Assembly: GCA_019240115.1 (NCBI GenBank)
Contig: JAFAYV010000079.1
Coordinates: forward strand, 1-64,000
Reading direction: 5' to 3'
Origin: Solirubrobacterales bacterium
GTDB taxonomy: Bacteria > Actinomycetota > Thermoleophilia > Solirubrobacterales > Solirubrobacteraceae
Length of the DNA stretch: 64,000 nucleotides
A program made the position numbers and the translations under genes. This document shows, piece by piece, positions 1-64,000 of the stretch. The notes under the pieces were generated by a model. The model saw only the letters and a program-made list of their open reading frames with translations. It was not told the origin of the DNA and made no database searches. Within the stretch, counting starts at the first letter, position 1. Each line of letters opens with the position of its first letter.

Positions 1-1051
1 CGGCGATTGATTGGAGGATCTGGTCTGCGGTCTTGGTCCAGACGTAGGGCCGGGGGTGATCGTTCCAGGTCTGGATCCAGGCGCGGATGTCGGTGTTGAG
101 CTGACGGACTGAGCGGTGGGAGCCGCGCGTGAGCAGCTTGCTGGTCAGCTCAGAGAACCAGCGCTCGACGAGGTTCAGCCACGACGAGCTCGTCGGGGTG
201 AAGTGCAAGACGAACCGGGGGTGGGCCACCAGCCACGCCTTGATCGCCGGCGTCTTATGGGTGGAGCTGTTGTCCAGGACCAGGTGCACGTCGAGCTCGG
301 CCGGGACCTCACGATCGAGCGTCTGCAGGAACTTCTTGAACTCGATCGCGCGGTGGCGAGCGTGCAGCGAGCCGATCACCTGGCCGGTGCTCAGATCGAG
401 CGCGGCATAGAGGCTGGAGGTGCCCGACCGGCGGTAGTCGTGGGTGGCACGCGCCGGGGTGCCAGGGAGCATCGGCAGGATCGGCGCCGTGCGGTCCAGC
501 GCCTGGATCTGGGACTTCTCGTCCACGCACAGCACCACCGCGCGCTCGGGCGGGTTGAGATACAGCCCCACGACATCCCGGACCTTGGCCACGAACTGCG
601 GGTCTGTGGAGAGCTTCCAGGTGTCCTGGCGGTGGGGTTGCAGCCCGAACGCCTTCCAGATCCGCTGCACCGCGGACTGGGTCAGCCCGACCTCCCGGGC
701 CATCGACCGCGTCGACCAGTGCGTCGCGTGCTTGGGGGTCGTCTCCAGCGTCTTGACGATCACCTCCTCGACCTTGGCATCGGTGATCGTGCGCGGCTGA
801 CCCGGCCGCGGCTCATCGCTCAACCCGTCCAGCCGATGCTCGGCAAACCGGTTGCGCCACTTGGTCACCATCGGCCGGTGCACCCCAAGCCGCTCCGCGA
901 TCTCCACGTTCTTGAGTCCCTCAGCCGCCAGCAGCACGATCCGCGAGCGCTGCGCTAACGCCTGAGCGCTCGTGCGCCGACGCGCCCAGGACTCCAACTG
1001 CGAGCGCTCGTCCTCGCTCAACTCAATGACCGCAGCAGTATTGATAGGCAT
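1..1051 (-). CDS. IS630-family transposase, 3' end cut by window edge
   Basis: DDE transposase of an IS630-type insertion sequence, which mobilises DNA into TA targets. Reading from the ATG at 1051 the frame stays open to base 2 (350 residues) and runs off the window, probably only a few residues short of complete. An N-terminal helix-turn-helix lies around residues 25-70. The catalytic triad appears as D177 in CVDEKS, D260 in HLVLDNSSTH and E296 in SSSWLNLVERWFSE; D260 and E296 have the spacing typical of the family. No stop or frameshift is seen, so the gene looks intact in the visible part. The outer end of the element lies beyond the left edge and I could not identify terminal inverted repeats upstream of the start. 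Family assignment is secure. Confidence 0.93.
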   Translation of the reverse strand, partial: MPINTAAVIELSEDERSQLESWARRRTSAQALAQRSRIVLLAAEGLKNVEIAERLGVHRPMVTKWRNRFAEHRLDGLSDEPRPGQPRTITDAKVEEVIVKTLETTPKHATHWSTRSMAREVGLTQSAVQRIWKAFGLQPHRQDTWKLSTDPQFVAKVRDVVGLYLNPPERAVVLCVDEKSQIQALDRTAPILPMLPGTPARATHDYRRSGTSSLYAALDLSTGQVIGSLHARHRAIEFKKFLQTLDREVPAELDVHLVLDNSSTHKTPAIKAWLVAHPRFVLHFTPTSSSWLNLVERWFSELTSKLLTRGSHRSVRQLNTDIRAWIQTWNDHPRPYVWTKTADQILQSIA

Positions 1052-1141
1052 ACATACTGCCTACCCCTCTGCAATTGAATTAATGCGTCAGCACACTAGC
1101 TCATCCATCCCGCCTGAGGAAGGCTGACCCGAGCAGAATGG

Positions 1142-2332
1142 TTGTCGTGGCGACCGGGATTGGAGATCATCCTGATCGTGTGGTGGCGATGCTGGATTGC
1201 GTTGACCGGCGGTGGGTCGATAGCCGCGGTCGCGGTGGTGGTCCTGCTTGCCGTTTGTTCTCCAGCCGTGGCGCGTACCACAGACGCGTCGGTTGTGCGT
1301 GGCCTCCAGCGTCTCGTCGCTGCGCCGGGCGGTCCGATCGGCGCGATCGCGACCCTCTATCGCAACGGCCGCACGGTGGTTCTGCGAGTCGGAAGGGCCG
1401 ACGTGACACGTCCCGGGGCGCCCCGTCTGGGCGATCACATGCGCATCGCCAGCATCGCCAAGGCGTTCAGTGGCGCGGTCGCGCTGCATCTGGTGGCCCA
1501 GGGCCGCTTGGGCCTGGATGACACGATCGGGCAACAGCTCCCCAGGATGATGCCGGCGGCGTGGTCGGCGGTCACGGTGCGCCAGATGCTCAACCACACC
1601 AGCGGGCTGCCCGACTACACCCAGTCAGATGGCTTCCGCGAGAGTGCGACCAGGGACCCGAGGGGCTACGTCTCGCCGACGCGGATCATCGACTGGGTAC
1701 GTGGGTCCGGGCTGAACTTCACGCCGGGCTCGCGCTATGAATACTCCAATACCGACAACATCGTGGTTGGTCTCATCGCCCAGCGGGTCAGTGGCCAGTC
1801 CTACGGTCAGCTGCTCTCGAGGATCGTTTTCGAGCCGGCACGGTTGACGCAGACGACCTTCCCGACGGTGAGGATCTCGCTGCCGGCACCGTTCCTGCAC
1901 GGCTATCAGGTCGAGCCGGGCAAGCCACCGCACGACGTCACGACATTTCTGAGCCCGAGCGGCGCGTGGGCGTCGGGCGCCATCGTCTCCACCCCGGCCG
2001 ACCTCGGCGCGTTCATCCGGGCGGATCTCGGCGGCCGGTTCTTCGGCACGGCCCAGCGACGTCAGCAGATGCAGTTCCGCCGCGGCTCCTCGAGCCCCGC
2101 CGGTCCCGGCACGAACTCCGCAGGTCTGGCGATATTCCGCTATCAGACGCGCTGCGGCACCGTCTACGGCCACACCGGCAACTTCCCCGGCTACGTGCAG
2201 TGGGCCGCCGCCACGGCCGACGGCCGGCGATCGGTGACGACGTCGCTCAACATCGCAGCGCCGACGGGCGTCCTGCTGGCGCGCCTGCGCTCGGTCCAGG
2301 CATCGGCGGTCTGTGCGCTGCTCGGCCGGTAA
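1142..2332 (+). CDS. secreted serine hydrolase, class C beta-lactamase/DD-peptidase fold
   Basis: Serine beta-lactamase-like hydrolase (Beta-lactamase family PF00144), probably acting outside the membrane on peptidoglycan peptides or a small ester/amide. The N-terminus has a long hydrophobic stretch ending in CSPAVA near residue 45, read as a signal peptide or anchor. The catalytic SxxK is S104-IAK, the YxN motif is Y201-SN, and an HTG triad at 344-346 replaces the usual KTG, as in many class C-like esterases and D-aminopeptidases. Length (396 aa) fits the family. The upstream neighbour is the IS element, so the gene may have been displaced from its original context. True substrate cannot be read from sequence. 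The start is uncertain because the signal region is unusually long. Confidence 0.85.
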   Translation: MSWRPGLEIILIVWWRCWIALTGGGSIAAVAVVVLLAVCSPAVARTTDASVVRGLQRLVAAPGGPIGAIATLYRNGRTVVLRVGRADVTRPGAPRLGDHMRIASIAKAFSGAVALHLVAQGRLGLDDTIGQQLPRMMPAAWSAVTVRQMLNHTSGLPDYTQSDGFRESATRDPRGYVSPTRIIDWVRGSGLNFTPGSRYEYSNTDNIVVGLIAQRVSGQSYGQLLSRIVFEPARLTQTTFPTVRISLPAPFLHGYQVEPGKPPHDVTTFLSPSGAWASGAIVSTPADLGAFIRADLGGRFFGTAQRRQQMQFRRGSSSPAGPGTNSAGLAIFRYQTRCGTVYGHTGNFPGYVQWAAATADGRRSVTTSLNIAAPTGVLLARLRSVQASAVCALLGR

Positions 2333-2623
2333 CGCCTCGCACCGCAGACCACTACCCGGCCGTCCGCGCCCTCAGATGGCGGTACGACCCGTGGGTGGCG
2401 AGGGTCGCGCGGTGATCTAGCTGGCCCGGGGCGCGATCAGCCTCCTCCTCCGACGTGGATCGCCGGGGAGCCCAAACCCAGCCAGGCGGCGACCGCGATG
2501 ATCAGCGTCAGATGACCCGCGCCCACGACCCCTGGGACCGCCGTCGCATCGAGGTGCAAGCGGAGCCGGCGCCGGTGCCCGCCACGGTAAGACGATCGTC
2601 CGCGACCCGCCGCAGCCGGGCGG

Positions 2624-3703
2624 TCAGGCCGGCAGCGAGTAGAGAGAGCCGGCCCGCTCGATCACGCGCCGCCCCGTCAGCGGCAGCGGCGCCGGACCGC
2701 CGAGCACGGCGCCGGTCTCAGAACTGAAGCGACTCCCGTGACAGGGACAGACGATCTCGCCGCCCTGATAACCGACGGTGCACCCCTGGTGGGTACAGAC
2801 CGCGCTGAACGCCGTCAACGAGCCGTCGGTGTGGCGGATCACGATGTCGGGTCGATGGGTGGCGGGGTCGCGGTAGAGGGCCCCCTGGCCGGGCGGCAGC
2901 TGTCCGGCGGCGCCGATCCGGACCGCGCCCTGCGGCAGGCGGTCACGCGCCGCGGCCGTGCGCCCACGCCCGGTGACGGCACGAGCTCCGCCCGATTCGT
3001 GCCCGGTGGCCGCGGCGCTCGCTTGTCCCGAGCGCGCATCGAGGTGCACCGCGGTGCCGTGGTAGCTGCCCTTCGTCAGTGCGGAGATGGCGCCGATCAC
3101 GAGCGCCAGCATCCCGGTCGCGCCGAGCAGCGAGCGTCGGGTGATCGGCGCCAGTCCGGCGGGGCCGACGTCCCGATCGGACCGTGCTCGACGCGCGGCG
3201 AAGCGCGCGGCCCGGCGCGCGCGGAGCCGCTCAAGGCGATCCATGGCCTCGTCCAGAGCCGGCTGCCCCTGAGAGCCGGCGAGCACGAACGGCAGCCAGG
3301 CGAATACGAACACGATGTCGGAGCCGAGGAAGTACGGGTACGTGTGCCAGCTGTTAGTCAAGAACAGGACCAGGTTGAGCAGCAAGCCGGCCGTCGCCGC
3401 GGCGCGGGTGAGCAGGCCGAGAAGCACCAGCAGGCCGACGAGCAGCTCCACGAATGCGACCCCGACGCCGGCCAGCTGGGGGTGGGGCATCGCGAACGCA
3501 CGCAGCAGGAAGCCGCCCGGGGTCCCCCGGGCAAACGCCGTCAGCTGGTTGCCGATGTAGGTGGGCGCGCCCGGATGCAGGAAGCCGGGGTCGCTGAGCT
3601 TCTGCACGCCCGCGTAGATGAACGTCACCCCCAGGAACGCCCGCAGCGGCACCAGCGCCAGCGCCGGCGGGCGTCTCCGGAGGATCCTCGGGGGTTCGGC
3701 CAT
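2624..3703 (-). CDS. DoxX-family membrane protein fused to a Rieske 2Fe-2S domain
   Basis: Two-domain redox membrane protein. Residues about 15-145 hold the four hydrophobic segments of a DoxX/DoxD-like domain. An Arg/Ala-rich cytosolic stretch follows, then a twin-arginine motif (ITRRSLLG, near residue 188) leading into another hydrophobic segment. Residues about 255-359 form a Rieske domain with box I CTHQGC (C303, H305, C308) and box II CPCHGS (C319, C321, H322), so all iron ligands and the disulfide cysteines are present. The internal Tat-like signal suggests the Rieske domain is folded before being placed outside the membrane. DoxX proteins act in thiosulfate/quinone or thiol redox systems; the partner here is unknown. 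The 290 bases downstream hold no convincing gene. Confidence 0.87.
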   Translation of the reverse strand: MAEPPRILRRRPPALALVPLRAFLGVTFIYAGVQKLSDPGFLHPGAPTYIGNQLTAFARGTPGGFLLRAFAMPHPQLAGVGVAFVELLVGLLVLLGLLTRAAATAGLLLNLVLFLTNSWHTYPYFLGSDIVFVFAWLPFVLAGSQGQPALDEAMDRLERLRARRAARFAARRARSDRDVGPAGLAPITRRSLLGATGMLALVIGAISALTKGSYHGTAVHLDARSGQASAAATGHESGGARAVTGRGRTAAARDRLPQGAVRIGAAGQLPPGQGALYRDPATHRPDIVIRHTDGSLTAFSAVCTHQGCTVGYQGGEIVCPCHGSRFSSETGAVLGGPAPLPLTGRRVIERAGSLYSLPA

Positions 3704-3850
3704 CTGGGCACATCTTCCCGCGGGTGAGGTCGTTGCAGACTAAACGCCTCCTGAGAGTCCGTTCATGCTGCCGAGCGGCGACGCGATCAGCGTGGCGGGT
3801 CGGGGATCACGATCGTTGCCTCGACCGACGTCTTCGCCGAGCTCGAATCT

Positions 3851-4087
3851 CTACGGTCTGTGGAACGCCTGCCTGCAGTTGTGCTGCGCCAGCACCGCCT
3901 GGAACGCCGCCCAGCCGAGCCGATGGGCCCTGACGTCGTGATAGAGCTGATAGGCGGTCACCGCGCAGAACACGCCGGAGATGACCCGGTGACCTCCTGA
4001 AGCCGACCCACCCGCGCCGGTGCCTGTGCACCTCACAAGCGAAAGCGCCAACACGACCACAAGCACGACGGTTGCGATCGGCCTCAT
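3851..4087 (-). CDS. small secreted protein, unknown function
   Basis: 78-residue protein of unknown function. The first 20 residues are a clear signal peptide (hydrophobic VVLVVVLALSL core), ending in VRC. The Cys could be lipid-modified, but Arg just before it is atypical for a lipobox, so simple secretion is as likely. The mature part contains two further cysteines (GVFCAVTAY and HNCRQAF) that could form a disulfide. It lies 47 bases downstream of the YVTN lipoprotein on the same strand and may be co-transcribed with it. I recognise no family. Confidence 0.55.
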   Translation of the reverse strand: MRPIATVVLVVVLALSLVRCTGTGAGGSASGGHRVISGVFCAVTAYQLYHDVRAHRLGWAAFQAVLAQHNCRQAFHRP

Positions 4088-4134
4088 CCCGTCGCCAGCC
4101 TAGCCCAATGCGACGTCCTCGGTCATGCCCGCGC

Positions 4135-5361
4135 TCAGCGCATGATCCCGGTGTGCCCCAGCGAGTACCTGCCCGGCTGCGGCCAGACGCACAACCCGTG
4201 TGGGCCTTGCCCCACTGGAATTGTCGCCCGCAGATGGCCGGTACGGGTATTGATCGCGTAGACCACGGCGTTGTAGCGGCCGCTGAGCCACAGCGTCCGC
4301 CCGTCGGCGGACACCCCGCCCATGTCCGGGCTGGCCGGCGGGGGCAGCTGCCAGGTGGCGATCACCCGGCGGGTGCCAAAACTCACCACCGAGATCGATC
4401 CCTGCTGACGGTTGGAGACGTACAGCACGCGCGCGTTGCGGCTCGGGTACAGGCCGTGTGCCCCCGCGCCGGTCCTGAGGAACCCGATCACGCGAAATCT
4501 GGCCGGGTCTATCTCCCACAGGCCGCCGTTGATCTGGTCGGCGACGTACAGGGTCCGCCCGTCGGGTGACAGCTTGACGTCCTGGGGACTGGCCAGGCCG
4601 CCGTGCAGGACGAGCGTCCGGATCACTCGGCGGGTGCGCAGATCGATCTCGATCATCCGGCCGCTGAACTCGCAGCTGGCGTACGCGTAGTGGCCGAACG
4701 CCGAGAAGTCCATGTGATCGACGCCACGGCAGGCGGGCACCGACAGCGAATAGCGCAGGCGCATGGTCCGGGGATCGCGAAAGTCCAGACGCGCGAGTCG
4801 CTCGGCGACGACGATCGCGAAGTGTCCGTCGGGGGTGAAGTACAGGTTGTAGGGGTCTCGCACCGGTATGGCCTTGCCGGGTCGCCCGGTGCGCGGGTCG
4901 ATCGGCGTCAGGCTGTTACCGAGATCGTTGTCGACGTAGAGCGTGCGCAGGTCATAGGCCGGTGTCACATGCTGGGGCAGCGCGCCGGTGGGAAACTCGG
5001 CGATGACCTTGAACGTGCGCTGAGCGATCACCGAGACGGTGCCGCTCATGCTGTTGGGTACGTACACCAGGGCCGGATCGCGCCTCACCCGTGGGCTGAG
5101 GTCGCCAGCCGCGTCGGCGCGGTAGACGTCGAGGGCCACGTTCCGGCGCTGACGTGGCGTCGGTCCGGGCAGCGGCAACGCCTGGGTCGTCGTCGCTGAC
5201 TGGGTCCCACTGGTGTGCTGGCGTGAGCCCGAGCCGCACGCCGCGATCGTCAGCGCGGCGATGAGACTCGCGCCGGCCATTGCGGCGGCGCGGCGGCCCC
5301 GGGCCACGCGGCGGCCGCGGGCAAGGATCGCGCGGCAGGCGCTGACGCGGTCGGCGTGCAC
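4135..5361 (-). CDS. YVTN/NHL-type beta-propeller lipoprotein
   Basis: 408-residue extracytoplasmic beta-propeller. An Arg-rich N-region is followed by a hydrophobic core and a canonical lipobox LTIAAC (Cys42). The mature protein shows repeated blades with patterns such as LVYVPNSMSGTVSVI, RTLYVDNDLGNSL, RTLYVADQINGGLWEID and RVLYVSNRQQGSISVV, the YVTN-like signature with DGRTL turns. Such propellers bind ligands or proteins or form surface structures; some carry enzyme activity, but no catalytic signature is visible. Start is GTG at 5361, which keeps the positively charged N-region. It is divergent from the Kelch-type lipoprotein at 5487 with only 125 bases between the starts, so the two may share control. 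Confidence 0.8.
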   Translation of the reverse strand: MHADRVSACRAILARGRRVARGRRAAAMAGASLIAALTIAACGSGSRQHTSGTQSATTTQALPLPGPTPRQRRNVALDVYRADAAGDLSPRVRRDPALVYVPNSMSGTVSVIAQRTFKVIAEFPTGALPQHVTPAYDLRTLYVDNDLGNSLTPIDPRTGRPGKAIPVRDPYNLYFTPDGHFAIVVAERLARLDFRDPRTMRLRYSLSVPACRGVDHMDFSAFGHYAYASCEFSGRMIEIDLRTRRVIRTLVLHGGLASPQDVKLSPDGRTLYVADQINGGLWEIDPARFRVIGFLRTGAGAHGLYPSRNARVLYVSNRQQGSISVVSFGTRRVIATWQLPPPASPDMGGVSADGRTLWLSGRYNAVVYAINTRTGHLRATIPVGQGPHGLCVWPQPGRYSLGHTGIMR

Positions 5362-5486
5362 CGAGCAGAAGCTACCCTGTGGTCCATCCCCCCGGTCAAG
5401 CGGCGCATGAGAAAGTGCTCATCGGGCCCGAGAAGCGACACCGGGCTGAGTTAGCCTCGCCGCCCATCGAGCTCCCGTTCTCACCG

Positions 5487-6527
5487 ATGCGGCTTGCTTC
5501 CTGCTTCGCGCCGCCCGGTTCCCGGCCACGATGGGTGGCGCTGGTCTGCGTGGTGGCGGCGATCGCGCCAGTCGCCGGATGCGGTGGGGCGGCGGCACCC
5601 ACCGGCACGCATCGTCGCCCGGCGGCGCGGGTGCGGTCGCGCCGAACCACCCACGCTCCGGCGACGGTCGCCCGCCGGCTGGTCTATCGCTCCCTGTATT
5701 CCCTGCCGGCCCCGGTCCGCGACCCGGCATACGCGCTCCTGGGTCGTCGGGAGCTGGTGCTGCTCGGCGGGCTGAACGCCGCTGATGTCTCCACCGCCGG
5801 CATCGAAGTCGCCGACGAGCGTCGGCTGTTGCGATCCGCCGCGCTGCCGTTGGCTCAGCACGACGCCCAGGCCGCCGCGCTGAACGGGCTTGTCTATGTC
5901 TTCGGCGGCGGTGGCGCCATCGAGCTGGATCACATCATCAGCTTCAACGCGGCTCGCGGCATCGTACGCCAGGTTGGAAGGCTGCCCCACGCCCAGTCAG
6001 ACGTGGCCGTGGCGGCGACGGGCGGCATCGCCTACATCGTGGGCGGCTATGACGGAAGCTCGTGGCTGAACACGATCCTGGCCTGGCGTCCGGGAGCGGC
6101 GGCCAAGGTGGTGGGTCATCTCCCCGTCGGCCTGCGATACGCGGCGGCAAGCGCGGTCAGCGGGCAGGTGGTCATTCTCGGTGGCTCGACTCCGACTGGC
6201 GCCAGCACCGCGATCTACCGCTTCGACCCTCGGACCGGGTCGGTCAGACCGATCGGCCGGCTACCCCGGCCGATCACCCACGCCACCGCCGCAACCCTCG
6301 GCGGCTTCGTTTACCTCGTCGGCGGACGCGGCGACGATCTCGAGTCGCAGACCGCCGAGGTTCTCGCCGTCGACCCGCGCTCCGGTGCGGTGCGCCGCGC
6401 CGGCCGTCTCCCCCAACCGCTGTCCGACGCCGCTGTGGTCAGCACCGGGCACCGCCTCGTGGTTGCCGGCGGTCTCACGCCAGCCGGAACCCAGGCGCAG
6501 GTCGGCGAGCTGACGGCCGCTGGCTAG
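5487..6527 (+). CDS. Kelch-repeat beta-propeller lipoprotein
   Basis: 346-residue lipoprotein. The frame is open further upstream, but the ATG at 5487 starts directly before a proper signal peptide (ALVCVVAAIAPVAGC), so it is preferred. The lipobox is PVAGC. The mature part has five or six Kelch-like repeats with the glycine pairs typical of the fold: YVFGGGG, AYIVGGYDG, VVILGGST, VYLVGGRGDD and LVVAGGLTP, each followed by a strand containing a conserved aromatic or arginine. It probably acts at the outer face of the membrane as a binding module; no enzymatic motif is visible. It is transcribed away from the YVTN propeller lipoprotein. Confidence 0.8.
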   Translation: MRLASCFAPPGSRPRWVALVCVVAAIAPVAGCGGAAAPTGTHRRPAARVRSRRTTHAPATVARRLVYRSLYSLPAPVRDPAYALLGRRELVLLGGLNAADVSTAGIEVADERRLLRSAALPLAQHDAQAAALNGLVYVFGGGGAIELDHIISFNAARGIVRQVGRLPHAQSDVAVAATGGIAYIVGGYDGSSWLNTILAWRPGAAAKVVGHLPVGLRYAAASAVSGQVVILGGSTPTGASTAIYRFDPRTGSVRPIGRLPRPITHATAATLGGFVYLVGGRGDDLESQTAEVLAVDPRSGAVRRAGRLPQPLSDAAVVSTGHRLVVAGGLTPAGTQAQVGELTAAG

Positions 6528-6847
6528 GCTGATAGATCGGGCTGATCGGGGCAGCCGGCGCATGCTCGGCTCTGTACCCAACACCGCGCGGCGTCAGAGC
6601 TCTCGGCGTTCTCCCGCGGCTGACGGGGTCGATGCCGGGATCCGCGGCGATTTTCCTCCTCCGCGCCGCAGCCGTCGGGCCATCGAGCCGCAGAGCGATC
6701 CAGGGACCGACCTCACATTCCGGCCGCGTCGTCCGTCTCGTCAGCGAACACCGGCTCCGATTTCAGGAACGGCAGCGCAGCAATGACACCACCGTCGATC
6801 TCCGGCAAGCGTCGCGGGAGCACGAGAACTGGACCCTCGAGGCCGCG
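6528..6847. other. 320-bp stretch without a convincing gene
   Basis: Lies between the Kelch lipoprotein stop and the sigma factor start. The sigma factor frame remains open back to an ATG at 6632, but that extension reads as low-complexity, non-homologous sequence. I treat the stretch as the upstream control region of the alkylation-repair operon. No clear promoter or hairpin was identified. Confidence 0.5.
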
Positions 6848-7357
6848 ATGACGCAGCTCCCGTTCGAGGCGGTCATCGATCGTCACGGCGAGGACGTCTG
6901 GCGCTTCGCGGCCTCCCAGGTGGGAGTCGACCGGGCCGACGACGTCTTTCAGGAGACAATGCTCGCGGCGCTGTCGGCCTACCCGTCGCTGCGCGACCCG
7001 GGCGTGGTCCGCTCGTGGCTCTTGCGCATCGCCGCACGGAAGGCGATTGACCTGTTCCGTGCCGCGGCGCGCGTCCCGGTGCCCGTCGCGGAGCCCGATC
7101 CCGGCGCCGCGCCGGAGCCTGCTCGCCACGACGACGAGCTGTGGGGCCAGGTGCGGTCGCTGCCGCCCAAGCAGCGCCAGGCCGTGGCGCTGCGCTTCGT
7201 GCTCGACCTCTCGCACGAGGAGATCGGCGCGGCGATGGACACCACCGCGCAGGCCGCCCGGCGCAACGTCTTTCAGGCGCTCCGGACCCTGCGCGGACGC
7301 CTCGACGCCACCTCCGCTGCGTTCCCCGACGATGAGCCGGGCGCGTCGGATCCCTGA
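6848..7357 (+). CDS. sigma-70 family (ECF-like) RNA polymerase sigma factor
   Basis: 169-residue sigma factor. Region 2 covers about residues 5-70 (DDVFQETMLAAL, then SWLLRIAARKAIDLFR, the -10 recognition helices). Region 4 covers about 105-155 (LPPKQRQAVALRFVLDLSHEEIGAAM, with a helix-turn-helix ending in RRNVFQALRTLR). The ATG at 6848 is chosen because it places region 2 at the normal distance from the N-terminus. It is the first gene of a same-strand cluster with a DNA-damage oxygenase and two alkyltransferases, only 29 bases before the oxygenase. By context it probably drives alkylation-repair genes. No anti-sigma gene is adjacent, so how it is kept inactive is unknown. Confidence 0.85.
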   Translation: MTQLPFEAVIDRHGEDVWRFAASQVGVDRADDVFQETMLAALSAYPSLRDPGVVRSWLLRIAARKAIDLFRAAARVPVPVAEPDPGAAPEPARHDDELWGQVRSLPPKQRQAVALRFVLDLSHEEIGAAMDTTAQAARRNVFQALRTLRGRLDATSAAFPDDEPGASDP

Positions 7358-7386
7358 TCACCCTTCATCCGGAACCGGAGGCTCTC

Positions 7387-8112
7387 ATGACCGCCGTGAC
7401 AATCCCCCCCGCCATCGCCGATCGCCTGGCGGCGCTGCCGTGGGCGCAGCTGCACGAGGCGCTCGACGCCCACGGCTTCGCCGAGACGCCCGCCGTCCTG
7501 TCCGCGGCGGAGTGTGAGCAGCTGGTCGGGCTGTATGAGGCCGGCCGGTTTCGCAGCACGATCACGATGGCCCGCCATCGCTTCGGGCAGGGGGAATACA
7601 AGTACTTCGACCACCCGCTCCCCGGCCCGGTCGCCGATCTGCGCACCGGGTTCTACCCGCCGTTGGCCGAGGCCGCCAACCGCTGGGCCGATCGGCTCGG
7701 AGAGGACATCCGCTATCCGGTCGACCACGCGGCGTTCCTGCAGCGCTGCCACGCGGCCGGGCAGAGCCGGCCAACGCCGCTGATCCTGCGCTACGGACCC
7801 GGTGACTGGAACGCGCTGCACCAGGACCTCTACGGCGACCTCGCCTTCCCGTTCCAGGTCGTCACCGTGCTCGAGCGCCCCGGCGCTGACTTCCGCGGTG
7901 GGGAGTTCGTGCTGCTCGAGCAGCGCCCGCGCGCGCAGAGCCGCGCCCACGTCGTCAACCTGCGTCAGGGCGCGTTCCTGATCTTCGCCACGCGTCAGCG
8001 ACCGGCGCGCGGCAGCCGCGGCTTCTACCGCGCCGCCATCCGCCACGGCGTGAGCACGGTCACCGCCGGACGGCGCACGACCCTGGGCATCGTCTTCCAC
8101 GATGCGAGATGA
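7387..8112 (+). CDS. 2OG-Fe(II) oxygenase of the damaged-DNA (PF09859-like) type
   Basis: 241-residue 2-oxoglutarate/iron(II)-dependent oxygenase. The HxD iron-binding pair is H145-Q-D147 in NALHQDLYGD. The distal histidine is H220 in AAIRHGVS, followed by arginines 229-230 that would bind 2-oxoglutarate. The overall pattern (RYGPGDWNALHQD, GGEFVLLEQRPRAQSR, RQGAFLIFATRQRP) matches the family annotated as oxygenase acting on methylated damaged DNA, which is related in role to AlkB. A good Shine-Dalgarno sequence (GGAGG, 7375-7379) precedes the ATG. Two alkyltransferase genes follow on the same strand, supporting a role in alkylation repair. Direct substrate is inferred from family and context. 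Confidence 0.85.
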   Translation: MTAVTIPPAIADRLAALPWAQLHEALDAHGFAETPAVLSAAECEQLVGLYEAGRFRSTITMARHRFGQGEYKYFDHPLPGPVADLRTGFYPPLAEAANRWADRLGEDIRYPVDHAAFLQRCHAAGQSRPTPLILRYGPGDWNALHQDLYGDLAFPFQVVTVLERPGADFRGGEFVLLEQRPRAQSRAHVVNLRQGAFLIFATRQRPARGSRGFYRAAIRHGVSTVTAGRRTTLGIVFHDAR

Positions 8113-8186
8113 CCGTGATCACCTCACATCCACCGCCCGTGCATCGTCTGATCAAACACCGGCAAACTCAACGTCAGGACCGCATC

Positions 8187-8819
8187 ATGACCGCCCGCCC
8201 CACCGAGCTCGAACAGCGCCTCGCCGACACAGCTCAGGCGCCGAGCGACGACCGGTTCGCTCGCCTGCGCGACCGATTGGTGCAGCGCGCCGCACAGGAG
8301 GGGCTGCTCGACGTCGCCTTCGCGCCCGTCTCCAGCCCGCTCGGGGAGCTGATCGTCGCCGCCACGCCCGCAGGCGTCGTCCGGCTCGCCTACGACGACG
8401 AGACCCGCGACGAGGTCCTCGCGAACCTCGCCGCGCGCATCTCGCCTCGCGTGCTCGAAACCCCGAGCCGTCTGGACGCCGTCCGGCGCGAGCTCGAGGA
8501 GTACTTCGTCGGCACGCGCACCGCTTTCGAGCTGCCGCTCGACCTTCAACTCAGCGCCGGATTTCGCCGCGCGGTTCTGGACGCCACCGCCCAGATCCCC
8601 TACGGGCACACCGGCACCTACCGATCGGTGGCCACCGCCGCAGGAAGCCCTCGAGCCTTCCGCGCGGCGGGAACGGCCCTGGCCACCAACCCGATCCCGA
8701 TCATCGTGCCCTGCCACCGCGTGCTGCGCTCGGGTGGAGGGATCGGCCCCTACCGCGGCGGCTCCGAGCGCAAGCAGATGCTGCTGGACCTCGAGGCCGA
8801 GCACCAGCCACGTCCATGA
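8187..8819 (+). CDS. ogt: methylated-DNA--protein-cysteine S-methyltransferase, first copy
   Basis: 210-residue suicide alkyltransferase that moves an alkyl group from O6-alkylguanine to its own cysteine. The acceptor is C176 in PIIVPCHRV. The DNA-binding helix-turn-helix precedes it (IPYGHTGTYRSVA, with SPRAFRAAG for the arginine finger region). It carries an extra N-terminal segment of about 40 residues not found in minimal Ogt. The frame is open to 8109, but the ATG at 8187 is preferred because upstream codons look like leader sequence and an AGGAC precedes it. It overlaps the second alkyltransferase by 4 bases (ATGA), so translation is probably coupled. Confidence 0.9.
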   Translation: MTARPTELEQRLADTAQAPSDDRFARLRDRLVQRAAQEGLLDVAFAPVSSPLGELIVAATPAGVVRLAYDDETRDEVLANLAARISPRVLETPSRLDAVRRELEEYFVGTRTAFELPLDLQLSAGFRRAVLDATAQIPYGHTGTYRSVATAAGSPRAFRAAGTALATNPIPIIVPCHRVLRSGGGIGPYRGGSERKQMLLDLEAEHQPRP

Positions 8820-9304
8820 CTCGCACGCTCTACACCGCGTGGGCAAGCCCGCTCGGCGACCTGCTGCTGCAAGGCGACGAGCGCGCGCTGTGCGCCATCC
8901 ACCTTCCCGGCCGCCACCCGGACCGCGACGGCGGGGTGACCGCGACCGCGCCGTTCGTCGCGGCCATCGAGCAGCTCGAGCAGTACTTCGCCGGAACACG
9001 CACGGCGTTCGACCTGCGGCTCGACCCCGAGGGCAGTCGCTTCGACCACGCCGTATGGCGACACGTGAGCGCGATCCCCTACGGGCAGACGAGCAGCTAC
9101 GCGCAGATCGCTCACGCCATGCGCCGCCCCGACCGCGCCCGCGCCGTCGGAGCAGCCAACGCCCGCAACCCGCTGCCGATCATCGTCCCGTGCCATCGGG
9201 TCATCGGCAGCGACGGCTCGCTCACCGGCTACGCCGGAGGACTGGATCGCAAGCGCGCGCTGCTCACCCTCGAGCAGGGCGCGTGGCAGGAGCGCCTACT
9301 GTGA
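8816..9304 (+). CDS. ogt: methylated-DNA--protein-cysteine S-methyltransferase, second copy
   Basis: 162-residue minimal Ogt. The active site is C126 in PIIVPCHRV, preceded by IPYGQTSSYAQIA (DNA-recognition helix) and RAVGAANARNP. It is clearly paralogous to the gene just upstream but diverged outside the active site and lacks its N-terminal extension, so this is an old duplication or a deliberate pair rather than a recent tandem copy. The start at 8816 gives a 4-base overlap with the preceding stop. Last gene of the alkylation-repair cluster; a hairpin lies shortly downstream at the boundary with the convergent regulator. Confidence 0.92.
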   Translation: MTRTLYTAWASPLGDLLLQGDERALCAIHLPGRHPDRDGGVTATAPFVAAIEQLEQYFAGTRTAFDLRLDPEGSRFDHAVWRHVSAIPYGQTSSYAQIAHAMRRPDRARAVGAANARNPLPIIVPCHRVIGSDGSLTGYAGGLDRKRALLTLEQGAWQERLL

Positions 9305-9332
9305 TCGACGCGTCCGCGCGCCGAAGACGCCG

Positions 9333-9363
9333 ACCGCCCGCTGCTCACTTTCCCACGGGCGGT
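9333..9363. terminator. candidate bidirectional hairpin between convergent genes
   Basis: An 8-bp perfect inverted repeat (ACCGCCCG at 9333-9340 with CGGGCGGT at 9356-9363) encloses a 15-base loop. It sits between the end of the second ogt gene (9304) and the end of the convergent ArsR-type gene (9345), overlapping the latter's stop. There is no strong T-run, so termination is plausible but not proven. Confidence 0.45.
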
Positions 9364-10061
9364 GACGGGGCGAGGTTGATCGCGAGCTCGTCGCGGAGGC
9401 GCCGGCGGCCGGTGTCGGTGACGCGCAGCGCGCGGGTGCCGGGGACGGGTTTGACCCAGTCGAGGTCAAGCATGCGTCGGGCGATGCCGGCGCCGAGCGC
9501 GCCGGCGAGGTGGGGCCGGCGCTCGGTCCAGTCCAGGCAGGGGCGCGCGAACGCGCGGCGGCGCGCGCGGAGCGCGTCCACGTCGAGCCCGAGCTCTGCG
9601 AGGCGAGCCTCGCCGGCCGGGGTGAGGCGGTAGTGGTTGTCGCCGGGTTCGATCAGGTGCTGGTGGCACAGGGCGTCGGTGAGGGTGACGCCGAGGGTGC
9701 CGGCGAGGTGGTCGTAGCAGGTGCGGGCGTGACGGATGGCGTGGCCGTGGTTGGCGTCGCGCAGGCTGGCGGCCCGACGATGAGGGGCGAGCGTGAGCAT
9801 CGCCTCGATGACCTCGGCGACGTGCGGGCTGGCCAGGCGGTAGTGGCGCTGGCGGCCGTGCTGGTGCACGGCCAGCAGCCCGCCGTCGAGCAGCTTTGAC
9901 AGGTGCGCGCTGGCCAGCGAGGGCGAGATGCCGGCCCGGGCCGAGAGCTCGGAAGCCGAGAGCGTGCTCCCGCCGATGAGGGCCAGCAGGAGCGTCGCGC
10001 GGTGGCTGCTCATCAGCTCGGCGATCGTGGCCAGGTCGGCGTCGGCCAGCATGGGACCCAT
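9345..10061 (-). CDS. ArsR-type winged-helix transcriptional repressor, two-domain
   Basis: 238-residue regulator. The N-terminal 85 residues form an ArsR winged helix: LSASELSARAGISPSLASAHLSKL is the helix-turn-helix, and GLLAVHQHGRQRHYRL the wing. The C-terminal part, with motifs NHYRLTPAGEARL and RPCLDWTERRPHLAG, matches longer ArsR-like regulators that typically control a divergent transporter. No metal-binding CVC motif is present, so it probably senses an organic ligand. Start at 10061 or the ATG nine bases downstream (10052). It is divergent from an EmrB/QacA exporter, and a perfect 16-bp palindrome lies 17 bases upstream of its start; it most likely represses both directions. Confidence 0.85.
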   Translation of the reverse strand: MGPMLADADLATIAELMSSHRATLLLALIGGSTLSASELSARAGISPSLASAHLSKLLDGGLLAVHQHGRQRHYRLASPHVAEVIEAMLTLAPHRRAASLRDANHGHAIRHARTCYDHLAGTLGVTLTDALCHQHLIEPGDNHYRLTPAGEARLAELGLDVDALRARRRAFARPCLDWTERRPHLAGALGAGIARRMLDLDWVKPVPGTRALRVTDTGRRRLRDELAINLAPSPPVGK

Positions 10062-10077
10062 CCTATCCGTCGCATCT

Positions 10078-10093
10078 TTCAACGGTCGTTGAA
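10078..10093. promoter_or_regulatory. perfect 16-bp palindrome, probable ArsR-type operator
   Basis: TTCAACG-GT-CGTTGAA is a 7+7 bp perfect inverted repeat with a 2-base centre, located between the divergent regulator (start 10061) and exporter (start 10119). A -10-like TAGGGT at 10106-10111 lies only seven bases before the exporter ATG, which would make a nearly leaderless transcript with the palindrome in the -35 region. Position and symmetry fit a dimeric winged-helix repressor site. Repressor identity is inferred from adjacency. Confidence 0.75.
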
Positions 10094-10118
10094 GCGTTGT
10101 GCGCCTAGGGTGCGCGCT

Positions 10119-11540
10119 ATGCCAACCACGATCGAGGACAACACCGAGCCGGCGATCGCGCCCGACGCCGGCCCACAGGACAAACAGACCGCCATCGTCC
10201 GGCGGCGCTGGCTGCTGTTGGCGACCAGCCTGGGGTTCGCGGTCATCCAGCTGGACGTCAGCGTGGTCAACGTGGCCATCAAGCCGATCGGCGCCGCGCT
10301 GGGCGGCGGGGTGAGCGGCCTGCAATGGGTGGTCAACGCCTACACCGTGGCGTTCGCAGCGCTGATCCTGACCGCCGGAGCGCTGGGGGATCGGATCGGA
10401 GCCAAGCGCGTGTTCATCGCGGGGTTCGCGCTGTTCACGCTGGCCTCGGCGGCGTGCGGGCTGGCCCCGAGCCTCCCGGTGCTGATCGGGTCTCGCGCGA
10501 TCCAGGGCGTCGGGGCGGCGATCCTTGCACCGACGTCGCTGACGCTGCTCAACCACGCGTTCACCGAGCCGGGCGAGCGCACGCGGGCGGTGGGGTTGTG
10601 GGCGGCCGGTGCGAGCACCGCCCTGGCCGGCGGCCCGCTGATCGGCGGGGTGCTCACCTCGACGTTGGGGTGGCGGGCGATCTTCTTCATCAACGCCCCG
10701 ATCGGCCTGATCGGCATCCTGCTGACGATCCGCTTTGCGTCGGAGACCTCCCGCGCGAAGGACCGCGGGGTCGATCTCCCCGGGCAGCTGATGGCGATCG
10801 TCGCGCTGGCCTCGCTGGCCGGCGCAACGATCGAGGGTGGGCGCTATGGCTTCACCGAAGCCGGGGTGCTGGCCGGCTACGCGCTCGCCGCGCTCGCCGC
10901 GGCAGCATTCGTATTCGTGGAGGCCCGGCGCGAGCGGCCGATGCTGCCCCTCGAGTTGTTCCGCTCCGGCGCGTTCAGCGCCTCCTCGGCAGTCGGGCTG
11001 CTGGTCAACGTCACGTTCTACGGGCTGATCTTCGTCCTCAGCCTGTTCTTCCAGCGCGGGCAGCACCTCTCAGCGCTCCAGACCGGGCTGGCGTTCGCAC
11101 CGAGCACCGTGGCGGTCCTGGTGGCCAACCTGCTCGCCGGGCGCCTGGACGCCCGCTACGGTCCGCGTCGCGTGATCGCCGCTGGCGCGCTGCTGATGGC
11201 CACCGGCGCCGCGGCGCTCATCGGCGCCAGCACCCACAGCCCCTTCACCGCGCTCGTCGTCCAGCTCGTCGGCCTGGGGTTCGGGATCGGGTTGATCGTG
11301 CCGGCGATGACCGCTGCGGTCCTGGCCAGCGTCGACCGCAGCCGCTCGGGAATCGCCTCAGGCACCCTGAACAGCGCCCGGCAGAGCGGCAGCGTGATCG
11401 GCGTGGCGTTGTTCGGCGCGCTGATCGCCGACGGCGGCCGGCTGGTCAGCGGCCTGCACGTGGCGCTGGCCATCTCGGTGGCGCTGGCGATCCTCGTCGG
11501 CGCCCTCACCATCAAGGTCCCCAAGGAGCCCACCTCATGA
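10119..11540 (+). CDS. MFS drug exporter, DHA2 (EmrB/QacA) family
   Basis: 473-residue integral membrane proton-coupled exporter with about 14 transmembrane segments. Family landmarks are visible: LDVSVVNVAI in the first helix, LQWVVNAYTVAFAAL, GALGDRIGAKRVFIAG (motif A loop), RAIQGVGAAILAPTSLTLL, and GWRAIFFINAPIGL. The upstream frame is open, but the ATG at 10119 matches family N-termini and follows a promoter-like sequence. It overlaps the protoglobin gene by 4 bases. Control by the divergent ArsR-type protein is likely. A second MFS of the same subfamily, similar along its whole length, is at 36015, so the window contains two paralogues. Substrate is unknown. Confidence 0.9.
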   Translation: MPTTIEDNTEPAIAPDAGPQDKQTAIVRRRWLLLATSLGFAVIQLDVSVVNVAIKPIGAALGGGVSGLQWVVNAYTVAFAALILTAGALGDRIGAKRVFIAGFALFTLASAACGLAPSLPVLIGSRAIQGVGAAILAPTSLTLLNHAFTEPGERTRAVGLWAAGASTALAGGPLIGGVLTSTLGWRAIFFINAPIGLIGILLTIRFASETSRAKDRGVDLPGQLMAIVALASLAGATIEGGRYGFTEAGVLAGYALAALAAAAFVFVEARRERPMLPLELFRSGAFSASSAVGLLVNVTFYGLIFVLSLFFQRGQHLSALQTGLAFAPSTVAVLVANLLAGRLDARYGPRRVIAAGALLMATGAAALIGASTHSPFTALVVQLVGLGFGIGLIVPAMTAAVLASVDRSRSGIASGTLNSARQSGSVIGVALFGALIADGGRLVSGLHVALAISVALAILVGALTIKVPKEPTS

Positions 11541-12148
11541 CCAGCCCCGAGCAGCTCGCCCACCCCGAGCAGATCCCCGGCTATGACCTCGGCCGCGACC
11601 GCAGCGCGCGCTCCCCGCTGACCCTCGACGAGCTGGCCAAGCTCGAGGCGGCGGCCGGCCTGACCGACCACGACGACCGCCGGCTCGCCGAGGCCGGCGA
11701 GATCCTCACGCCCTACGCGGCCGAGATGGTCGACGCCTGGCGCGCCCTGCTGGCCCCCCACCCACACCTGGCCCGCTACTCCCAGCACCCCGACGGCACC
11801 GCCGATGAGGCCTACGCGGCCGCCTCCCACCCCCGGTTCGCGCGCTGGATCATCGACGTCTGCACCCGCCCGCGCGACCAGGCGTGGCTGGATTACCAGC
11901 ACGAGATCGGCCTGCGCCACACCCACCAGAAGAAAAACCAGACCGACGGATCCGACTCCCCCGAGCACATCCCCATGCGCTACCTGCTCGCGTTCACCGG
12001 ACCGGTCATCGCCACCACCCGCGAGTTCCTCGCCCGCAGCGGACGGCCCGCCGACGACATCGACGCGCTGCACGCCGCGTTCACCAAGGCGGTGATGCTC
12101 AACGTCACCCTGTGGACCCGAGCCTACGTCGCAACCGAGGACTGGTGA
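11537..12148 (+). CDS. protoglobin-domain haem protein
   Basis: 203-residue single-domain protoglobin (globin-coupled sensor globin without an output domain). Diagnostic features are the N-terminal IPGYDLGRD segment, the WLDYQHEIGLRHT helix holding the probable proximal histidine, the KKNQTDG loop, and the C-terminal VMLNVTLWTRAYV helix. Protoglobins bind O2, CO or NO and some perform oxidative or carbene-type chemistry; the physiological role is usually unknown. Translation is coupled to the MFS exporter by an ATGA overlap, so the haem protein and exporter appear to be co-regulated by the divergent ArsR protein. It might sense, modify or detoxify the exported compound; that is inference. Confidence 0.88.
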   Translation: MTSPEQLAHPEQIPGYDLGRDRSARSPLTLDELAKLEAAAGLTDHDDRRLAEAGEILTPYAAEMVDAWRALLAPHPHLARYSQHPDGTADEAYAAASHPRFARWIIDVCTRPRDQAWLDYQHEIGLRHTHQKKNQTDGSDSPEHIPMRYLLAFTGPVIATTREFLARSGRPADDIDALHAAFTKAVMLNVTLWTRAYVATEDW

Positions 12149-12313
12149 GCGAGGGAGCCCACCACCTGGAGATGGCGATCGCTCGTCCGTCGCCCCCCGG
12201 TCATGAAGGCGTCGGCGCTCGTCGGTCGGCGAAGATCAGCGGAGGTTCAGAGAAAGGTTCGGGTTTCGTCAACTTCGTGGATCGACCTGGGCCTCAGTTG
12301 CTAGACACCGCAC

Positions 12314-13918
12314 ATGCACCGAACCGTCAGCCTCGCGGCCGTCGCTGCGACCCTTCTCCTCGTCCTCGGGGGCTGCGGCACCTCTTCGCAATCCCGGCGA
12401 TCGCCGGCCAGCTCCGAAGGTCAGGCGGCCCCGGCCGCGACGGGCGACCCCAGCTCGACGGGCGGACACGTCGAGCGCGTCAAGGGAGGTCCGAGCGGCT
12501 CCTATGTCGTCGCTCGCGGCATTCACAAGATCAAGCACGTGATCGTGATCATGCAGGAGAACCGCTCGTTTGACAGCTACTTCGGCACCTACCCGGGGTC
12601 CGACGGGATCCCGATGAGCAACGGCACGCCGACGGCGTGCGTGCCCAACCCCAAGGGACCCTGCCAGCGGCCCTACCACGACACCGCCGACGTCAACGGC
12701 GGTGGGCCGCACAACCACGTCAACGCGATCGCCGACATCGACGGCGGGAAGATGGACGGCTTCATCGAGCAGCGCGACGCCGCACGGAAGACGTGCACGA
12801 GCCCCACCGACCCGGCATGCGTCAACCAGGGCGCCCCTGACGTGATGGGGTATCACACGGGCGCCGAGATCCCCAACTACTGGGCCTACGCCAAGGATTT
12901 CGCGCTCGACGACCACATGTTCGAGCCCTCGACGTCGTGGTCCTACATCTCGCACCTGTACATGGTCTCCGCGTGGGCGGCCAAGTGCGCGAACCGCTCG
13001 CCGAGCAGCTGCCAGGGCACCCTCGTCGGCCCCTACCCGGGCAAGCGCGCGACGCGCGCCGACAAGGTCGCCGAGCGCACGGGCACCTCGAAGATCGACT
13101 TCGCCTGGACCGACGTCACGTACCTCTTGGACCATCACCACGTGCCGTGGTCCTTCTACGTGCAGAAGGGGACCCAGCCCGACTGCGACGACGCTGGAGC
13201 CGAGACGTGCTCGCCGGTGGCGCAGAAGGTCCAGACGCCGGGGATCTGGAACCCGCTGCCGCTGTTCGGCGACGTGCAGTCAGACCATCAGGTCCAGAAC
13301 GTCGAGTCGCTGGACAGCTACTTCTCCGCGGCCCGCGCGGGCACCCTGCCGGCCGTGAGCTGGATCACGCCCTCCAGCACCGACAGCGAGCATCCGCCGG
13401 CCAGCGTGCATCAGGGACAGGCCTACGTGACCGCGCTCATCAACGCGGCGATGAAGAGCCCGGATTGGAGCTCCACCGCGATCTTTATCAGCTGGGACGA
13501 CTGGGGCGGGTTCTATGACCACGTGACGCCGCCTTCGGTCGACGCCAACGGCTATGGCATCCGCGTGCCGGGGATCGTCATCTCGCCGTACGCGCGGCGC
13601 GGGTACATCGACCATCAGGCGCTCAGCTTCGACGGCTACCTGAAGTTCATCGAGGACGACTTCCTCGGCGGCGCGCGCCTGGACCCTCAGACCGACGGCC
13701 GTCCCGATCCTCGGCCTGACGTGCGTGAGGACGCCAAGCAGCTCGGCAACCTCGCCGCGGACTTCGACTTCGACCAGAAGCCGCGCAGCCCGGTGCTCAT
13801 GCCGACCAACCCGCCGAGCGACTCGCCGTCCATCCCGTCGTACTTCCAGGGCAAGGGCGCGTGCCTGGGCTGCACCAACGTGCCGTCCCCGAATCTCGCG
13901 TCGCAGCCCGGTCTATGA
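12314..13918 (+). CDS. secreted phosphoesterase (phospholipase C / acid phosphatase family)
   Basis: 534-residue lipoprotein with signal peptide and lipobox VLGGC (Cys near residue 20). The catalytic domain begins at [21 protein letters not shown], the metal/nucleophile motif of the bacterial phosphoesterase family PF04185 (phospholipase C, acid phosphatase AcpA). Other family elements include [21 protein letters not shown] and [13 protein letters not shown], followed by [17 protein letters not shown] near the C-terminus. It would cleave phosphate mono- or diesters outside the membrane. It is unusual in sharing an ATGA overlap with an ABC-type ATPase gene, so it appears to be the first gene of an operon with an ABC transporter. 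A TAGACA sequence seven bases before the start could be a -10 element for a leaderless message. Confidence 0.88.
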
Positions 13919-14925
13919 CCGACGCCCTCCGGGGCACACCGTCCGCGCTCGCGTCGACCCCCTCGCCGGGGTCGGCGCCGCCCGACGGCGGTCCCGCGCC
14001 GGCCGCGCTGCGCGCGACGGGGATCGTCAAGGCGTTCGGTGGGACCCGCGCCGTCGACGACGTCGACCTCACGCTCGCGCCGGGCGAGGTGCGCGGCCTG
14101 CTCGGTCCCAACGGCGCCGGCAAGACGACGCTCCTGCGCAGCCTGTTCGGCCTCGTCACCCCCGACGCGGGCACGATCGAGCTGCTCGGCCGCCGGCAGG
14201 TCGCGGGCGACCGGCCAGTGCTCGAGGGCGTCGCCGGGTTCGTCGAGGACCCGCGGTTCTATCCCTACCTGACGGCCCGGGCCAACCTCGAGGTGCTCGC
14301 GCTGTTCGACGGCGGCGCGGCAGCGCCGCCGATCGACGCCGTCCTTCACCGCGTCGGTCTCGGCGGCCGCGCCGACGATCGGGTGAGCGGCTACTCGACG
14401 GGGATGCGCCAGCGGCTGGGCATCGCGGCGGCGCTGCTGCGCGCGCCGTCGCTGCTGCTGCTCGACGAGCCGACGAGCGGGCTCGACCCCGCCGGTGCAC
14501 GCGACGTCGCCGAGCTCGTGCGCAGCCTGTCGGCCGCGGGCGTCGCGGTGCTGCTCTCAAGTCACCAGATCGGCGAGGTGGGGAGCATCTGCGACGCGTT
14601 CACCGTCCTGAGCCGGGGCCGGGTGGTGTGGGACGGCACCGCGGCGCAGCTGCGTGACCAGGCGCCCGTCAGCGCGTTCGAGCTGGCCACCACCGACGAC
14701 GGTGCGGCGCGACGGCTCGCCACCGAGCATCCCCACGTCGAGATCCTTGACGGCCCCGACGGGCGGATGCGACTCACCGGCGCCCAGGCCGCCGTGGACG
14801 CGTTCGTCGTCGCGCTCGGGCGTGAGGATGTCGCCGTTCGCCGGCTCGAGCTCGTGATGAGCCCGCTGGAGGCGATGTTCTTCACCCTCACCGAGCAACC
14901 GCCGCTGGAACTCGAGCCGCCGTGA
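13915..14925 (+). CDS. ABC transporter ATP-binding protein
   Basis: 336-residue nucleotide-binding subunit. The N-terminal extension of about 35 residues is followed by Walker A GPNGAGKT, the signature [10 protein letters not shown], Walker [13 protein letters not shown], and the switch histidine in [10 protein letters not shown]. The C-terminal 90 residues match the accessory region of drug/antibiotic exporter ATPases of the CcmA/NatA type. The ATG at 13915 overlaps the phosphoesterase stop, and the stop overlaps the GTG of the permease, so the three genes are translationally coupled. Direction of transport is inferred to be export from family similarity. Confidence 0.92.
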
Positions 14926-16283
14926 CGAGCGCGACCGCACAGGTCACTCGGGGCGACGCCACGCCCGGGCGCCGCCGGGCGCGGCCGGGCCCCAGGATCC
15001 GCGACATCCAGCGTGCCGAGCGGCGCAAGCTCACCGCGCAGCTGTCCACGCGGCTGCTTGCGCTCGTCTGCGCGCTCGGCCCGCTGGCGTTCGCCGGGCT
15101 GCTCAGTCTCCAGAACGGCGTTCCGGCCGACACCTTGTTCGGGGTGTGGGTCCACTCCTCCGGATACGCGGTCTCGCTCGTCGTGCTCGGCTTCTCGGGC
15201 TCCTGGGGATTCCCGGTGATCGCCGGAGTGCTCGCGGGCGACGTGTTCTCCGGGGAGGATCGGCACGGCACGTGGAAGACCGTCCTGACCCGCTCCGCGC
15301 TGCGCCGGGACGTGTACGCCGGCAAGGTCCTCGCCGCCGCCGAGCTGGCGGTCGGCCTCGTCGCGCTCGCCGCGGTCTCGAGCACCGTCGGCGGCCTGGC
15401 GTTCACGGGCGATCAGCCGCTGGTGGGACTGTCGGGCACGATGCTCTCCCCGGGCCACAGCCTCGAGCTCGTCGCCCTGAGCTGGGCAGCAAGCGTGCTG
15501 CCGACGCTGGCGTTCGTCGCCCTTGCGCTGCTGTTCTCGCTGGCGACGCGCAACGGGATCGCCGGGGCGGTCGGTCCGGTGATCGTCGCGCTCGTGATGG
15601 CGCTGCTGGACCTCATCGGCAACGGCACCTGGGTGCACGCCGCGCTCGTCGGCTCCGCGTTCTCGGACTGGCACGGGCTGTTCGCCGCCCCTCCGTTTCT
15701 GCAGCCTCTGCTCGTCGGCAGCCTCGTCAGCGTCGTGTGGACGGCGGGCGGGCTCGCGCTGTGCGCCCGGATGCTGGGCCGCCGTGACTTCGCCGGTGCC
15801 GGTGCGCCGCGGGCCGCTCGCTGGACCCGCGCCGGCGCGCTCGTGGTCATCGCTGTCGCGGCGATCGGGCTGCTCGCGGCGGGCACCCAACTGGGACCGA
15901 CGACGATCACCACGCGGCGGCTGCAGGCATCCCTGACGCCGACCTTCAACCGGCTCGCGCCGGTGCAGCAGCGCGAGCTGGGTCGCCGCGTGCCGGTCGG
16001 CACCCGCCTGCGCATCCAGCCCACGTGCCTGCGGCGCGGCGGTGGCGCAGCGGGCCCCGGAGACGACTGGACGTGCACGCTCGACGTGTTCATCCCGCAG
16101 GCCGGCATCGAGCCCTTCCAGCAGACGCCGGTCACCTACGACATGAGCGTGCAGGCCAACGGGTGCTACAAGGCGACCTCCCCGCCGTCGTTCGTGGGCC
16201 AGCAGCTCATGCGCGACACTCACGGCCACGAGGTCGTCAACCCGCTGTACACGATCTACGGCTGCTTTGAGACCGACGGCTGA
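14922..16283 (+). CDS. ABC transporter permease (ABC-2-like) with C-terminal extracytoplasmic domain
   Basis: 453-residue membrane subunit with GTG start overlapping the ATPase gene. About seven hydrophobic segments lie between residues 40 and 325, with the FSGEDRHGTWKTVLTR loop typical of ABC-2 permeases (the motif that follows the second helix). After the last helix (VVIAVAAIGLLAAG) there is an unusual soluble tail of about 130 residues with four cysteines (PTCLRRG, WTCTLDV, NGCYKAT, YGCFETDG), which could form two disulfides outside the membrane. This tail is not part of a standard permease and might bind the substrate or the phosphoesterase encoded in the same operon. Confidence 0.82.
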   Translation: MTSATAQVTRGDATPGRRRARPGPRIRDIQRAERRKLTAQLSTRLLALVCALGPLAFAGLLSLQNGVPADTLFGVWVHSSGYAVSLVVLGFSGSWGFPVIAGVLAGDVFSGEDRHGTWKTVLTRSALRRDVYAGKVLAAAELAVGLVALAAVSSTVGGLAFTGDQPLVGLSGTMLSPGHSLELVALSWAASVLPTLAFVALALLFSLATRNGIAGAVGPVIVALVMALLDLIGNGTWVHAALVGSAFSDWHGLFAAPPFLQPLLVGSLVSVVWTAGGLALCARMLGRRDFAGAGAPRAARWTRAGALVVIAVAAIGLLAAGTQLGPTTITTRRLQASLTPTFNRLAPVQQRELGRRVPVGTRLRIQPTCLRRGGGAAGPGDDWTCTLDVFIPQAGIEPFQQTPVTYDMSVQANGCYKATSPPSFVGQQLMRDTHGHEVVNPLYTIYGCFETDG

Positions 16284-16319
16284 GGACGGTTACGACTTGA
16301 GGGGCAACGAAGCATTCCG

Positions 16320-16790
16320 CTACACATCTCCGTCGCCGTCGCTGGGTCCGCCGTTGTTATCCGAGTCGTGGTCACCGCCGTTGTGCTGGGGGATGCCGTT
16401 GCCGGCGGAGGGCGGCGGACCGGGGGTGTGACGCATGGTGGTGGGCGGCACCGGGGCCGGCGGCGGTGTCACCTGCGGCATCGTGGGCGACGTGCCGTGG
16501 GTCGTCGCCGGTGCGGGGCTGGGCGCTGGTGGCGTGGGAGCTAGGAGGGCGCCTGTCGTCGTGCTGGCGGGGCCGGCGGCGTGCGGCTGGGCGTCGTGGT
16601 GTGGCCGGTGCCGGTGTGGGGTATGACGGTCCCCCACTCTCCTGGCTGGCGCGGCGGTCGTGCGGGTGACGGGAGTCGTCGCGGTCGGCTTGCCGGGGGA
16701 GGTGCCGCCGCAGCCCGCGATCGCAAGGGCCGCGAGCACGGGTGCGCCGAGCAGGCCGGCACGGAATCGACTCGGGGTGATGGTGGGCAT
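16320..16790 (-). CDS. Pro/Thr-rich small lipoprotein with acidic Asp/Asn/Gly tail
   Basis: 156-residue lipoprotein. The signal peptide ends in a canonical lipobox (LAIAGC, Cys near 27). The mature chain is low-complexity, dominated by Pro, Thr, Ala and His, and ends in an Asp/Asn/Gly-rich tail (DHDSDNNGGPSDGDGDV) that resembles a calcium-binding loop but has no defined EF-hand. No known domain is visible. It probably sits on the cell surface with an extended conformation. A second, degenerate copy of its last 22 codons lies immediately upstream at 16832-16906, so this gene has undergone a partial duplication. Confidence 0.6.
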   Translation of the reverse strand: MPTITPSRFRAGLLGAPVLAALAIAGCGGTSPGKPTATTPVTRTTAAPARRVGDRHTPHRHRPHHDAQPHAAGPASTTTGALLAPTPPAPSPAPATTHGTSPTMPQVTPPPAPVPPTTMRHTPGPPPSAGNGIPQHNGGDHDSDNNGGPSDGDGDV

Positions 16791-16831
16791 GATGGGGTTT
16801 CCTTTCCTGGCGTGCGGTGCTGAGGTTTGCG

Positions 16832-16906
16832 TTACACGTCGCCGTCGCTGGGTCCGCCGTTGTTATCTGAGTCCATGTCGCCGCCGTTGTCCTGAGGGAT
16901 GCGGGT
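16832..16906 (-). pseudogene. degenerate copy of the 3' end of the adjacent lipoprotein gene
   Basis: Read on the minus strand, this stretch encodes IPQDNGGDMDSDNNGGPSDG plus DV and a stop at 16832, nearly identical to the tail of the lipoprotein at 16320. The frame is open further upstream for about 100 bases (to a stop near 16999), but I find no ATG, GTG or TTG in it, so it looks like a fragment left by duplication rather than a gene. DNA identity with the intact copy is high over about 70 bases. Confidence 0.65.
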
Positions 16907-17214
16907 ACTGGCGGCGGGAGCGGTTCTGAGGGGCGCGGCGTGGCCGGCGGGTCGATGGAAAGGGACCCGGGGAGAGGCTGAAACCTTCCCGGCCGGTTAG
17001 CAGTGTGTGACCATCAGCCGGCGCCGCGGGTGGCGGACGTGCCGGCGGCGTGCGGTTGGCGCACGCTGGCGGGTCACCATCGCCGGGGCGCCGTCACGGT
17101 GTCGCTGTGCCTGGTCACGCGACTCGATCGAGCCAGGGGTAGATCGATCGGGAAGATTCGGGGGGCTGGGGCGTCCTTGTCTGCGAGCCGCGCGGTCCGC
17201 GCGGTCGGCTTGAC

Positions 17215-17220
17215 AGGAGG
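17215..17220 (+). promoter_or_regulatory. ribosome binding site deciding the start at 17228
   Basis: AGGAGG lies seven bases before the ATG at 17228 but only one base before the ATG at 17222. The second ATG is therefore the likely start of the lipoprotein. Confidence 0.7.
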
Positions 17221-17227
17221 GATGTGG

Positions 17228-17839
17228 ATGTCAACTCATCGGGCGATCCCCGCCGTGCTCGGAGTGTTCGCGGTGGGGTTCGCGGCAACCGGCTGTGGGG
17301 CGGCGCGCTCGAGCTTGCCAAGCGCTCGAGCGCGCGCTGCCCCCGCGGAACGGACAACCGGTTCGTTCGCGTGGCTTTCCGGCGGCCCCGCGCCGGGGAG
17401 CTGGCCGCGCGGCGCGCCGCTCGCCGCCGGGCGGCTGTCGCCCCCGCCGGGTTTCGTGCCGCTGCGCGGCGACCCGGGGAGCGTGTCGTTTGAGCGCCTC
17501 GATGGAAGAGCTCGGATCGTCGGCTATCTGAACGCGACGCCACGCCAAGGGACCGAGACGCTCGCCGACTGGCCAGGGTTTCGAGTGGCACACAACGCGG
17601 CCGAGGGTGACCGTCAGGTCCGCCTGATCGCCGCTGTGACGAGGCGGCGGATCGGTGGCGCCCGAGCGTCGTGCGTGGCTGACCGTTATCGGACGCGGCT
17701 GAGCGTGTACCGGGAGGTCGCGTGCCTGATCGTCAAGCCAAGCGGCGCCGCGGTCGTGGTCGGCGCCGCGCCGCCAGGCGCGTGGGCGGCCCAGCGGCCG
17801 GTGCTCGAGCGCGCGATCACCGGGTTCGCGGCGAGCTGA
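17228..17839 (+). CDS. putative lipoprotein next to ECF sigma genes
   Basis: 203-residue exported protein of unknown function. The start at 17228 is set by the Shine-Dalgarno sequence. The N-terminal signal (IPAVLGVFAVGFAATGC) ends in ATGC, a slightly non-canonical lipobox. The mature part has a globular look with mixed strands and helices (LAAGRLSPPPGFVPLRGDPG, ARIVGYLNATPRQGTETL, LSVYREVACLIVK) and two cysteines, CVADRYRT and VACLIV. It resembles small outer-face lipoproteins of actinobacteria without a named family. It ends six bases before the ECF sigma gene and is probably in the same transcript, which suggests a role in sensing or executing the same envelope response. Confidence 0.65.
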   Translation: MSTHRAIPAVLGVFAVGFAATGCGAARSSLPSARARAAPAERTTGSFAWLSGGPAPGSWPRGAPLAAGRLSPPPGFVPLRGDPGSVSFERLDGRARIVGYLNATPRQGTETLADWPGFRVAHNAAEGDRQVRLIAAVTRRRIGGARASCVADRYRTRLSVYREVACLIVKPSGAAVVVGAAPPGAWAAQRPVLERAITGFAAS

Positions 17840-17845
17840 GCTGAG

Positions 17846-18424
17846 ATGGCAGTAGCCGTCGGTTACGCTCGCCGCGGGACCACCGCGAGGTCGGCTGAAC
17901 GTCGGCTTGACCCCGAGCGTCTCGGGGATCACCTCGACCGCCTGTACCGCGCGGCGTGGGGGTTATGCGGGTCGCGCGAGGATGCCGAGGACCTGGTTCA
18001 GGAGACCTACGCCCGGGTGCTGGCAAAGCCGCGGCTGCTGCGCTCAGACGATGATCTGGGCTACCTGCTCAGGGTGCTTCGCAACACCTACTTCTCCTCC
18101 CGGCGGGCCGCGCGCTCCAGGCTCCAGCCAGACCCGCTACCCGACGGGCAGGACGGGCTCGAGGACCGCTCGCTCCCCGGTCCGCAGCAGGCGCTGGAGG
18201 CGCGGGAGATCTACGCGCTGATCGCCGCGCTGCCAGAGGCCTTTCGCGACGCGGTGGTCGCGATCGACGTCCTCGGCCTCTCCTACCGCGAGGCCTCACG
18301 CGCATTGCGGGTGCGCGAGGCGACGATCACGACCCGGCTTCACCGCGCCAGGCTGCGCCTCGCGGACGCCCTGGAGGGGAACGATCGAGGCACCGAAAGC
18401 GTCATGATCAGCGAGCGCTCATGA
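17846..18424 (+). CDS. ECF RNA polymerase sigma factor
   Basis: 192-residue extracytoplasmic-function sigma factor. Region 2 spans about residues 25-95 (LDRLYRAAWGLCGSREDAEDLVQET, then DDDLGYLLRVLRNTYFSSRR). Region 4 spans about 120-180 (ALPEAFRDAVVAIDVLGLSYREAS, with the recognition helix RVREATITTRLHRARLRL). It overlaps the next gene, a membrane protein with the layout of an anti-sigma factor, by 4 bases, and sits in a compact group of lipoprotein, sigma, anti-sigma and exported ferritin-like protein. This is a classical sigma/anti-sigma arrangement; the stimulus is unknown. Confidence 0.92.
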   Translation: MAVAVGYARRGTTARSAERRLDPERLGDHLDRLYRAAWGLCGSREDAEDLVQETYARVLAKPRLLRSDDDLGYLLRVLRNTYFSSRRAARSRLQPDPLPDGQDGLEDRSLPGPQQALEAREIYALIAALPEAFRDAVVAIDVLGLSYREASRALRVREATITTRLHRARLRLADALEGNDRGTESVMISERS

Positions 18425-19197
18425 TCCGCGGTCACCGTCATCGCCGAGTCTCGGAGCGTGACCTGGTCGCGCTGGCCGACGGCTCGCTGCCCGTCTCCCG
18501 TCGCGCGCAGACCGAGCGCGCGATCGCCGCCTCGCCCGAGCTGCAAGCCGACGTGTGCGCCCAGCGTCGGGCGCTTGCCGCGGTGCGCGGCGTGGCCAAC
18601 GAGTCGGCTCCGGCGGGGCTGCGGGCCGGGTTGACCAGCACGCGCCAACAGCCAGGACGTCGGCGCGCACCCCGGCTGGCGGTGGGCGCAGCGGCCGCGG
18701 CGACAGCGGCCGCGATCGCTGTCGTGCTGGCGCTCGTCAGCGGGTCGGCTGCCGGGCCGACGGTCGCCCAAGCGACGGTGCTCGCCATCCGGCCCGCGCA
18801 GGGGCCGACGGGCGCGCCGCGGGGTGAGGCGGCGATCCTGCCGCGCGTGCGCGCCGCCGGACTGCCGTTCCCCTACTGGGCGGATCGGTTCGGCTTCGGG
18901 GCAGCCGGCGTGCGCCGCGACCGGCTTGACGGCCGGCTCACGACCACGGTCTTCTACACCCGCGCCGGGGAGCGGATCGCCTACACGATCGTCTCTGGCG
19001 CGCCGCTGGCGGCCGGTCGAGCCACGCTCACCACGACCCGTGCCGGCACCCGGCTTCAGAGCCTCGGCGTGCACGGGCGCACGGTTGTCACCTGGCTGCG
19101 GCGCGGGCACACGTGCGTGCTCTCGGCGACGAGCGTCCCGCGCGTCGTGCTGCTGCGCCTGGCCGCCTGGCGGGGCGCCGGCCAGATCCCGTACTAG
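18421..19197 (+). CDS. putative membrane anti-sigma factor
   Basis: 258-residue single-pass membrane protein. The N-terminal 80 residues are cytosolic and helical (VSERDLVALADGSLPV, then TERAIAASPELQADVCAQRRAL), the position of an anti-sigma domain. A hydrophobic helix follows at about 86-108. The outer domain of about 150 residues is strand-rich (TTTVFYTRAGERIAYTIVSGAPL, RTVVTWLRRGHTCVLSAT). The zinc-binding HxxxCxxC motif of ZAS anti-sigma factors is absent. Assignment rests on the ATGA overlap with the sigma gene and on topology. Confidence 0.75.
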   Translation: MIRGHRHRRVSERDLVALADGSLPVSRRAQTERAIAASPELQADVCAQRRALAAVRGVANESAPAGLRAGLTSTRQQPGRRRAPRLAVGAAAAATAAAIAVVLALVSGSAAGPTVAQATVLAIRPAQGPTGAPRGEAAILPRVRAAGLPFPYWADRFGFGAAGVRRDRLDGRLTTTVFYTRAGERIAYTIVSGAPLAAGRATLTTTRAGTRLQSLGVHGRTVVTWLRRGHTCVLSATSVPRVVLLRLAAWRGAGQIPY

Positions 19198-19478
19198 ATC
19201 CGGCGGTCGCGATGGCCGGCCGAGGCCGGCCCGCCGTGGTGGGCGACCGCCGGCCCGCCAGCGCAACCCAAGGCGCTCGGCACCCGTCAAGCGCTCGATC
19301 GACGCCGCGCTCCCGCGAGGCCTGCGCGAGCGCCGCAGCCAGCGCGGCTCGGGAACCGTCGGGAAAGCCGCAGCGGGCGGGAAGGTCCGTGCGCGGCCGG
19401 GAGTCCTCTGAGCAAACAGCCGCTCCACCCGTGGAGGGCTTGCTGATCAACATCACTCCGAGCAAGGACAACCGCACG

Positions 19479-20645
19479 ATGAGCAACGATCATCCCCTTT
19501 CCATCTCCGAGCCCGATTCGGGCGAGCTCGATCGGATCTGGCAGCGTGTCGTCGGCCGCCGCTCGTTCCTCCGGGGCGTCGGCTTGGCCGGTGCCGCCGC
19601 CGTGCCCGCCGCCGGCGTGGTCGGGACAGGCAGCGCGTTCGCGGCATCCTCGGGCCCCACGAGCGGTGATGTCGCGATCCTGCGCTTCCTCGCGGCCGCG
19701 GAGATCATCGAGTCAGACCTGTGGTCGCAGTACGCCGAGCTCGGCGGCGTCAACGGAGGCAACCCCGCCTACATGGCGGCGCTGCAGAACCTCGACTCCG
19801 ACCTGCCCCAGTACATCGCCGACAACACCGACGACGAGCTCAGTCACGCCGCGTTCATCAACGCCTACCTGCGCGCCCACGGGGCCGAGCCGGTCTCACT
19901 GGAGCGTTTCCGCAGGCTTGCGCCGTCAGCCGCGACCGGCGCCAAGCACGGCACGCGGCTGACCAGCCTCAAGGCGCTGGATGTCGACACCAGCTGGTAC
20001 GTGCGCTATCGCTCCGGGCGCAATCCCGACCTGGGCGCGACGTTCCCTCAAGCGGTCACGATCAAGCACCAACCGGCGATCCCGCTCTCAGACGCCGACA
20101 CGCCGCCGAACACGATGATCTCGTCGCCCTCGGTGCCGCCCGCCTCCAGCCGCGCCGCGCTCCGGATGCAGGCGATCGCCAACACGGCCGGGTTTCACTT
20201 CGCGTTCATCGAGCAGGGAGGCTCGAGCCTGTACTCGACGATGGCGCTCAAGTGCTCAAGCCCGGAGGTGCTGCGGATCGTGGTCTCGATCGGGGGAGTG
20301 GAGACCAACCACTTCTCGCTGTGGCACGACAAGGCCGGTAACGCCGTCTCTCAGCCGCTGGCGGGCGTCACCGACCCCGAGACCGGGTTGCACTTCCCCG
20401 ACCTCAACGCGAGCCACTCCGAGCTGTTGCAGACCAACCTGATCCTGCCCGAGCCGACCCAGTTCCTACGTGGACTGCCGGACTGCTCGGTGGTGCGTCC
20501 CACCAGCGACGCGCTCGCCGGCGCGCGGGCGGCGGTGCACGCCCTGACCGCCGACCGGCTGTTCGCGGGCCAGTCGACGGAGTTCTTCCGATTCGTCATG
20601 CGGCTGGCCCAGCAGGCCGACGCCGCCCAGCGCCACGTCGGCTGA
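19479..20645 (+). CDS. Tat-exported ferritin-like domain protein
   Basis: 388-residue protein with a twin-arginine signal (R27-R28-SFLRG, hydrophobic stretch, then SAFA near residue 55). The mature part belongs to the bacterial ferritin-like family (PF13668 type): helices with LRFLAAAEIIESDLWSQY, DDELSHAAFINAYL and VSIGGVETNHFSLW supply Glu and His residues expected for a di-iron site. Iron binding is known for the fold, but physiological function in this family is not established. Starts earlier in the frame are rejected because they add non-homologous sequence; AAGGA lies upstream of this ATG. It follows the sigma/anti-sigma pair by 280 bases and is a likely target of that sigma factor. A hairpin follows its stop. 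Confidence 0.85.
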   Translation: MSNDHPLSISEPDSGELDRIWQRVVGRRSFLRGVGLAGAAAVPAAGVVGTGSAFAASSGPTSGDVAILRFLAAAEIIESDLWSQYAELGGVNGGNPAYMAALQNLDSDLPQYIADNTDDELSHAAFINAYLRAHGAEPVSLERFRRLAPSAATGAKHGTRLTSLKALDVDTSWYVRYRSGRNPDLGATFPQAVTIKHQPAIPLSDADTPPNTMISSPSVPPASSRAALRMQAIANTAGFHFAFIEQGGSSLYSTMALKCSSPEVLRIVVSIGGVETNHFSLWHDKAGNAVSQPLAGVTDPETGLHFPDLNASHSELLQTNLILPEPTQFLRGLPDCSVVRPTSDALAGARAAVHALTADRLFAGQSTEFFRFVMRLAQQADAAQRHVG

Positions 20646-20975
20646 CCCACCCCCAGGATGCCGTCCGGTGCTGCCCCGCGCCGGGCGGCACGCCTACTCG
20701 ATGCGAGGGCTTCTCATGACCGGATCGTCGCGCCGATCGCCTCCTCCGACGCGGGAGCGAGAGCAGCCCGGCGCGCGGAGCCGGACACGACGAGCCGCTG
20801 ATGTCGGGCATCCGTCAGGAGGCGCGCGAGCGGCGGCCGGCCTCCGGGGATGAGCGTGCGCATCGGGCTTGTGCGTTCGCGAACACATCTCGGAGCGGTT
20901 GGACGGATGGCGGGGCCCGAACCGCACCCGGCGGCCGCGCCCGGACGCGACGTCACGGGGCCGCCCCGTGGGGGC
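20646..20975. other. 330-bp intergenic stretch
   Basis: Contains a terminator-like hairpin close to the ferritin-like gene (20668-20691). Otherwise I see no gene with signal, ribosome site or recognisable product; the short open frames here look like GC-rich shadow frames. It separates two convergent genes. Confidence 0.5.
20668..20691 (+). terminator. hairpin after the ferritin-like gene
   Basis: GTGCTGCCC (20668-20676) pairs with GGGCGGCAC (20683-20691) as a 9-bp stem containing one G-U pair, with a 6-base loop. It begins 23 bases after the ferritin-like stop codon. No T-run follows, which is common for terminators in very GC-rich genomes. Confidence 0.5.
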
Positions 20976-21734
20976 TCAGCCGCCGTGGCTCAGGAACAGC
21001 TGGACGGCCAGCCCGACCCCGATCACCGCGACGGTCGGGCGTAGGATCCGCGCCGGGACCCGGCGGGTCACCCGCGGGCCGAGGATGCTGCCGACGAACT
21101 CGCCGACCGCGAGCGGTGCTACCGCCGCCCAGGCGACGTGGCCGAAGAGGACGAAGCCGAGGGCCGACAGGATCGTCGCCGCGCCGATGAGCATGTTCTT
21201 CAGCGCGTTGGCGACCGGGAGCGAGTCGTCGACGGTGACGAGTAGCAGCGCGAGCAGGGTGACTCCCGCGCCGGCGCCGAAGTAGCCGTTGTAGATCGAG
21301 ACCGCGAGCACGGCGCCGCCGAGCCAGGGTCGGCGACGGCGGGGAACGCGGCGCGCCGGGTCCGGCGTGAGGCGCGGCGCGAGCAGCAGGGTGATCGATC
21401 CCGCCGCGACGAGGAAGGGCACGATGCGGGCAAAGGCATCCGCCGGGGTGCTCAGCAGGAGCGCCGCGCCGAGCGCGCCCCCCGCGGCCGCCACGGGGAC
21501 GAAGCGCCGCAGCCAGTAGCCCTGGCCGCGCAGTTCGGGCCCCGAGGCGAGTGCTGATCCGGGCCAGCACGCGAGGAGGGCGACGAGGTTGGCGACGTTG
21601 GCCGAGAGCGCCGGGACGCCGACCGCGAGCAGCGCCGGATAGGAGACGAGCGAGGTGATGGCCCCCGCGGTGCCGATGAGGCCGGCGAGCACCCCGGCGG
21701 CGACGAGGACGACGGCATCGAGCGGCGAGATCAT
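20976..21734 (-). CDS. TauE/SafE-family (sulfite/organosulfonate) permease
   Basis: 252-residue membrane protein with about eight hydrophobic helices. It has the two-fold repeat of the TauE/SafE family: VVLVAAGVLAGLIGTAGAIT in the first half and GAVLAVSIYNGYFGAGAGVTLL in the second, including the GxxxGxG motifs. Members export sulfite or sulfoacetate or take up organosulfonates; the actual substrate cannot be read here. The frame is open upstream to 21917, but the ATG at 21734 starts immediately before the first helix and fits the family. It stands alone with no sulfur-metabolism neighbours. Confidence 0.85.
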   Translation of the reverse strand: MISPLDAVVLVAAGVLAGLIGTAGAITSLVSYPALLAVGVPALSANVANLVALLACWPGSALASGPELRGQGYWLRRFVPVAAAGGALGAALLLSTPADAFARIVPFLVAAGSITLLLAPRLTPDPARRVPRRRRPWLGGAVLAVSIYNGYFGAGAGVTLLALLLVTVDDSLPVANALKNMLIGAATILSALGFVLFGHVAWAAVAPLAVGEFVGSILGPRVTRRVPARILRPTVAVIGVGLAVQLFLSHGG

Positions 21735-22001
21735 CGGGGATCGGGCTCGGCGGGAGTGCAGGACGGAGACGGGGAGGGACGATGAAGGGCGCGACAGCCG
21801 GCTTGCACCGGGGTGCGGCGATCCCGAAACTATGAGAACGACCATGGTCACGCTTCCACGACCGCGAGATCGCCGAGCTCGACCAGGCGTTGCTCGTGAT
21901 GCCGGCCGCGGCTCCACCCGACCGCATCACCGCTTCGTCGCCGACGTGCACCGGCTGCTCGTCACCGCGACCAGCAGGGTCCCGGCGTCGCTGCGCTGAC
22001 G

Positions 22002-22325
22002 ATGGTCTCTCGCGACGCCGCTCGTTCGCTCGCGCTGCAGCTGCCCGGGGCGGTTGAGCAGGACCATCACGGGCGGCCGTCGTTCCGCGTCGGCGGTCGG
22101 ATCTTCGCGACGCTGTGGGACGCGACGCACATGAACGTGATGGTCGATGAGCCCGGCATCCTCACCGCCACCCAGGCTCATCCCGACGCGTGCGCCGAGC
22201 GCTGGTGGGGCAAGCGGCTCGCGGCGGTGGCGGTCGACCTCGAGCGCGTCGACGTCGAGCTCCTGCGCGAGCTGCTGGCCGACGCCTGGGAACGCCGGGC
22301 GCCGCCGCGCCTGCGCGGCGGGTGA
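22002..22325 (+). CDS. MmcQ/YjbR-family protein
   Basis: 107-residue small cytosolic protein of the MmcQ/YjbR fold (a double-wing DNA-binding-like fold). Recognisable elements are the N-terminal ARSLALQLPGAVEQDHHGRPSF, the RIFATLWDATHMNVMV strand pair, and the C-terminal ELLRELLADAWERRAP helix. Biochemical role of the family is unknown, although the fold resembles the DNA-binding domain of the phage T4 MotA protein. About 160 bases separate it from the XdhC gene downstream. Confidence 0.82.
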   Translation: MVSRDAARSLALQLPGAVEQDHHGRPSFRVGGRIFATLWDATHMNVMVDEPGILTATQAHPDACAERWWGKRLAAVAVDLERVDVELLRELLADAWERRAPPRLRGG

Positions 22326-22487
22326 CGATCCCGCGGCGCCGTTGGGCGTGGTGGCAGCCGGATCGTCGTGCGGGGCCGGCTTATTGGCGGCCACCCCCCC
22401 CCGCGCTGGCCGGTCCGCACGGCACCGGCGTCACCCCAAGCGCTGGGCCGGTCCGCGCCGGACCGAGGGTCGTATCCTTGAGCGGCG

Positions 22488-23618
22488 ATGATCGAGTCCG
22501 GCGTCGTCAATACCACCGCCGAGACGACGATCGCCTGGCTGCGGGAGGGCCGACCCTTCGTGCAGGCCCTGCTGATCGACGTCGAGGGGTCGGCGCCACT
22601 GCCCGCGGGCGCAATGCTCGTCGTCGACGATCGCGGCAACATCGAGGGGTCGATCACCGGCGGCTGCGTCGAGGGGGCGGTCGTCACCGAGGCCGAGGCG
22701 ATCCTCGCCGGCGAGCGCGGTCCCGGGGTCCTCACCTACGGGATCTCCGACGAGCTCGCCGGCACCGTCGGCCTGATGTGCGGCGGGATCGTCCACATCT
22801 TCGTCTCCGCCCCGACCGGCGACGCCGCGGCGAGCGAGCTGGCGGCGCTCGAGGCGCACGCCGAGGGGCGGCCCGCGGCGATCGCGACCCTGCTCGACGG
22901 CCCGGACTCCGGATCGCGGCTGTCGGTCACCGAGGAGCTCGTGACCGGGACGCTCGCGGGCCCGGAGCTGCTCGATCGCAACGTCGCCCGCGAGGCCCTG
23001 GGCCTGCTCGCCGAGGGCAAGACGACGATCCGACGCTTCGGGGCCGACGGAGCCACGCTCGGCGACGAGCAGCGGGTCCAGATCCGCGCCTACGCCCCGC
23101 CGCCGCGGATGTTCATCGTCGGCGCGGTCGACTTCTCGGCGGCGCTCGCGCGCTTCGCCTCCCAGATCGGCTATCAGGTGACGATCGCCGACGCCCGCGA
23201 GCGCTTCGCCCGCTCCCCGCGGTTCGGCGAGGTCGCCGAGGTGCGCATCGGCTGGCCGCAGGACGTCATGGGCGAGCTCGAGCTCGGCCCGCGAGACGCG
23301 GTGCTCGTCTTCACCCACGACTCGAAGTTCGACGAGCCGGCGCTGACCGCGGCGCTGGCCACCGACGCCGGCTACATCGGCGCGCTCGGGAGCCGGCAGA
23401 CGACCGCCGACCGCGAGCGGCGCCTGCTGCAGTCGGGCATCCGCCCCTCGGCTCTGCGGCGGGTCCACGCGCCCTGCGGTCTGGACATCGGCAGCCGGAC
23501 CGCCGAGGAGACGGCGGTCTCGGTGCTCGCCGAGATCATCGCCGACCGCGCCCACCGGGCCGCGCGTCCGCTGCGCGATACGAGCGGCCCCATCCACGGC
23601 CGCCAGAAGGTCGCCTGA
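22488..23618 (+). CDS. XdhC/CoxI-family molybdenum cofactor maturation protein
   Basis: 376-residue XdhC-type protein that inserts the sulfurated molybdenum cofactor into xanthine-dehydrogenase-family enzymes. The N-terminal XdhC/CoxI domain contains the expected GSAPLPAGAMLVV and GSITGGCVEGAV motifs and LMCGGIVHIFV (the conserved CGG). The C-terminal Rossmann domain starts at PRMFIVGAVDFSAALARFASQIGYQVTI and includes ALGSRQTTADRERRL. The gene stands apart from the molybdenum-hydroxylase subunits at 62.6-64 kb but probably serves that or a similar enzyme. Start ATG at 22488. Confidence 0.9.
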   Translation: MIESGVVNTTAETTIAWLREGRPFVQALLIDVEGSAPLPAGAMLVVDDRGNIEGSITGGCVEGAVVTEAEAILAGERGPGVLTYGISDELAGTVGLMCGGIVHIFVSAPTGDAAASELAALEAHAEGRPAAIATLLDGPDSGSRLSVTEELVTGTLAGPELLDRNVAREALGLLAEGKTTIRRFGADGATLGDEQRVQIRAYAPPPRMFIVGAVDFSAALARFASQIGYQVTIADARERFARSPRFGEVAEVRIGWPQDVMGELELGPRDAVLVFTHDSKFDEPALTAALATDAGYIGALGSRQTTADRERRLLQSGIRPSALRRVHAPCGLDIGSRTAEETAVSVLAEIIADRAHRAARPLRDTSGPIHGRQKVA

Positions 23619-23737
23619 CCCGCGCCCGACTCGCGCCTGACACCCGCGCCTGACTCGCGCCCGACTCGCGCCTGACACCCGCGCCCGCCCCCCGCCCGAC
23701 GAGTCGCCCGCCTCGCGCCCGACGAGTCGCGCGGTGG
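23619..23737. repeat. imperfect tandem repeat between convergent genes
   Basis: The stretch after the XdhC stop consists of imperfect direct repeats built from units such as CGCGCCTGA, CTCGCGCCCGA and CCCGACGAGTCGC. It covers the whole gap up to the end of the next minus-strand gene. It is too short and irregular for a CRISPR array and probably arose by slippage or duplication. Confidence 0.7.
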
Positions 23738-23738
23738 C

Positions 23739-24110
23739 TCAGACGCGGATGTCGCGGTCGGCGAGCCACGCCACGACGACCTCGGGCGGACGGCCGTCCC
23801 ATTCCGCCTCGGCGGCGAGGCGCAGCAGCTTGGCGGGCTCGGCGCCGACCTCGTCGCGGCGATACCCGAGGTAGACGGTGACCGCGCCGGCCATGGCCAA
23901 CGAGCCGTTCCCGAGCGCCGGGTCGAGATCCTCGAGCGCGGTCCCCACCCGGGCCTCGAGGTCGTCGATCGCGCGGATCGGCTCATCGGCGTCCTCGAAG
24001 CGCGCCTGGAAGTCGCCGATGATCGGATCGTCGTCGTCGGGATCCACGATCTCGGCGGCGCGGCGCACGACCTCGGCGAGTGTGACCGGCTCGGGACGGA
24101 AGGGGGGCAT
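23739..24110 (-). CDS. hypothetical cytosolic protein
   Basis: 123-residue acidic protein of unknown function. The ATG at 24110 is chosen over an upstream start at 24164 because the upstream part is Arg-rich and would overlap the NadE gene's end. Features are a helical N-terminus (TLAEVVRRAAEIVD), an acidic loop (PDDDDPIIGDFQARFEDADEP), and a C-terminal helical region with AKLLRLAAEAEWDGRP and VVAWLADRDIRV. No signal peptide or membrane segment is visible. It is only 14 bases downstream of nadE on the same strand and may be co-transcribed. Confidence 0.65.
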   Translation of the reverse strand: MPPFRPEPVTLAEVVRRAAEIVDPDDDDPIIGDFQARFEDADEPIRAIDDLEARVGTALEDLDPALGNGSLAMAGAVTVYLGYRRDEVGAEPAKLLRLAAEAEWDGRPPEVVVAWLADRDIRV

Positions 24111-24124
24111 GGCGGCAGTATCGC

Positions 24125-26221
<2,097 letters not shown>

Positions 26222-26244
26222 GGATCCATTGTCGCCGTCGGGCG

Positions 26245-27375
26245 TCAGTAGCGCAGCAGCGCAGCGATGGGCCGCGCCGGCGGCAGCTCGTCCGCCGGCT
26301 CCTCGAGCGCGATCACCTCGGCGTCCTGCGCCAGCGCCGCCTGGACCGTCGCCTCGCGCAGGTCGGCGACCGGCTCGGTCGTGGTTCCGTCCGCCGGGCA
26401 CCTCGACGTGTCGTCCTCGAGCAGCATCTCGCACGTCGGGCAGCGGCGCCCAGCGGCGTGGTAGTCGCGGCTGAGCAGCAGCGTCTCGACGCGGCGCTCG
26501 GTGAGCGCGATCAACGTCTCGGACACCCCGGCGGCCACGCGCTCGTGTCCCGCCATCCGCGACTCAAGCTCCGCCAGCGCGCCCGCGCGACCCGCCGAGG
26601 CGTGCTCGGCGAGCAGGCTGGCGAGCGCGTCGCGGATCTCGGGCACCGTGGCGCTCCCGACGTCGAGATCGATGCGCTCGGAGAGCAGGAGCGGACGCAG
26701 ATCGTTGTGGAGCATGCCCGCAAAGCGTGACCGCGGGTCTTCGGGGCCGCCGATCGCGAGCCCGGCGAAGTGGGTGCGCTGCCACAGCCGGAACACGTCG
26801 TGGGCGACCGCGCGCAGGTGGCCGTCGACGTCGTTCTCGTAGCTGTCCTGCGACCAGCCGCCGCCCTGGCGCTGCCCGCGGACGTCGTCGTCGACCGACT
26901 CGCGCTCGGACAGCCGGGCGGCGCCGCCGATCAGCACGCGGCCGACCCGGCTGTTGACGAGCGCCACACACGTGCTGGTGGCGTCGCGATTGGCGACGAG
27001 CGGCTCGATGTGAGGCACCGCGTCGATCACGACGTGCGAGACGACCCGGAAGGCCAGCTTCACCGGTTCGAACAGATCGTCGAGGCCCGAGCAGAACAGC
27101 GCGATCGATCGCGCCTCGGACACCGGGAGCTCGTCGGACTCCAGATAGGCCTCGATCCGCTCCAGGTCCTCGCGCAGCGCGGTCTTCTCGGCGTGATCGG
27201 GAGGCTCGTGCTCCTCGGCGAGACGGCGAGCCTGATCGAGCAGCGAGCGCGTCTGGCTCGTGCGCGCCGGCGCGGTCGCGAACTCCTCGGGGTCGAGGTC
27301 GAAGTAGAGGCTGATCACCGGGTGCTGGAGCTGGCGGTCGATCAGCTCGCGCGCCATGTCGGTCGCGGCGCTCAC
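26245..27375 (-). CDS. baeRF-type (eRF1/Vms1-like) bacterial release-factor homologue
   Basis: 376-residue cytosolic protein resembling the bacterial archaeo-eukaryotic release factor families (probably family 10). The middle region has the eRF1 domain-2-like pattern: [21 protein letters not shown], then the Gly/Gln-rich [11 protein letters not shown] loop, the position that in Vms1/eRF1 relatives contacts the peptidyl-tRNA end, followed by [13 protein letters not shown]. The C-terminal part has two zinc-ribbon-like CxxC/C pairs (RRCPTCEML and SRCPADG). Such proteins are predicted to act on stalled ribosomes; activity is not proven for this family. Start at 27375 overlaps the upstream disordered-protein gene by 4 bases, so the two are coupled. 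Confidence 0.72.
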
Positions 27376-27674
27376 CGGTCTTCGGCGCCCTGTCCGCTGC
27401 CGGGCGACCCGGACGCGTGCTCGGCGTCGTCCTCGGGCGTCGCCGCGCGATACGGGTCGGAGTCGGCCTCGGGATCGACCTCCCCAACCGGCGTGTTGAG
27501 CGCGTGATGGGGGTCGGCGGCCGGCTGCTCGGCCACCGGCTCGTCGGTCGCGTGCAGCGGTTGCGACGAGGACTTGGGCTCGAGCGGCCGATCGGCCGTC
27601 TCGGCGGGATCGGCCGCGCGCTCGTGGACGCGTTCGCGGTCGTGGCGGGTCTGCGGCCGGGGATCATCGGGCAT
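27372..27674 (-). CDS. hypothetical disordered protein upstream of the baeRF-like gene
   Basis: 100-residue hydrophilic protein with no hydrophobic core. It is rich in Asp, Glu, Pro, Arg and His and probably disordered. An excellent Shine-Dalgarno sequence (AGGAGGT on the minus strand, about 6 bases upstream) precedes the ATG at 27674, supporting real expression. The stop overlaps the start of the baeRF-like gene. It lies head to head with lutA, with about 50 bases between the starts. No family recognised. Confidence 0.6.
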   Translation of the reverse strand: MPDDPRPQTRHDRERVHERAADPAETADRPLEPKSSSQPLHATDEPVAEQPAADPHHALNTPVGEVDPEADSDPYRAATPEDDAEHASGSPGSGQGAEDR

Positions 27675-27724
27675 GGGGACCTCCTACCTCGGGGCTGGGC
27701 AGACAAAACGATAGGTTTGGAGCC

Positions 27725-28465
27725 GTGAGACCCCGGCGCGCGGCGCTGTTCATCACCTGCCTGTCCGACACGATGTACCCCGCGACGGGGCGGGCGGTGG
27801 TCACGCTGCTCGAGCGCCTCGGGGTCGCGGTCGACTTCCCGCTGCAGCAGACGTGCTGCGGGCAGATGCACTTCAACACCGGCTACGCCGCCGAGACGAT
27901 CCCGCTCGTGCGCCGGTTCGTCCGGGCGTTCGCCGACAGCGAGGTGGTCGTCTCGCCGTCGGCGTCGTGCGTGGGCATGGTCCGCGACGCCTACCCCCGC
28001 GTCGCCGCGCTCGCCGGCGACGCGGGGCTGGCGCGCGAGGTCGCCGCGCTCGCCCCGCGCGTCCTCGAGCTGACCGAGCTGCTCGTCAACCACCTCGAGC
28101 TCGAGGACGTGGGCGCGTTCTTCCCCCACCGCGTCACCTACCACCCGACCTGCCACTCGCTGCGCATGCTCGGCGTCGGCGACCGCCCGGTGCGCCTGCT
28201 GCGGGCCGTCCGGGGCATCGACCTGCGCGAGCTGCCGCAGGCCGCCGAGTGCTGCGGCTTCGGCGGCACCTTCGCGGTCAAGAACGCCGACACCTCGATC
28301 GCGATGGTCACCGACAAGGTCCGCGCGGTCCTCGACACCGGCGCCGAGGTGTGCGCCGCCGCCGACAACTCGTGCCTGATGCACATCGGCGGCGCGCTCA
28401 CGCGCCAGCGCGCCGGCGTGCGCACGCTGCACCTCGCCGAGATCCTGGCGGCGACCGAGCGATGA
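27725..28465 (+). CDS. lutA: lactate utilisation protein A (CCG-domain Fe-S subunit)
   Basis: 246-residue cysteine-rich subunit of the LutABC L-lactate oxidation complex. Two CCG-type motifs are visible: QQTCCGQMHFNTGY near residue 43 and AAECCGFGGTFAVKN near residue 178, which together bind a [4Fe-4S] centre as in heterodisulfide reductase B. Other family elements are CLSDTMYP at the N-terminus, SPSASCVGMVR and YHPTCHSLR. Start is GTG at 27725. It overlaps lutB by 4 bases; lutB and lutC follow the same way. Confidence 0.93.
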   Translation: MRPRRAALFITCLSDTMYPATGRAVVTLLERLGVAVDFPLQQTCCGQMHFNTGYAAETIPLVRRFVRAFADSEVVVSPSASCVGMVRDAYPRVAALAGDAGLAREVAALAPRVLELTELLVNHLELEDVGAFFPHRVTYHPTCHSLRMLGVGDRPVRLLRAVRGIDLRELPQAAECCGFGGTFAVKNADTSIAMVTDKVRAVLDTGAEVCAAADNSCLMHIGGALTRQRAGVRTLHLAEILAATER

Positions 28466-29865
28466 GCGACCCCACCGTCCCCGACGCGCCGTTCCCGCAG
28501 GCCGCGCGGGTCGCGCTCGCCGACAGCCAGCTGCGGCGCAACCTCGGCCACGCCACCCGCGCGATCCGCGCCAAGCGCGCCGACGCGGTGGCCGAGCTGC
28601 CCGATTGGGAGCAGCTGCGCGAGGCCGGGCGCGCGATCAAGGAGCGGGCGATGCGCCACCTCGACACCCACCTGCTCGAGCTCGAGGCCGCGGTGACCGC
28701 GGCGGGCGGAGTCGTGCACTGGGCGCGCGACGCGCAGGAGGCCAACCGGATCGTCGGCGACGTCATCGCCGCCCACGGCGCCGACCAGGTGGTCAAGGCC
28801 AAGTCGCTGACCACCGAGGAGCTGGGGCTCAACGAGGCGCTCGCCGCGCGCGGCATCCATGCGTGGGAGACCGACCTCGCGCAGCTGATCATCCAGCTCT
28901 CCGACGACATGCCGTCGCACATCCTCGTGCCGGCGATCCACCTCAACCGCGCGCAGATCCGCGAGCTGTTCCGCCGCCGCCTCGACGAGGCCGCGCCCGA
29001 TCTCTCCGACGATCCCGGCGAGCTCGCCGAGGTCGCCCGCCGCCATCTGCGGCGGCTGTTCCTCGAGACCCGGGTGGGGATCAGCGGCGCCAACTTCGCG
29101 GTGGCCGAGACCGGGTCGGTCGCGGTCGTGGAGTCCGAAGGCAACGGGCGGATGTGCACGACGCTGCCCGAGGTCCTCATCACCGTGATGGGCATCGAGA
29201 AGGTGATCCCGACCTGGCAGGACCTCGAGGTCTACCTCCAGCTGCTCCCGCGCTCCTCGACCGCTGAGCGGATGAACCCCTACACCTCGCTGTGGACGGG
29301 CGTCGGCGAGCACGACGGGCCAGGCGAGTTCCACCTCGTGCTCGTCGACAACGGCCGAACCAACGTGCTCGCCGACGAGCTCGGCCGCCAGGCGCTGCAC
29401 TGCATCCGCTGCTCGGCCTGCCTCAACGCGTGTCCGGTCTACGAGCGGACCGGCGGCCACGCCTACGGGTCGACCTATCCCGGCCCGATCGGCGCCATCC
29501 TCACCCCGCTGCTGCGCGGCGTCGACGAGGCGGCGTCGCTGCCCTACGCCTCGAGCCTGTGCGGGGCCTGCTACGAGGTCTGCCCCGTCAAGATCAACAT
29601 CCCCGAGGTGCTCGTGCACCTCCGCCGCCGGGTCGACAAGCACGACCCCGAGCGGGCGGCGATGCGCGCGCTCGCGCGCGTGTTCGCCAGCCGCCGGCTG
29701 TACGAGGCCGCGCAGCGCTCGGGGCGGCTCGGCCAGCGCCCGCTCGCGCGCTCGGGGAGGATCACGCGTCTGCCGGGGCCGCTGTCGGGTTGGACGGCGG
29801 CGCGCGATCTGCGGCCGGTCGCGCCCGAGAGCTTCCGCGAGTGGTGGCTCCGGGAGCGCGGATGA
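28462..29865 (+). CDS. lutB: lactate utilisation iron-sulfur protein B
   Basis: 467-residue LutB. The N-terminal two-thirds is the LUD domain (KSLTTEELGLNEAL, GISGANFAVAETGSVAVVESEGNGRM). Two ferredoxin-like clusters follow: C314xxC317xxC320xxxC324P and C367xxC370xxxC374P (SLCGACYEVCPVKI). The C-terminal region of about 85 residues includes the ESFREWW motif common at LutB ends. It forms the membrane-associated electron-transfer core of L-lactate oxidation to pyruvate. Both ends overlap neighbouring lut genes by 4 bases. Confidence 0.95.
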   Translation: MSDPTVPDAPFPQAARVALADSQLRRNLGHATRAIRAKRADAVAELPDWEQLREAGRAIKERAMRHLDTHLLELEAAVTAAGGVVHWARDAQEANRIVGDVIAAHGADQVVKAKSLTTEELGLNEALAARGIHAWETDLAQLIIQLSDDMPSHILVPAIHLNRAQIRELFRRRLDEAAPDLSDDPGELAEVARRHLRRLFLETRVGISGANFAVAETGSVAVVESEGNGRMCTTLPEVLITVMGIEKVIPTWQDLEVYLQLLPRSSTAERMNPYTSLWTGVGEHDGPGEFHLVLVDNGRTNVLADELGRQALHCIRCSACLNACPVYERTGGHAYGSTYPGPIGAILTPLLRGVDEAASLPYASSLCGACYEVCPVKINIPEVLVHLRRRVDKHDPERAAMRALARVFASRRLYEAAQRSGRLGQRPLARSGRITRLPGPLSGWTAARDLRPVAPESFREWWLRERG

Positions 29866-30527
29866 GCGGCGCCCGCGAGGAGATCCTGGCGCGGATCGCA
29901 AGCGCCCTGTCCGACGTGCCCGCGGGCGAGGTCCTCCCGCCCGTCGGGCGCGACTACCGACGCGGCGACGCGCGTCCGCGCCCCGAGCTGGTGGCGTTGC
30001 TCGCGCAGCGGCTCGGGGACTACGGCGCCGTGGTCCGGCGGGTCCACGCCGCCGAGGTGAGCCGGGCCGTCGAGCGGGAGTGCGAGCGCCTCGGGCTGCG
30101 GCGCCTCGTCGGCCCGCCCGGCCTGCCCACGCCGTGGCGTCCCGCGAGCGTCGAGCTCGTCGCCGACGACGGCCTGAGCGCGCGCGCGCTCGACGCGATC
30201 GACGGCGCGCTGACCGGCTGCGCCACGGCGATCGCCGAGACCGGCACGCTCGTGCTCGACGGCGGGCCGCTGTCGGGCCGGCGGCTGCTGACGCTCGTGC
30301 CCGACCACCACATCTGCGTCGTGGGCGCCGAGCAGGTGGTCGGCCAGGTCCCGGAGGCGATCGCCCAAGTCGCGTCGGCGGTGCGCGAGCGCCGGGCGCC
30401 GGTGACGCTGATCTCGGGCGCGTCGGCGACGTCGGACATCGAGCTCTCACGGGTCGAGGGCGTCCACGGACCGCGCCATCTCGTGGTGCTCGTCGTCGAC
30501 GACGATCAGCGCGCTCCGCCGGCGTAG
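29862..30527 (+). CDS. lutC: lactate utilisation protein C
   Basis: 221-residue LUD-domain protein, third subunit of LutABC. Typical elements are the AREEILARIASAL N-terminus, TGCATAIAETGTLVL, and RRLLTLVPDHHICVV followed by SGASATSDIELSRVEGVHGP at the C-terminus. The ATG overlaps the lutB stop. The last 22 bases overlap the end of the convergent spermidine-synthase-like gene, so the operon has no intergenic terminator; none is visible. Confidence 0.93.
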   Translation: MSGAREEILARIASALSDVPAGEVLPPVGRDYRRGDARPRPELVALLAQRLGDYGAVVRRVHAAEVSRAVERECERLGLRRLVGPPGLPTPWRPASVELVADDGLSARALDAIDGALTGCATAIAETGTLVLDGGPLSGRRLLTLVPDHHICVVGAEQVVGQVPEAIAQVASAVRERRAPVTLISGASATSDIELSRVEGVHGPRHLVVLVVDDDQRAPPA

Positions 30528-32059
30528 CGCAGCAGCGAGAGGTCGGTCAGCCACTCCACGGGTGCGCGGTCGTCGGTGTAGACGCTGCCGCCGCGTGGCG
30601 GGTTGCCCATCTCCCGCGACACGGCGATGGCCAGAGACCGCAGCGGCTCGGGGCTGAGCGACGGCAGCCGGGATGCGTCCAGGCGCCCGGTGCCCGCGAC
30701 GACGATCGAGTTGGTCGCGCTCACGCGATCGGACAGGATCGACGGGAACGCCGTGCGGACGGTGGCGGCCACCACCTTCTCGAGAGCGTCGGAGCCCGGA
30801 AGGTGGCCGACGTTGACCAGCATCGTCCCGCCCGGCGTCAGATGACGGCGCACGAGCGCGAAGAACTCGCGGGTGACCAGGTAGAAGGGGATGTACGGCT
30901 GGCGGTAGGCGTCGACGAAGATCGTGTCGTAGCGGGCGTGGCTGGCCTGCAGCCACGGACGCGCGTCGGCGGTGTACAGATGCAGGCGGGGCCCGCGCAG
31001 GTCGAAGTAGCGGCGGCCCAACGCCGACAGCCGGCCGTCGAGCTCGACCGCGTCCACGCGCGTGTCCGGGTAGTAGTGCCCGTAGGCGCGCGCGATCGTG
31101 CCCGCCGCGTCGCCGAGGATCGCCACCCGGGCCGGCGGCCGGCTGCGGCCGGCGAACGGGAGCACGAGGAAGTCATCCCAGTAGCCCCCGGTCAGGTAGC
31201 TCCCCGGCCGGTACAGGGAGTGGATCGCGACGCCCTCGTTGAGCTGCAGCCAGCGGGTGCCGTCAGGCAGCTGGACGACGCGCACGTACTGGTACGGGGT
31301 CTCGCCCTCGAACAGGATCCGGGCGCCGGGAGTGGCGGCGCCGATCGCCGGCGGCGGCAGCACGAGCAGGCCGGCGATCCCCAACGGCACCAGCCAGCGC
31401 CACGGGGAGCGCAGGCCCGGCATGGCGATCAGTGCCAGCGCCAGCGCGAACACGAGGAACGTCCGGTGCGAGCCGACGACCGGTATGAGCAGCAGCGCGG
31501 CCAGGAACGTGCCCACGAGCGAGCCGGCGGTGGAGATCGCGTACAGCCGGCCGGTGACCGTCCCGGTGTGCTCGACGCTTTCCACCGCGAGGCGGTTCGC
31601 ATACGGAGCCACCGTGCCCAGCAGCAGCACCGGCACCGCCACCAGGACGAGCACCGCGACGAGTGAGCCGAGGAAGCCGCCGACCGACAGCGACCCCAGC
31701 GCCGACACCGACAGCCGCAGGAACGGATCGGCGAGCACCGGCACGAGCGCCAGGAGCACGGCGGCGAGGAGCACGATGACGCACAGGCCGCCGACGTCGC
31801 CGCGCCGGTCGGCCAACCGACCACCGATCGCGTAGCCGGCCGACAGCGCCACCAGCACGGTCGCGATGGTGTTCGCCCAGATGATCGTCGAGGCGCCGAA
31901 GTAGGGGGCCAGCAGGCGTGCGGCGGCGATCTCGGCTCCCAGGCTGGCGGCTCCGACCACGAACACGAGCGGCCACAGCAGCCGCGGCCGCCCGGCCCCC
32001 CGCCGTGGATCCGCCTCCAGGGCGCTCGGGTGCTCGGTCACGGTCACCGATGACTTCAC
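30506..32059 (-). CDS. membrane-anchored spermidine-synthase-like protein
   Basis: 517-residue protein with an N-terminal membrane half (seven or so helices, from [20 protein letters not shown] to about residue 240; an MFS-like/spermine-synthase-associated transmembrane domain). A C-terminal Rossmann methyltransferase-like domain has [20 protein letters not shown] for the nucleotide loop, [17 protein letters not shown] for the acidic ribose contact, and [18 protein letters not shown]. Many such fusions are annotated fused MFS/spermidine synthase, but aminopropyl transfer is not proven. Part of the same broad polyamine theme as aguAB at 57 kb, though not linked. ATG at 32059; tail-to-tail overlap with lutC. 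Confidence 0.82.
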
Positions 32060-32066
32060 GGAGTCG

Positions 32067-32279
32067 CTACAGCTGCTGGCGGACGCCCGCCTCGCCCTCG
32101 GCCCGGGGCAGCTGCGGGTGCCGGTCGCCGTTCATCCCGGTCACCGCCGGCCCCCGGCGCTTGATCGGGATCCGACCGCATCCTTCTCCGGCGAGCAGCA
32201 GCATCCCGAGGCCGAACGAGAGCAGCCCCAGCGGCAGCGGGCTGGCCAGCGGGCGGAGGTTGATCTGCATCGTGCCCAT
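32067..32279 (-). pseudogene. truncated GPR1/FUN34/YaaH-type transporter remnant
   Basis: The first 30 residues ([15 protein letters not shown] followed by [13 protein letters not shown]) match the beginning of acetate/succinate transporters of the GPR1/FUN34/YaaH family, which normally continue with about six helices over some 200 residues. Here homology ends after the first helix, and the frame stops at 70 residues in unrelated charged sequence. The start is intact, so a short peptide could still be made. I read it as a decayed gene: most of it has been deleted. Resemblance is from the motif only. Confidence 0.6.
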
Positions 32280-32361
32280 CCGCCGAGACAGAGTAGATGC
32301 GACGGGGGGGAGATCGACGGCGGTGCGCTTAGCGGCGGCGGCGCGGGGTAGGTCTGTCGGC

Positions 32362-32853
32362 GTGCCCGCGCGCCGGTTCGTGATCCAGCAGCACGACGCG
32401 TCGACCCTGCACTACGACTTCCGGCTCGAGGTCGACGGCGTGCTGAAGTCCTGGGCGATCCCCAAGGGGCCCTCGCTGGATCCTCGCGAGAAGCGGCTCG
32501 CCGTGCAGGTCGAGGACCATCGGCTCGACTACTACGACTTCGAGGGCGTGATCGGCGAGGGCTACGGCGCCGGCACCGTGCTCCTGTGGGATGCCGGCAC
32601 CTACCGCAACCTCGACGACGAACGCTCGATGGCCGCCGCGATCGCCACCGGGCACGCGAAGTTCTGGCTGCAGGGCGAGAAGCTCACCGGGGGCTTCACG
32701 CTGCAGCGGACCCGCGGTGGCGCCAAGCCGCAGTGGCTGCTGATCAAGCGCCGTGACGACGCCGCCGACGCCCGCCGCAACCCGGAGAGCACCCAGCCGG
32801 GCTCGGTCAAGAGCGGGCGGTCGCTGCGCCAGATCGCCCGGGAGGGCACGTGA
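32362..32853 (+). CDS. standalone DNA ligase D 3'-phosphoesterase domain protein
   Basis: 163-residue protein made of the LigD phosphoesterase (PE) domain alone, which trims 3' ribonucleotides or phosphates at DNA ends during non-homologous end joining. Signature residues are present: [18 protein letters not shown] (His and Asp metal ligands), [26 protein letters not shown] (second His/Asp set) and GEGYGAG. The polymerase and ligase domains of full LigD are absent from the window. GTG at 32362 gives the usual N-terminus; an upstream GTG at 32323 is also possible. The stop overlaps the GTG of an MFS gene by 4 bases. Confidence 0.88.
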
Positions 32854-34325
32854 GCGCTGACGGCGAGAACGGCACGATCCGGACCCGGATCCCGGCGCGG
32901 CTGGACCGTCTGCCGTGGTCGCGCTTTCACTGGACGGTGATCATCGGGCTCGGGACGGTGTGGATCCTCGACGGCCTCGAGGTGACGATCGTCTCCAGCA
33001 TCTCCGGCCGGCTGGGGGAGAAGGGGGCCGGGATCGGGATCTCCGCCGCCCACGTCACCGGCTGGGGGGCCTCGCTGTACGTCGCGGGCGCGTGTCTGGG
33101 CGCGCTCGTGTTCGGACAGCTCACCGATCGCTACGGCCGCAAGAAGCTGTTCATGGTCACCCTCGGCGTCTACCTCGCCGCCACCGTGCTGACCGCGTTC
33201 TCGTTCGCCACCTGGTGGTTCTTTCTCTGCCGCTTTCTCACCGGCTTCGGGATCGGCGGCGAGTACTCGGCGATCAACTCGGCGATCGACGAGCTGATCC
33301 CCTCCGAGCACCGCGGGCGCGTCGACGTGGCGATCAACGGCAGCTACTGGGGCGGGGCGTCGGTGGGGGCGCTGCTGGCCGTGGTCGCGCTGAACGAGAG
33401 CATCTTCGCGGTCAACGTCGGATGGCGGCTGTGCTTCGGGCTCGGCGCGGTCCTGGGCACGGTCATCCTGCTCGTGCGGCGCAACGTGCCCGAGAGCCCC
33501 CGCTGGCTGTTCATCCACGGCCGCGATCGGGAGGCCGAGGAGATCGTCGCCGACATCGAGGGCCAGGTGCAGGCATCCACCGGACGGCCGCTGCCCGAGG
33601 CCGAGGAGGAGATCACCGTCCGGCAGCGGCGCACGGTGCCGTTGTCGATGATCGTCCGCTCGGTCGTGACGCTCTACCCCAGGCGCACGATCCTCGGCCT
33701 GGCGCTGTTCATCGGCCAGGCGTTCCTCTACAACTCGATCCTGTTCGGGCTCGGGGACCTGCTCGGGACCTACTTCCACGTCTCCAGCGGCGACGTGCCC
33801 TATTACGTGGCGATCTTCGGCGTGGGCAACCTGCTCGGACCGCTGTCGCTCGGGCGCCTGTTCGACACCGTCGGCCGCAAGCCGATGATCGCCGGCGCCT
33901 ACCTGCTGTCGGGCGTCCTGCTCGTCGTCACGGCGCTGCTGTTCCGCGGCCACGACCTGACGGCCGCCTCGATGACGGGGGCGTTGACGGTCGTCTTCTT
34001 CTTCGCGTCGCCCGGGGTGTCGGGCGCCTACCTGACGGTCTCCGAGGTGTTTCCGATGGAGACCCGCGCGATGTGCATCGCGGTCTTCTATGCGGTCGGC
34101 ACCGGCATCGGCGGCATCACCGGCCCGTTGGTGTTCTCGGCCCTGATCACGACCGGCGACGTCGACAAGGCAGCGCTCGCGTTGATCATCGGCGCCGCGA
34201 TGATGATCCTCGGCGGCCTCGCCGAGGTCGTCTTCGGCGTCAAGGCCGAGCGCCAGAGCCTGGAGCGCATCGCCGCCCCGCTGACCGCCTCCGACGCCGG
34301 CGGGGCCGCTGCCGCGACCGCGTAG
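32850..34325 (+). CDS. MFS transporter, sugar-porter/metabolite-symporter type
   Basis: 491-residue 12-helix transporter. It shows [14 protein letters not shown] (motif A), [24 protein letters not shown], the [12 protein letters not shown] loop after helix 6, and [17 protein letters not shown] as the second motif A, all typical of the sugar porter/metabolite:H+ symporter group. Substrate is unknown. GTG start overlaps the LigD-PE gene, an odd pairing with no obvious functional logic. A frameshifted pseudogene of a related transporter is at 58.7-59.5 kb. Confidence 0.88.
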
Positions 34326-34352
34326 CCGCAGCCGCGAAGTAGGCTGGCCGGT

Positions 34353-36011
34353 ATGGGCCGGTCCGAGCTGTGGGACGACGCGATCGCGGAGCGCGTGCTC
34401 GCCGACGCGGACCCGGGGCGGCGGATCGTCTGCGCGTCGGGCATCTCGCCGTCGGGGCCGATCCACATGGGCAACCTCCGCGAGGTGTTCACCACCCATC
34501 TCGTCGCCGAGGCGCTGCGCCGCCGCGGTCGCGAGGTCGTCCACCTGCATTCCTGGGACGACTACGACCGCTTTCGCAAGGTGCCCGCCGGGGTCGATCC
34601 CGGCTTCGAGCGCTACGTCGGGTGGCCGTTGGCCGAGATCCCCGATCCGCGGGGCGGCGCGGGCTCCTACGCCGAGCACTTCATGGCCGAGTTCCGCGCG
34701 GCGCTTGCGCGCCTGGGCATCGTCATGACCGAGGTGCGCCAGTCCGAGCAGTACCCCAAGGGCAGCTACAACGTCGCCATCCGCCGGGCGATGGACGAGC
34801 GCGGCTTCGTGTTCGACACGCTCGAGGGCCAGCAGACGCGGGGCCGGCACGAGCGGTCGGCCGCGCAGCGGCGAGCCGAGTACTACCCGTTCAGGCCCTA
34901 CTGCCCGGTCTGCCGGCGCGACGACACGCGCGTGACGCGGTGGGACTCGCCCACGGCGACGTGGGAGTGCCGCCACGGCCACGCCGGCGAGATGAGCCTC
35001 GCCGACGGGGCGACGATCAGCGGCAAGCTCGTCTGGAAGGTCGACTGGCCGATGCGCTGGGCCCACGAGGCGGTGGCGTTCGAGCCCGCCGGCGAGGACC
35101 ACCACGCTCCGACCGGGAGCTTCACCGTCGGGCGGAGGCTCGTCTCCGAGCTGTACGGAGGCCGAGCCCCCGACTCGGTCGTGTACTCGTTCGTGGGGCT
35201 CGCCGGGGCCGGGGGCAAGATGTCGGGCTCGGTCGGGGGCGCGGCGATCCCCGCGACCGCGCTCGAGGTGCTCGAGCCCGCGCTCGTCCGCTGGCTGTAC
35301 GTCCGCCGGGTCCCGGCGCAGTCATTCGCGATCGATCTCGCGCCCCGGGCGGTGCAGCGGCTCTACGACGAGTGGGACCACCTGTCGCAGCGGGTCGCCG
35401 CCGGCACCGCCGCGGGCGCGGACGCCGCCATGCACCGCGAGAGCGTGGAGTCCTCGGCCGGTCCGGTGCAGCGCACGGGGCGGGCGGTCTCCTTCCGGCT
35501 GCTCGCCTCGGTCGCCGACATCACGCAGGGCAACCGCGAGCAGATCGCCCGGATCGTCTCTCACCATCTCGGCGGCGGCGCTCCTCAGAGGGCCCTGCTG
35601 GACGAGCTCGAGCCACGGCTGACGTGCGCGATCCACTTCGCCACCGAGCTCGTGCCCGCATCCGAGCGCACCCGGCTGCGCGAGGCGTTCGCGCCCCACG
35701 AGCTCGCCGGGCTCGACGAGACGACGCGACGCGGGGTCGCCATGCTCGCCGAGGGTCTCGACGACGACTGGTCGCTGCCCGGGCTGACCGCGCTCATCTA
35801 CGCGGTGCCCAAGCGACTGCACGGCCTGCCCGACGACGCCACGCCCGACGCCGAGGTCAAGGCCGCCCAGCGCACGTTCTTCAAGGCCGTCTATCGGCTC
35901 CTGGTCGACGCCGAGACCGGCCCCCGCCTGCCGACGCTGCTGCTGTCGATCGGTCCGGAGCGGGCGCGCGAGCTGCTCGGCTCCTGCACCGCCGCGACGG
36001 CGACGTCCTAG
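34353..36011 (+). CDS. lysS: class I lysyl-tRNA synthetase
   Basis: 552-residue class I LysRS (archaeal-type; LysRS1), which charges tRNA-Lys using a Rossmann catalytic domain, unlike the common bacterial class II enzyme. The HIGH-like motif is H38-MGN (SGPIHMGNLREVF) and the KMSKS-like motif is K289-MSGS. Between them lie HLHSWDDYDRFRKVP and a zinc-binding pair (YCPVCRR with ECRHGHAG) characteristic of the family. Length is normal. LysRS1 occurs in archaea, alphaproteobacteria, spirochaetes and some actinobacteria, sometimes next to a class II copy. TAGGCT shortly before the ATG at 34353 may be a -10 element. The next gene, an MFS exporter, starts three bases after the stop. Confidence 0.93.
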   Translation: MGRSELWDDAIAERVLADADPGRRIVCASGISPSGPIHMGNLREVFTTHLVAEALRRRGREVVHLHSWDDYDRFRKVPAGVDPGFERYVGWPLAEIPDPRGGAGSYAEHFMAEFRAALARLGIVMTEVRQSEQYPKGSYNVAIRRAMDERGFVFDTLEGQQTRGRHERSAAQRRAEYYPFRPYCPVCRRDDTRVTRWDSPTATWECRHGHAGEMSLADGATISGKLVWKVDWPMRWAHEAVAFEPAGEDHHAPTGSFTVGRRLVSELYGGRAPDSVVYSFVGLAGAGGKMSGSVGGAAIPATALEVLEPALVRWLYVRRVPAQSFAIDLAPRAVQRLYDEWDHLSQRVAAGTAAGADAAMHRESVESSAGPVQRTGRAVSFRLLASVADITQGNREQIARIVSHHLGGGAPQRALLDELEPRLTCAIHFATELVPASERTRLREAFAPHELAGLDETTRRGVAMLAEGLDDDWSLPGLTALIYAVPKRLHGLPDDATPDAEVKAAQRTFFKAVYRLLVDAETGPRLPTLLLSIGPERARELLGSCTAATATS

Positions 36012-36014
36012 CAC

Positions 36015-37409
36015 GTGGCCGTCAGCGAGCGCCGCGCCGAGCGGCTGACCCTGGTCGCGATGAGCCTCGGCTTCGCCGTCGTACAGCTCGACATCAGCGT
36101 CGTCAACGTCGCCATCAAGGCGATCGGCGACGCGCTCGGCGGCGGGGTCAGCGCTCTGCAATGGGTGGTCAACGCGTACACGATCGGCTTCGCCGCGTTC
36201 ATCCTCACCGCCGGCGCGCTTGCCGACCGGATCGGGGCCAAGGGGGTGTTCGTCGCCGGCTTCGCGCTGTTCACGACGGCGTCGGTCGTCTGTGGGCTGG
36301 CGCCCGATCTCGGCGTGCTCATCGCGGCGCGCGCGGTCCAGGGCATCGGCGCCGCGGTGCTCGTGCCGTCGTCGCTGACCCTGCTCAACCACGCCTACAC
36401 CGATGCCGCCGCCCGCGCCCACGCCGTCGGCCTGTGGCTGGCGGGGGCCAGCTTGGCGCTCTCCGGGGGGCCGCTCGTCGGCGGGGTGCTGATCGCGACG
36501 CTCGGCTGGCGGGCGATCTTCTTCATCAACGTGCCGGTGGCGCTGATCGGGATCTGGCTGAGCCGGCGCTTCGCGGGCGAGACCCCGCAGGCGCGTGACC
36601 GGGGGGTCGACGTGGCCGGGCAGGCGTTCGCCGTCCTGACGCTGACCGCGCTGGTGGCGGCCACGATCGAGGGCGGGACGCAGGGCTTCGGTTCCTTGCC
36701 GGTGCTCGTCGGCTACGCGCTCGCGGCGCTGGCGGGCGTGATCTTCGTCGCGCTCGAGGCTCGTGGCGCGCGTCCCATGCTCCCGCTGGCGCTGTTCCGC
36801 GCGCGGGCGTTCAGTGCTCCGGCGGCGATCGGGATCCTGATCAACACGGCGTTCTACGGGCTGATCTTCGTCTTCAGCCTCCTGTTCCAGCGCGCCCAGC
36901 ACCTGACCGCGCTGCAGACCGGGCTGGCGCTCGCGCCGATCATGGTCGCGATCACCGCGGCCAACGTGGCCGCCGGTCGGGTCAACCGGCTCGTCGGCCC
37001 GCGGCGAACCGTCGCCGCCGGCGTGGTGGCGTTCGCGGCCTGCTGCGCCGGCCTGCTCGGCGTCGGCGCGCGCACCGGCTACGCCGCGATGGTCGTCCAG
37101 CTGACGCTGCTCGGCGCCGCCGCGGGATCGATCGTGCCGGTCATCACCTCGGAGATGCTCGGCAGCGTCGATCGCAGCCGCTCGGGCGTCGCCGCCGGCA
37201 CGCTGAACACGCTGCGCCAGACCGGCTCGGCGATCGGCGTGGCGCTGTTCGGCTCGCTGCTCGCCGGTTCGGGGATCACCGTCGGGGTGCACATCTCGCT
37301 GGGGATCACGATTGGGCTCTCGGCGGTGATCCTGACGCTGACGCCGTTGATGGCGGCCCGACCTGGCGCCGGGGCCGAACCAGCGCCGCCCTCGCGGGCC
37401 TCCGGATAG
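36015..37409 (+). CDS. MFS drug exporter, DHA2 (EmrB/QacA) family, second copy
   Basis: 464-residue exporter with about 14 helices, clearly paralogous to the one at 10119: shared blocks include LDISVVNVAIKAIG, LQWVVNAYTIGFAAFILTAG, GWRAIFFINVPVALIG and the C-terminal RSGVAAGTLNTLRQTGSAIG. Start is GTG at 36015. Unlike its paralogue it has no protoglobin partner; it is followed at once by an IclR-type regulator in the same direction, whose start region contains a palindrome. Substrate unknown. Confidence 0.9.
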   Translation: MAVSERRAERLTLVAMSLGFAVVQLDISVVNVAIKAIGDALGGGVSALQWVVNAYTIGFAAFILTAGALADRIGAKGVFVAGFALFTTASVVCGLAPDLGVLIAARAVQGIGAAVLVPSSLTLLNHAYTDAAARAHAVGLWLAGASLALSGGPLVGGVLIATLGWRAIFFINVPVALIGIWLSRRFAGETPQARDRGVDVAGQAFAVLTLTALVAATIEGGTQGFGSLPVLVGYALAALAGVIFVALEARGARPMLPLALFRARAFSAPAAIGILINTAFYGLIFVFSLLFQRAQHLTALQTGLALAPIMVAITAANVAAGRVNRLVGPRRTVAAGVVAFAACCAGLLGVGARTGYAAMVVQLTLLGAAAGSIVPVITSEMLGSVDRSRSGVAAGTLNTLRQTGSAIGVALFGSLLAGSGITVGVHISLGITIGLSAVILTLTPLMAARPGAGAEPAPPSRASG

Positions 37410-37410
37410 T

Positions 37411-37425
37411 GTTCGCATCGCGAAC
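37411..37425. promoter_or_regulatory. perfect palindrome at the IclR gene start, probable autoregulatory operator
   Basis: GTTCGC-ATC-GCGAAC is a 6+6 bp perfect inverted repeat with a 3-base centre. It ends one base before the IclR ATG at 37427 and follows a -10-like GATAGT (37405-37410). The arrangement (operator between promoter and start) fits autorepression by the IclR-type protein. That the site is bound by this regulator is inferred from position. Confidence 0.65.
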
Positions 37426-37426
37426 G

Positions 37427-38209
37427 ATGGAGGGCCGACCCCGGAGCGCCGACTTCGTCCAGTCCCTCGAGCGGGGGCTGGCGGTCATCAACGCCTTCGA
37501 CGCCGAGCACCGCGAGCTCGGGCTCTCGGAGGTCGCGCGGATCACCGGGCTGACGCGCGCCTCGGCGCGGCGCTTTCTGCTGACGCTCGTCCAGCTCGGC
37601 TACATGACCCTCGACGACGGGAGATTCTCGTTGCGCCCGCGCGTGCTCGAGCTCGGCTACGCCTACCTGTCGAGCCTGTCGCTGCCCGAGGTCGCCCAGC
37701 CGCACATGGAGCGCCTCGTCGACGAGGTCAACGAGTCGTCGTCGGTCTCGGTCCTCGACGACCTCGAGGTCGTCTACGTGGCGCGCGTGCCGACGCGGCG
37801 GATCATGAGCACCACGCTCTCGGTCGGCACGCGGCTGCCCGCGTACGCGACGTCGATGGGCCGGGTGCTGCTCGCGGCGCTGCCGGCGGCCGAGCTCGAG
37901 GGGCGCCTGGCGCGGATGGAGATCCGGCCGCTGTCGGCGAACACGATCGCCGGCGTGTCCGAGCTGCGCGCGGCGCTCGACGGGGTGCGCGCCCGCGGCT
38001 GGGCGACCATCGACCAGGAGCTCGAGGCGGGGGTCCGCTCGCTGGCGGTGCCGATCCGCGGCGCGAACGGCGAGGTCGTGGCCGCGCTCAACGTCTCGGT
38101 TCACGCCAGCCGCGGCACGATGGCCTCGCTGCGCCGCGACGTCCTCCCGCACGCCCGGGCGGCGGCGTCCGCGATCGAGGAGGACCTGCGGGGCGCCAGC
38201 GGCGGCTAG
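37427..38209 (+). CDS. IclR-family transcriptional regulator (PcaR/PobR-like)
   Basis: 260-residue regulator. The N-terminal winged helix-turn-helix (LGLSEVARITGLTRASARRFLLTLVQLGYM) is followed by the IclR effector-binding domain (ARVPTRRIMSTTLSVGTRLPAYATSMGRVLLAAL, and QELEAGVRSLAVPIR near the C-terminus). The sequence style is closest to PcaR/PcaU regulators of aromatic catabolism. The frame is open to a GTG at 37409, but the ATG at 37427 is preferred because the palindromic operator lies just upstream. No aromatic pathway genes are adjacent; the flanking genes are two MFS transporters, one on each side, so it may control transport. Confidence 0.88.
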   Translation: MEGRPRSADFVQSLERGLAVINAFDAEHRELGLSEVARITGLTRASARRFLLTLVQLGYMTLDDGRFSLRPRVLELGYAYLSSLSLPEVAQPHMERLVDEVNESSSVSVLDDLEVVYVARVPTRRIMSTTLSVGTRLPAYATSMGRVLLAALPAAELEGRLARMEIRPLSANTIAGVSELRAALDGVRARGWATIDQELEAGVRSLAVPIRGANGEVVAALNVSVHASRGTMASLRRDVLPHARAAASAIEEDLRGASGG

Positions 38210-38225
38210 CTAGTGGCCGTCGCGG

Positions 38226-39455
38226 TCAGGAGTCCGCGCTCGCCGCCGCCGCCCGGCGCCGCGCGGCCCGCACCGTCGCCGACTCGCTCGCGGCCCACAC
38301 GATCAGCGCGGCCCCGGCGATCAGCGCTCCCAGCACGCAGTCGCCGGCCCAGCCGTCGTTGGCGTAGATCGCGGAGGCGAGCGCCGAGAACAGCGCCCCG
38401 CCGAGGAAGTAGGCGACCATGTAGGCGGTCGTCAGCCGGCTGCGCGCTTCGGGCACGAGCGCGTAGATCGCGTTCTGGTTGGAGATGTGCAGCCCCTGCA
38501 CTCCGAGGTCGAGCACGGCGATGCCGATGATCAGCGCCGCGAGGGAGTGCCGGCCGGCGGCGAGGATCGCCCAGCTGACGAGCACGATGAGCACGGTGGC
38601 GGTCGTCGTGTGCTTGACCCGGCCGCGGTCGGCGAGCCGGCCGGCGAGCGTCGCCGCGCCCGCGCCCGCGACCCCGACGAGGCCGAAGAGGCCGATCGTC
38701 GCGTTCCCGTAGTGATAGGGCGGACCCGCGAGCAGATAGGAGAGCGGGGTCCACAGGGTGGAGAAGCATCCGAAGGCGAGCGCGCCGAGGACCATCCGCT
38801 GGCGTAGGACGGGCTCTGAGGCCACGAGCGAGAGCACCGAGCGCAGCAGGCCGAGGTACGGGGTGGTGGTCGTGGGCGCGATCCGCGGCAGCGCTCGGCG
38901 CAACGTCGCGCACAGCACGAGCATCAGGACCGCCGCGAGCCAGAACACGGCGCGCCAGCCGACGAGCCCGGCGATGAGCCCGCTCACCGTCCGCGCGAGC
39001 AGGATCCCGATCAGCAGCCCGCTCATCACGGTCCCGACGATGCGGCCGCGCTCGTTGTCGGCGGCGAGCGTGGAGACCATGGGGACGATCACCTGGGCGA
39101 CGACCGAGCTCAGTCCGACGATGGCGATGGCCGCCGCGAACACGACGAAGCTCGGGGACACCGCGACCACCACGAGGGCGGTCGTCGTGATCAGCAGGGT
39201 GCCGGTGATCAGCCGGCGGCGCTCGTGCAGGTCGCCGAGCGGCACCACGAACGCGAGGCCGAGCCCGTAGCCGATCTGGGAGACGGTGACGAGCAGGCCT
39301 CCGGTCCCCTTCGAGACGCCGAAGTCGTGCGCAAGGGTGTCGAGCAGCGGCTGGGCGTAGTAGAGGTTGGCGGCGGCCGCCCCGGTGGCGAGGGCGAGTA
39401 ACAGCACCAGCCCGCGGCTGATGCCGGCCCCGGGCTGGGCGGCCTCGTCGTCCAC
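38226..39455 (-). CDS. MFS transporter (12-helix, AraJ/YnfM-like)
   Basis: 409-residue MFS protein with GTG start. Motifs are LLLALATGAAAANLYYAQPLLDTL (helix 1), GLAFVVPLGDLHERRRLITG (motif A), and an internal repeat of it, AGRLADRGRVKHTT. The pattern YYAQPLL with SKGTGGLLVTVSQIGYG is common in putative efflux proteins of the DHA1/AraJ type. It converges on the IclR gene with 16 bases between stops. Substrate is unknown. Confidence 0.88.
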   Translation of the reverse strand: MDDEAAQPGAGISRGLVLLLALATGAAAANLYYAQPLLDTLAHDFGVSKGTGGLLVTVSQIGYGLGLAFVVPLGDLHERRRLITGTLLITTTALVVVAVSPSFVVFAAAIAIVGLSSVVAQVIVPMVSTLAADNERGRIVGTVMSGLLIGILLARTVSGLIAGLVGWRAVFWLAAVLMLVLCATLRRALPRIAPTTTTPYLGLLRSVLSLVASEPVLRQRMVLGALAFGCFSTLWTPLSYLLAGPPYHYGNATIGLFGLVGVAGAGAATLAGRLADRGRVKHTTTATVLIVLVSWAILAAGRHSLAALIIGIAVLDLGVQGLHISNQNAIYALVPEARSRLTTAYMVAYFLGGALFSALASAIYANDGWAGDCVLGALIAGAALIVWAASESATVRAARRRAAAASADS

Positions 39456-39479
39456 GACGATCCACCATAGTCCGAACGC

Positions 39480-40322
39480 TCAGCGGCGCAGGGCCGCGCG
39501 CACGGCGGGGCTGCCGGCGGCGAGCAACGCGGCTTCGTCGCCGAGGTCGTGCGCGGCCACCGCGGCGGCCAGCGAGCGCAGGCCGGCCGGGCCCGAGCGC
39601 TCGATCGCCGCGATCAGCGCCGCGCGCTCGCGCTGGCGCAGTGCGCCGGCGAGCCACAGTGCCTGCACCCACAGGCCGCGCTCGATCGCCGCCGCAACGA
39701 GGCCGTCCCAGCGGCGCAACGGCAGCAGCCGCATGACCGTCGGCAGGCGCTCGGGCTCCTCGAGCACGAACGCCACCTCGAGCGTCGAGGAAGGGTCCAT
39801 GGCCGCCAGCGCGGCGGCGATAGCGTCGTCGGACAGATAGGCGACGTAGCGTCCCATCGTCACGTGCTCGCCCCGGCGCACGAGCTCGGCGGTGACCTCG
39901 GCGACCCGCGGCGCGGGGATGCGGGCGATGACCGCCGCGGCGCGCCGAGGATCGATCTCGATCGCCACGTCGGCGAGGAACGCGGTCGGCAGCCGGGCGG
40001 CCATCTCGACCGCCCGCTCGGGATCGAGCTGGGTGGTGATCTGGGCTGAGAGCAGCGGCCCGAACACGCTCTGGCCGATCGCCGCCCCCAGCCCCACCGG
40101 CACGAGGCGACTGACTCCCGCCAGCCCCCGCAGCGACCCCGACTGGGCGTCGAACAGCGTCTCGGTGACGCGCAGGCGCAGCGCCCGCAGATCGTCGAGC
40201 CCGAGTCGCTCGAGGTAGCTCAGCGACGCCGGCTCGCGCTGCAGCAGGCGCGCGAGCTTGAGCACCTCGGCCCGCGCCCGCGCCGACTCGGCCGCGCCGG
40301 CGGACTCGGCCGCGCGGCTCAC
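39480..40322 (-). CDS. conserved hypothetical helical-repeat protein
   Basis: 280-residue cytosolic protein of unknown function, mostly alpha-helical. A central stretch has repeating units of about 38 residues beginning with DPERAVEMAARLP, DPRRAAAVIARIP and DPSSTLEVAFVLEEP, reminiscent of the MgtE N-terminal domain or HEAT-type superhelices. A short hydrophobic segment (VPVGLGAAIGQSVFGPLL) may be a buried helix. Start is GTG at 40322, overlapping the stop of the upstream small gene by 4 bases, so the two form a unit. No known family named with confidence. Confidence 0.7.
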   Translation of the reverse strand: MSRAAESAGAAESARARAEVLKLARLLQREPASLSYLERLGLDDLRALRLRVTETLFDAQSGSLRGLAGVSRLVPVGLGAAIGQSVFGPLLSAQITTQLDPERAVEMAARLPTAFLADVAIEIDPRRAAAVIARIPAPRVAEVTAELVRRGEHVTMGRYVAYLSDDAIAAALAAMDPSSTLEVAFVLEEPERLPTVMRLLPLRRWDGLVAAAIERGLWVQALWLAGALRQRERAALIAAIERSGPAGLRSLAAAVAAHDLGDEAALLAAGSPAVRAALRR

Positions 40323-40576
40323 CGGGCGGTGCGGCGCACGACGGCGCGCAGCACTCGCGGCAGACGGTCAAGCGCACGGTCGCCGGCCCGCGCCAGCGCC
40401 TCGCCCTGGCGAGCGCGCGCCTCGCCGATCGCGTGGGCGAGGTCGCTCAGCTCGGCGTCGCGCAGCTCGGCCACCCCGGCGGGCAGGTCGCCGCCGAGCT
40501 CGGCGCGCAGGCGCGAGCGGCCGTCGTGCCGGTGCGAGCGGCCGTCGTGCCGGTGCGTGCGGGCATCGTCGTTCAT
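40319..40576 (-). CDS. small hypothetical protein coupled to the helical-repeat protein
   Basis: 85-residue hydrophilic protein with an Arg/His-rich N-terminus in which RHDGRS occurs twice (DNA repeat of 21 bases near 40528-40570), followed by helical sequence (VAELRDAELSDLAHAIGEARARQGEALARAG). The ATG at 40576 lies 20 bases from the divergent oxidoreductase start. It overlaps the following gene by 4 bases. Unknown function. Confidence 0.55.
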   Translation of the reverse strand: MNDDARTHRHDGRSHRHDGRSRLRAELGGDLPAGVAELRDAELSDLAHAIGEARARQGEALARAGDRALDRLPRVLRAVVRRTAR

Positions 40577-40596
40577 CCCCGCCTAGTATTCCGCCG

Positions 40597-41514
40597 ATGC
40601 GCGCCCTCGTCTCGCGACAGTCCTCACCCTTCGCCGAGCTCGCCGACGTTGCCGACCCGACGCCCGATCCCGACCAGGCGCTCGTCGCCGTCCGGGCGAT
40701 CAGCCTCAACCGTGGCGAGAGCCACCAGCTCGCGGGCAAGGAGGCGGGCACGATCACCGGCTGGGACCTCGCCGGCGAGGTCGTCGCCGCGGCCGCCGAC
40801 GGCAGCGGGCCGCCCGAGGGCGCGCGCGTCGTCGGCCTGGTGGCGAGCGGCGCGTGGGCGGAGCGGGTCGCGGTCGCGACCGAGCACCTGAGCGAGCTGC
40901 CCGACGCGGTCACCTTCGAGCAGGCCTCGACGCTGCCCGTGGCGGGCCTGACGGCGCTGCGCGCGCTCGAGCGTGGCGGCTTCGTCCTCGGCAAGCGGGT
41001 GCTGATCACCGGCGCCAGCGGCGGCGTCGGCCGCTTCGCGATCCAGCTGGCCCGGATGGCCGGGGCGCACGTGACCGCGGTCTCGCGCAGCACCGACGGC
41101 CTCGCCGAGCTCGGCGCCGACGAGGTCGGGTCCGAGCTGACGGTCGACGGCCCCGGATTCGCGGTCGTGCTCGACGCGCTCGGCGGCCCCGTGCTCGGAA
41201 CCTGCCTGCAGCGCGTCGCGCCCGACGGGGTCGTCGTCAGCTTCGCTTCGACGCTCACCGACCCGGTCAGCTATCCGACGCGCCAGCTGTTCGCCCGCGC
41301 TCCCGGCGCGAGCCTGTACGGGCTGTTCATCTTCGCCGAGCTGCAGCACACGCGCAGCGCCTCGGCGGACCTGCGCCGGCTCGCCGACCTGGTCGCCGCC
41401 GGAGCGCTCGATCCGCAGATCGACCGCGTCGTCTCCTGGGAGCACGCGGGTGACGCGATCGACGCGCTGCTCGACCGGCAGATCGCCGGCAAAGCGGTCC
41501 TGACCGTCGCCTGA
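40597..41514 (+). CDS. zinc-independent alcohol dehydrogenase / quinone oxidoreductase family protein
   Basis: 305-residue NADPH-dependent oxidoreductase of the medium-chain dehydrogenase family (QOR/crotonyl-CoA reductase-like). The GroES-like half contains SLNRGESHQLAG and GWDLAGEVVAAA. The Rossmann half has VLITGASGGVGRFAIQLARMAGAHVTAVSRS and ends in QIAGKAVLTVA. Catalytic zinc cysteines are missing, as in QOR members that reduce quinones or enones. The frame is open upstream but the ATG at 40597 fits the family. It is divergent from the hypothetical pair. Confidence 0.88.
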   Translation: MRALVSRQSSPFAELADVADPTPDPDQALVAVRAISLNRGESHQLAGKEAGTITGWDLAGEVVAAAADGSGPPEGARVVGLVASGAWAERVAVATEHLSELPDAVTFEQASTLPVAGLTALRALERGGFVLGKRVLITGASGGVGRFAIQLARMAGAHVTAVSRSTDGLAELGADEVGSELTVDGPGFAVVLDALGGPVLGTCLQRVAPDGVVVSFASTLTDPVSYPTRQLFARAPGASLYGLFIFAELQHTRSASADLRRLADLVAAGALDPQIDRVVSWEHAGDAIDALLDRQIAGKAVLTVA

Positions 41515-41625
41515 CACCCGCCGGATGACACCCCGTGTTGGGGGTTCATTAGGCGGGATCGCGGAGTCTTACATCGGGTCGTGTCGAGGAATAGATTGTC
41601 CGATCCTCGGATACCCGAACCTCTG

Positions 41626-41634
41626 GGAGGAGGA
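41626..41634 (+). promoter_or_regulatory. strong ribosome binding site for the peptide-binding protein
   Basis: GGGAGGAGGAG-type purine run a few bases before the GTG at 41638. It supports this start over an upstream in-frame GTG at 41581 and suggests high expression of the binding protein. Confidence 0.7.
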
Positions 41635-41637
41635 GCA

Positions 41638-43311
41638 GTGAAGAGATACGCCAGGACCTCGACGGCCGTGCTGCTGGCGGCCCTCGTGGCACTCGCGGTG
41701 GCGGCCTGCGGAGGCTCGTCGTCGAAGTCGTCGAAATCCTCGTCGTCGGGCTCGAGCAAGGCGAGCAGCGCCGGCGGCAAGCAGGGTGGCACGATCAAGA
41801 TCGTCTCCGGCACCCCGCCGCTGTCGGCCGACCAGGGGCTGGACTTCACCACCCAGGGCAACGAGCTCTACTCGACGGTCAACCTGTCGCTGCTGACGTT
41901 CACGCGCGGCGTCGCGGGCACCGCGGGCGCCAAGATCATCCCCGGCCTGGCCAAGAGCCTGCCGAAGGTCACCGACGGCGGCAAGACCTACACGTTCACG
42001 CTGCGCCCCGGGCTGCACTACTCCAACGGGGTGCCGATCAAGGCCTCCGACGTGCCGCGCGCGCTCGAGCGCGACCTGAAGATCCCGTGGCAGGCCGCCT
42101 CCTTCATCAGCGCCTACATCCAGGGTGGGATGGCATACGCCAACGGCAACGCCAAGACGATCTCGGGCGTCGTGGCCAACGACAAGACGGGCACGATCGC
42201 CGTCCACCTCGTCGCCCCGTTCGCGCCGATCGTCGACGTCTTCGCCCTGCCGGGCACCGCCCCCGTCCCGCCGGGCACGCCGGCCAAGAACCTGGCCGCC
42301 ACCGGCACGGTCGGCGACGGCCAGTACAAGTGGGGCCCGATCACCCCGGGACACAGCTACACCCTGATCAAGAACCCGAAGTTCGACGTGCCGGGCCTGC
42401 CCCGGGGTCACGTCGACCAGTTCACGTACTCGGTCAACACCAACGTGCTGGCCAACGCCGAGGCGGTGCTCAACAACCAGGCCGACGTGTTCGACCCGGG
42501 GGACACCCTGCCGGCGGCGGTCCTGGACAAGGTCAAGCAGCAGAGCGACCGCTACCAGGCGGTGCCGCTGAACACGAGCTGGTACTTCTGGTTCGCGACC
42601 TACAAGAAGCCGTTCAACAACCTCTACGCCCGCGAGGCCGTCCTGGCGGCGATGGACGACCGGGCGCTCTCGCGCCTGGACAGCGGCTTCCAGACGCCCG
42701 ACTGCCACCTCATCCCGTTCGGGATCGTCGGGCACTCGAGCCCGTCGAGCTGTCCGTTCCACAACCCCAACGGTCCGGCGAACCTGACGCTCGCCAAGCA
42801 GCTGATGCAGAAGTCGGGGATGACCGGCCAGCCGGTCGTCGTCTACGGCGAGGAGCGCGCTCCGCGCCGGCAGTACCTCGACTACTTCACGGGCGTGCTG
42901 AACTCGCTCGGCTTCAAGGCGACCGAGAAGGTCGTCAACTCGGGCGTGTATTTCACGACGATCGGGGCCCCCACCCTGAAGCCGGACGTCGGCTTCGGCG
43001 ACTGGAACCAGGACTTCCCGAACCCGTGGGACTTCATGCAGCTGTTCGCGGGCGACGCGGGGTCCACGTTGAACTACGGCTACGTCAACGATCCGCACTA
43101 CAACGCGACGTTGAACAAGCTCGACCAGCAGCCTCCGGACAAGGTCGCCAGCCAGTGGGCGGCGCTTGACCAGTACGCGGTCAACCACGCCTACTACGCC
43201 GTGTTCGGCCACGAGAGCAAGCCGCAGTTCTACTCGTCGCGGGTCGACTTCGCCGCGAGTCCGCTCTCGGTCGAGTACTTCCTCGACCTGGTGAGCATGC
43301 GCTTGAAGTAG
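41638..43311 (+). CDS. ABC transporter peptide-binding lipoprotein (SBP family 5)
   Basis: 557-residue extracellular solute-binding protein for oligopeptides/dipeptides. The signal peptide ends in a canonical lipobox (LAVAAC), followed by a Ser/Lys/Gly-rich flexible linker of about 25 residues tethering it to the membrane. The family 5 pattern is clear: a GGTIKIVSGTPPLSADQGLD start to the mature domain, LAKSLPKVTDGGKTYTFTLRPGLHYSNGVPIKASDV, and a C-terminal NHAYYAVFGHESKPQFYS. Start is GTG at 41638, with a strong Shine-Dalgarno. A 12-bp hairpin lies 17 bases after the stop, before the permease genes, which may raise binding-protein mRNA above the rest of the operon. Confidence 0.93.
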   Translation: MKRYARTSTAVLLAALVALAVAACGGSSSKSSKSSSSGSSKASSAGGKQGGTIKIVSGTPPLSADQGLDFTTQGNELYSTVNLSLLTFTRGVAGTAGAKIIPGLAKSLPKVTDGGKTYTFTLRPGLHYSNGVPIKASDVPRALERDLKIPWQAASFISAYIQGGMAYANGNAKTISGVVANDKTGTIAVHLVAPFAPIVDVFALPGTAPVPPGTPAKNLAATGTVGDGQYKWGPITPGHSYTLIKNPKFDVPGLPRGHVDQFTYSVNTNVLANAEAVLNNQADVFDPGDTLPAAVLDKVKQQSDRYQAVPLNTSWYFWFATYKKPFNNLYAREAVLAAMDDRALSRLDSGFQTPDCHLIPFGIVGHSSPSSCPFHNPNGPANLTLAKQLMQKSGMTGQPVVVYGEERAPRRQYLDYFTGVLNSLGFKATEKVVNSGVYFTTIGAPTLKPDVGFGDWNQDFPNPWDFMQLFAGDAGSTLNYGYVNDPHYNATLNKLDQQPPDKVASQWAALDQYAVNHAYYAVFGHESKPQFYSSRVDFAASPLSVEYFLDLVSMRLK

Positions 43312-43327
43312 GCGCTTGCGTGCGTCT

Positions 43328-43357
43328 GCCGGGAGGACGTCTCGGCGTCCTCCCGGC
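43328..43357 (+). promoter_or_regulatory. strong intercistronic hairpin after the binding-protein gene
   Basis: GCCGGGAGGACG (43328-43339) and CGTCCTCCCGGC (43346-43357) form a perfect 12-bp stem with a 6-base loop. It starts 17 bases after the stop of the binding-protein gene and ends 40 bases before the dppC-like start. No T-run follows, so it is more likely an mRNA-stabilising or partially terminating element within the operon than a full terminator. Confidence 0.75.
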
Positions 43358-43396
43358 GGTACGCGGTGCAGGCGGTAAGCTCCCGCCTCCGCGGAC

Positions 43397-44446
43397 ATGG
43401 CTCTTGACCCCGCCATCGGCCCCGACGCCGGCTCCGGCGTCGTCATCGGATCCGATCAGGGATCGGGTGGCGCCTGGGAGGGCGGCCGTCACGCGCCGGC
43501 GGTCGGTCCGTGGCGGCTGGCGATGCGCCGGATGCGGCGCAACCGTGTCGCACTCGCATTCCTGGGTCTGTTCATCCTGATCGTCGTCGTGTGCGTGCTG
43601 GCGCCGGTCTACTCGCACGACATCGCCCAGATCGGTCCCAACCAGAACAACATCACCGGCCAGGTCAAGGTTGGCGGGCAGGAGAAGGACGTCGTCGCCG
43701 TCGACGGCACGCCGATCGGGCCGACCTTCACCAGCCACTACTTCCTCGGCGCCGATACGAACGGGCGCGATCTGGCGGTGCGGCTGCTCTACGGCGGGCG
43801 GACGTCGCTGCTCATCGGCGGGGTCGCGACGGTCATCATCATCGTGCTGGGCACGCTGTTCGGCCTGCTCTCCGGGTACCTCCGGGGGGTTGCGGACGGG
43901 ATCCTGCGCCCGCTGATGGAGCTCATCTGGTCGTTCCCGCCGGTCATCCTCGGCGTCGTGGTCGGCACCGCGCTCGCCCTCGGGGGCCTGGGACCGATCA
44001 AGGGCAACTCGGTGTTCATCCCGGCGTTCATCATCGGGGTGATCTACAGCCCGTATCTGGGCAAGCCGATCCGGGGCGAGATCCTGCGGCTGCGCGAGCA
44101 GGACTTCGTCGACGCCGCCCGCGCCCAGGGGATGGGGCCGATGCGGATCATGTTCACCGAGGTCCTGCCCAACGCGGCCTCGACGATCATCGTGTTCATC
44201 CCGCTGATGCTCGCGCAGGCGCTCCTGCTCGAGGCCTACCTGTCGTTCCTCGGCGCCGGCGTCCAGGCCCCGAACGCCTCCTGGGGCACGCTGATCGCCG
44301 ACGGGCTCAACTACATCGAGACGACGCCGACGTTCTGCCTGATCCCCGGGATCATGCTCGTGCTGACGGTGCTGAGCGTCAACGTGTTCGGCGACGGCCT
44401 GCGCGACGCCCTCGACCCCCGCGCCCAGGTGCGGATCAAGACCTGA
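43397..44446 (+). CDS. peptide ABC transporter permease, DppC/OppC-like
   Basis: 349-residue permease with six membrane helices. A cytosolic N-terminal stretch of about 45 residues precedes the OppC N-terminal helix (MRRMRRNRVALAFLG). An extracytoplasmic loop ends in FLGADTNGRDLAVRLLYGGR, the conserved DppC signature. The EAA loop is REQDFVDAARAQGMGPMRIMFTEVLPNA. It precedes the DppB-like gene, the reverse of the usual dpp/opp order. The stop shares one base with the next ATG. Confidence 0.93.
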   Translation: MALDPAIGPDAGSGVVIGSDQGSGGAWEGGRHAPAVGPWRLAMRRMRRNRVALAFLGLFILIVVVCVLAPVYSHDIAQIGPNQNNITGQVKVGGQEKDVVAVDGTPIGPTFTSHYFLGADTNGRDLAVRLLYGGRTSLLIGGVATVIIIVLGTLFGLLSGYLRGVADGILRPLMELIWSFPPVILGVVVGTALALGGLGPIKGNSVFIPAFIIGVIYSPYLGKPIRGEILRLREQDFVDAARAQGMGPMRIMFTEVLPNAASTIIVFIPLMLAQALLLEAYLSFLGAGVQAPNASWGTLIADGLNYIETTPTFCLIPGIMLVLTVLSVNVFGDGLRDALDPRAQVRIKT

Positions 44447-45392
44447 TGGCGCGCTTCGCCGTCCGGCGCGCGCTGTCGGCGCTCGCGCTGCTGTTCGCGA
44501 CCTCGGTCGTCGTGTTCGGCGCCTTCGAGGTCATCCCCAGCTACAACCCGGCGCAGGCGATCGCCGGGCGCAACGCGACGCCGACGACCGTCGCCGAGGT
44601 CAGCCGCAAGTTCGGCTTCGACAAGCCGGTCTACACCCAGTACGTCAACACGATGAAGCTCGTCTTCACCGGCAAGGTGATCGACTACCAGGACGACCTC
44701 AACGTCGTCGACCAGTTCCGCAAGCGATTCCCGGTGACGCTGTCGCTCGTGCTCCCCGCCGGCATCCTGTGGTTCGGGATGGCGGTCGTGCTCGGCTCGG
44801 TCAGCGCGATGCGGGCCGGGCGCCTCACCGATCGGGTGGTCATGGTGGCGGCGATCGTCGGCGTGTCGATCCCGGTCGTCCTGCTCGCGGCGCTGCTGTT
44901 GTACTTCTTCGCCTACAAGCTGACGTGGTTTCCCAACACCGGGTATCACGGCCTCTCCAATCCGGTGCAGTGGGCCTACCACCTGATCCTGCCGTGGATC
45001 GCACTCGCCGTGCTGAACATCGGCTTCTACTCGCGCGTGCTGCGCTCGGGCCTGCTCGACATGGCCAACCAGGACTTCGTGCGCACCGCGCGCGCCAAGG
45101 GCCTGTCGCGCGGGCAGGTGTTCCGCCGCCACATGCTGCGCAACTCGCTGATGCCGATCATCACCATGTTCGGGTTGGACTTCGCGACGGCGATCGGCGG
45201 CGCCGCGCTCATCACCGAGGCCGTGTTCAACCTCCCGGGCATCGGTCAATACGAGGCGAGCTCGATCGGCAACCTCGACGTGCCCCCGATCCTCGTCGGC
45301 GCGATCCTCACCGCGTTCTTCGTCGTGCTGTTCGGCGCCCTGATCGACATCCTGTACGGCCTCCTCGATCCCCGGATCCGGCTCACCGGCTG

Positions 45393-45393
<1 letters not shown>
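44446..45393 (+). CDS. peptide ABC transporter permease, DppB/OppB-like
   Basis: 315-residue permease with six helices. The N-terminus (ARFAVRRALSALALLFATSVVVFG) and a substrate-facing loop with KFGFDKPVYTQYVN are DppB hallmarks. The EAA loop is LDMANQDFVRTARAKGLSRGQVFRRHMLRNSL, and the C-terminal segment contains ITEAVFNLPGIGQY. It would pair with the DppC-like protein to form the channel. Overlaps both neighbours by one base (TGATG). Confidence 0.93.
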
Positions 45394-46429
<1,036 letters not shown>

Positions 46430-46430
<1 letters not shown>

Positions 46431-47668
46431 TGGCGACGCCCGACGAGCCCGGCGCGATCGCCCGCGGCGCGTCGGCGCCCAACGGCAGCGGCCGCGGCAA
46501 TGGCACGGCGCTCATCGAGGCCGAGCATCTCGAGCTCTACTTCCCGGTCAAGAAGGGGATCCTCGTCGACCGCACCGTGGCGCACGTGCACGCCGTCGAT
46601 GACGTCTCGCTCGTGCTCACGGAGGGCGAGACGCTCGGCGTCGTCGGCGAGTCGGGCTGCGGCAAGAGCACACTCGCCCGGTGCCTGGTTCGCCTGCACG
46701 AACCGACCGGCGGCACGCTGCGCTTCCGCGGCCGCGACATCACCAAGCTCAACCGGCGCGGCCTGCAGCCGATCCGCCGCGAGGTCCAGATGGTCTTCCA
46801 GGACCCGGTCTCGTCGCTGAACCCGCGCAAGCGCGTCGGGCAGATCATCGGGGTCCCGATGCGCCTGCACGGCGTCGACGGCAGCGACGTCGAGTCCCGC
46901 GTGCGCGACCTCCTGCACCGCGTCGGGCTCAACCCCGAGCACATCAACCGCTTCCCGCACGAGTTCTCCGGCGGCCAGCGCCAGCGGATCGGGGTCGCGC
47001 GCGCGCTCGCCGTCAACCCGAAGCTGCTCGTCCTCGACGAGCCGGTGTCCGCGCTCGACGTCTCGGTCCAGGCCCAGGTGATCAACCTGCTCGACGACCT
47101 CCAGGACGAGTTCGGCCTCTCCTACATGTTCATCGCGCACGACCTGTCGATCGTGCGCCACGTGTCGGACCGGATCGTGGTCATGTACCTCGGCAAGCTG
47201 ATGGAGGTCTCCCCGGCCCGGGAGCTCTATGAGAAGCCGATCCATCCCTATACCCAGGCGCTGCTCGCGGCGATCCCGATCCCCGATCCGCACGAGAACC
47301 AGGCGCGCGCGCGGACCGTGCTCGGCGGCGAGCCCCCGAATCCGATCGACCCGCCCCCGGGCTGTCGCTTTCACACCCGTTGTCCCCACGCCACCGAGAT
47401 CTGCGCCACGACCGAGCCGCCGCTCGCCGAGTACGCGGGCGGCCACCTTGCCGCCTGCCATCACCCCCAGAGCGTCGGCGCCGAGGAGATCGCATCCGCC
47501 GTGCGGTCGTCGTTGAGCCCGACGAGCGCCGGCGACGCGATGCCGGACGCCGAGGCTGCTCGCCAGGCGGGCGATCCCGCGCCGGGCGATCCGGCGACGG
47601 GGCGGGGCGCGCGCACCGGGGCCACCCCGCCTAGTCCGAGCGCCGGGCCCGGTAGTGGCGCGCCTTGA
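46430..47668 (+). CDS. peptide ABC transporter ATP-binding protein, DppF/OppF-like
   Basis: 412-residue ATPase partner of the DppD-like protein. Walker A is GESGCGKS, the Q-loop [17 protein letters not shown], the signature [16 protein letters not shown], Walker [12 protein letters not shown], and the switch His [11 protein letters not shown]. The Cys cluster [20 protein letters not shown] is present. About 60 extra residues at the C-terminus ([15 protein letters not shown]-type) are Pro/Gly/Ala-rich and not part of the family. ATG at 46430 shares a base with the preceding stop; a GTG three bases earlier is an alternative. The tail overlaps the convergent CGNR gene by 38 bases. Confidence 0.94.
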
Positions 47669-48236
47669 CGCGGGCGCCGCAGATCGACATCGAGCACCAG
47701 GTGCTGACCCGGTTGCGGCTGGCGTCGTAGAAGGTCCAGCCGCAGTCGGGTCCCGGACATGCCTTGAGTCGCTCGAAGCGGCCGTCGAGCTGGGCGCGGG
47801 CGACGATCGCGACGAGGAGGCCGAGCGCGCCGTCGAGATCGCGCCGGGGCGCGGCCAGCTCGGGGTGGCCCTCGGCGTCCAGGCGCAGCGTCGCGCCGCG
47901 CGAGACGCGGCACAGCGGCGCGACCGCGACCGGGTCACGCGGCTGGCCGTTGTTGGCGAGCAGCAGCGCGCGGAGCGCCTCGCGGAGCTCGCGCGCGCGG
48001 CGCAGGTCGCGCTCGTCGAGACCGACGCCGCGGGCGAGCAGGCCGCGACCCCACAGCCAGGCGGCGAGCTGCGCCGGCGTGCGCAGCCGCTCCGGCCGGC
48101 GCCGATCGAGGTCCCAGAACGTGTTGGCGAACGCCTGCACGAGGCCGAGCTCGGCGGGCGCGGGCCGGCGACCCGCGGGTTGGCGCTCGTCGCGCAGTCG
48201 CAGCGAGTGCAGCGTCAGCTCCCGGCGGCCGGTCAC
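47631..48236 (-). CDS. CGNR zinc-finger (ABATE-domain) regulator
   Basis: 201-residue putative stress regulator. The N-terminal ABATE-type domain ([13 protein letters not shown]..., [15 protein letters not shown]) is followed by the CGNR zinc finger: [23 protein letters not shown] with two Cys pairs (CPGPDC and WCSMSIC), ending in basic residues [12 protein letters not shown] that probably contact DNA. In the canonical motif CGNR the final part is CGNRAK; here it reads CGARVK, a mild variation. Ends inside the 3' end of the dppF-like gene. Confidence 0.85.
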
Positions 48237-48245
48237 GCCGACGCC

Positions 48246-48818
48246 TCAGCTCGGCGGGGCGGGGTTCGATCCCCGGGGGGCGATCGCGAGCGTCGCCCGG
48301 GCGACGGCGCTCGCGAGCGGCAGCCTCGCGGCCACGGGGCCGCCGGTGATCGTGACCGTGACGTAGGAGCCGCCGCGCGACGGGGTGCCGTTGGTGGCGA
48401 TCAGCTGGCGCTGGCCGGGCACCCAGGCGACGTTGCCGGCGAGTCCGGGCACGGGGTGGGGCAGCTCTGCCGGGACGTGGACCGCCCCGGACCCGTAGGC
48501 CTGGGTGAGGTGCACCGTGGCCGTGTCGTACTCGGTCCACGCCAGCGAGGTGGCCTGGGCGATGAGGTCGGCGGACAGCCGGCGTCCACGGGTGACGCAT
48601 TCGATGTTCGTCGGGGTCGCGTCGGCGACCCGCGTGTGCACGCGCTCGCGCAGCTGCGCGGCGGCGGCCTGGCCGGCCCGAGCGCAGACCTGCGCCGGGG
48701 AGGCGGCGGCCGTCGACGAGGCGGAGGAACCGTGGGATCCGCCGCAGCCGGCGACCAGCCCGCAGCCGGCCGCCCCGAGGACGGCCAGCGCGGCCGCGGT
48801 CGATCGTCGCGTCACCAT
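48246..48818 (-). CDS. putative lipoprotein, unknown function
   Basis: 190-residue lipoprotein. The ATG at 48818 (rather than 48878) gives a compact signal peptide (RRSTAAALAVLGAAGCGLVAGC) with a canonical LVAGC lipobox. The mature part has a Ser/Ala linker, then a mixed domain with CARAGQAAAAQLRERV, TNIECVTRGRRLSADLI, VAWVPGQRQLIATNG, and a Gly-rich YVTVTITGG strand. The two Cys could pair. Divergent from another lipoprotein at 48851 with 32 bases between starts. No family recognised. Confidence 0.68.
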   Translation of the reverse strand: MVTRRSTAAALAVLGAAGCGLVAGCGGSHGSSASSTAAASPAQVCARAGQAAAAQLRERVHTRVADATPTNIECVTRGRRLSADLIAQATSLAWTEYDTATVHLTQAYGSGAVHVPAELPHPVPGLAGNVAWVPGQRQLIATNGTPSRGGSYVTVTITGGPVAARLPLASAVARATLAIAPRGSNPAPPS

Positions 48819-48850
48819 CGAAACGGATACGATGGTAACGAGGAGAGCGC

Positions 48851-49384
48851 GTGGCGCGACGAGCGATCGAGCGAGCATGCCCAGCCGTCCTGGCGTCCCT
48901 GGTCGGCCTGGCGTCCCTGGCCTGCCTGACCGGCTGCGGCGCGTCCCAGACGCCCGGGGACGTGAGCGCCGTGCAGACGTATCTGACCCGGCTCGCCGAC
49001 GGCCAGTACGGGGCCGCGTGCGACTCCCTGGCCGCGAGCACGCGCCGCTCGCTCGGGCATCTCACCGGCGCGCGCGGCGACTGCGCGGCGATCTACACGC
49101 GCTGCCTGCCCTACCGGGCGCTGCGGCTCGGGCAGGATCAGTCCCAGCTGCTCTTCGCGACCGTCGAGGTCACCCGCCACGGCTCGACCGCCGACGCCGG
49201 CGTCAGCGGTACCGCGACCGCGCGCGCCATCCGCCGGGTGACGCTCGCCGAGCAGGATGGGCGCTGGCAGCTGACCTCGCCCGGCGATGGCCTGAAGGGC
49301 TGCCGGCTGAGGGTCGCAAGACGCTACGGTCGCGCTCGTGGACGAGCCGCTCGCCATCCTGCTGCTGCCGGCACGGCTGGATGA
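48851..49384 (+). CDS. putative lipoprotein with SnoaL/DUF4878-like domain
   Basis: 177-residue lipoprotein with GTG start. The lipobox is LTGC (LACLTGCGAS). The mature part, beginning GDVSAVQTYLTRLADGQYGAACDSLAASTRRSL and ending in VTLAEQDGRWQLTSP, resembles the cone-shaped NTF2/SnoaL fold found in small secreted actinobacterial lipoproteins (a helix pair then strands, with a final W-x-L strand). Three cysteines (ACDSL, DCAAI, RCLPY) may form a disulfide. The last 16 codons overlap the start of the next gene, so the true C-terminus is Arg-rich. Confidence 0.65.
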   Translation: MARRAIERACPAVLASLVGLASLACLTGCGASQTPGDVSAVQTYLTRLADGQYGAACDSLAASTRRSLGHLTGARGDCAAIYTRCLPYRALRLGQDQSQLLFATVEVTRHGSTADAGVSGTATARAIRRVTLAEQDGRWQLTSPGDGLKGCRLRVARRYGRARGRAARHPAAAGTAG

Positions 49385-49820
49385 CTTCGCCCGCGCCGCG
49401 TACGCGCGCGACCTGCTCGCGATCCCGCGGGTGCTCGCACTCGAGCCGTCGCGGATCTCAGCGCCGCGCTTCCTGCGCGAGTCGCTCGCCGTGCGCCAGG
49501 CGCGCCGGCTGCGCTTCCCGGGAAACCCGCGCGTGCTCGTGCTCTACGCCCCCCGGCAGTATCCGCTCGGCCGGGCCCTGCTCTCACGCTACGAGGGGGC
49601 CGAGCTCTGGTACGTCGATCCCGGGCCGGCCGACGAGGCTGACCCCGGTGGCGAGCTGGCCGAGCTCGACACGCTCGCGCGGGCCCGCGCCGCCGAGATC
49701 TTCGTGCTCGGCGACGGGGCGCCCGCGCAGGTCAATGAGCCGCTGCGCCGCGCGATGGTCGAGCTGCAGATCATCAGCTCGCGGCCCTACGTGCCGGGCG
49801 CGCGGATGTCGGGCCGGTGA
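49338..49820 (+). CDS. hypothetical cytosolic protein
   Basis: 160-residue protein with GTG start, overlapping the preceding lipoprotein by 47 bases. It has a Rossmann-like alternation of strands and helices: LAILLLPARLDDFARAA, RVLVLYAPRQYPLGRALLSRY, AELWYVDPG, EIFVLGDGAP, then MVELQIISSRP. No phosphate-binding Gly-rich loop or catalytic motif is evident. The same-strand overlap suggests coupling. Unknown function. Confidence 0.6.
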   Translation: MDEPLAILLLPARLDDFARAAYARDLLAIPRVLALEPSRISAPRFLRESLAVRQARRLRFPGNPRVLVLYAPRQYPLGRALLSRYEGAELWYVDPGPADEADPGGELAELDTLARARAAEIFVLGDGAPAQVNEPLRRAMVELQIISSRPYVPGARMSGR

Positions 49821-49823
49821 GGC

Positions 49824-51005
49824 TCAGTCACCGAGGGTCGCCAGCAGCTCGGCGAGATGGATCGCGCGGGTGGCGCTGCCGCGCCGGCGCAGGCCCTGGC
49901 GCAGCTGGCGCAGGCAGCCCGGGTTGACCGCGACGACGTAGTCGACCTCGGCAGCGGCGATCTCGTCGAGCTTGGCATCGAGGATCACGCGGCTGTCGCG
50001 CGGTCGCAGGAGCGCGTAGGTGCCCGCGGCGCCGCAGCACCGCGAGGCCGACGGCAGCTCGACATACTCGGCGACGCGGCCGATCAGCTCACGGGGCTCG
50101 CGCCACACGCCGTTGGCGTTGCGCAGGTGGCAGGAGTCCTGCAGGCCGACGCGCGGCCGCGTCTCGCTCGGGCGCGGCCACGTCTCGCTCGGGCGCGCCC
50201 CCGTCTCGCTCGGGCGCGCCCCCGTCTCGCCGGTCGAGGCCGCGGCGCCGGTCGAGGCCGCGGCGCCGGTCGACGCTGCGGCGCCGTCCGGCCGCGCGCC
50301 GCCGCTCGACGCCGCGGCGCCCGACTCGACCAGCCACTCCGAGAGCTCGCGGACCCGGTCGCGGCCGAGCACCGCGGCGAGATGGGCGGCGCATCCTCCC
50401 GAGGTGGTGAGAATGACCCCGGGCAGCGCTTCCCCGAGCTCGCGCGCCAGCTCGTGGCCCCGCGCCAGCTCACCATTGTGGGCGTGCAGCGCCCCGCAGC
50501 AGCCCTGGCGCGCCACGACCCGCGCGCCCGGGACCAGGCGCGCGGCGAGCCGGCTGACCGCCGGGAACAGCGCGCGCTCGAAGCAGCCGAGCATCAGCCA
50601 CGGCCCCGGCCCCCTGCGCCGGCGGGCGTGGCGACGCGGCAGGCCGAGCGCCCGCACCCGCCAGCGCCGGTTCGTCGCCCACAGCAGGCCCCGCAGGCGC
50701 AGCGGCCGCGTGCGCGGCGGCCACTGGCGGGCGCGCCATTCCTCGAGCAGCGGGCCGTACTGGACGCCCGCCGGGCAGACCGGCTCGCACGCCCGGCAGC
50801 CGAGGCAGAACGACGACTCCTCGGCGAGCGTCGGGTCGTCCGCGGGCAGCCGCCCCTCCTCCAGCGCGCGCATGAGGTTGATCCGCCCCCGCGGCGAGGA
50901 GACCTCCTCGCCGGTCAGCGCGTAGGTCGGGCAGGCCGACAGGCAGAAGCCGCAGGAGATGCAGCGGTCAAGCAGCTCCTCGGTGAAGATCGGCGGCTCG
51001 CTCAC
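49824..51005 (-). CDS. glcF: glycolate/2-hydroxyacid oxidase iron-sulfur subunit
   Basis: 393-residue GlcF-type Fe-S subunit. Two ferredoxin clusters lie in the N-terminal 80 residues: CISCGFCLSACP and CLGCRACEPVCP. Two CCG domains follow: QGCCGALHAHNGELARG with SGGCAAHLA, and SRCCGAAGTYALL with NPGCLRQL. Between the CCG domains sits an unusual low-complexity insert of about 45 residues built from AAAST and RPSET repeats. GTG start overlaps the GlcD stop by 4 bases. With GlcD it would oxidise glycolate or D-lactate, passing electrons to the quinone pool. Confidence 0.9.
   Translation of the reverse strand: MSEPPIFTEELLDRCISCGFCLSACPTYALTGEEVSSPRGRINLMRALEEGRLPADDPTLAEESSFCLGCRACEPVCPAGVQYGPLLEEWRARQWPPRTRPLRLRGLLWATNRRWRVRALGLPRRHARRRRGPGPWLMLGCFERALFPAVSRLAARLVPGARVVARQGCCGALHAHNGELARGHELARELGEALPGVILTTSGGCAAHLAAVLGRDRVRELSEWLVESGAAASSGGARPDGAAASTGAAASTGAAASTGETGARPSETGARPSETWPRPSETRPRVGLQDSCHLRNANGVWREPRELIGRVAEYVELPSASRCCGAAGTYALLRPRDSRVILDAKLDEIAAAEVDYVVAVNPGCLRQLRQGLRRRGSATRAIHLAELLATLGD
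50151..50286 (-). repeat. two in-frame tandem repeats inside glcF
   Basis: About four copies of a 21-base unit (CGTCTCGCTCGGGCGCG... on the plus strand, near 50151-50230) are followed by three copies of an 18-base unit (GTCGAGGCCGCGGCGCCG, near 50233-50286). Both units are multiples of three, so the reading frame is preserved. They encode the RPSET and AAAST repeats of GlcF. Confidence 0.9.
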
Positions 51006-52405
51006 GAGGCGAGCTTGCCGGGGTTCAGGATGTCCGCCGGGTCAAACGCCGCCTTGAGCCGGGTCAGCAGGCGCATGTGCGCGTCCCCGAGCTGCGAGCG
51101 CAGGTGGTCGCGCTTGGCCAGGCCGATCCCGTGCTCGCCCGAGATCGTCCCCCCGAGCTCGAGCGCGGCGGCGAAGATCTGAGCGAACGCCTGCTCGACG
51201 CGCTGCAGCACGCCGTCCTGCGCCGGGTCCACCACGCACGTCGGGTGCAGGTTGCCGTCACCGGCGTGGCCGAAGGTCCCGATGAGCAGATCGTGCTCGG
51301 CGGCGATCGCGTCGATCCGCTGCACCATCTCCGCCAGGCGCGCGCGGGGCACCGACGCGTCCTCGAGGATCGTCAGCGGCGCCCGGCGCGAAAGCGAGGG
51401 CAGGACGGCGCGGCGCGCCTCGAGCAGCTCCTGCGCGTCGGCGTCGCTGTCGGCGATCTCGACCCCGAACCCGTTGTTCTGAGCGCAGGCCTCCGCCATC
51501 GCCGACATGTCGCCGGCGATCGCCTCCGCGGCGCCGTCCTGCCCGAAGATGAGCAGCGCGCCGGCGTCGGTGCGCAGTCCGATGCCCGCGAACTCCTCGA
51601 CGGTCTCCAGGCACGTGTGGTCGAGGAACTCGAGCGTCACCGGCAGGACGCCGGCGGCGAGGATCTGCGAGACCGCGCGGCCCGCGTCGGCGAGATCGGA
51701 GAAGTAGGCGACCCCGGTGGCGTTGGCCGCGGCGGCGGGTACGAGCCGGACGGTCAGCTCGGTGATGACGCCCAGCGTCCCCTCGCTGCCGCACAGCAGC
51801 CGGGTGAGGTCGAGGCCCGCGACGTCCTTGACGAGCTTGCCCCCGCAGCGCAGCGTCTCGCCGGTGCCGATCACGACCTCGCAGCCGAGCACGTAGTCGC
51901 GCGTCACCCCGTACTTGAGCCCGCGCAGCCCGCCGGCGCAGGTGGCCACGTTGCCGGCGATCGTCGATGTCGCGCGGCTGCCGGGATCGGGCGGATACAG
52001 CAGTCCACGCTCGGCGGCGGCCTCGCCGAGCCGGGCGGTGATCACTCCCGGCTGGCAGACGGCGACCATGTTGGCGGCGTCGAGCTCGAGCAGCCGGTTC
52101 ATACGGGTCAGCGAGAGGACGATCCCGCCACGATGAGGGACCGTCGCGGCGCACAGGTTGGTCCCCGAGCCGCGCGGGACGACGGGGATTCCCCGCTCGG
52201 CGGCCAGCTCGATGACCGCGGCGACCTCGCGGGTCTCGCCCGGGAAGCAGATCGCGTCGGGCGTGGCCCGGTGCAGCGGCGTCGCGTCGCGGGCGAAGGT
52301 CTCCAGCGCCCCCGCATCGGTGCGCACGTGGTCGCCGCCGACGATCTCGGCGAGCTCGCCCGCGAGCCCGGCGCCGGCCAGCCCGGCGGGCCGTTGCGTG
52401 GTCAC
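51002..52405 (-). CDS. glcD: FAD-linked glycolate/2-hydroxyacid oxidase subunit
   Basis: 467-residue VAO-type flavoprotein. The FAD-binding domain shows PVVPRGSGTNLCAA, PPDPGSRATSTIAGNVATCAGGLRG and GSEGTLGVITEL. The C-terminal oxidase domain has GHAGDGNLHPT and ISGEHGIGLAKRD, the two His-containing motifs that bind substrate and metal. GTG at 52405 is preferred; the frame runs open to 52525 but the extra residues are not conserved. No GlcE gene is present, so the oxidase is of the two-subunit GlcD-GlcF type. The exact substrate (glycolate or D-lactate) cannot be set from sequence. Confidence 0.93.
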   Translation of the reverse strand: MTTQRPAGLAGAGLAGELAEIVGGDHVRTDAGALETFARDATPLHRATPDAICFPGETREVAAVIELAAERGIPVVPRGSGTNLCAATVPHRGGIVLSLTRMNRLLELDAANMVAVCQPGVITARLGEAAAERGLLYPPDPGSRATSTIAGNVATCAGGLRGLKYGVTRDYVLGCEVVIGTGETLRCGGKLVKDVAGLDLTRLLCGSEGTLGVITELTVRLVPAAAANATGVAYFSDLADAGRAVSQILAAGVLPVTLEFLDHTCLETVEEFAGIGLRTDAGALLIFGQDGAAEAIAGDMSAMAEACAQNNGFGVEIADSDADAQELLEARRAVLPSLSRRAPLTILEDASVPRARLAEMVQRIDAIAAEHDLLIGTFGHAGDGNLHPTCVVDPAQDGVLQRVEQAFAQIFAAALELGGTISGEHGIGLAKRDHLRSQLGDAHMRLLTRLKAAFDPADILNPGKLAS

Positions 52406-52606
52406 CGGGGCACGACGGTCGGGCGGGGGCGGGCCGATCCCATCTCCTCGGGCGCGATCATAGCTGCGGCCGGCGGCCGCTCCGCTGAGGCTCGACGCGG
52501 CGCGGCTAAGGCCCCCCGCCCGCAAGCAAGCTCCGTTTCACCGATGTGCGGCGCCACCTCTCAGTTCAGCCTGTCGTGGTGTCACCCCCACCGAGAGGAC
52601 GCGCTC

Positions 52607-52873
52607 ATGAACCCCCAGCTAACGCAGGTCGCGGCGCTCGCCCACATAGACGACCTGCGGGCGCGGGCCGCCCGCCAGCGACTCGCCGGACGGGCATCCG
52701 GCGGTCACGGCGCCGCGTTTCGCCTCGTCGCGGCCATCCGGCGATACTTGCGCGATGCGTTCTGCGCTGACCAGCAGCCACCTCGTCGGCCGGGCGGCCG
52801 AGCTCTCCGAGCTCGAGCTCGCCGTCCGGGAGGCCACGGTCGGACGGCCCGCGCTCGTCCTGCTGGGCGGTGA
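52607..52873 (+). CDS. possible small helical protein overlapping the LAL regulator
   Basis: 88-codon frame with ATG at 52607 preceded by GAGAGGA about 10 bases upstream. The first 55 residues (AALAHIDDLRARAARQRLAG, then FRLVAAIRRYLRDAF) look like a compact helical protein of a type often seen as small ORFs in actinobacteria. The last 30 codons overlap the start of the regulator at 52755 in another frame and are Arg/Gly-rich. It may be a leader peptide or a real small protein. Weakly supported. Confidence 0.4.
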   Translation: MNPQLTQVAALAHIDDLRARAARQRLAGRASGGHGAAFRLVAAIRRYLRDAFCADQQPPRRPGGRALRARARRPGGHGRTARARPAGR

Positions 52874-55811
52874 CTCGGGCGTCGGCAAGACGCGACTCGT
52901 CGCCGAGCTCGAGCAGCGGCTCGCGCTCGGCGAGGACGAGGCGCCGAGTCCGCTGTTCCTGCGTGGCGAGGGCGTCGAGCAGGCCGACGGCGAGCTGGCC
53001 TACGCGCCGCTGCTGAGCGCGTTGCGGCCGATCGTGCGCGCCCGTCATCCCGCGCTCGAGGAGCTGCGCTCCGCCAGCCGGTCCCAGCTGGCCTCGATCC
53101 TGCCCGGGCTCGAGGACGCCCCCGCGCGCGATCTCGCCCAGCCCGACGGTCAGCTGCGGCTGTTCGAGGCGCTGCTGGAGCTGATCGACCAGCTCGGGCA
53201 GACCGCGCCGCTCGTGCTCGCGCTCGAGGACATGCAGTGGGCCGATCGCTCGACGCGGACGTTCGTCGCCTTCCTCTCGCACAGCCTCCGCGACGAGCGG
53301 GCGATGCTCCTGCTGACCTACCGCAGCGACGAGCTGCATCGCCGCCATCCGCTGCGGCCGCTGCTCTCCGAGCTCGGGCGGCTCGAGCGCACCCGGCGGA
53401 TCGAGCTGTCCCCGCTGACGCGCGCCGAGCTCTATGAGGCGCTGACCGACATCCTCGGCGCGCCGCCCGACGATCCGCTCCTGACGCGGCTGTTCGCGCG
53501 CAGCGAGGGCAACCCGCTGTTCACCGAGGAGCTGCTCGCCGCCGGGCTCGACGGGCGCGGCGCCGCGCCCCAGAGCCTGCGCGACGCGTTCATGGTCCGG
53601 ATCGAGCGCCTCTCCGCCGACGCCCAACGCGCCGCGCGTGTCGTCGCCGTCGGCCGCGCGCTCGACGAGCCGGTGCTCGCGCAGGTCACCGGGCTGGAGC
53701 GCGGCGCGCTGCAGGCGGGGCTTCGCGAGGCGGTCTCGGAGCAGGTGCTCGTTGCCGACGCCGACGGTCACTTCGCGTTCCGTCACGCGCTGCTGCGCGA
53801 GGCGCTGCACGACGATCTGCTTCCCGGCGAGCGCGCGGAGCTGCACCTGGCGCTCGCCCGTGAGATCGAACGCCTCGCCGGCGAGTCGGGGCCCAAGGAT
53901 GACGAGAGCGCGCTGCAGTGGGCGGCCGAGGTCGCCGGCCACTACGCCGCCGCGGGCGACCAGCCCGACGCGTTGCGCACGACGGTCCGCGCCGCCGACG
54001 CCGCCGGCTGCGCGCTCGCCTACGGGGAGGCCGCCGACTTCTACGAGCGCGCGCTCGAGCTCTGGCCCCGGGTCCCCGAGCCGGAGGCGACCGCGGGGCT
54101 CGATCACGTCGAGCTGCTCGCGCACGCGGCGCGCGCCCACGGCATCGAGGGCGACCGGGGGCGCGCCGAGGTCCTGTTGCGCGAGGGGTTGCGCGAGCTC
54201 GGCCCGACCGCCGACCCGGCCCGCTTCGCCCGTCTGCTCGGGTTGCTGTCGCGCACCCTGTGGCAGCTGAACCGCGGCGAGGAGGCGGTCGCCGCCGGCG
54301 AGCGGGCGCTGGCGATGCTCCCCGCCGACGACCCGGAGCGCGCGCGGCCGCTGCTGCGGGCCTGGCTGGCGCGGATGGCCTTCCTGCGCGGGCGCTTCCG
54401 GCAGGCGGCGACCGATGGCGAGGCGGCGCTCGCGGGCGCGGTGGAGGCGGGCGACCTGTGGGCCGAGAGCGAGATCCTCAACACCCTGGGCATGGCCAAG
54501 GTGTCCCTGCAGGACGTCGACGCGGGCGTGGCGCTGCTGCGCCGGGCGATCCAGCTCGCACGCGACGCCGACGACTACGACCGCCTCGGCACCGCCTACT
54601 CGAACCTCGCCGACGTGCTGTCGATCGCCGGGCGCACCGGCGAGGCGGTCCTGACCGCGCGCGAGGGACTTGCCTCCGAGGCCCGCCACCAGCCGCGCAA
54701 CCGCGACTGGATGAGCCTGACCCTGTCCGAGCTGTCGTTTGAGGCCGGCGACTGGGCGACGGCGCGGCGCCAGCTCGAGGACGTGCCCGCGACGTGGCTG
54801 ATCGGGACGCTCTTGATGTTCCACGGGATGCGCCGGGCCGAGCTGGCGCTCGGCGAGGGCGACGAGGAGACCGCGCGCAGCGCCCTGGCGGGGATCCAGG
54901 AGCCGGTGGCCGCCTCGGATCAGCCGCAGTGGATCGGCGCCTACGGCGCGCTCGCCGCCGAGCTGGCGCGCCGCCGCGGCGAGTTGACCGAGGCGCGGCG
55001 GCTTGCCCAGGAGGGGCTCGATCGCATCGAGCTGTGCACCGAGGACACGATCCGGATCGCGCGCCTGAGCGCCTCCGCCGTGGAGATCGAGGCCGACATC
55101 GCCCAGCGCGCCCGCGACCTGCGCGAGCCGGCGGTCCGGCGCGACGCGCTCGCGCGACTGCGCGGACACCTCGAGCGCCTCGAGGCGGCGGCCGCGGTCG
55201 GCGGGCCGGTCGCCGAGGCCCGGCTCGAGCAGGCGTGCGCCGACGCCGCTCGGGCGCGCGGCCGCTCGGCGGCCCGCCGGTGGGACCGGGCGGCCGCCGC
55301 CTGGGACGCGATCGACCGCCCCTACGAGGTCGCGCTCGCGCGCTGGCATCAGGCCGAGGCCGAGATCGCCGCCGGCCGCCGCGACGCCGCGGCGCGGGCG
55401 GGCGCCGAGGCGCTCGCCCGCGCCCGGACGCTCGGCGCGCGGTGGCTCGTCGCCGAGATCCGCGGCCTCGGGGAGCGCGGCCGTCTCGATCTGTCGCCGG
55501 CGAGCGAGGGCGGGGTCGACGGCGTCGGTGCGGTCGGCGGGGGCGGCCGGGTCGGCGGGGGCGGCGGGGCCGGCGCCGACGGCGCTCCCGCGGACGGGGA
55601 CGGGGCGGTCGTCGACCCCTTCGGCCTGACCGCGCGCGAGCGCCAGGTGCTCTCGCTGCTCGCTCAGGGCGCCACCAACCGCCAGATCGGCGCCGCGCTG
55701 TTCATGGCCGAGAAGACCGCCAGCGTGCACGTGTCGCGGATCCTCGCCAAGCTCGACGTCCAGGGCCGGACCGAGGCGGCCGCGGTCGCGTATCGCCTGC
55801 ACCTCGCCTAG
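52755..55811 (+). CDS. large ATP-binding LuxR-family (LAL) transcriptional regulator
   Basis: 1018-residue regulator. The N-terminal AAA-type ATPase (residues 10-300) has Walker A GGDSGVGKTRLV and Walker B LVLALEDMQWAD. A long helical TPR-like region follows (blocks such as AADFYERALELWPRVPE and AGEAALAGAVEAGDLWAESEILNTLGMAK). A Gly/Ala/Asp-rich linker (about residues 915-955) leads to the C-terminal LuxR helix-turn-helix (LTARERQVLSLLAQGATNRQIGAALFMAEKTASVHVSRILAKL). It is likely a ligand- or ATP-gated activator. Neighbours are glcDF upstream (divergent) and a His-rich secreted protein downstream; its targets are unknown. Confidence 0.92.
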   Translation: MRSALTSSHLVGRAAELSELELAVREATVGRPALVLLGGDSGVGKTRLVAELEQRLALGEDEAPSPLFLRGEGVEQADGELAYAPLLSALRPIVRARHPALEELRSASRSQLASILPGLEDAPARDLAQPDGQLRLFEALLELIDQLGQTAPLVLALEDMQWADRSTRTFVAFLSHSLRDERAMLLLTYRSDELHRRHPLRPLLSELGRLERTRRIELSPLTRAELYEALTDILGAPPDDPLLTRLFARSEGNPLFTEELLAAGLDGRGAAPQSLRDAFMVRIERLSADAQRAARVVAVGRALDEPVLAQVTGLERGALQAGLREAVSEQVLVADADGHFAFRHALLREALHDDLLPGERAELHLALAREIERLAGESGPKDDESALQWAAEVAGHYAAAGDQPDALRTTVRAADAAGCALAYGEAADFYERALELWPRVPEPEATAGLDHVELLAHAARAHGIEGDRGRAEVLLREGLRELGPTADPARFARLLGLLSRTLWQLNRGEEAVAAGERALAMLPADDPERARPLLRAWLARMAFLRGRFRQAATDGEAALAGAVEAGDLWAESEILNTLGMAKVSLQDVDAGVALLRRAIQLARDADDYDRLGTAYSNLADVLSIAGRTGEAVLTAREGLASEARHQPRNRDWMSLTLSELSFEAGDWATARRQLEDVPATWLIGTLLMFHGMRRAELALGEGDEETARSALAGIQEPVAASDQPQWIGAYGALAAELARRRGELTEARRLAQEGLDRIELCTEDTIRIARLSASAVEIEADIAQRARDLREPAVRRDALARLRGHLERLEAAAAVGGPVAEARLEQACADAARARGRSAARRWDRAAAAWDAIDRPYEVALARWHQAEAEIAAGRRDAAARAGAEALARARTLGARWLVAEIRGLGERGRLDLSPASEGGVDGVGAVGGGGRVGGGGGAGADGAPADGDGAVVDPFGLTARERQVLSLLAQGATNRQIGAALFMAEKTASVHVSRILAKLDVQGRTEAAAVAYRLHLA

Positions 55812-56202
55812 CGAGGGGCGTGGGCGGCGGCCGTCCAAACGACAGCCCCGGGTTTGACTGTCGAAGTCTCAGACGATCCAGTGGACAAAAACGACCGACC
55901 CCCCGCCGCTTGCTCGGGGGTCGGCGGACAGGATCCGGGAGGGTGGATGAAATCCGCCACGGCTCGAGATGGCGCGCGGGGGTCGGTGAGAATGATCCGC
56001 CGCGGCGGCCGGGGCTGAGCGAGTCGGACTACCTGCGCGCGGGACGGTCAGCTCGCCGCGGCGCCCGCCGAACTCGTGGGCGTGCCGGCCCGCGACGGGC
56101 GGACAGCCGCGGATCCCGAAGCGGTGCCGGGCGAAGGTCCGTCCGTGTACAGGATCATCCTGGCGCGCCGGGCGCTCCGAAACGGCTCTGCCGACGCGTC
56201 CG
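55812..56202. other. 390-bp stretch between the LAL regulator and the His-rich gene
   Basis: Contains one strong hairpin with a T-run on the minus strand (55895-55924). The open frames in it lack start context and recognisable products. Nothing else seen. Confidence 0.5.
55895..55924 (-). terminator. intrinsic terminator, minus strand
   Basis: CCGACCCCC (55895-55903) pairs perfectly with GGGGGTCGG (55916-55924), loop 12 bases. On the minus strand the stem is followed by TCGTTTTTGT, a T-rich tract that is rare in this GC-rich DNA, giving a canonical rho-independent terminator. It would end transcription of the minus-strand gene at 56203-56487. It may also act on the LAL regulator in the other direction. 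Confidence 0.7.
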
Positions 56203-56487
56203 CTACGGGCTCGGGTGAACCGTGACGTGCCGGGCGCGGTGATGCGCGCGCACGCTGCCGTCGGCGGTGGCCAACGGACCCCGCGGCGAGGACGCGCGGA
56301 GGCACGGATGCACCGTGACGCGGCGGACGCCGTGATGCGCATGCACGCTGCCGTTGGCGCTCGCCAGCGGACCCGGGTGATGATGCAGCGCCGCCGCCGA
56401 GGCCGCCCCGGCCAGCGCCAGCGCCAGCGCGGCTACCACCGGCGCGACGAGAAGAGCCAGCCGGCGAAGATCACGCGTCAGGTTCAT
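56203..56487 (-). CDS. small secreted His-rich protein with an internal repeat
   Basis: 94-residue exported protein. The ATG at 56487 begins a clear signal peptide (RRLALLVAPVVAALALALAGAASAAA). The mature part contains two copies of a unit about 31 residues apart: GPLASANGSVHAHHGVRRVTVHP and GPLATADGSVRAHHRARHVTVHP, each with His clusters that could bind metal. The DNA repeats accordingly (93-base period, near 56214-56281 and 56307-56374). A T-rich terminator lies downstream. No family recognised. Confidence 0.6.
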   Translation of the reverse strand: MNLTRDLRRLALLVAPVVAALALALAGAASAAALHHHPGPLASANGSVHAHHGVRRVTVHPCLRASSPRGPLATADGSVRAHHRARHVTVHPSP

Positions 56488-56602
56488 GCCCAACGCATCG
56501 GACCCGGACACGTCCCGCGCGAGCCCGTCGACGCCGTCTGGACGGATGTATGGCCGCGTCCAGATCGGCCTGGACGGCGTCCCCGGCGATCCCGGCCCGC
56601 CC

Positions 56603-56654
56603 GTCCCGGTGTCCCCGTGGGTCCCGGTGTCCCCGTGGGTCCCGGTGTCCCCGG
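56603..56654. repeat. 18-bp tandem repeat upstream of aguA
   Basis: GTCCCGGTGTCCCCGTGG is repeated 2.9 times. It lies in the gap between the divergent His-rich gene and the agmatine deiminase start. No coding role is visible. Confidence 0.85.
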
Positions 56655-56766
56655 CCCGCAGGCGCCGACCGCTGCGCACGCGGGGCTGGCCAACCGCCGC
56701 GCCCGACAGCATCGCTTCGATGTCCGGGCCGGTCAGGGGGATAGCGGGGCGATTACATTGCCGGGT

Positions 56767-57744
56767 GTGCGCACGCCCGCGGAATGGGAGCCCCACGAGC
56801 GGACGCTGATGGGCTGGCCGTGCCGGTCAGAGCTCTGGGGCCAGACGCTCGAGGAGGCCCGCGCCGACTACGCGGCGGTGGCCAACGCGATCGCGGCCTT
56901 CGAGCCGGTGACGATGATCGTCGACCCGCGGATCGATCCCGCCGGTCCCCGCTGCGCCCTGGCCGCGGGCATCGAGATCCTCGAGCTCCCGCTCGACGAC
57001 TCCTGGCTGCGCGACTGCGGTCCGATCTACACGCTCGCCGACGGCGAGCGCCGCGCGGTGCACTTCGGCTTCAACGCCTGGGGCGGGAAGTTTGCGCCCT
57101 GGGACCGCGACGCCGCGGTCGGCCGGCTCGTCGCCGAGCGCCTCGGCGATGCGGTCGAGGAGTCGGCGATGGTGCTCGAGGGCGGGTCGATCCTCACCGA
57201 CGGCCGCGGGACGCTGCTGACGACCGAGCAGTGCCTGCGCAACCCCAACCGCAACCCGTCGATGTCGCGCGAGGAGATCGAGGCGGAGCTGACCCGGCGG
57301 CTCGGCGTTAGCACCTTCGTATGGCTCGGCCAGGGACTGCTCGAGGACCGTGACACCGACGGCCACGTCGATCTCATCGCCGCGTTCACGGCGCCCGGCC
57401 AGGTGCTGCTCCAGACCGTCCCCGAGGAGAACCCCAACTTCGAGCACTGCGCCGAGAACCGCCGGCGGCTCGAGGCCGCGGGGATCATCGTCACCGAGCT
57501 GCCGTGGCTGCCCTACGCCGAGGTCGCGGGCGAGACGATCGCCGTCGGCTATCTGAACTTCTACCTCTGCAACGGCGCCGTGATCGTGCCCGTCGCCGGG
57601 ACCGACACCGACGCTCGGGCGCTCGCGGTCATCGCCGCCGCCTATCCGGGCCGCGAGGTCGTCGCGGTCCCCGGTCCGATCATCGCCTACGGGGGCGGCG
57701 GCCCCCACTGCATCACCCAGCAGGTCCCGGGGATCGATGGCTGA
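56767..57744 (+). CDS. aguA: agmatine deiminase
   Basis: 325-residue peptidyl-arginine-deiminase-family enzyme converting agmatine to N-carbamoylputrescine. Family motifs are LPLDDSWLRDCGPIYTL (substrate Asp residues), HFGFNAWGGKFAPWDRD, EGGSILTDGRGTLLTTEQC, DTDGHVDLIAAF (catalytic His), and the nucleophile Cys in GGGGPHCITQQVPG near the C-terminus. GTG at 56767 gives the standard N-terminus RTPAEWEPHERTLMGWP; the longer open frame is GC-rich noise. It overlaps aguB by 8 bases. Confidence 0.93.
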   Translation: MRTPAEWEPHERTLMGWPCRSELWGQTLEEARADYAAVANAIAAFEPVTMIVDPRIDPAGPRCALAAGIEILELPLDDSWLRDCGPIYTLADGERRAVHFGFNAWGGKFAPWDRDAAVGRLVAERLGDAVEESAMVLEGGSILTDGRGTLLTTEQCLRNPNRNPSMSREEIEAELTRRLGVSTFVWLGQGLLEDRDTDGHVDLIAAFTAPGQVLLQTVPEENPNFEHCAENRRRLEAAGIIVTELPWLPYAEVAGETIAVGYLNFYLCNGAVIVPVAGTDTDARALAVIAAAYPGREVVAVPGPIIAYGGGGPHCITQQVPGIDG

Positions 57745-58705
57745 GCCGGCGCCCGAGCTGGTGACGGCCTTCGGTCCGCCGCCCTCGCCGGCGCGGACGC
57801 GGCCGCCGCGGCGCGCGCCGCTGCGCCTCGGGCTCGTGCAGGAGCGCTGGCGGCACGACCCCGCGGAGCATCGGGCAGCGCTCGCGCGCGGGATCGCGAT
57901 CGCTGCCGAGCAGGGCGCGCGCATCGTCTGCCTGCAGGAGCTGACGCTCTCGCCGTACTTCGCGATCACCCCCGACGGACCCGCCGTCGCCGGCGCCGCC
58001 CCCGAGGCGCTCGCGACCGGGCCGACGGCCGCCTTCGCCGCCGAGCAGGCGGCCGCGACGGGCGCCCACGTCCACGCCTCGCTGTACGAGCGCGCCGATG
58101 GCGAGGATGGTCTCGGCTACAACACCGCGATCGTCGTCGCCCCCGACGGTTCGCTCGTCGCGCGCACGCGCAAGCTCCACATCCCGGTGACCGCCGGCTA
58201 CTACGAGGACCACTACTTCCGCCCCGGCCCGGCGGGCGACGATGCCTTCCCGGTGATCGCGCTGCCCACCGGCGACGGCGACGGCGAGGCCCGGCTCGGC
58301 GCCCCGACATGCTGGGACCAGTGGTTTCCCGAGCTCGCCCGCGCCTACTCGCTGCGCGGCGCCGAGGTGCTCATCTACCCGACCGCGATCGGCTCCGAGC
58401 CCGACCATCCCGAGTTCGACACCCAGCCGCTGTGGCAGCAGGTGATCGTCGGCAACGGCGTGGCCAACGGCACCTTCATGGTCGCGGTCAATCGGATCGG
58501 GTCGGAGCCGCCGCTGACCTTCTACGGCTCGAGCTTCATCTCCGATCCCTACGGCCGGCTGCTCGTGCAGGCCCCGCGCGACCGTCCCGCGGTGCTCGTC
58601 GCCGACCTCGACCTCGACCAGCGCGCCGACTGGCTCGAGCTGTTCCCGTTGCTGAGCACCCGCCGGCCGGACGCCTACGCGCCGCTGACCGAGCTGCCGG
58701 AGTGA
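57737..58705 (+). CDS. aguB: N-carbamoylputrescine amidase
   Basis: 322-residue nitrilase-family amidase that hydrolyses N-carbamoylputrescine to putrescine. The catalytic triad is E in VCLQELTLSPYF, K in TRKLHIPVTAGYYEDHYF, and C in GAPTCWDQWFPE. A Pro/Arg-rich N-terminal extension of about 30 residues precedes the domain. Overlap with aguA indicates coupled translation; together they form the two-step agmatine-to-putrescine route. Confidence 0.93.
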   Translation: MAEPAPELVTAFGPPPSPARTRPPRRAPLRLGLVQERWRHDPAEHRAALARGIAIAAEQGARIVCLQELTLSPYFAITPDGPAVAGAAPEALATGPTAAFAAEQAAATGAHVHASLYERADGEDGLGYNTAIVVAPDGSLVARTRKLHIPVTAGYYEDHYFRPGPAGDDAFPVIALPTGDGDGEARLGAPTCWDQWFPELARAYSLRGAEVLIYPTAIGSEPDHPEFDTQPLWQQVIVGNGVANGTFMVAVNRIGSEPPLTFYGSSFISDPYGRLLVQAPRDRPAVLVADLDLDQRADWLELFPLLSTRRPDAYAPLTELPE

Positions 58706-58707
58706 CG

Positions 58708-59465
58708 GACCAGGGGCGGATCATGACGGTTGCGCCGGCGCGCGAGGTCGGCGATCCCGATCGGCAGCAGGAACGTCCCGCCCGCCGCACCGACGCGGCT
58801 CATCGCCGCCGCGAAGCCGACGCCGCTGCCCCGCAGGTCCGACGGGAAGATCTCCGCCGGGTAGACGCCGGTCAGGTCGCCCGAGATCGCGTTGAAGAAC
58901 GCGACGCCGACGAAGCAGGCGAGCAGGATCACCGTCGGAGCGGAGCCCCAGCCGCCGATCACCGCGATGGTCACGGCCATGACCCAGAACGAGGTCAGCA
59001 GCAGTCGCCGCCGGCCGCTGCGCTCGATGATGAGCAGCCCGACGAGCGCCCCGACGAAGGCGACGCTGTTGGCGGAGATGATCGCGCCCTTGTCGCTGAG
59101 ACCGAGCGAGGAGAACACCTTCGGCGCGAACGTGAAGATCGCGAGCCACCTCGGCGTAGTACGCCTCGCCGAGATGCTCCTCGACGATCTCGCGCGCCTC
59201 TCGCTCACGCCCGACGCTCGCCAGCCACCGCGGCGACTCGGGCAGGCCCTGGCGCAGCAGCAGCGTCGCCAGGCCGGGGATCGCGCCGGTGGCGAGGATC
59301 ACTGCCAGGACACGCCGAGGCCCTTCAGCACGTAGCCGACGACGACCGCGGCGAGGAAGCCGCCGTACCCGGACGCCTGGAGGCTCGACAATCGCGTCCG
59401 CGGCCCTCGCTCGGCGCGAACTCGGCGAGCATCGTCTGCCCGATCGCATACTCGGGTGAGAAACC
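58708..59465 (-). pseudogene. frameshifted remnant of a sugar-porter-type MFS transporter
   Basis: Three reading frames on the minus strand carry consecutive pieces of one MFS protein: AIGQTMLAEFAPSEGRGR, then ASGYGGFLAAVVVGYVLKGLG, then AVILATGAIPGLATLLLRQGLPESPRWLASVGRE, then LAIFTFAPKVFSSLGLSDKG through ISGDLTGVYPAEIFPSDLRG and GGTFLLPIG. The N-terminal helices and the C-terminus are missing and a segment after PESPRWL is shortened. At least three frame changes are needed, so the gene is dead. It resembles the transporter at 32850 (PESPRWL loop). Its position directly after aguAB suggests a former polyamine or nutrient transporter. Confidence 0.82.
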
Positions 59466-59603
59466 CGATGCCCTCCGATCCCTGGCCGCCCGAATGGGCC
59501 AACGACCCTGCATTGCTGATGGGCCACCGGCCTTCGGTCGCGCTCTCCTCGCCTCCAGGGTTACCGTTCCCGGCGGCGGTCAAACGCGCCGCGCCGCGTG
59601 CGC

Positions 59604-60203
59604 TCAGCCGTCGCGGATGTCGCGCCCGGTCGCCGCGGGGGTCGTATAGAAGACGGCGAGTGCGGCGCAGATGGCGAGCGTGATGTACGACGAGACGAAG
59701 GCGAGCGGCACGGCGATCGCGTAGGGGACGAGTCCGGTGAGCGAACGGTGCAGGATCTGGCGCCGGCGCTCCGCGGAGAGTGGCGTGCCCAGGTAGTGCG
59801 GCCTCGCGAGCAAGATGTAGCGGTTCAGGAAGGAGAACGCGAGCGCCATGACCAGGAACGCGGCGGCGTACACCGCGGCGGCCACCGGCTGCTCGAGATG
59901 CTCGGCCACCAGGTCGGTGGCAAAGGGCAGGATGCTGATCGTCATCAGCAGCACCAGGTTGAGCAGCAGGATCGTGTGATCGGCCACGCGCAGTCGAGTG
60001 ATCATCGAGTGGTGGTTGATCCAGATGATCCCGATCGTCAGGAACGAGATCACGAATGCGGCGTACTCGGGCCACTGGTGCAGGAGCTGGTGCGCGAACG
60101 AGTGCCGCGAGCTCTTCCCGGGCACCGAGATGCCGAGCACGAGCAACGTGATCGCCACCGCGATCACCCCGTCGGAGAACGCCTCGAGCCGGCCCGTGTT
60201 CAC
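59604..60203 (-). CDS. TMEM175-family (DUF1211) potassium channel-like protein
   Basis: 199-residue membrane protein with six helices. The N-terminal signature RLEAFSDGVIAVAITLLVLG is the pore-lining motif of bacterial TMEM175 channels (the FSDG turn), and WINHHSMI is the second conserved element. Start is GTG at 60203, which places the signature near residue 5 as in the family; upstream open frame is rejected. Such proteins conduct K+ or protons in other organisms; activity here is inferred. Confidence 0.85.
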   Translation of the reverse strand: MNTGRLEAFSDGVIAVAITLLVLGISVPGKSSRHSFAHQLLHQWPEYAAFVISFLTIGIIWINHHSMITRLRVADHTILLLNLVLLMTISILPFATDLVAEHLEQPVAAAVYAAAFLVMALAFSFLNRYILLARPHYLGTPLSAERRRQILHRSLTGLVPYAIAVPLAFVSSYITLAICAALAVFYTTPAATGRDIRDG

Positions 60204-60322
60204 GCCCGGATGGTTCGCCGCGGCCCCGGACGATCCTCCGCTCGGCGCCCCCGCCGCCCGCGGGCGACGGGGCGGCCGACGGGGGCGGCCGACGCGGGCG
60301 AGCTCCCGGCGCTGGCCGAGCC

Positions 60323-61102
60323 TCAGCGACCCTCGAACTTCGCGGGGCGCTTCTCGACGAACGCCTGCACGCCCTCCTGGAAGTCGTGCGAGGAACGGAG
60401 CATGCCGTAGGCGAGTCCCTCGACCTCGAGCCCGAGCTCGAGCGGGCCGTCGTAGGCGTGGTTGAGCACCCGCTTGCACATCGTCAGAGCCAGGGGCGAG
60501 AGCGCGGTCAGCTCCTCGATCAGCGCGTCGACGGCGTCATCGAGCGCGTCGACGGGATGGACCTCGCTGAGCAGCCCGACGTCGAGGGCCTCGGCGGCGG
60601 CGATGCGCCGGCCGCGCATGATCATGTTCTTGGCGCGCCCGAGGCCGATCATCCGCGCCACGCGCTGGCTGCCGCCGCTTCCCGGAATCATCCCGAGCCG
60701 GATCTCGGGCAGTCCGAGCTCGACGTCGTCGGCCGCGACTCGGAAGTCGCAGGCGAGCGCGATCTCGAGCCCGACCCCGAGGACATAGCCACGGAGCTTG
60801 GCGATGACCGGCTGGGGGCAGCGCTCGGCGGCGGCGACGTTGTGTGCGAGCCGCGAGAGCGTCGACGGATCGCTGCGCAGGAAGCCCATCACGTCGCCGC
60901 CGGCGCTGAACGCCCGCTCGCCGGCGCCGGTGAGCACGACGACGCGCACCGTTTCGTCGACCGACAGCTGCTCGAGCATCTCGGCGAGCTCGCCGCGCGC
61001 CACCATCGGCAGCCGGTTGTGCTTTCCGGGGTTGTCGAGGGTGATCGTGGCCACGCCGCGGTCGGCGTCGCGGTCCAGGCGCAGGGTCTCTGAGTCGGTC
61101 AC
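60323..61102 (-). CDS. enoyl-CoA hydratase/isomerase-family (crotonase fold) protein
   Basis: 259-residue crotonase-fold protein. Oxyanion-hole motifs AFSAGGDVMGF and RGYVLGVGLEIALACDFRVAADD are present, and the first catalytic Glu is in GLPEIRLGMIPG. At the position of the second catalytic Glu (rat E164) the sequence AKNMIMRGRR has Asn, so a standard hydratase mechanism is doubtful; isomerase, hydrolase or another crotonase reaction is more likely. GTG start overlaps the upstream CoA ligase stop by 4 bases. It is the last gene of the molybdenum-hydroxylase/CoA-ligase operon. Confidence 0.85.
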   Translation of the reverse strand: MTDSETLRLDRDADRGVATITLDNPGKHNRLPMVARGELAEMLEQLSVDETVRVVVLTGAGERAFSAGGDVMGFLRSDPSTLSRLAHNVAAAERCPQPVIAKLRGYVLGVGLEIALACDFRVAADDVELGLPEIRLGMIPGSGGSQRVARMIGLGRAKNMIMRGRRIAAAEALDVGLLSEVHPVDALDDAVDALIEELTALSPLALTMCKRVLNHAYDGPLELGLEVEGLAYGMLRSSHDFQEGVQAFVEKRPAKFEGR

Positions 61103-62610
61103 GGGTCAAGCTCCTCTCTCAGCTGGCGGCGCAGCAGCTTGCCGGCCGGGTTCTTGGGCAGGGCGTCGACGAATCGGTACTCGCGCGGGCGCTTGAAGTC
61201 GGCGAGGCCGGGATGGTCGCGGACGTGGCGGTCGAGCTCGGAGTCGGTCACGCCGTCGCCGACGACGACCGCCAGCACGCGCTGGCCCCACCGCTCGTCG
61301 GCGACGCCGATCACCGCCGTCTCCTGGACGGCGGGATGCTCGTCGAGCACCGCCTCGACCTCGCCGGGATGGATGTTCTCGCCGCCGGAGATGATCATGT
61401 CGTCCATCCTCCCGACGATCCACAGCTCGCCGTCCTCGTCGAGCCGGCCGATGTCGCCCGGGTAGTACCAGCCGTCGCGGATCGCCCGCTCGTCGGCGTC
61501 GGGCCGCTTCCAGTAGCCCGAGAACGCCTCGTCGGAGCGCAGATCGGCGATCACCTGGCCCTCGGCGCCCCGAGGCACGACCGCGTCGGGGGCGGCGTCC
61601 GGGTCGGGCTCGACGAGCCGCAGGCGCGCGTTGATCGCCGGGCGGCCGGCGCACCCCGGCTTGGTCGCCTGATCGCGACTGACCGCCCAGGTGTAGTACT
61701 CGGTCGACCCGTAGTGGTTGAAGAACACGCGGGCCTGGAAGGCCTCGACGCAGCGTGCCGCCAGCGCCGGGCTCATCGGCGAGCCCGCGTACCCCATCGC
61801 CTCGATCGAGCTGAGGTCGGCATCGGCGGGGAGCGCGCCGAGGAGATCGTGGTACAGGGTCGGCGCAAGGTAGAGCGAGGTGATCCGCTCGGCGGCGATG
61901 AGCCGCGCCGCCTCGGCGGCGTGCCACTGCGGCATCGCGATGAAGCAGCCGTCGATGAGCGCCATCGCGATCATCGAGTGCACGCCCATCGTGTGATAGA
62001 GCGGCATGACGCCGAGCGTGCGGTCACCGTAGCGGTAGCCGTGGTGGATGACCTGGCTCAGTCCGCCGGCGCGATCGGCGCGATGCGAGCGGGGCACGCC
62101 CTTGGGCCGGCCCGTGGTGCCCGAGGTGTAGAGCATGAGCGAGATCTCGTCGTCGGCGAGGTCGAGCGCGCCCGGGTGGGGCTCGCCGCGCAGCGTCTCG
62201 AAGCCGATCGCGTCCGCGGCGCCGCCGGTGTCGCCGACCGCGATCAGGCGGGCCCCGTCCTGCGCGCACGCCGCCGCGCCCGCGGCGGCAGCCGCCTCGT
62301 GGACGACGAGCCCCGCCTCGGCATCGCTCACGCAGTAGGCGACCTCGGAGGGTCCGAGGCGGACGTTCAGCGGGGTGAAGCGGGCTCCCAGCCACTGCGC
62401 CGCCCAGTAAAGCTCGACGGTCTCGCGGCGGTTGCCGAGCAGGGTGCACAGCGATTGCCCGCGCCGCAGGCCGAGCTGCGCGAGCGCCCCCGCGAGCTCG
62501 GCGGCGCGCGCCTGCAGATCCGCATAGCTCAGACGCGTCTCGCCGTCGACGAGCGCCTCCCCGTCGCCGTGGCGTTCGGCGGCGGCCAGCAGGCTGAGCG
62601 CGAGGTTCAT
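61099..62610 (-). CDS. AMP-dependent acyl/aryl-CoA ligase
   Basis: 503-residue member of the ANL superfamily. AMP-binding motif LYTSGTTGRPKGV, A5 region YGSTEYYTW, A7 GWYYPGDIGRLDEDGE, A8 hinge GRMDDMIISGGENIHP, and A10 lysine region KNPAGKLLRR are all present. The substrate is an unknown carboxylic acid; context with a molybdenum hydroxylase and a crotonase-fold enzyme suggests an aromatic or heterocyclic acid. ATG at 62610 overlaps the 2Fe-2S subunit stop by 4 bases. Confidence 0.9.
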   Translation of the reverse strand: MNLALSLLAAAERHGDGEALVDGETRLSYADLQARAAELAGALAQLGLRRGQSLCTLLGNRRETVELYWAAQWLGARFTPLNVRLGPSEVAYCVSDAEAGLVVHEAAAAAGAAACAQDGARLIAVGDTGGAADAIGFETLRGEPHPGALDLADDEISLMLYTSGTTGRPKGVPRSHRADRAGGLSQVIHHGYRYGDRTLGVMPLYHTMGVHSMIAMALIDGCFIAMPQWHAAEAARLIAAERITSLYLAPTLYHDLLGALPADADLSSIEAMGYAGSPMSPALAARCVEAFQARVFFNHYGSTEYYTWAVSRDQATKPGCAGRPAINARLRLVEPDPDAAPDAVVPRGAEGQVIADLRSDEAFSGYWKRPDADERAIRDGWYYPGDIGRLDEDGELWIVGRMDDMIISGGENIHPGEVEAVLDEHPAVQETAVIGVADERWGQRVLAVVVGDGVTDSELDRHVRDHPGLADFKRPREYRFVDALPKNPAGKLLRRQLREELDP

Positions 62611-63221
62611 GCCGCCTCGCCGGGGTCGCCGGGGTCGCCGGGGCCGCCGGGATCGCCGTTGGCGTCGGCGTCGTCGGCGTCGTCGGCGTGGTCGCCACGC
62701 GCGGTGTGGCCGGCGGCGTCGCGGGCGACGCGCTCGATCGCGTCGACGATCGGCCGGTAGCCGGTGCAGCGGCACACGTGCCCGGAGAGCAGCGCCTCGA
62801 TCTCGGCGCGATCGGCGCCGGGGCGGCGCTCCAGCAGGTCGCCGGCCGCGATCAGGATCCCCGGCGTGCAGAAGCCGCACTGCAGGCCGTGGGCCTCGTG
62901 CAGCGCTCGCTGCAGCGGGGTCAGCTCCCCGGTGCCCGCGAGCCCCTCGACCGTCTCGATCGCGCACCCGTCGGTCTGCACGGCGAACATCAGGCAGGCG
63001 CGCGCCGGGATCCCGTCGACCCGGACCGTGCACGCGCCGCACACCCCGTGCTCGCAGCCGACGTGGGTGCCGGTCAAGCCGAGCCGGTGGCGCAGGAAGT
63101 CCGACAGCAGCAGCCGCGGCATGACGTGCTCGCGGCGGCGCAGGCCGTTGACCTCGACGACGATCGAGATCGGCCGCTCGACCATCGGCGCCCCCTCAGC
63201 CATCGGCGCCCCCTCAGCCAT
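62607..63221 (-). CDS. molybdenum hydroxylase 2Fe-2S subunit (CoxS/XdhC-type enzyme small subunit)
   Basis: 204-residue small subunit of a xanthine-dehydrogenase/CO-dehydrogenase-type enzyme. The plant-type 2Fe-2S site is GCEHGVCGACTVRVDG with a further Cys in RACLMF. The second, all-helical site is QCGFCTPG and CRCTGYRP. The C-terminal tail of about 30 residues (DHADDADDADA then repeated GDP units) is low-complexity. The N-terminus begins with two copies of MAEGAP; a strong AAGGAGG precedes the first ATG (63221), which is therefore the preferred start. It overlaps the FAD subunit gene by 8 bases and the CoA ligase by 4. Confidence 0.92.
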   Translation of the reverse strand: MAEGAPMAEGAPMVERPISIVVEVNGLRRREHVMPRLLLSDFLRHRLGLTGTHVGCEHGVCGACTVRVDGIPARACLMFAVQTDGCAIETVEGLAGTGELTPLQRALHEAHGLQCGFCTPGILIAAGDLLERRPGADRAEIEALLSGHVCRCTGYRPIVDAIERVARDAAGHTARGDHADDADDADANGDPGGPGDPGDPGEAA

Positions 63222-63240
63222 CGGCGCCTCCTTCAGTCAT
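63183..63240 (-). repeat. 18-bp repeat spanning the FAD/2Fe-2S gene junction
   Basis: CATCGGCGCCCCCTCAGC (plus strand) occurs as two close copies, with a third diverged copy covering the end of the FAD gene. Each copy carries an ATG on the minus strand, producing in-frame start codons at 63221, 63203 and 63185 of the 2Fe-2S subunit. The end of the FAD-subunit gene (PMTEGGADG) is the diverged copy. Confidence 0.85.
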
Positions 63241-64000
63241 CGGCGCGCCCCCGGCTCGGGCGATCGCTCGGGCGGCCGCGTCGGCGACGAGCTCGCCCGC
63301 GAGGTGGCGGCGGTAGCGCGCGCTCGCGTGGTGATCGCCGTAGCCCGGGATCGTCGCGCGGGTCGCGGCGGCAGCGGCGCGCGGGCCGTCCGCGACGAGC
63401 GCCTCGGCGGCCGGCCCGACGAGCAGCGGGCGGTCGGCGACCGCGCCGACGGCGACGCGCGCGGCGACGATCGCGCCGTCGCGGACGGTGACCGCGCAGG
63501 CCGCGCAGGCGAGCGTGAAGTCCCCCTGACGCAGGGCGAGCTCGGTGAACGCGCTCCCCCTGCCGAGTCCGGCGGCGGGCCAGCGGGTGCTCACCAGCAG
63601 CTCGTCGGCCCGCAGCGTCGTCGCGTACGGGCCGACGTACAGCTCGTCGGCGGCGATCTCGCGCTCGGCGTCGCGCGAGCGCACCCGAGCGCGGCCGGCG
63701 AGCGCGAGCAGCACGACCGGGAGCTCGCCGCGCGGCTCGCCGTAGGCGATCGACCCTCCGACGGTGCCCCGGTGGCGGGTCGCGTAGTGGCCGGTGTAGG
63801 GCAGGCACTCGCGCAGCGCGTCGTCGATGCCGGCGCGCTGCTCGAGCCCGTACTGGGTGACGAGCGCCCCGACCTCCGTCCCCGCGACCTCGGTCCCCCC
63901 GACCTCCGCCCCCCCGACCTCCGCCCCCCCGGCCTCCGCCCCCCCGACCTCCGCCCCCGCGACCTGTCCGTCCCGGACCTCGGCGAGCCCCGGCAGCCGG
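63214..64000 (-). CDS. molybdenum hydroxylase FAD-binding subunit, 5' end beyond window
   Basis: C-terminal ~262 residues of a CoxM/CutM-type FAD-binding subunit; the start lies past the right edge. The frame is open from base 64000. The FAD motif TRHRGTVGGSIAYGEPRGELPVVLLAL is clear, followed by the C-terminal CO-dehydrogenase flavoprotein domain (ELLVSTRWPAAG, FTELALRQGDFTLACAACAV). Upstream of VGALVTQYG the chain has an unusual repeated GGAEV-type insert of 30 residues (six 15-base units at 63871-63960). It passes electrons from the Mo centre to FAD; the large Mo-binding subunit is not in the window. Confidence 0.9.
   Translation of the reverse strand, partial: RLPGLAEVRDGQVAGAEVGGAEAGGAEVGGAEVGGTEVAGTEVGALVTQYGLEQRAGIDDALRECLPYTGHYATRHRGTVGGSIAYGEPRGELPVVLLALAGRARVRSRDAEREIAADELYVGPYATTLRADELLVSTRWPAAGLGRGSAFTELALRQGDFTLACAACAVTVRDGAIVAARVAVGAVADRPLLVGPAAEALVADGPRAAAAATRATIPGYGDHHASARYRRHLAGELVADAAARAIARAGGAPMTEGGADG
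63227..63233 (-). promoter_or_regulatory. Shine-Dalgarno sequence selecting the start at 63221
   Basis: AAGGAGG on the minus strand, five bases before the ATG at 63221. The two later in-frame ATGs have only weaker GAGGGGG runs upstream. Confidence 0.7.
63871..63960 (-). repeat. 15-bp tandem repeat inside the FAD subunit
   Basis: Six nearly identical 15-base units (GACCTCCGCCCCCCC on the plus strand), with a seventh partial unit starting at 63961, encode a run of GAEVG/GGAEV pentapeptides. The 15-base period preserves frame. Confidence 0.92.

Follow-up and report, generated by a model that had tools for sequence, protein, structure and literature searches.

DoxX proteins are common and, to our knowledge, most of them have no known biochemical function. 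In the window, by which we mean the whole analysed stretch of 64,000 nucleotides from a Solirubrobacterales bacterium, a single reading frame joins a DoxX/DoxD domain to a Rieske [2Fe-2S] domain (Table 1). This locus raises the question of whether the combination is a genuine protein, on which side of the membrane its cluster lies, and what a DoxX bundle could contribute to electron transfer.

Architecture and distribution of the fused protein

The window protein matches the Pfam families DoxD at residues 18-122 (E 4.2e-15, 56.5 bits against a cut-off of 22.7), DoxX at residues 17-116 (E 9.2e-12, 45.9 bits against a cut-off of 23.6), and Rieske at residues 279-340 (E 3.6e-12, above cut-off). 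In the AlphaFold2 model, the helices of the DoxX part lie at residues 14-37, 75-95, 99-121, and 128-142, helix 5 lies at residues 190-211, and the Rieske beta fold is C-terminal to helix 5. The whole-protein fold search had Rieske proteins among the matches listed, and the top solved-structure match of the Rieske domain was 8hn2_A (E 1.2e-15). The first-pass annotation had described a four-helix DoxX domain, twin arginines, an extra helix, and a full Rieske cluster, and this architecture is borne out by Pfam and by the model. The full-length model, with 12 family members as input, has a mean pLDDT of 73 and a pTM of 0.46, with pLDDT below 50 in the poorly conserved linker region (residues 206-253); therefore, the placement of the DoxX part relative to the Rieske domain in it is unreliable. 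The DoxX part modelled alone, with 64 sequences, has a pLDDT of 94.

Table 1. Features of the fusion gene and of the genes around it. Positions are those of the window, except for those preceded by a locus name
Feature	Position	Strand	Basis or remark
Transposase, near contig end	2-1051	minus	
Beta-lactamase-family protein	1142-2332	plus	Pfam
DoxX-Rieske fusion protein	2624-3703	minus	Single 359-aa ORF, ATG start
Rieske [2Fe-2S] domain, residues 257-357	2633-2935	minus	Pfam Rieske E 3.6e-12
Ligands C303, H305, C319, H322; disulfide C308/C321; tuning Ser324	2732-2797	minus	Motif conservation
Low-complexity linker, residues 212-256	2936-3070	minus	Low pLDDT, poor conservation
Membrane helix 5, residues 190-211, last residue K211	3071-3136	minus	Model and hydropathy
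Internal twin-arginine motif TRRSLL, residues 188-193	3125-3142	minus	RR-x-hydrophobic-hydrophobic conservation
Arg-rich loop ahead of helix 5, residues 148-189, predicted cytoplasmic	3137-3262	minus	K+R count
Four-helix DoxX/DoxD domain, residues 14-148	3260-3664	minus	Pfam DoxD and DoxX above cut-off
YncE-like beta-propeller protein	4135-5361	minus	Pfam
Kelch protein	5379-6527	plus	Pfam
Multi-helix protein with conserved histidines	L033:7044-7736, L034:4768-5739, L037:5089-5775		

A search for the DoxX-plus-Rieske architecture, as suggested with the first description of the locus, led to 38 fused proteins from 35 genomes, each with both domains in a single ORF and with the pattern of ligands and disulfide cysteines intact (38/38). 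In the profile-guided scan of GTDB genomes, the best 80 of 302 loci were retained. Ten of these 80 loci encode DoxX and Rieske in one ORF, and the remaining 70, nearly all from Streptomyces, encode DoxX with no Rieske ORF within the flank. Whole-genome searches revealed the fused protein in 4/199 genomes of the class of the window organism and in 8/198 genomes of its phylum, where 32 genomes had some match and the non-fused ones were DoxX-only or Rieske-only. In the phylum of L034, a MAG labelled as Chloroflexi, the fused protein is present in 19/151 genomes, and 21 genomes were matched, two of them as partial pieces. The Proteobacteria labels of L033 and L039 are doubtful, since their genome belongs to the same GTDB phylum as L034. 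All 26 genomes sampled from Kitasatospora (the genus of Kitasatospora paracochleata) have a near-full-model match, and each of the 25 loci checked is a single ORF. The fusion is rare in the close circle of the window organism, with a full-length match in two of 61 near genomes, the window genome counted; the nearest full homologue in this search (L003) has 57% identity.

A sequencing error joining two genes, the doubt raised in the first-pass annotation, was rejected and, like a chance read-through, retains practically no probability, since the intact fusion recurs across the genome searches in many independent assemblies, including all the sampled Kitasatospora genomes, and identical small subclades appear in both the DoxX and the Rieske trees. 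The fusion is a real and widely inherited bacterial membrane protein. Plasmid carriage was rejected as well, as none of 94 matching plasmid records reached 80% query coverage.

Membrane insertion and the iron-sulfur cluster

The window protein possesses the residues T-R-R-S-L-L, with R189-R190, at the start of helix 5. The loop ahead of it (residues 147-189) holds 11 lysines and arginines, and the first extracytoplasmic loop two. As RR is weak evidence by itself in an Arg-rich loop, the case for a Tat motif rests on conservation. Of the 38 fused proteins, 33 have RR-x-hydrophobic-hydrophobic in the 19 residues that surround the helix 5 start, whereas shuffling these residues would give 2.4; relatedness is uncorrected in this count. 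The cruder count of RR near a called helix 5 gave 28/38, with helix 5 sub-threshold in several proteins. The five exceptions to the motif are L034, L037, L188, L176, and L178, and in the last two the hydropathy rule may misplace helix 5. In L034, L037, and L188 the twin arginines are replaced by NRAE or TRAE and helix 5 is rather hydrophobic (2.3-2.7); these fusions are possibly inserted without Tat.

In the available text of Tooke et al. 2017 (PMC5449189), the pattern seen here, of four helices, an Arg-rich loop, RR, and a fifth helix with a terminal lysine, defines proteins whose insertion Sec starts and Tat completes. The window protein has an even number of helices, the RR motif, one last helix, and a C-terminal cofactor domain, and TatC is encoded in the window genome (G000:C35). 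The even number of helices ahead of RR would place the Rieske domain outside the cytoplasm through combined insertion, and export of the domain probably involves both Sec and Tat. The mixed Sec/Tat insertion proposed earlier for this locus is thus well supported by the motif count, TatC, and the Arg-rich loop on the predicted inside. Few multi-span proteins are made by Sec and Tat jointly, and a broad family would join them here.

The available text of the same paper (PMC5449189) includes a five-helix Rieske homologue of Kitasatospora setae, KSE_30950, with RR beside helix 5. Similar to the window protein, this actinobacterial protein has five helices, twin arginines at helix 5, and a C-terminal Rieske domain. 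Since the fusion is present throughout the Kitasatospora genomes sampled, KSE_30950 is almost certainly a member of the DoxX-Rieske family. Tat targeting of a five-helix Rieske protein is therefore already in print. The words DoxX and DoxD do not occur in Tooke et al. 2017, and its available text contains no further study of KSE_30950 and no mention of a DoxX identity, the distribution, a split form, or the gene neighbours. The literature search, by titles, found no publication on a DoxX/DoxD-Rieske fusion. Added here are the breadth of the family, its split version, the Rieske-less syntenic gene of Streptomyces, and the proximity of two-component genes.

The first-pass annotation had likened the protein to actinobacterial Rieske proteins such as QcrA. 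This likeness holds for targeting, as QcrA (e.g. Sco2149) shares the even number of Sec helices, RR ahead of the last helix, and the Rieske domain outside, although QcrA has two helices ahead of RR and the DoxX-Rieske protein four. It does not extend to the role of a bc1 subunit. QcrA is a bc1 subunit adjoining QcrB, whereas the DoxX-Rieske protein is not encoded with cytochrome bc1. The window protein reaches 33.9 bits against the NCBIfam QcrA cut-off of 275, Pfam gave no match to the QcrA_N region in it, and a separate QcrA-QcrB pair is located on another contig of the window genome (QcrB at G000:C68). Identity with the bc1 Rieske protein was rejected because the genome holds another one, which makes the DoxX-Rieske protein an extra Rieske protein.

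The cluster motif of the window protein, of the bc type, is C303-T-H305-x-G-C308 ... C319-P-C321-H322-G-S324, and all four cysteines of the protein lie within it. As ligands and disulfide cysteines are kept in every fused protein, the cluster is under selection. Its surroundings in the window protein include the tuning pair Ser324 and Phe326. In the available text of a 2025 study of such positions, serine and tyrosine raise the potential, by ~130 mV and ~65 mV in yeast, and a natural anammox Rieske protein with Phe/Ser has a potential of +335 mV (PMC12954380). By comparison with this Phe/Ser protein, a fairly high potential is expected for the Rieske cluster of the window protein, which would suit electron uptake from menaquinol. 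The tuning serine is found in nine of the 38 fused proteins and Gly or Ala in the rest, so the potential probably differs between lineages.

Gene neighbourhoods and the split and Rieske-less versions

Among the neighbours of the fusion in the window, namely the transposase and the beta-lactamase-family, YncE-like, and Kelch proteins, no clear electron partner was found. The window locus has neither a two-component gene nor a cytochrome-like gene, and on the left the contig end and the transposase truncate it. No RNA elements were found within the window. The Kelch protein has a partial homologue in another fusion genome, G228 (L150:3-236, 47% over 78 aa), where it adjoins the cytochrome-like and NuoF-like genes. 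Judged by eye, two adjacent ORFs further along, 8109-8819 and, in its C-terminal part, 8102-9304, resemble O6-methylguanine-DNA methyltransferases (PCHR motif).

A response regulator or kinase gene is located within 400 nt of the fusion at 15 of 37 distinct loci; 38 loci were examined, of which L186 repeats L039, and the window locus was excluded. As many of the negative loci had just 1.5 kb of flank, this count is a lower bound. The same distance yielded no two-component gene at 70 Streptomyces DoxX loci and none at 20 other Rieske loci (eight more of the 28 supplied had no Rieske match at threshold). The 15 positive loci come from about nine separate tree branches and differ in gene order, and related loci are not independent. 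The two-component gene is divergent from the fusion at L154, L032, L160-L163, L176, L177, and L179, and is downstream in an operon with it at L036, L038, and L157. In Kitasatospora, the 1.5 kb flanks of the 25 loci examined contain no two-component gene. In the fusions of L036, L038, and L116, the loop ahead of helix 5, predicted to be cytoplasmic, holds an insert with four cysteines, and these are exactly the three fusions followed directly by a same-strand response regulator.

At three loci of two genomes (L033, L034, and L037) the fusion is adjoined by a 230-aa multi-helix protein, which has conserved histidines within its helices and invariant His73, His150, and His164. The two of these proteins tested had no Pfam match, and our guess is that the protein may be a b-type cytochrome. 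The cytochrome-like family (about 175-230 aa) is present in eight of 19 fusion genomes and absent from 11. In six other fusion genomes the gene lies away from the fusion, including the window genome (G000:C51, L164:6990-7517). There, a cluster at L164:6173-13393 (contig C51) comprises a DoxX-like ORF, the cytochrome-like protein, a NuoF-like SLBB protein, ApbE, an OmpR regulator and, by sequence, a kinase. The DoxX-like ORF of this cluster had no Pfam match and its likeness was judged by eye. The cluster is a possible transmembrane electron-transfer locus.

In the DoxX tree, which has midpoint rooting only and includes 13 of the 70 stand-alone loci, the stand-alone proteins of Streptomyces are nested within the fused set. 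Thirteen stand-alone DoxX proteins form a clade with the Kitasatospora fusion (support 99/90), and within the tree Kitasatospora L041 pairs with Streptacidiphilus L047 (99/91). As the Rieske tree was built from few columns and its branches are long, only its small subclades were used. L041 is flanked by guaA and a PspC gene, similar to most stand-alone DoxX genes of Streptomyces. The stand-alone gene beside guaA thus has the neighbourhood of the Kitasatospora fusion but no Rieske domain, and no Rieske domain or ORF was found at these syntenic genes in flanks up to 6 kb. The nesting and the shared neighbourhood make it more likely that Streptomyces lost the Rieske part than that Kitasatospora gained it. 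As DoxX persists in Streptomyces without Rieske, it must be useful alone.

A split version is present in one actinobacterial family (f22), among the closest stand-alone Rieske genes. There, a DoxX gene lies within 1.5 kb of the Rieske gene at nine of 15 loci, one of the nine DoxX genes being confirmed by Pfam, and at none of 29 other Rieske loci with equal flank. All nine split loci belong to one lineage and count as one event.

Possible roles in electron transfer

The selected cluster and its repeated linkage with DoxX point to a function as an electron relay. We give an even chance to the reading that the DoxX-Rieske protein relays single electrons from menaquinol to an acceptor in the membrane or outside the cytoplasm. 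The N-terminal DoxX/DoxD four-helix bundle would be inserted by Sec and would keep the Rieske [2Fe-2S] domain, exported by Tat, at the outer surface of the cytoplasmic membrane. The most probable source of electrons for the Rieske head at this surface would be the menaquinol pool, either close to the DoxX bundle or by way of it, and the head would then pass them to the acceptor. In some lineages redox or envelope conditions would probably induce synthesis of the relay, hence the association with two-component genes. Against this reading stand the Rieske-less DoxX gene of Streptomyces and the lack of a constant partner gene, with the cytochrome-like family absent from 11/19 genomes and no two-component gene within 400 nt at 22/37 loci.

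R21, K35, E86, G90, and G96 are invariant in all 64 DoxX sequences, whether fused, stand-alone, or split, and H120 is kept in just 19 of them. No conserved cysteine position was found in the DoxX part across the family, and that of the window protein has no cysteine at all. Thiol chemistry within the DoxX domain, which the first-pass annotation had offered beside quinone chemistry, is therefore disfavoured and was rejected. Contact of the DoxX-Rieske protein with a quinone is plausible; conservation gave no nameable cofactor or quinone site in the DoxX part.

The top solved match of the DoxX part in Foldseek was NACHO/TMEM35A (E 6.6e-3), which has a similar four-helix fold (VIA-align Z 11.2, rmsd 3.5, 125 aligned). 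The HTTM / vitamin K carboxylase fold, here helices 1-4 of gamma-glutamyl carboxylase (residues ~46-187), may also be similar (VIA-align Z 7 to 9.8), and 134 residues of 9l20_A were aligned with an rmsd of 4.4. These Z values of 7-11.2 are below the ~13 advised for helical bundles in VIA-align, and function is not transferable from them. No PDB chain matched the DoxX sequence profile up to E 10. In the available text on gamma-glutamyl carboxylase, the vitamin K hydroquinone is held mainly by helices 5-8, plus H160 of helix 4 (PMC12589487). Since this pocket lies mostly outside the matched helices, the fold match was rejected as proof of a quinone site.

A tentative and rather unlikely reading makes the fusion a minimal menaquinol oxidase, one chain working without cytochrome b, in which DoxX presents menaquinol to the Rieske head and the head donates electrons outside the membrane. 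If this were true, the DoxX family would gain a redox role and a measurable cofactor. The DoxX bundle might also be a mere anchor or docking platform, with the Rieske head moving electrons from one soluble partner or lipoprotein to another and quinone playing no part. Such an arrangement would agree with the absence of redox residue conservation in the DoxX part, with the long, disordered linker, and with the lipoprotein-like Rieske protein of the split version, which has its own anchor. We nevertheless hold it to be improbable, as DoxX is the more conserved half (79% identity to L003 against 60-61% for the whole protein), the invariant R21, K35, and E86 are unneeded for a mere anchor, and the stand-alone DoxX persists in Streptomyces.

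It is distinctly unlikely that the protein is a redox sensor for the adjoining histidine kinase, with the state of the cluster signalled through the DoxX helices. The two-component genes near the fusion, found in several gene orders and in none of the controls, agree with a sensor, and three operon-type fusions also carry the four-cysteine insert. However, no such gene was found at the 22 other loci or at the window locus in the stretch examined, Kitasatospora keeps the fusion in 26/26 genomes with 0/25 loci having a two-component gene in their flanks, and transcriptional control explains the divergent pairs equally well.

The DoxD/DoxX domain is common to the window protein and to the DoxDA thiosulfate:quinone oxidoreductase, with Rieske here where DoxA is found there, and DoxD is the top Pfam domain of the window protein. 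Sulfur chemistry by a thiosulfate:quinone oxidoreductase with a Rieske domain in place of DoxA is still very improbable. The window protein reaches 31.0 bits against the NCBIfam cut-off of 300 for this enzyme, whose identity was rejected on that ground, no DoxA subunit or domain was found among the annotated neighbour genes, and the DoxX part has no conserved cysteine.

For the role of DoxX, the natural Rieske fusion and its split-gene counterpart offer a spectroscopic handle through EPR and redox titration. Most of the Kitasatospora genomes searched, and of the Streptomyces-like genomes in the phylum search, also encode a second protein of about 460-670 aa, whose match to the profile lies mainly in the DoxX part.
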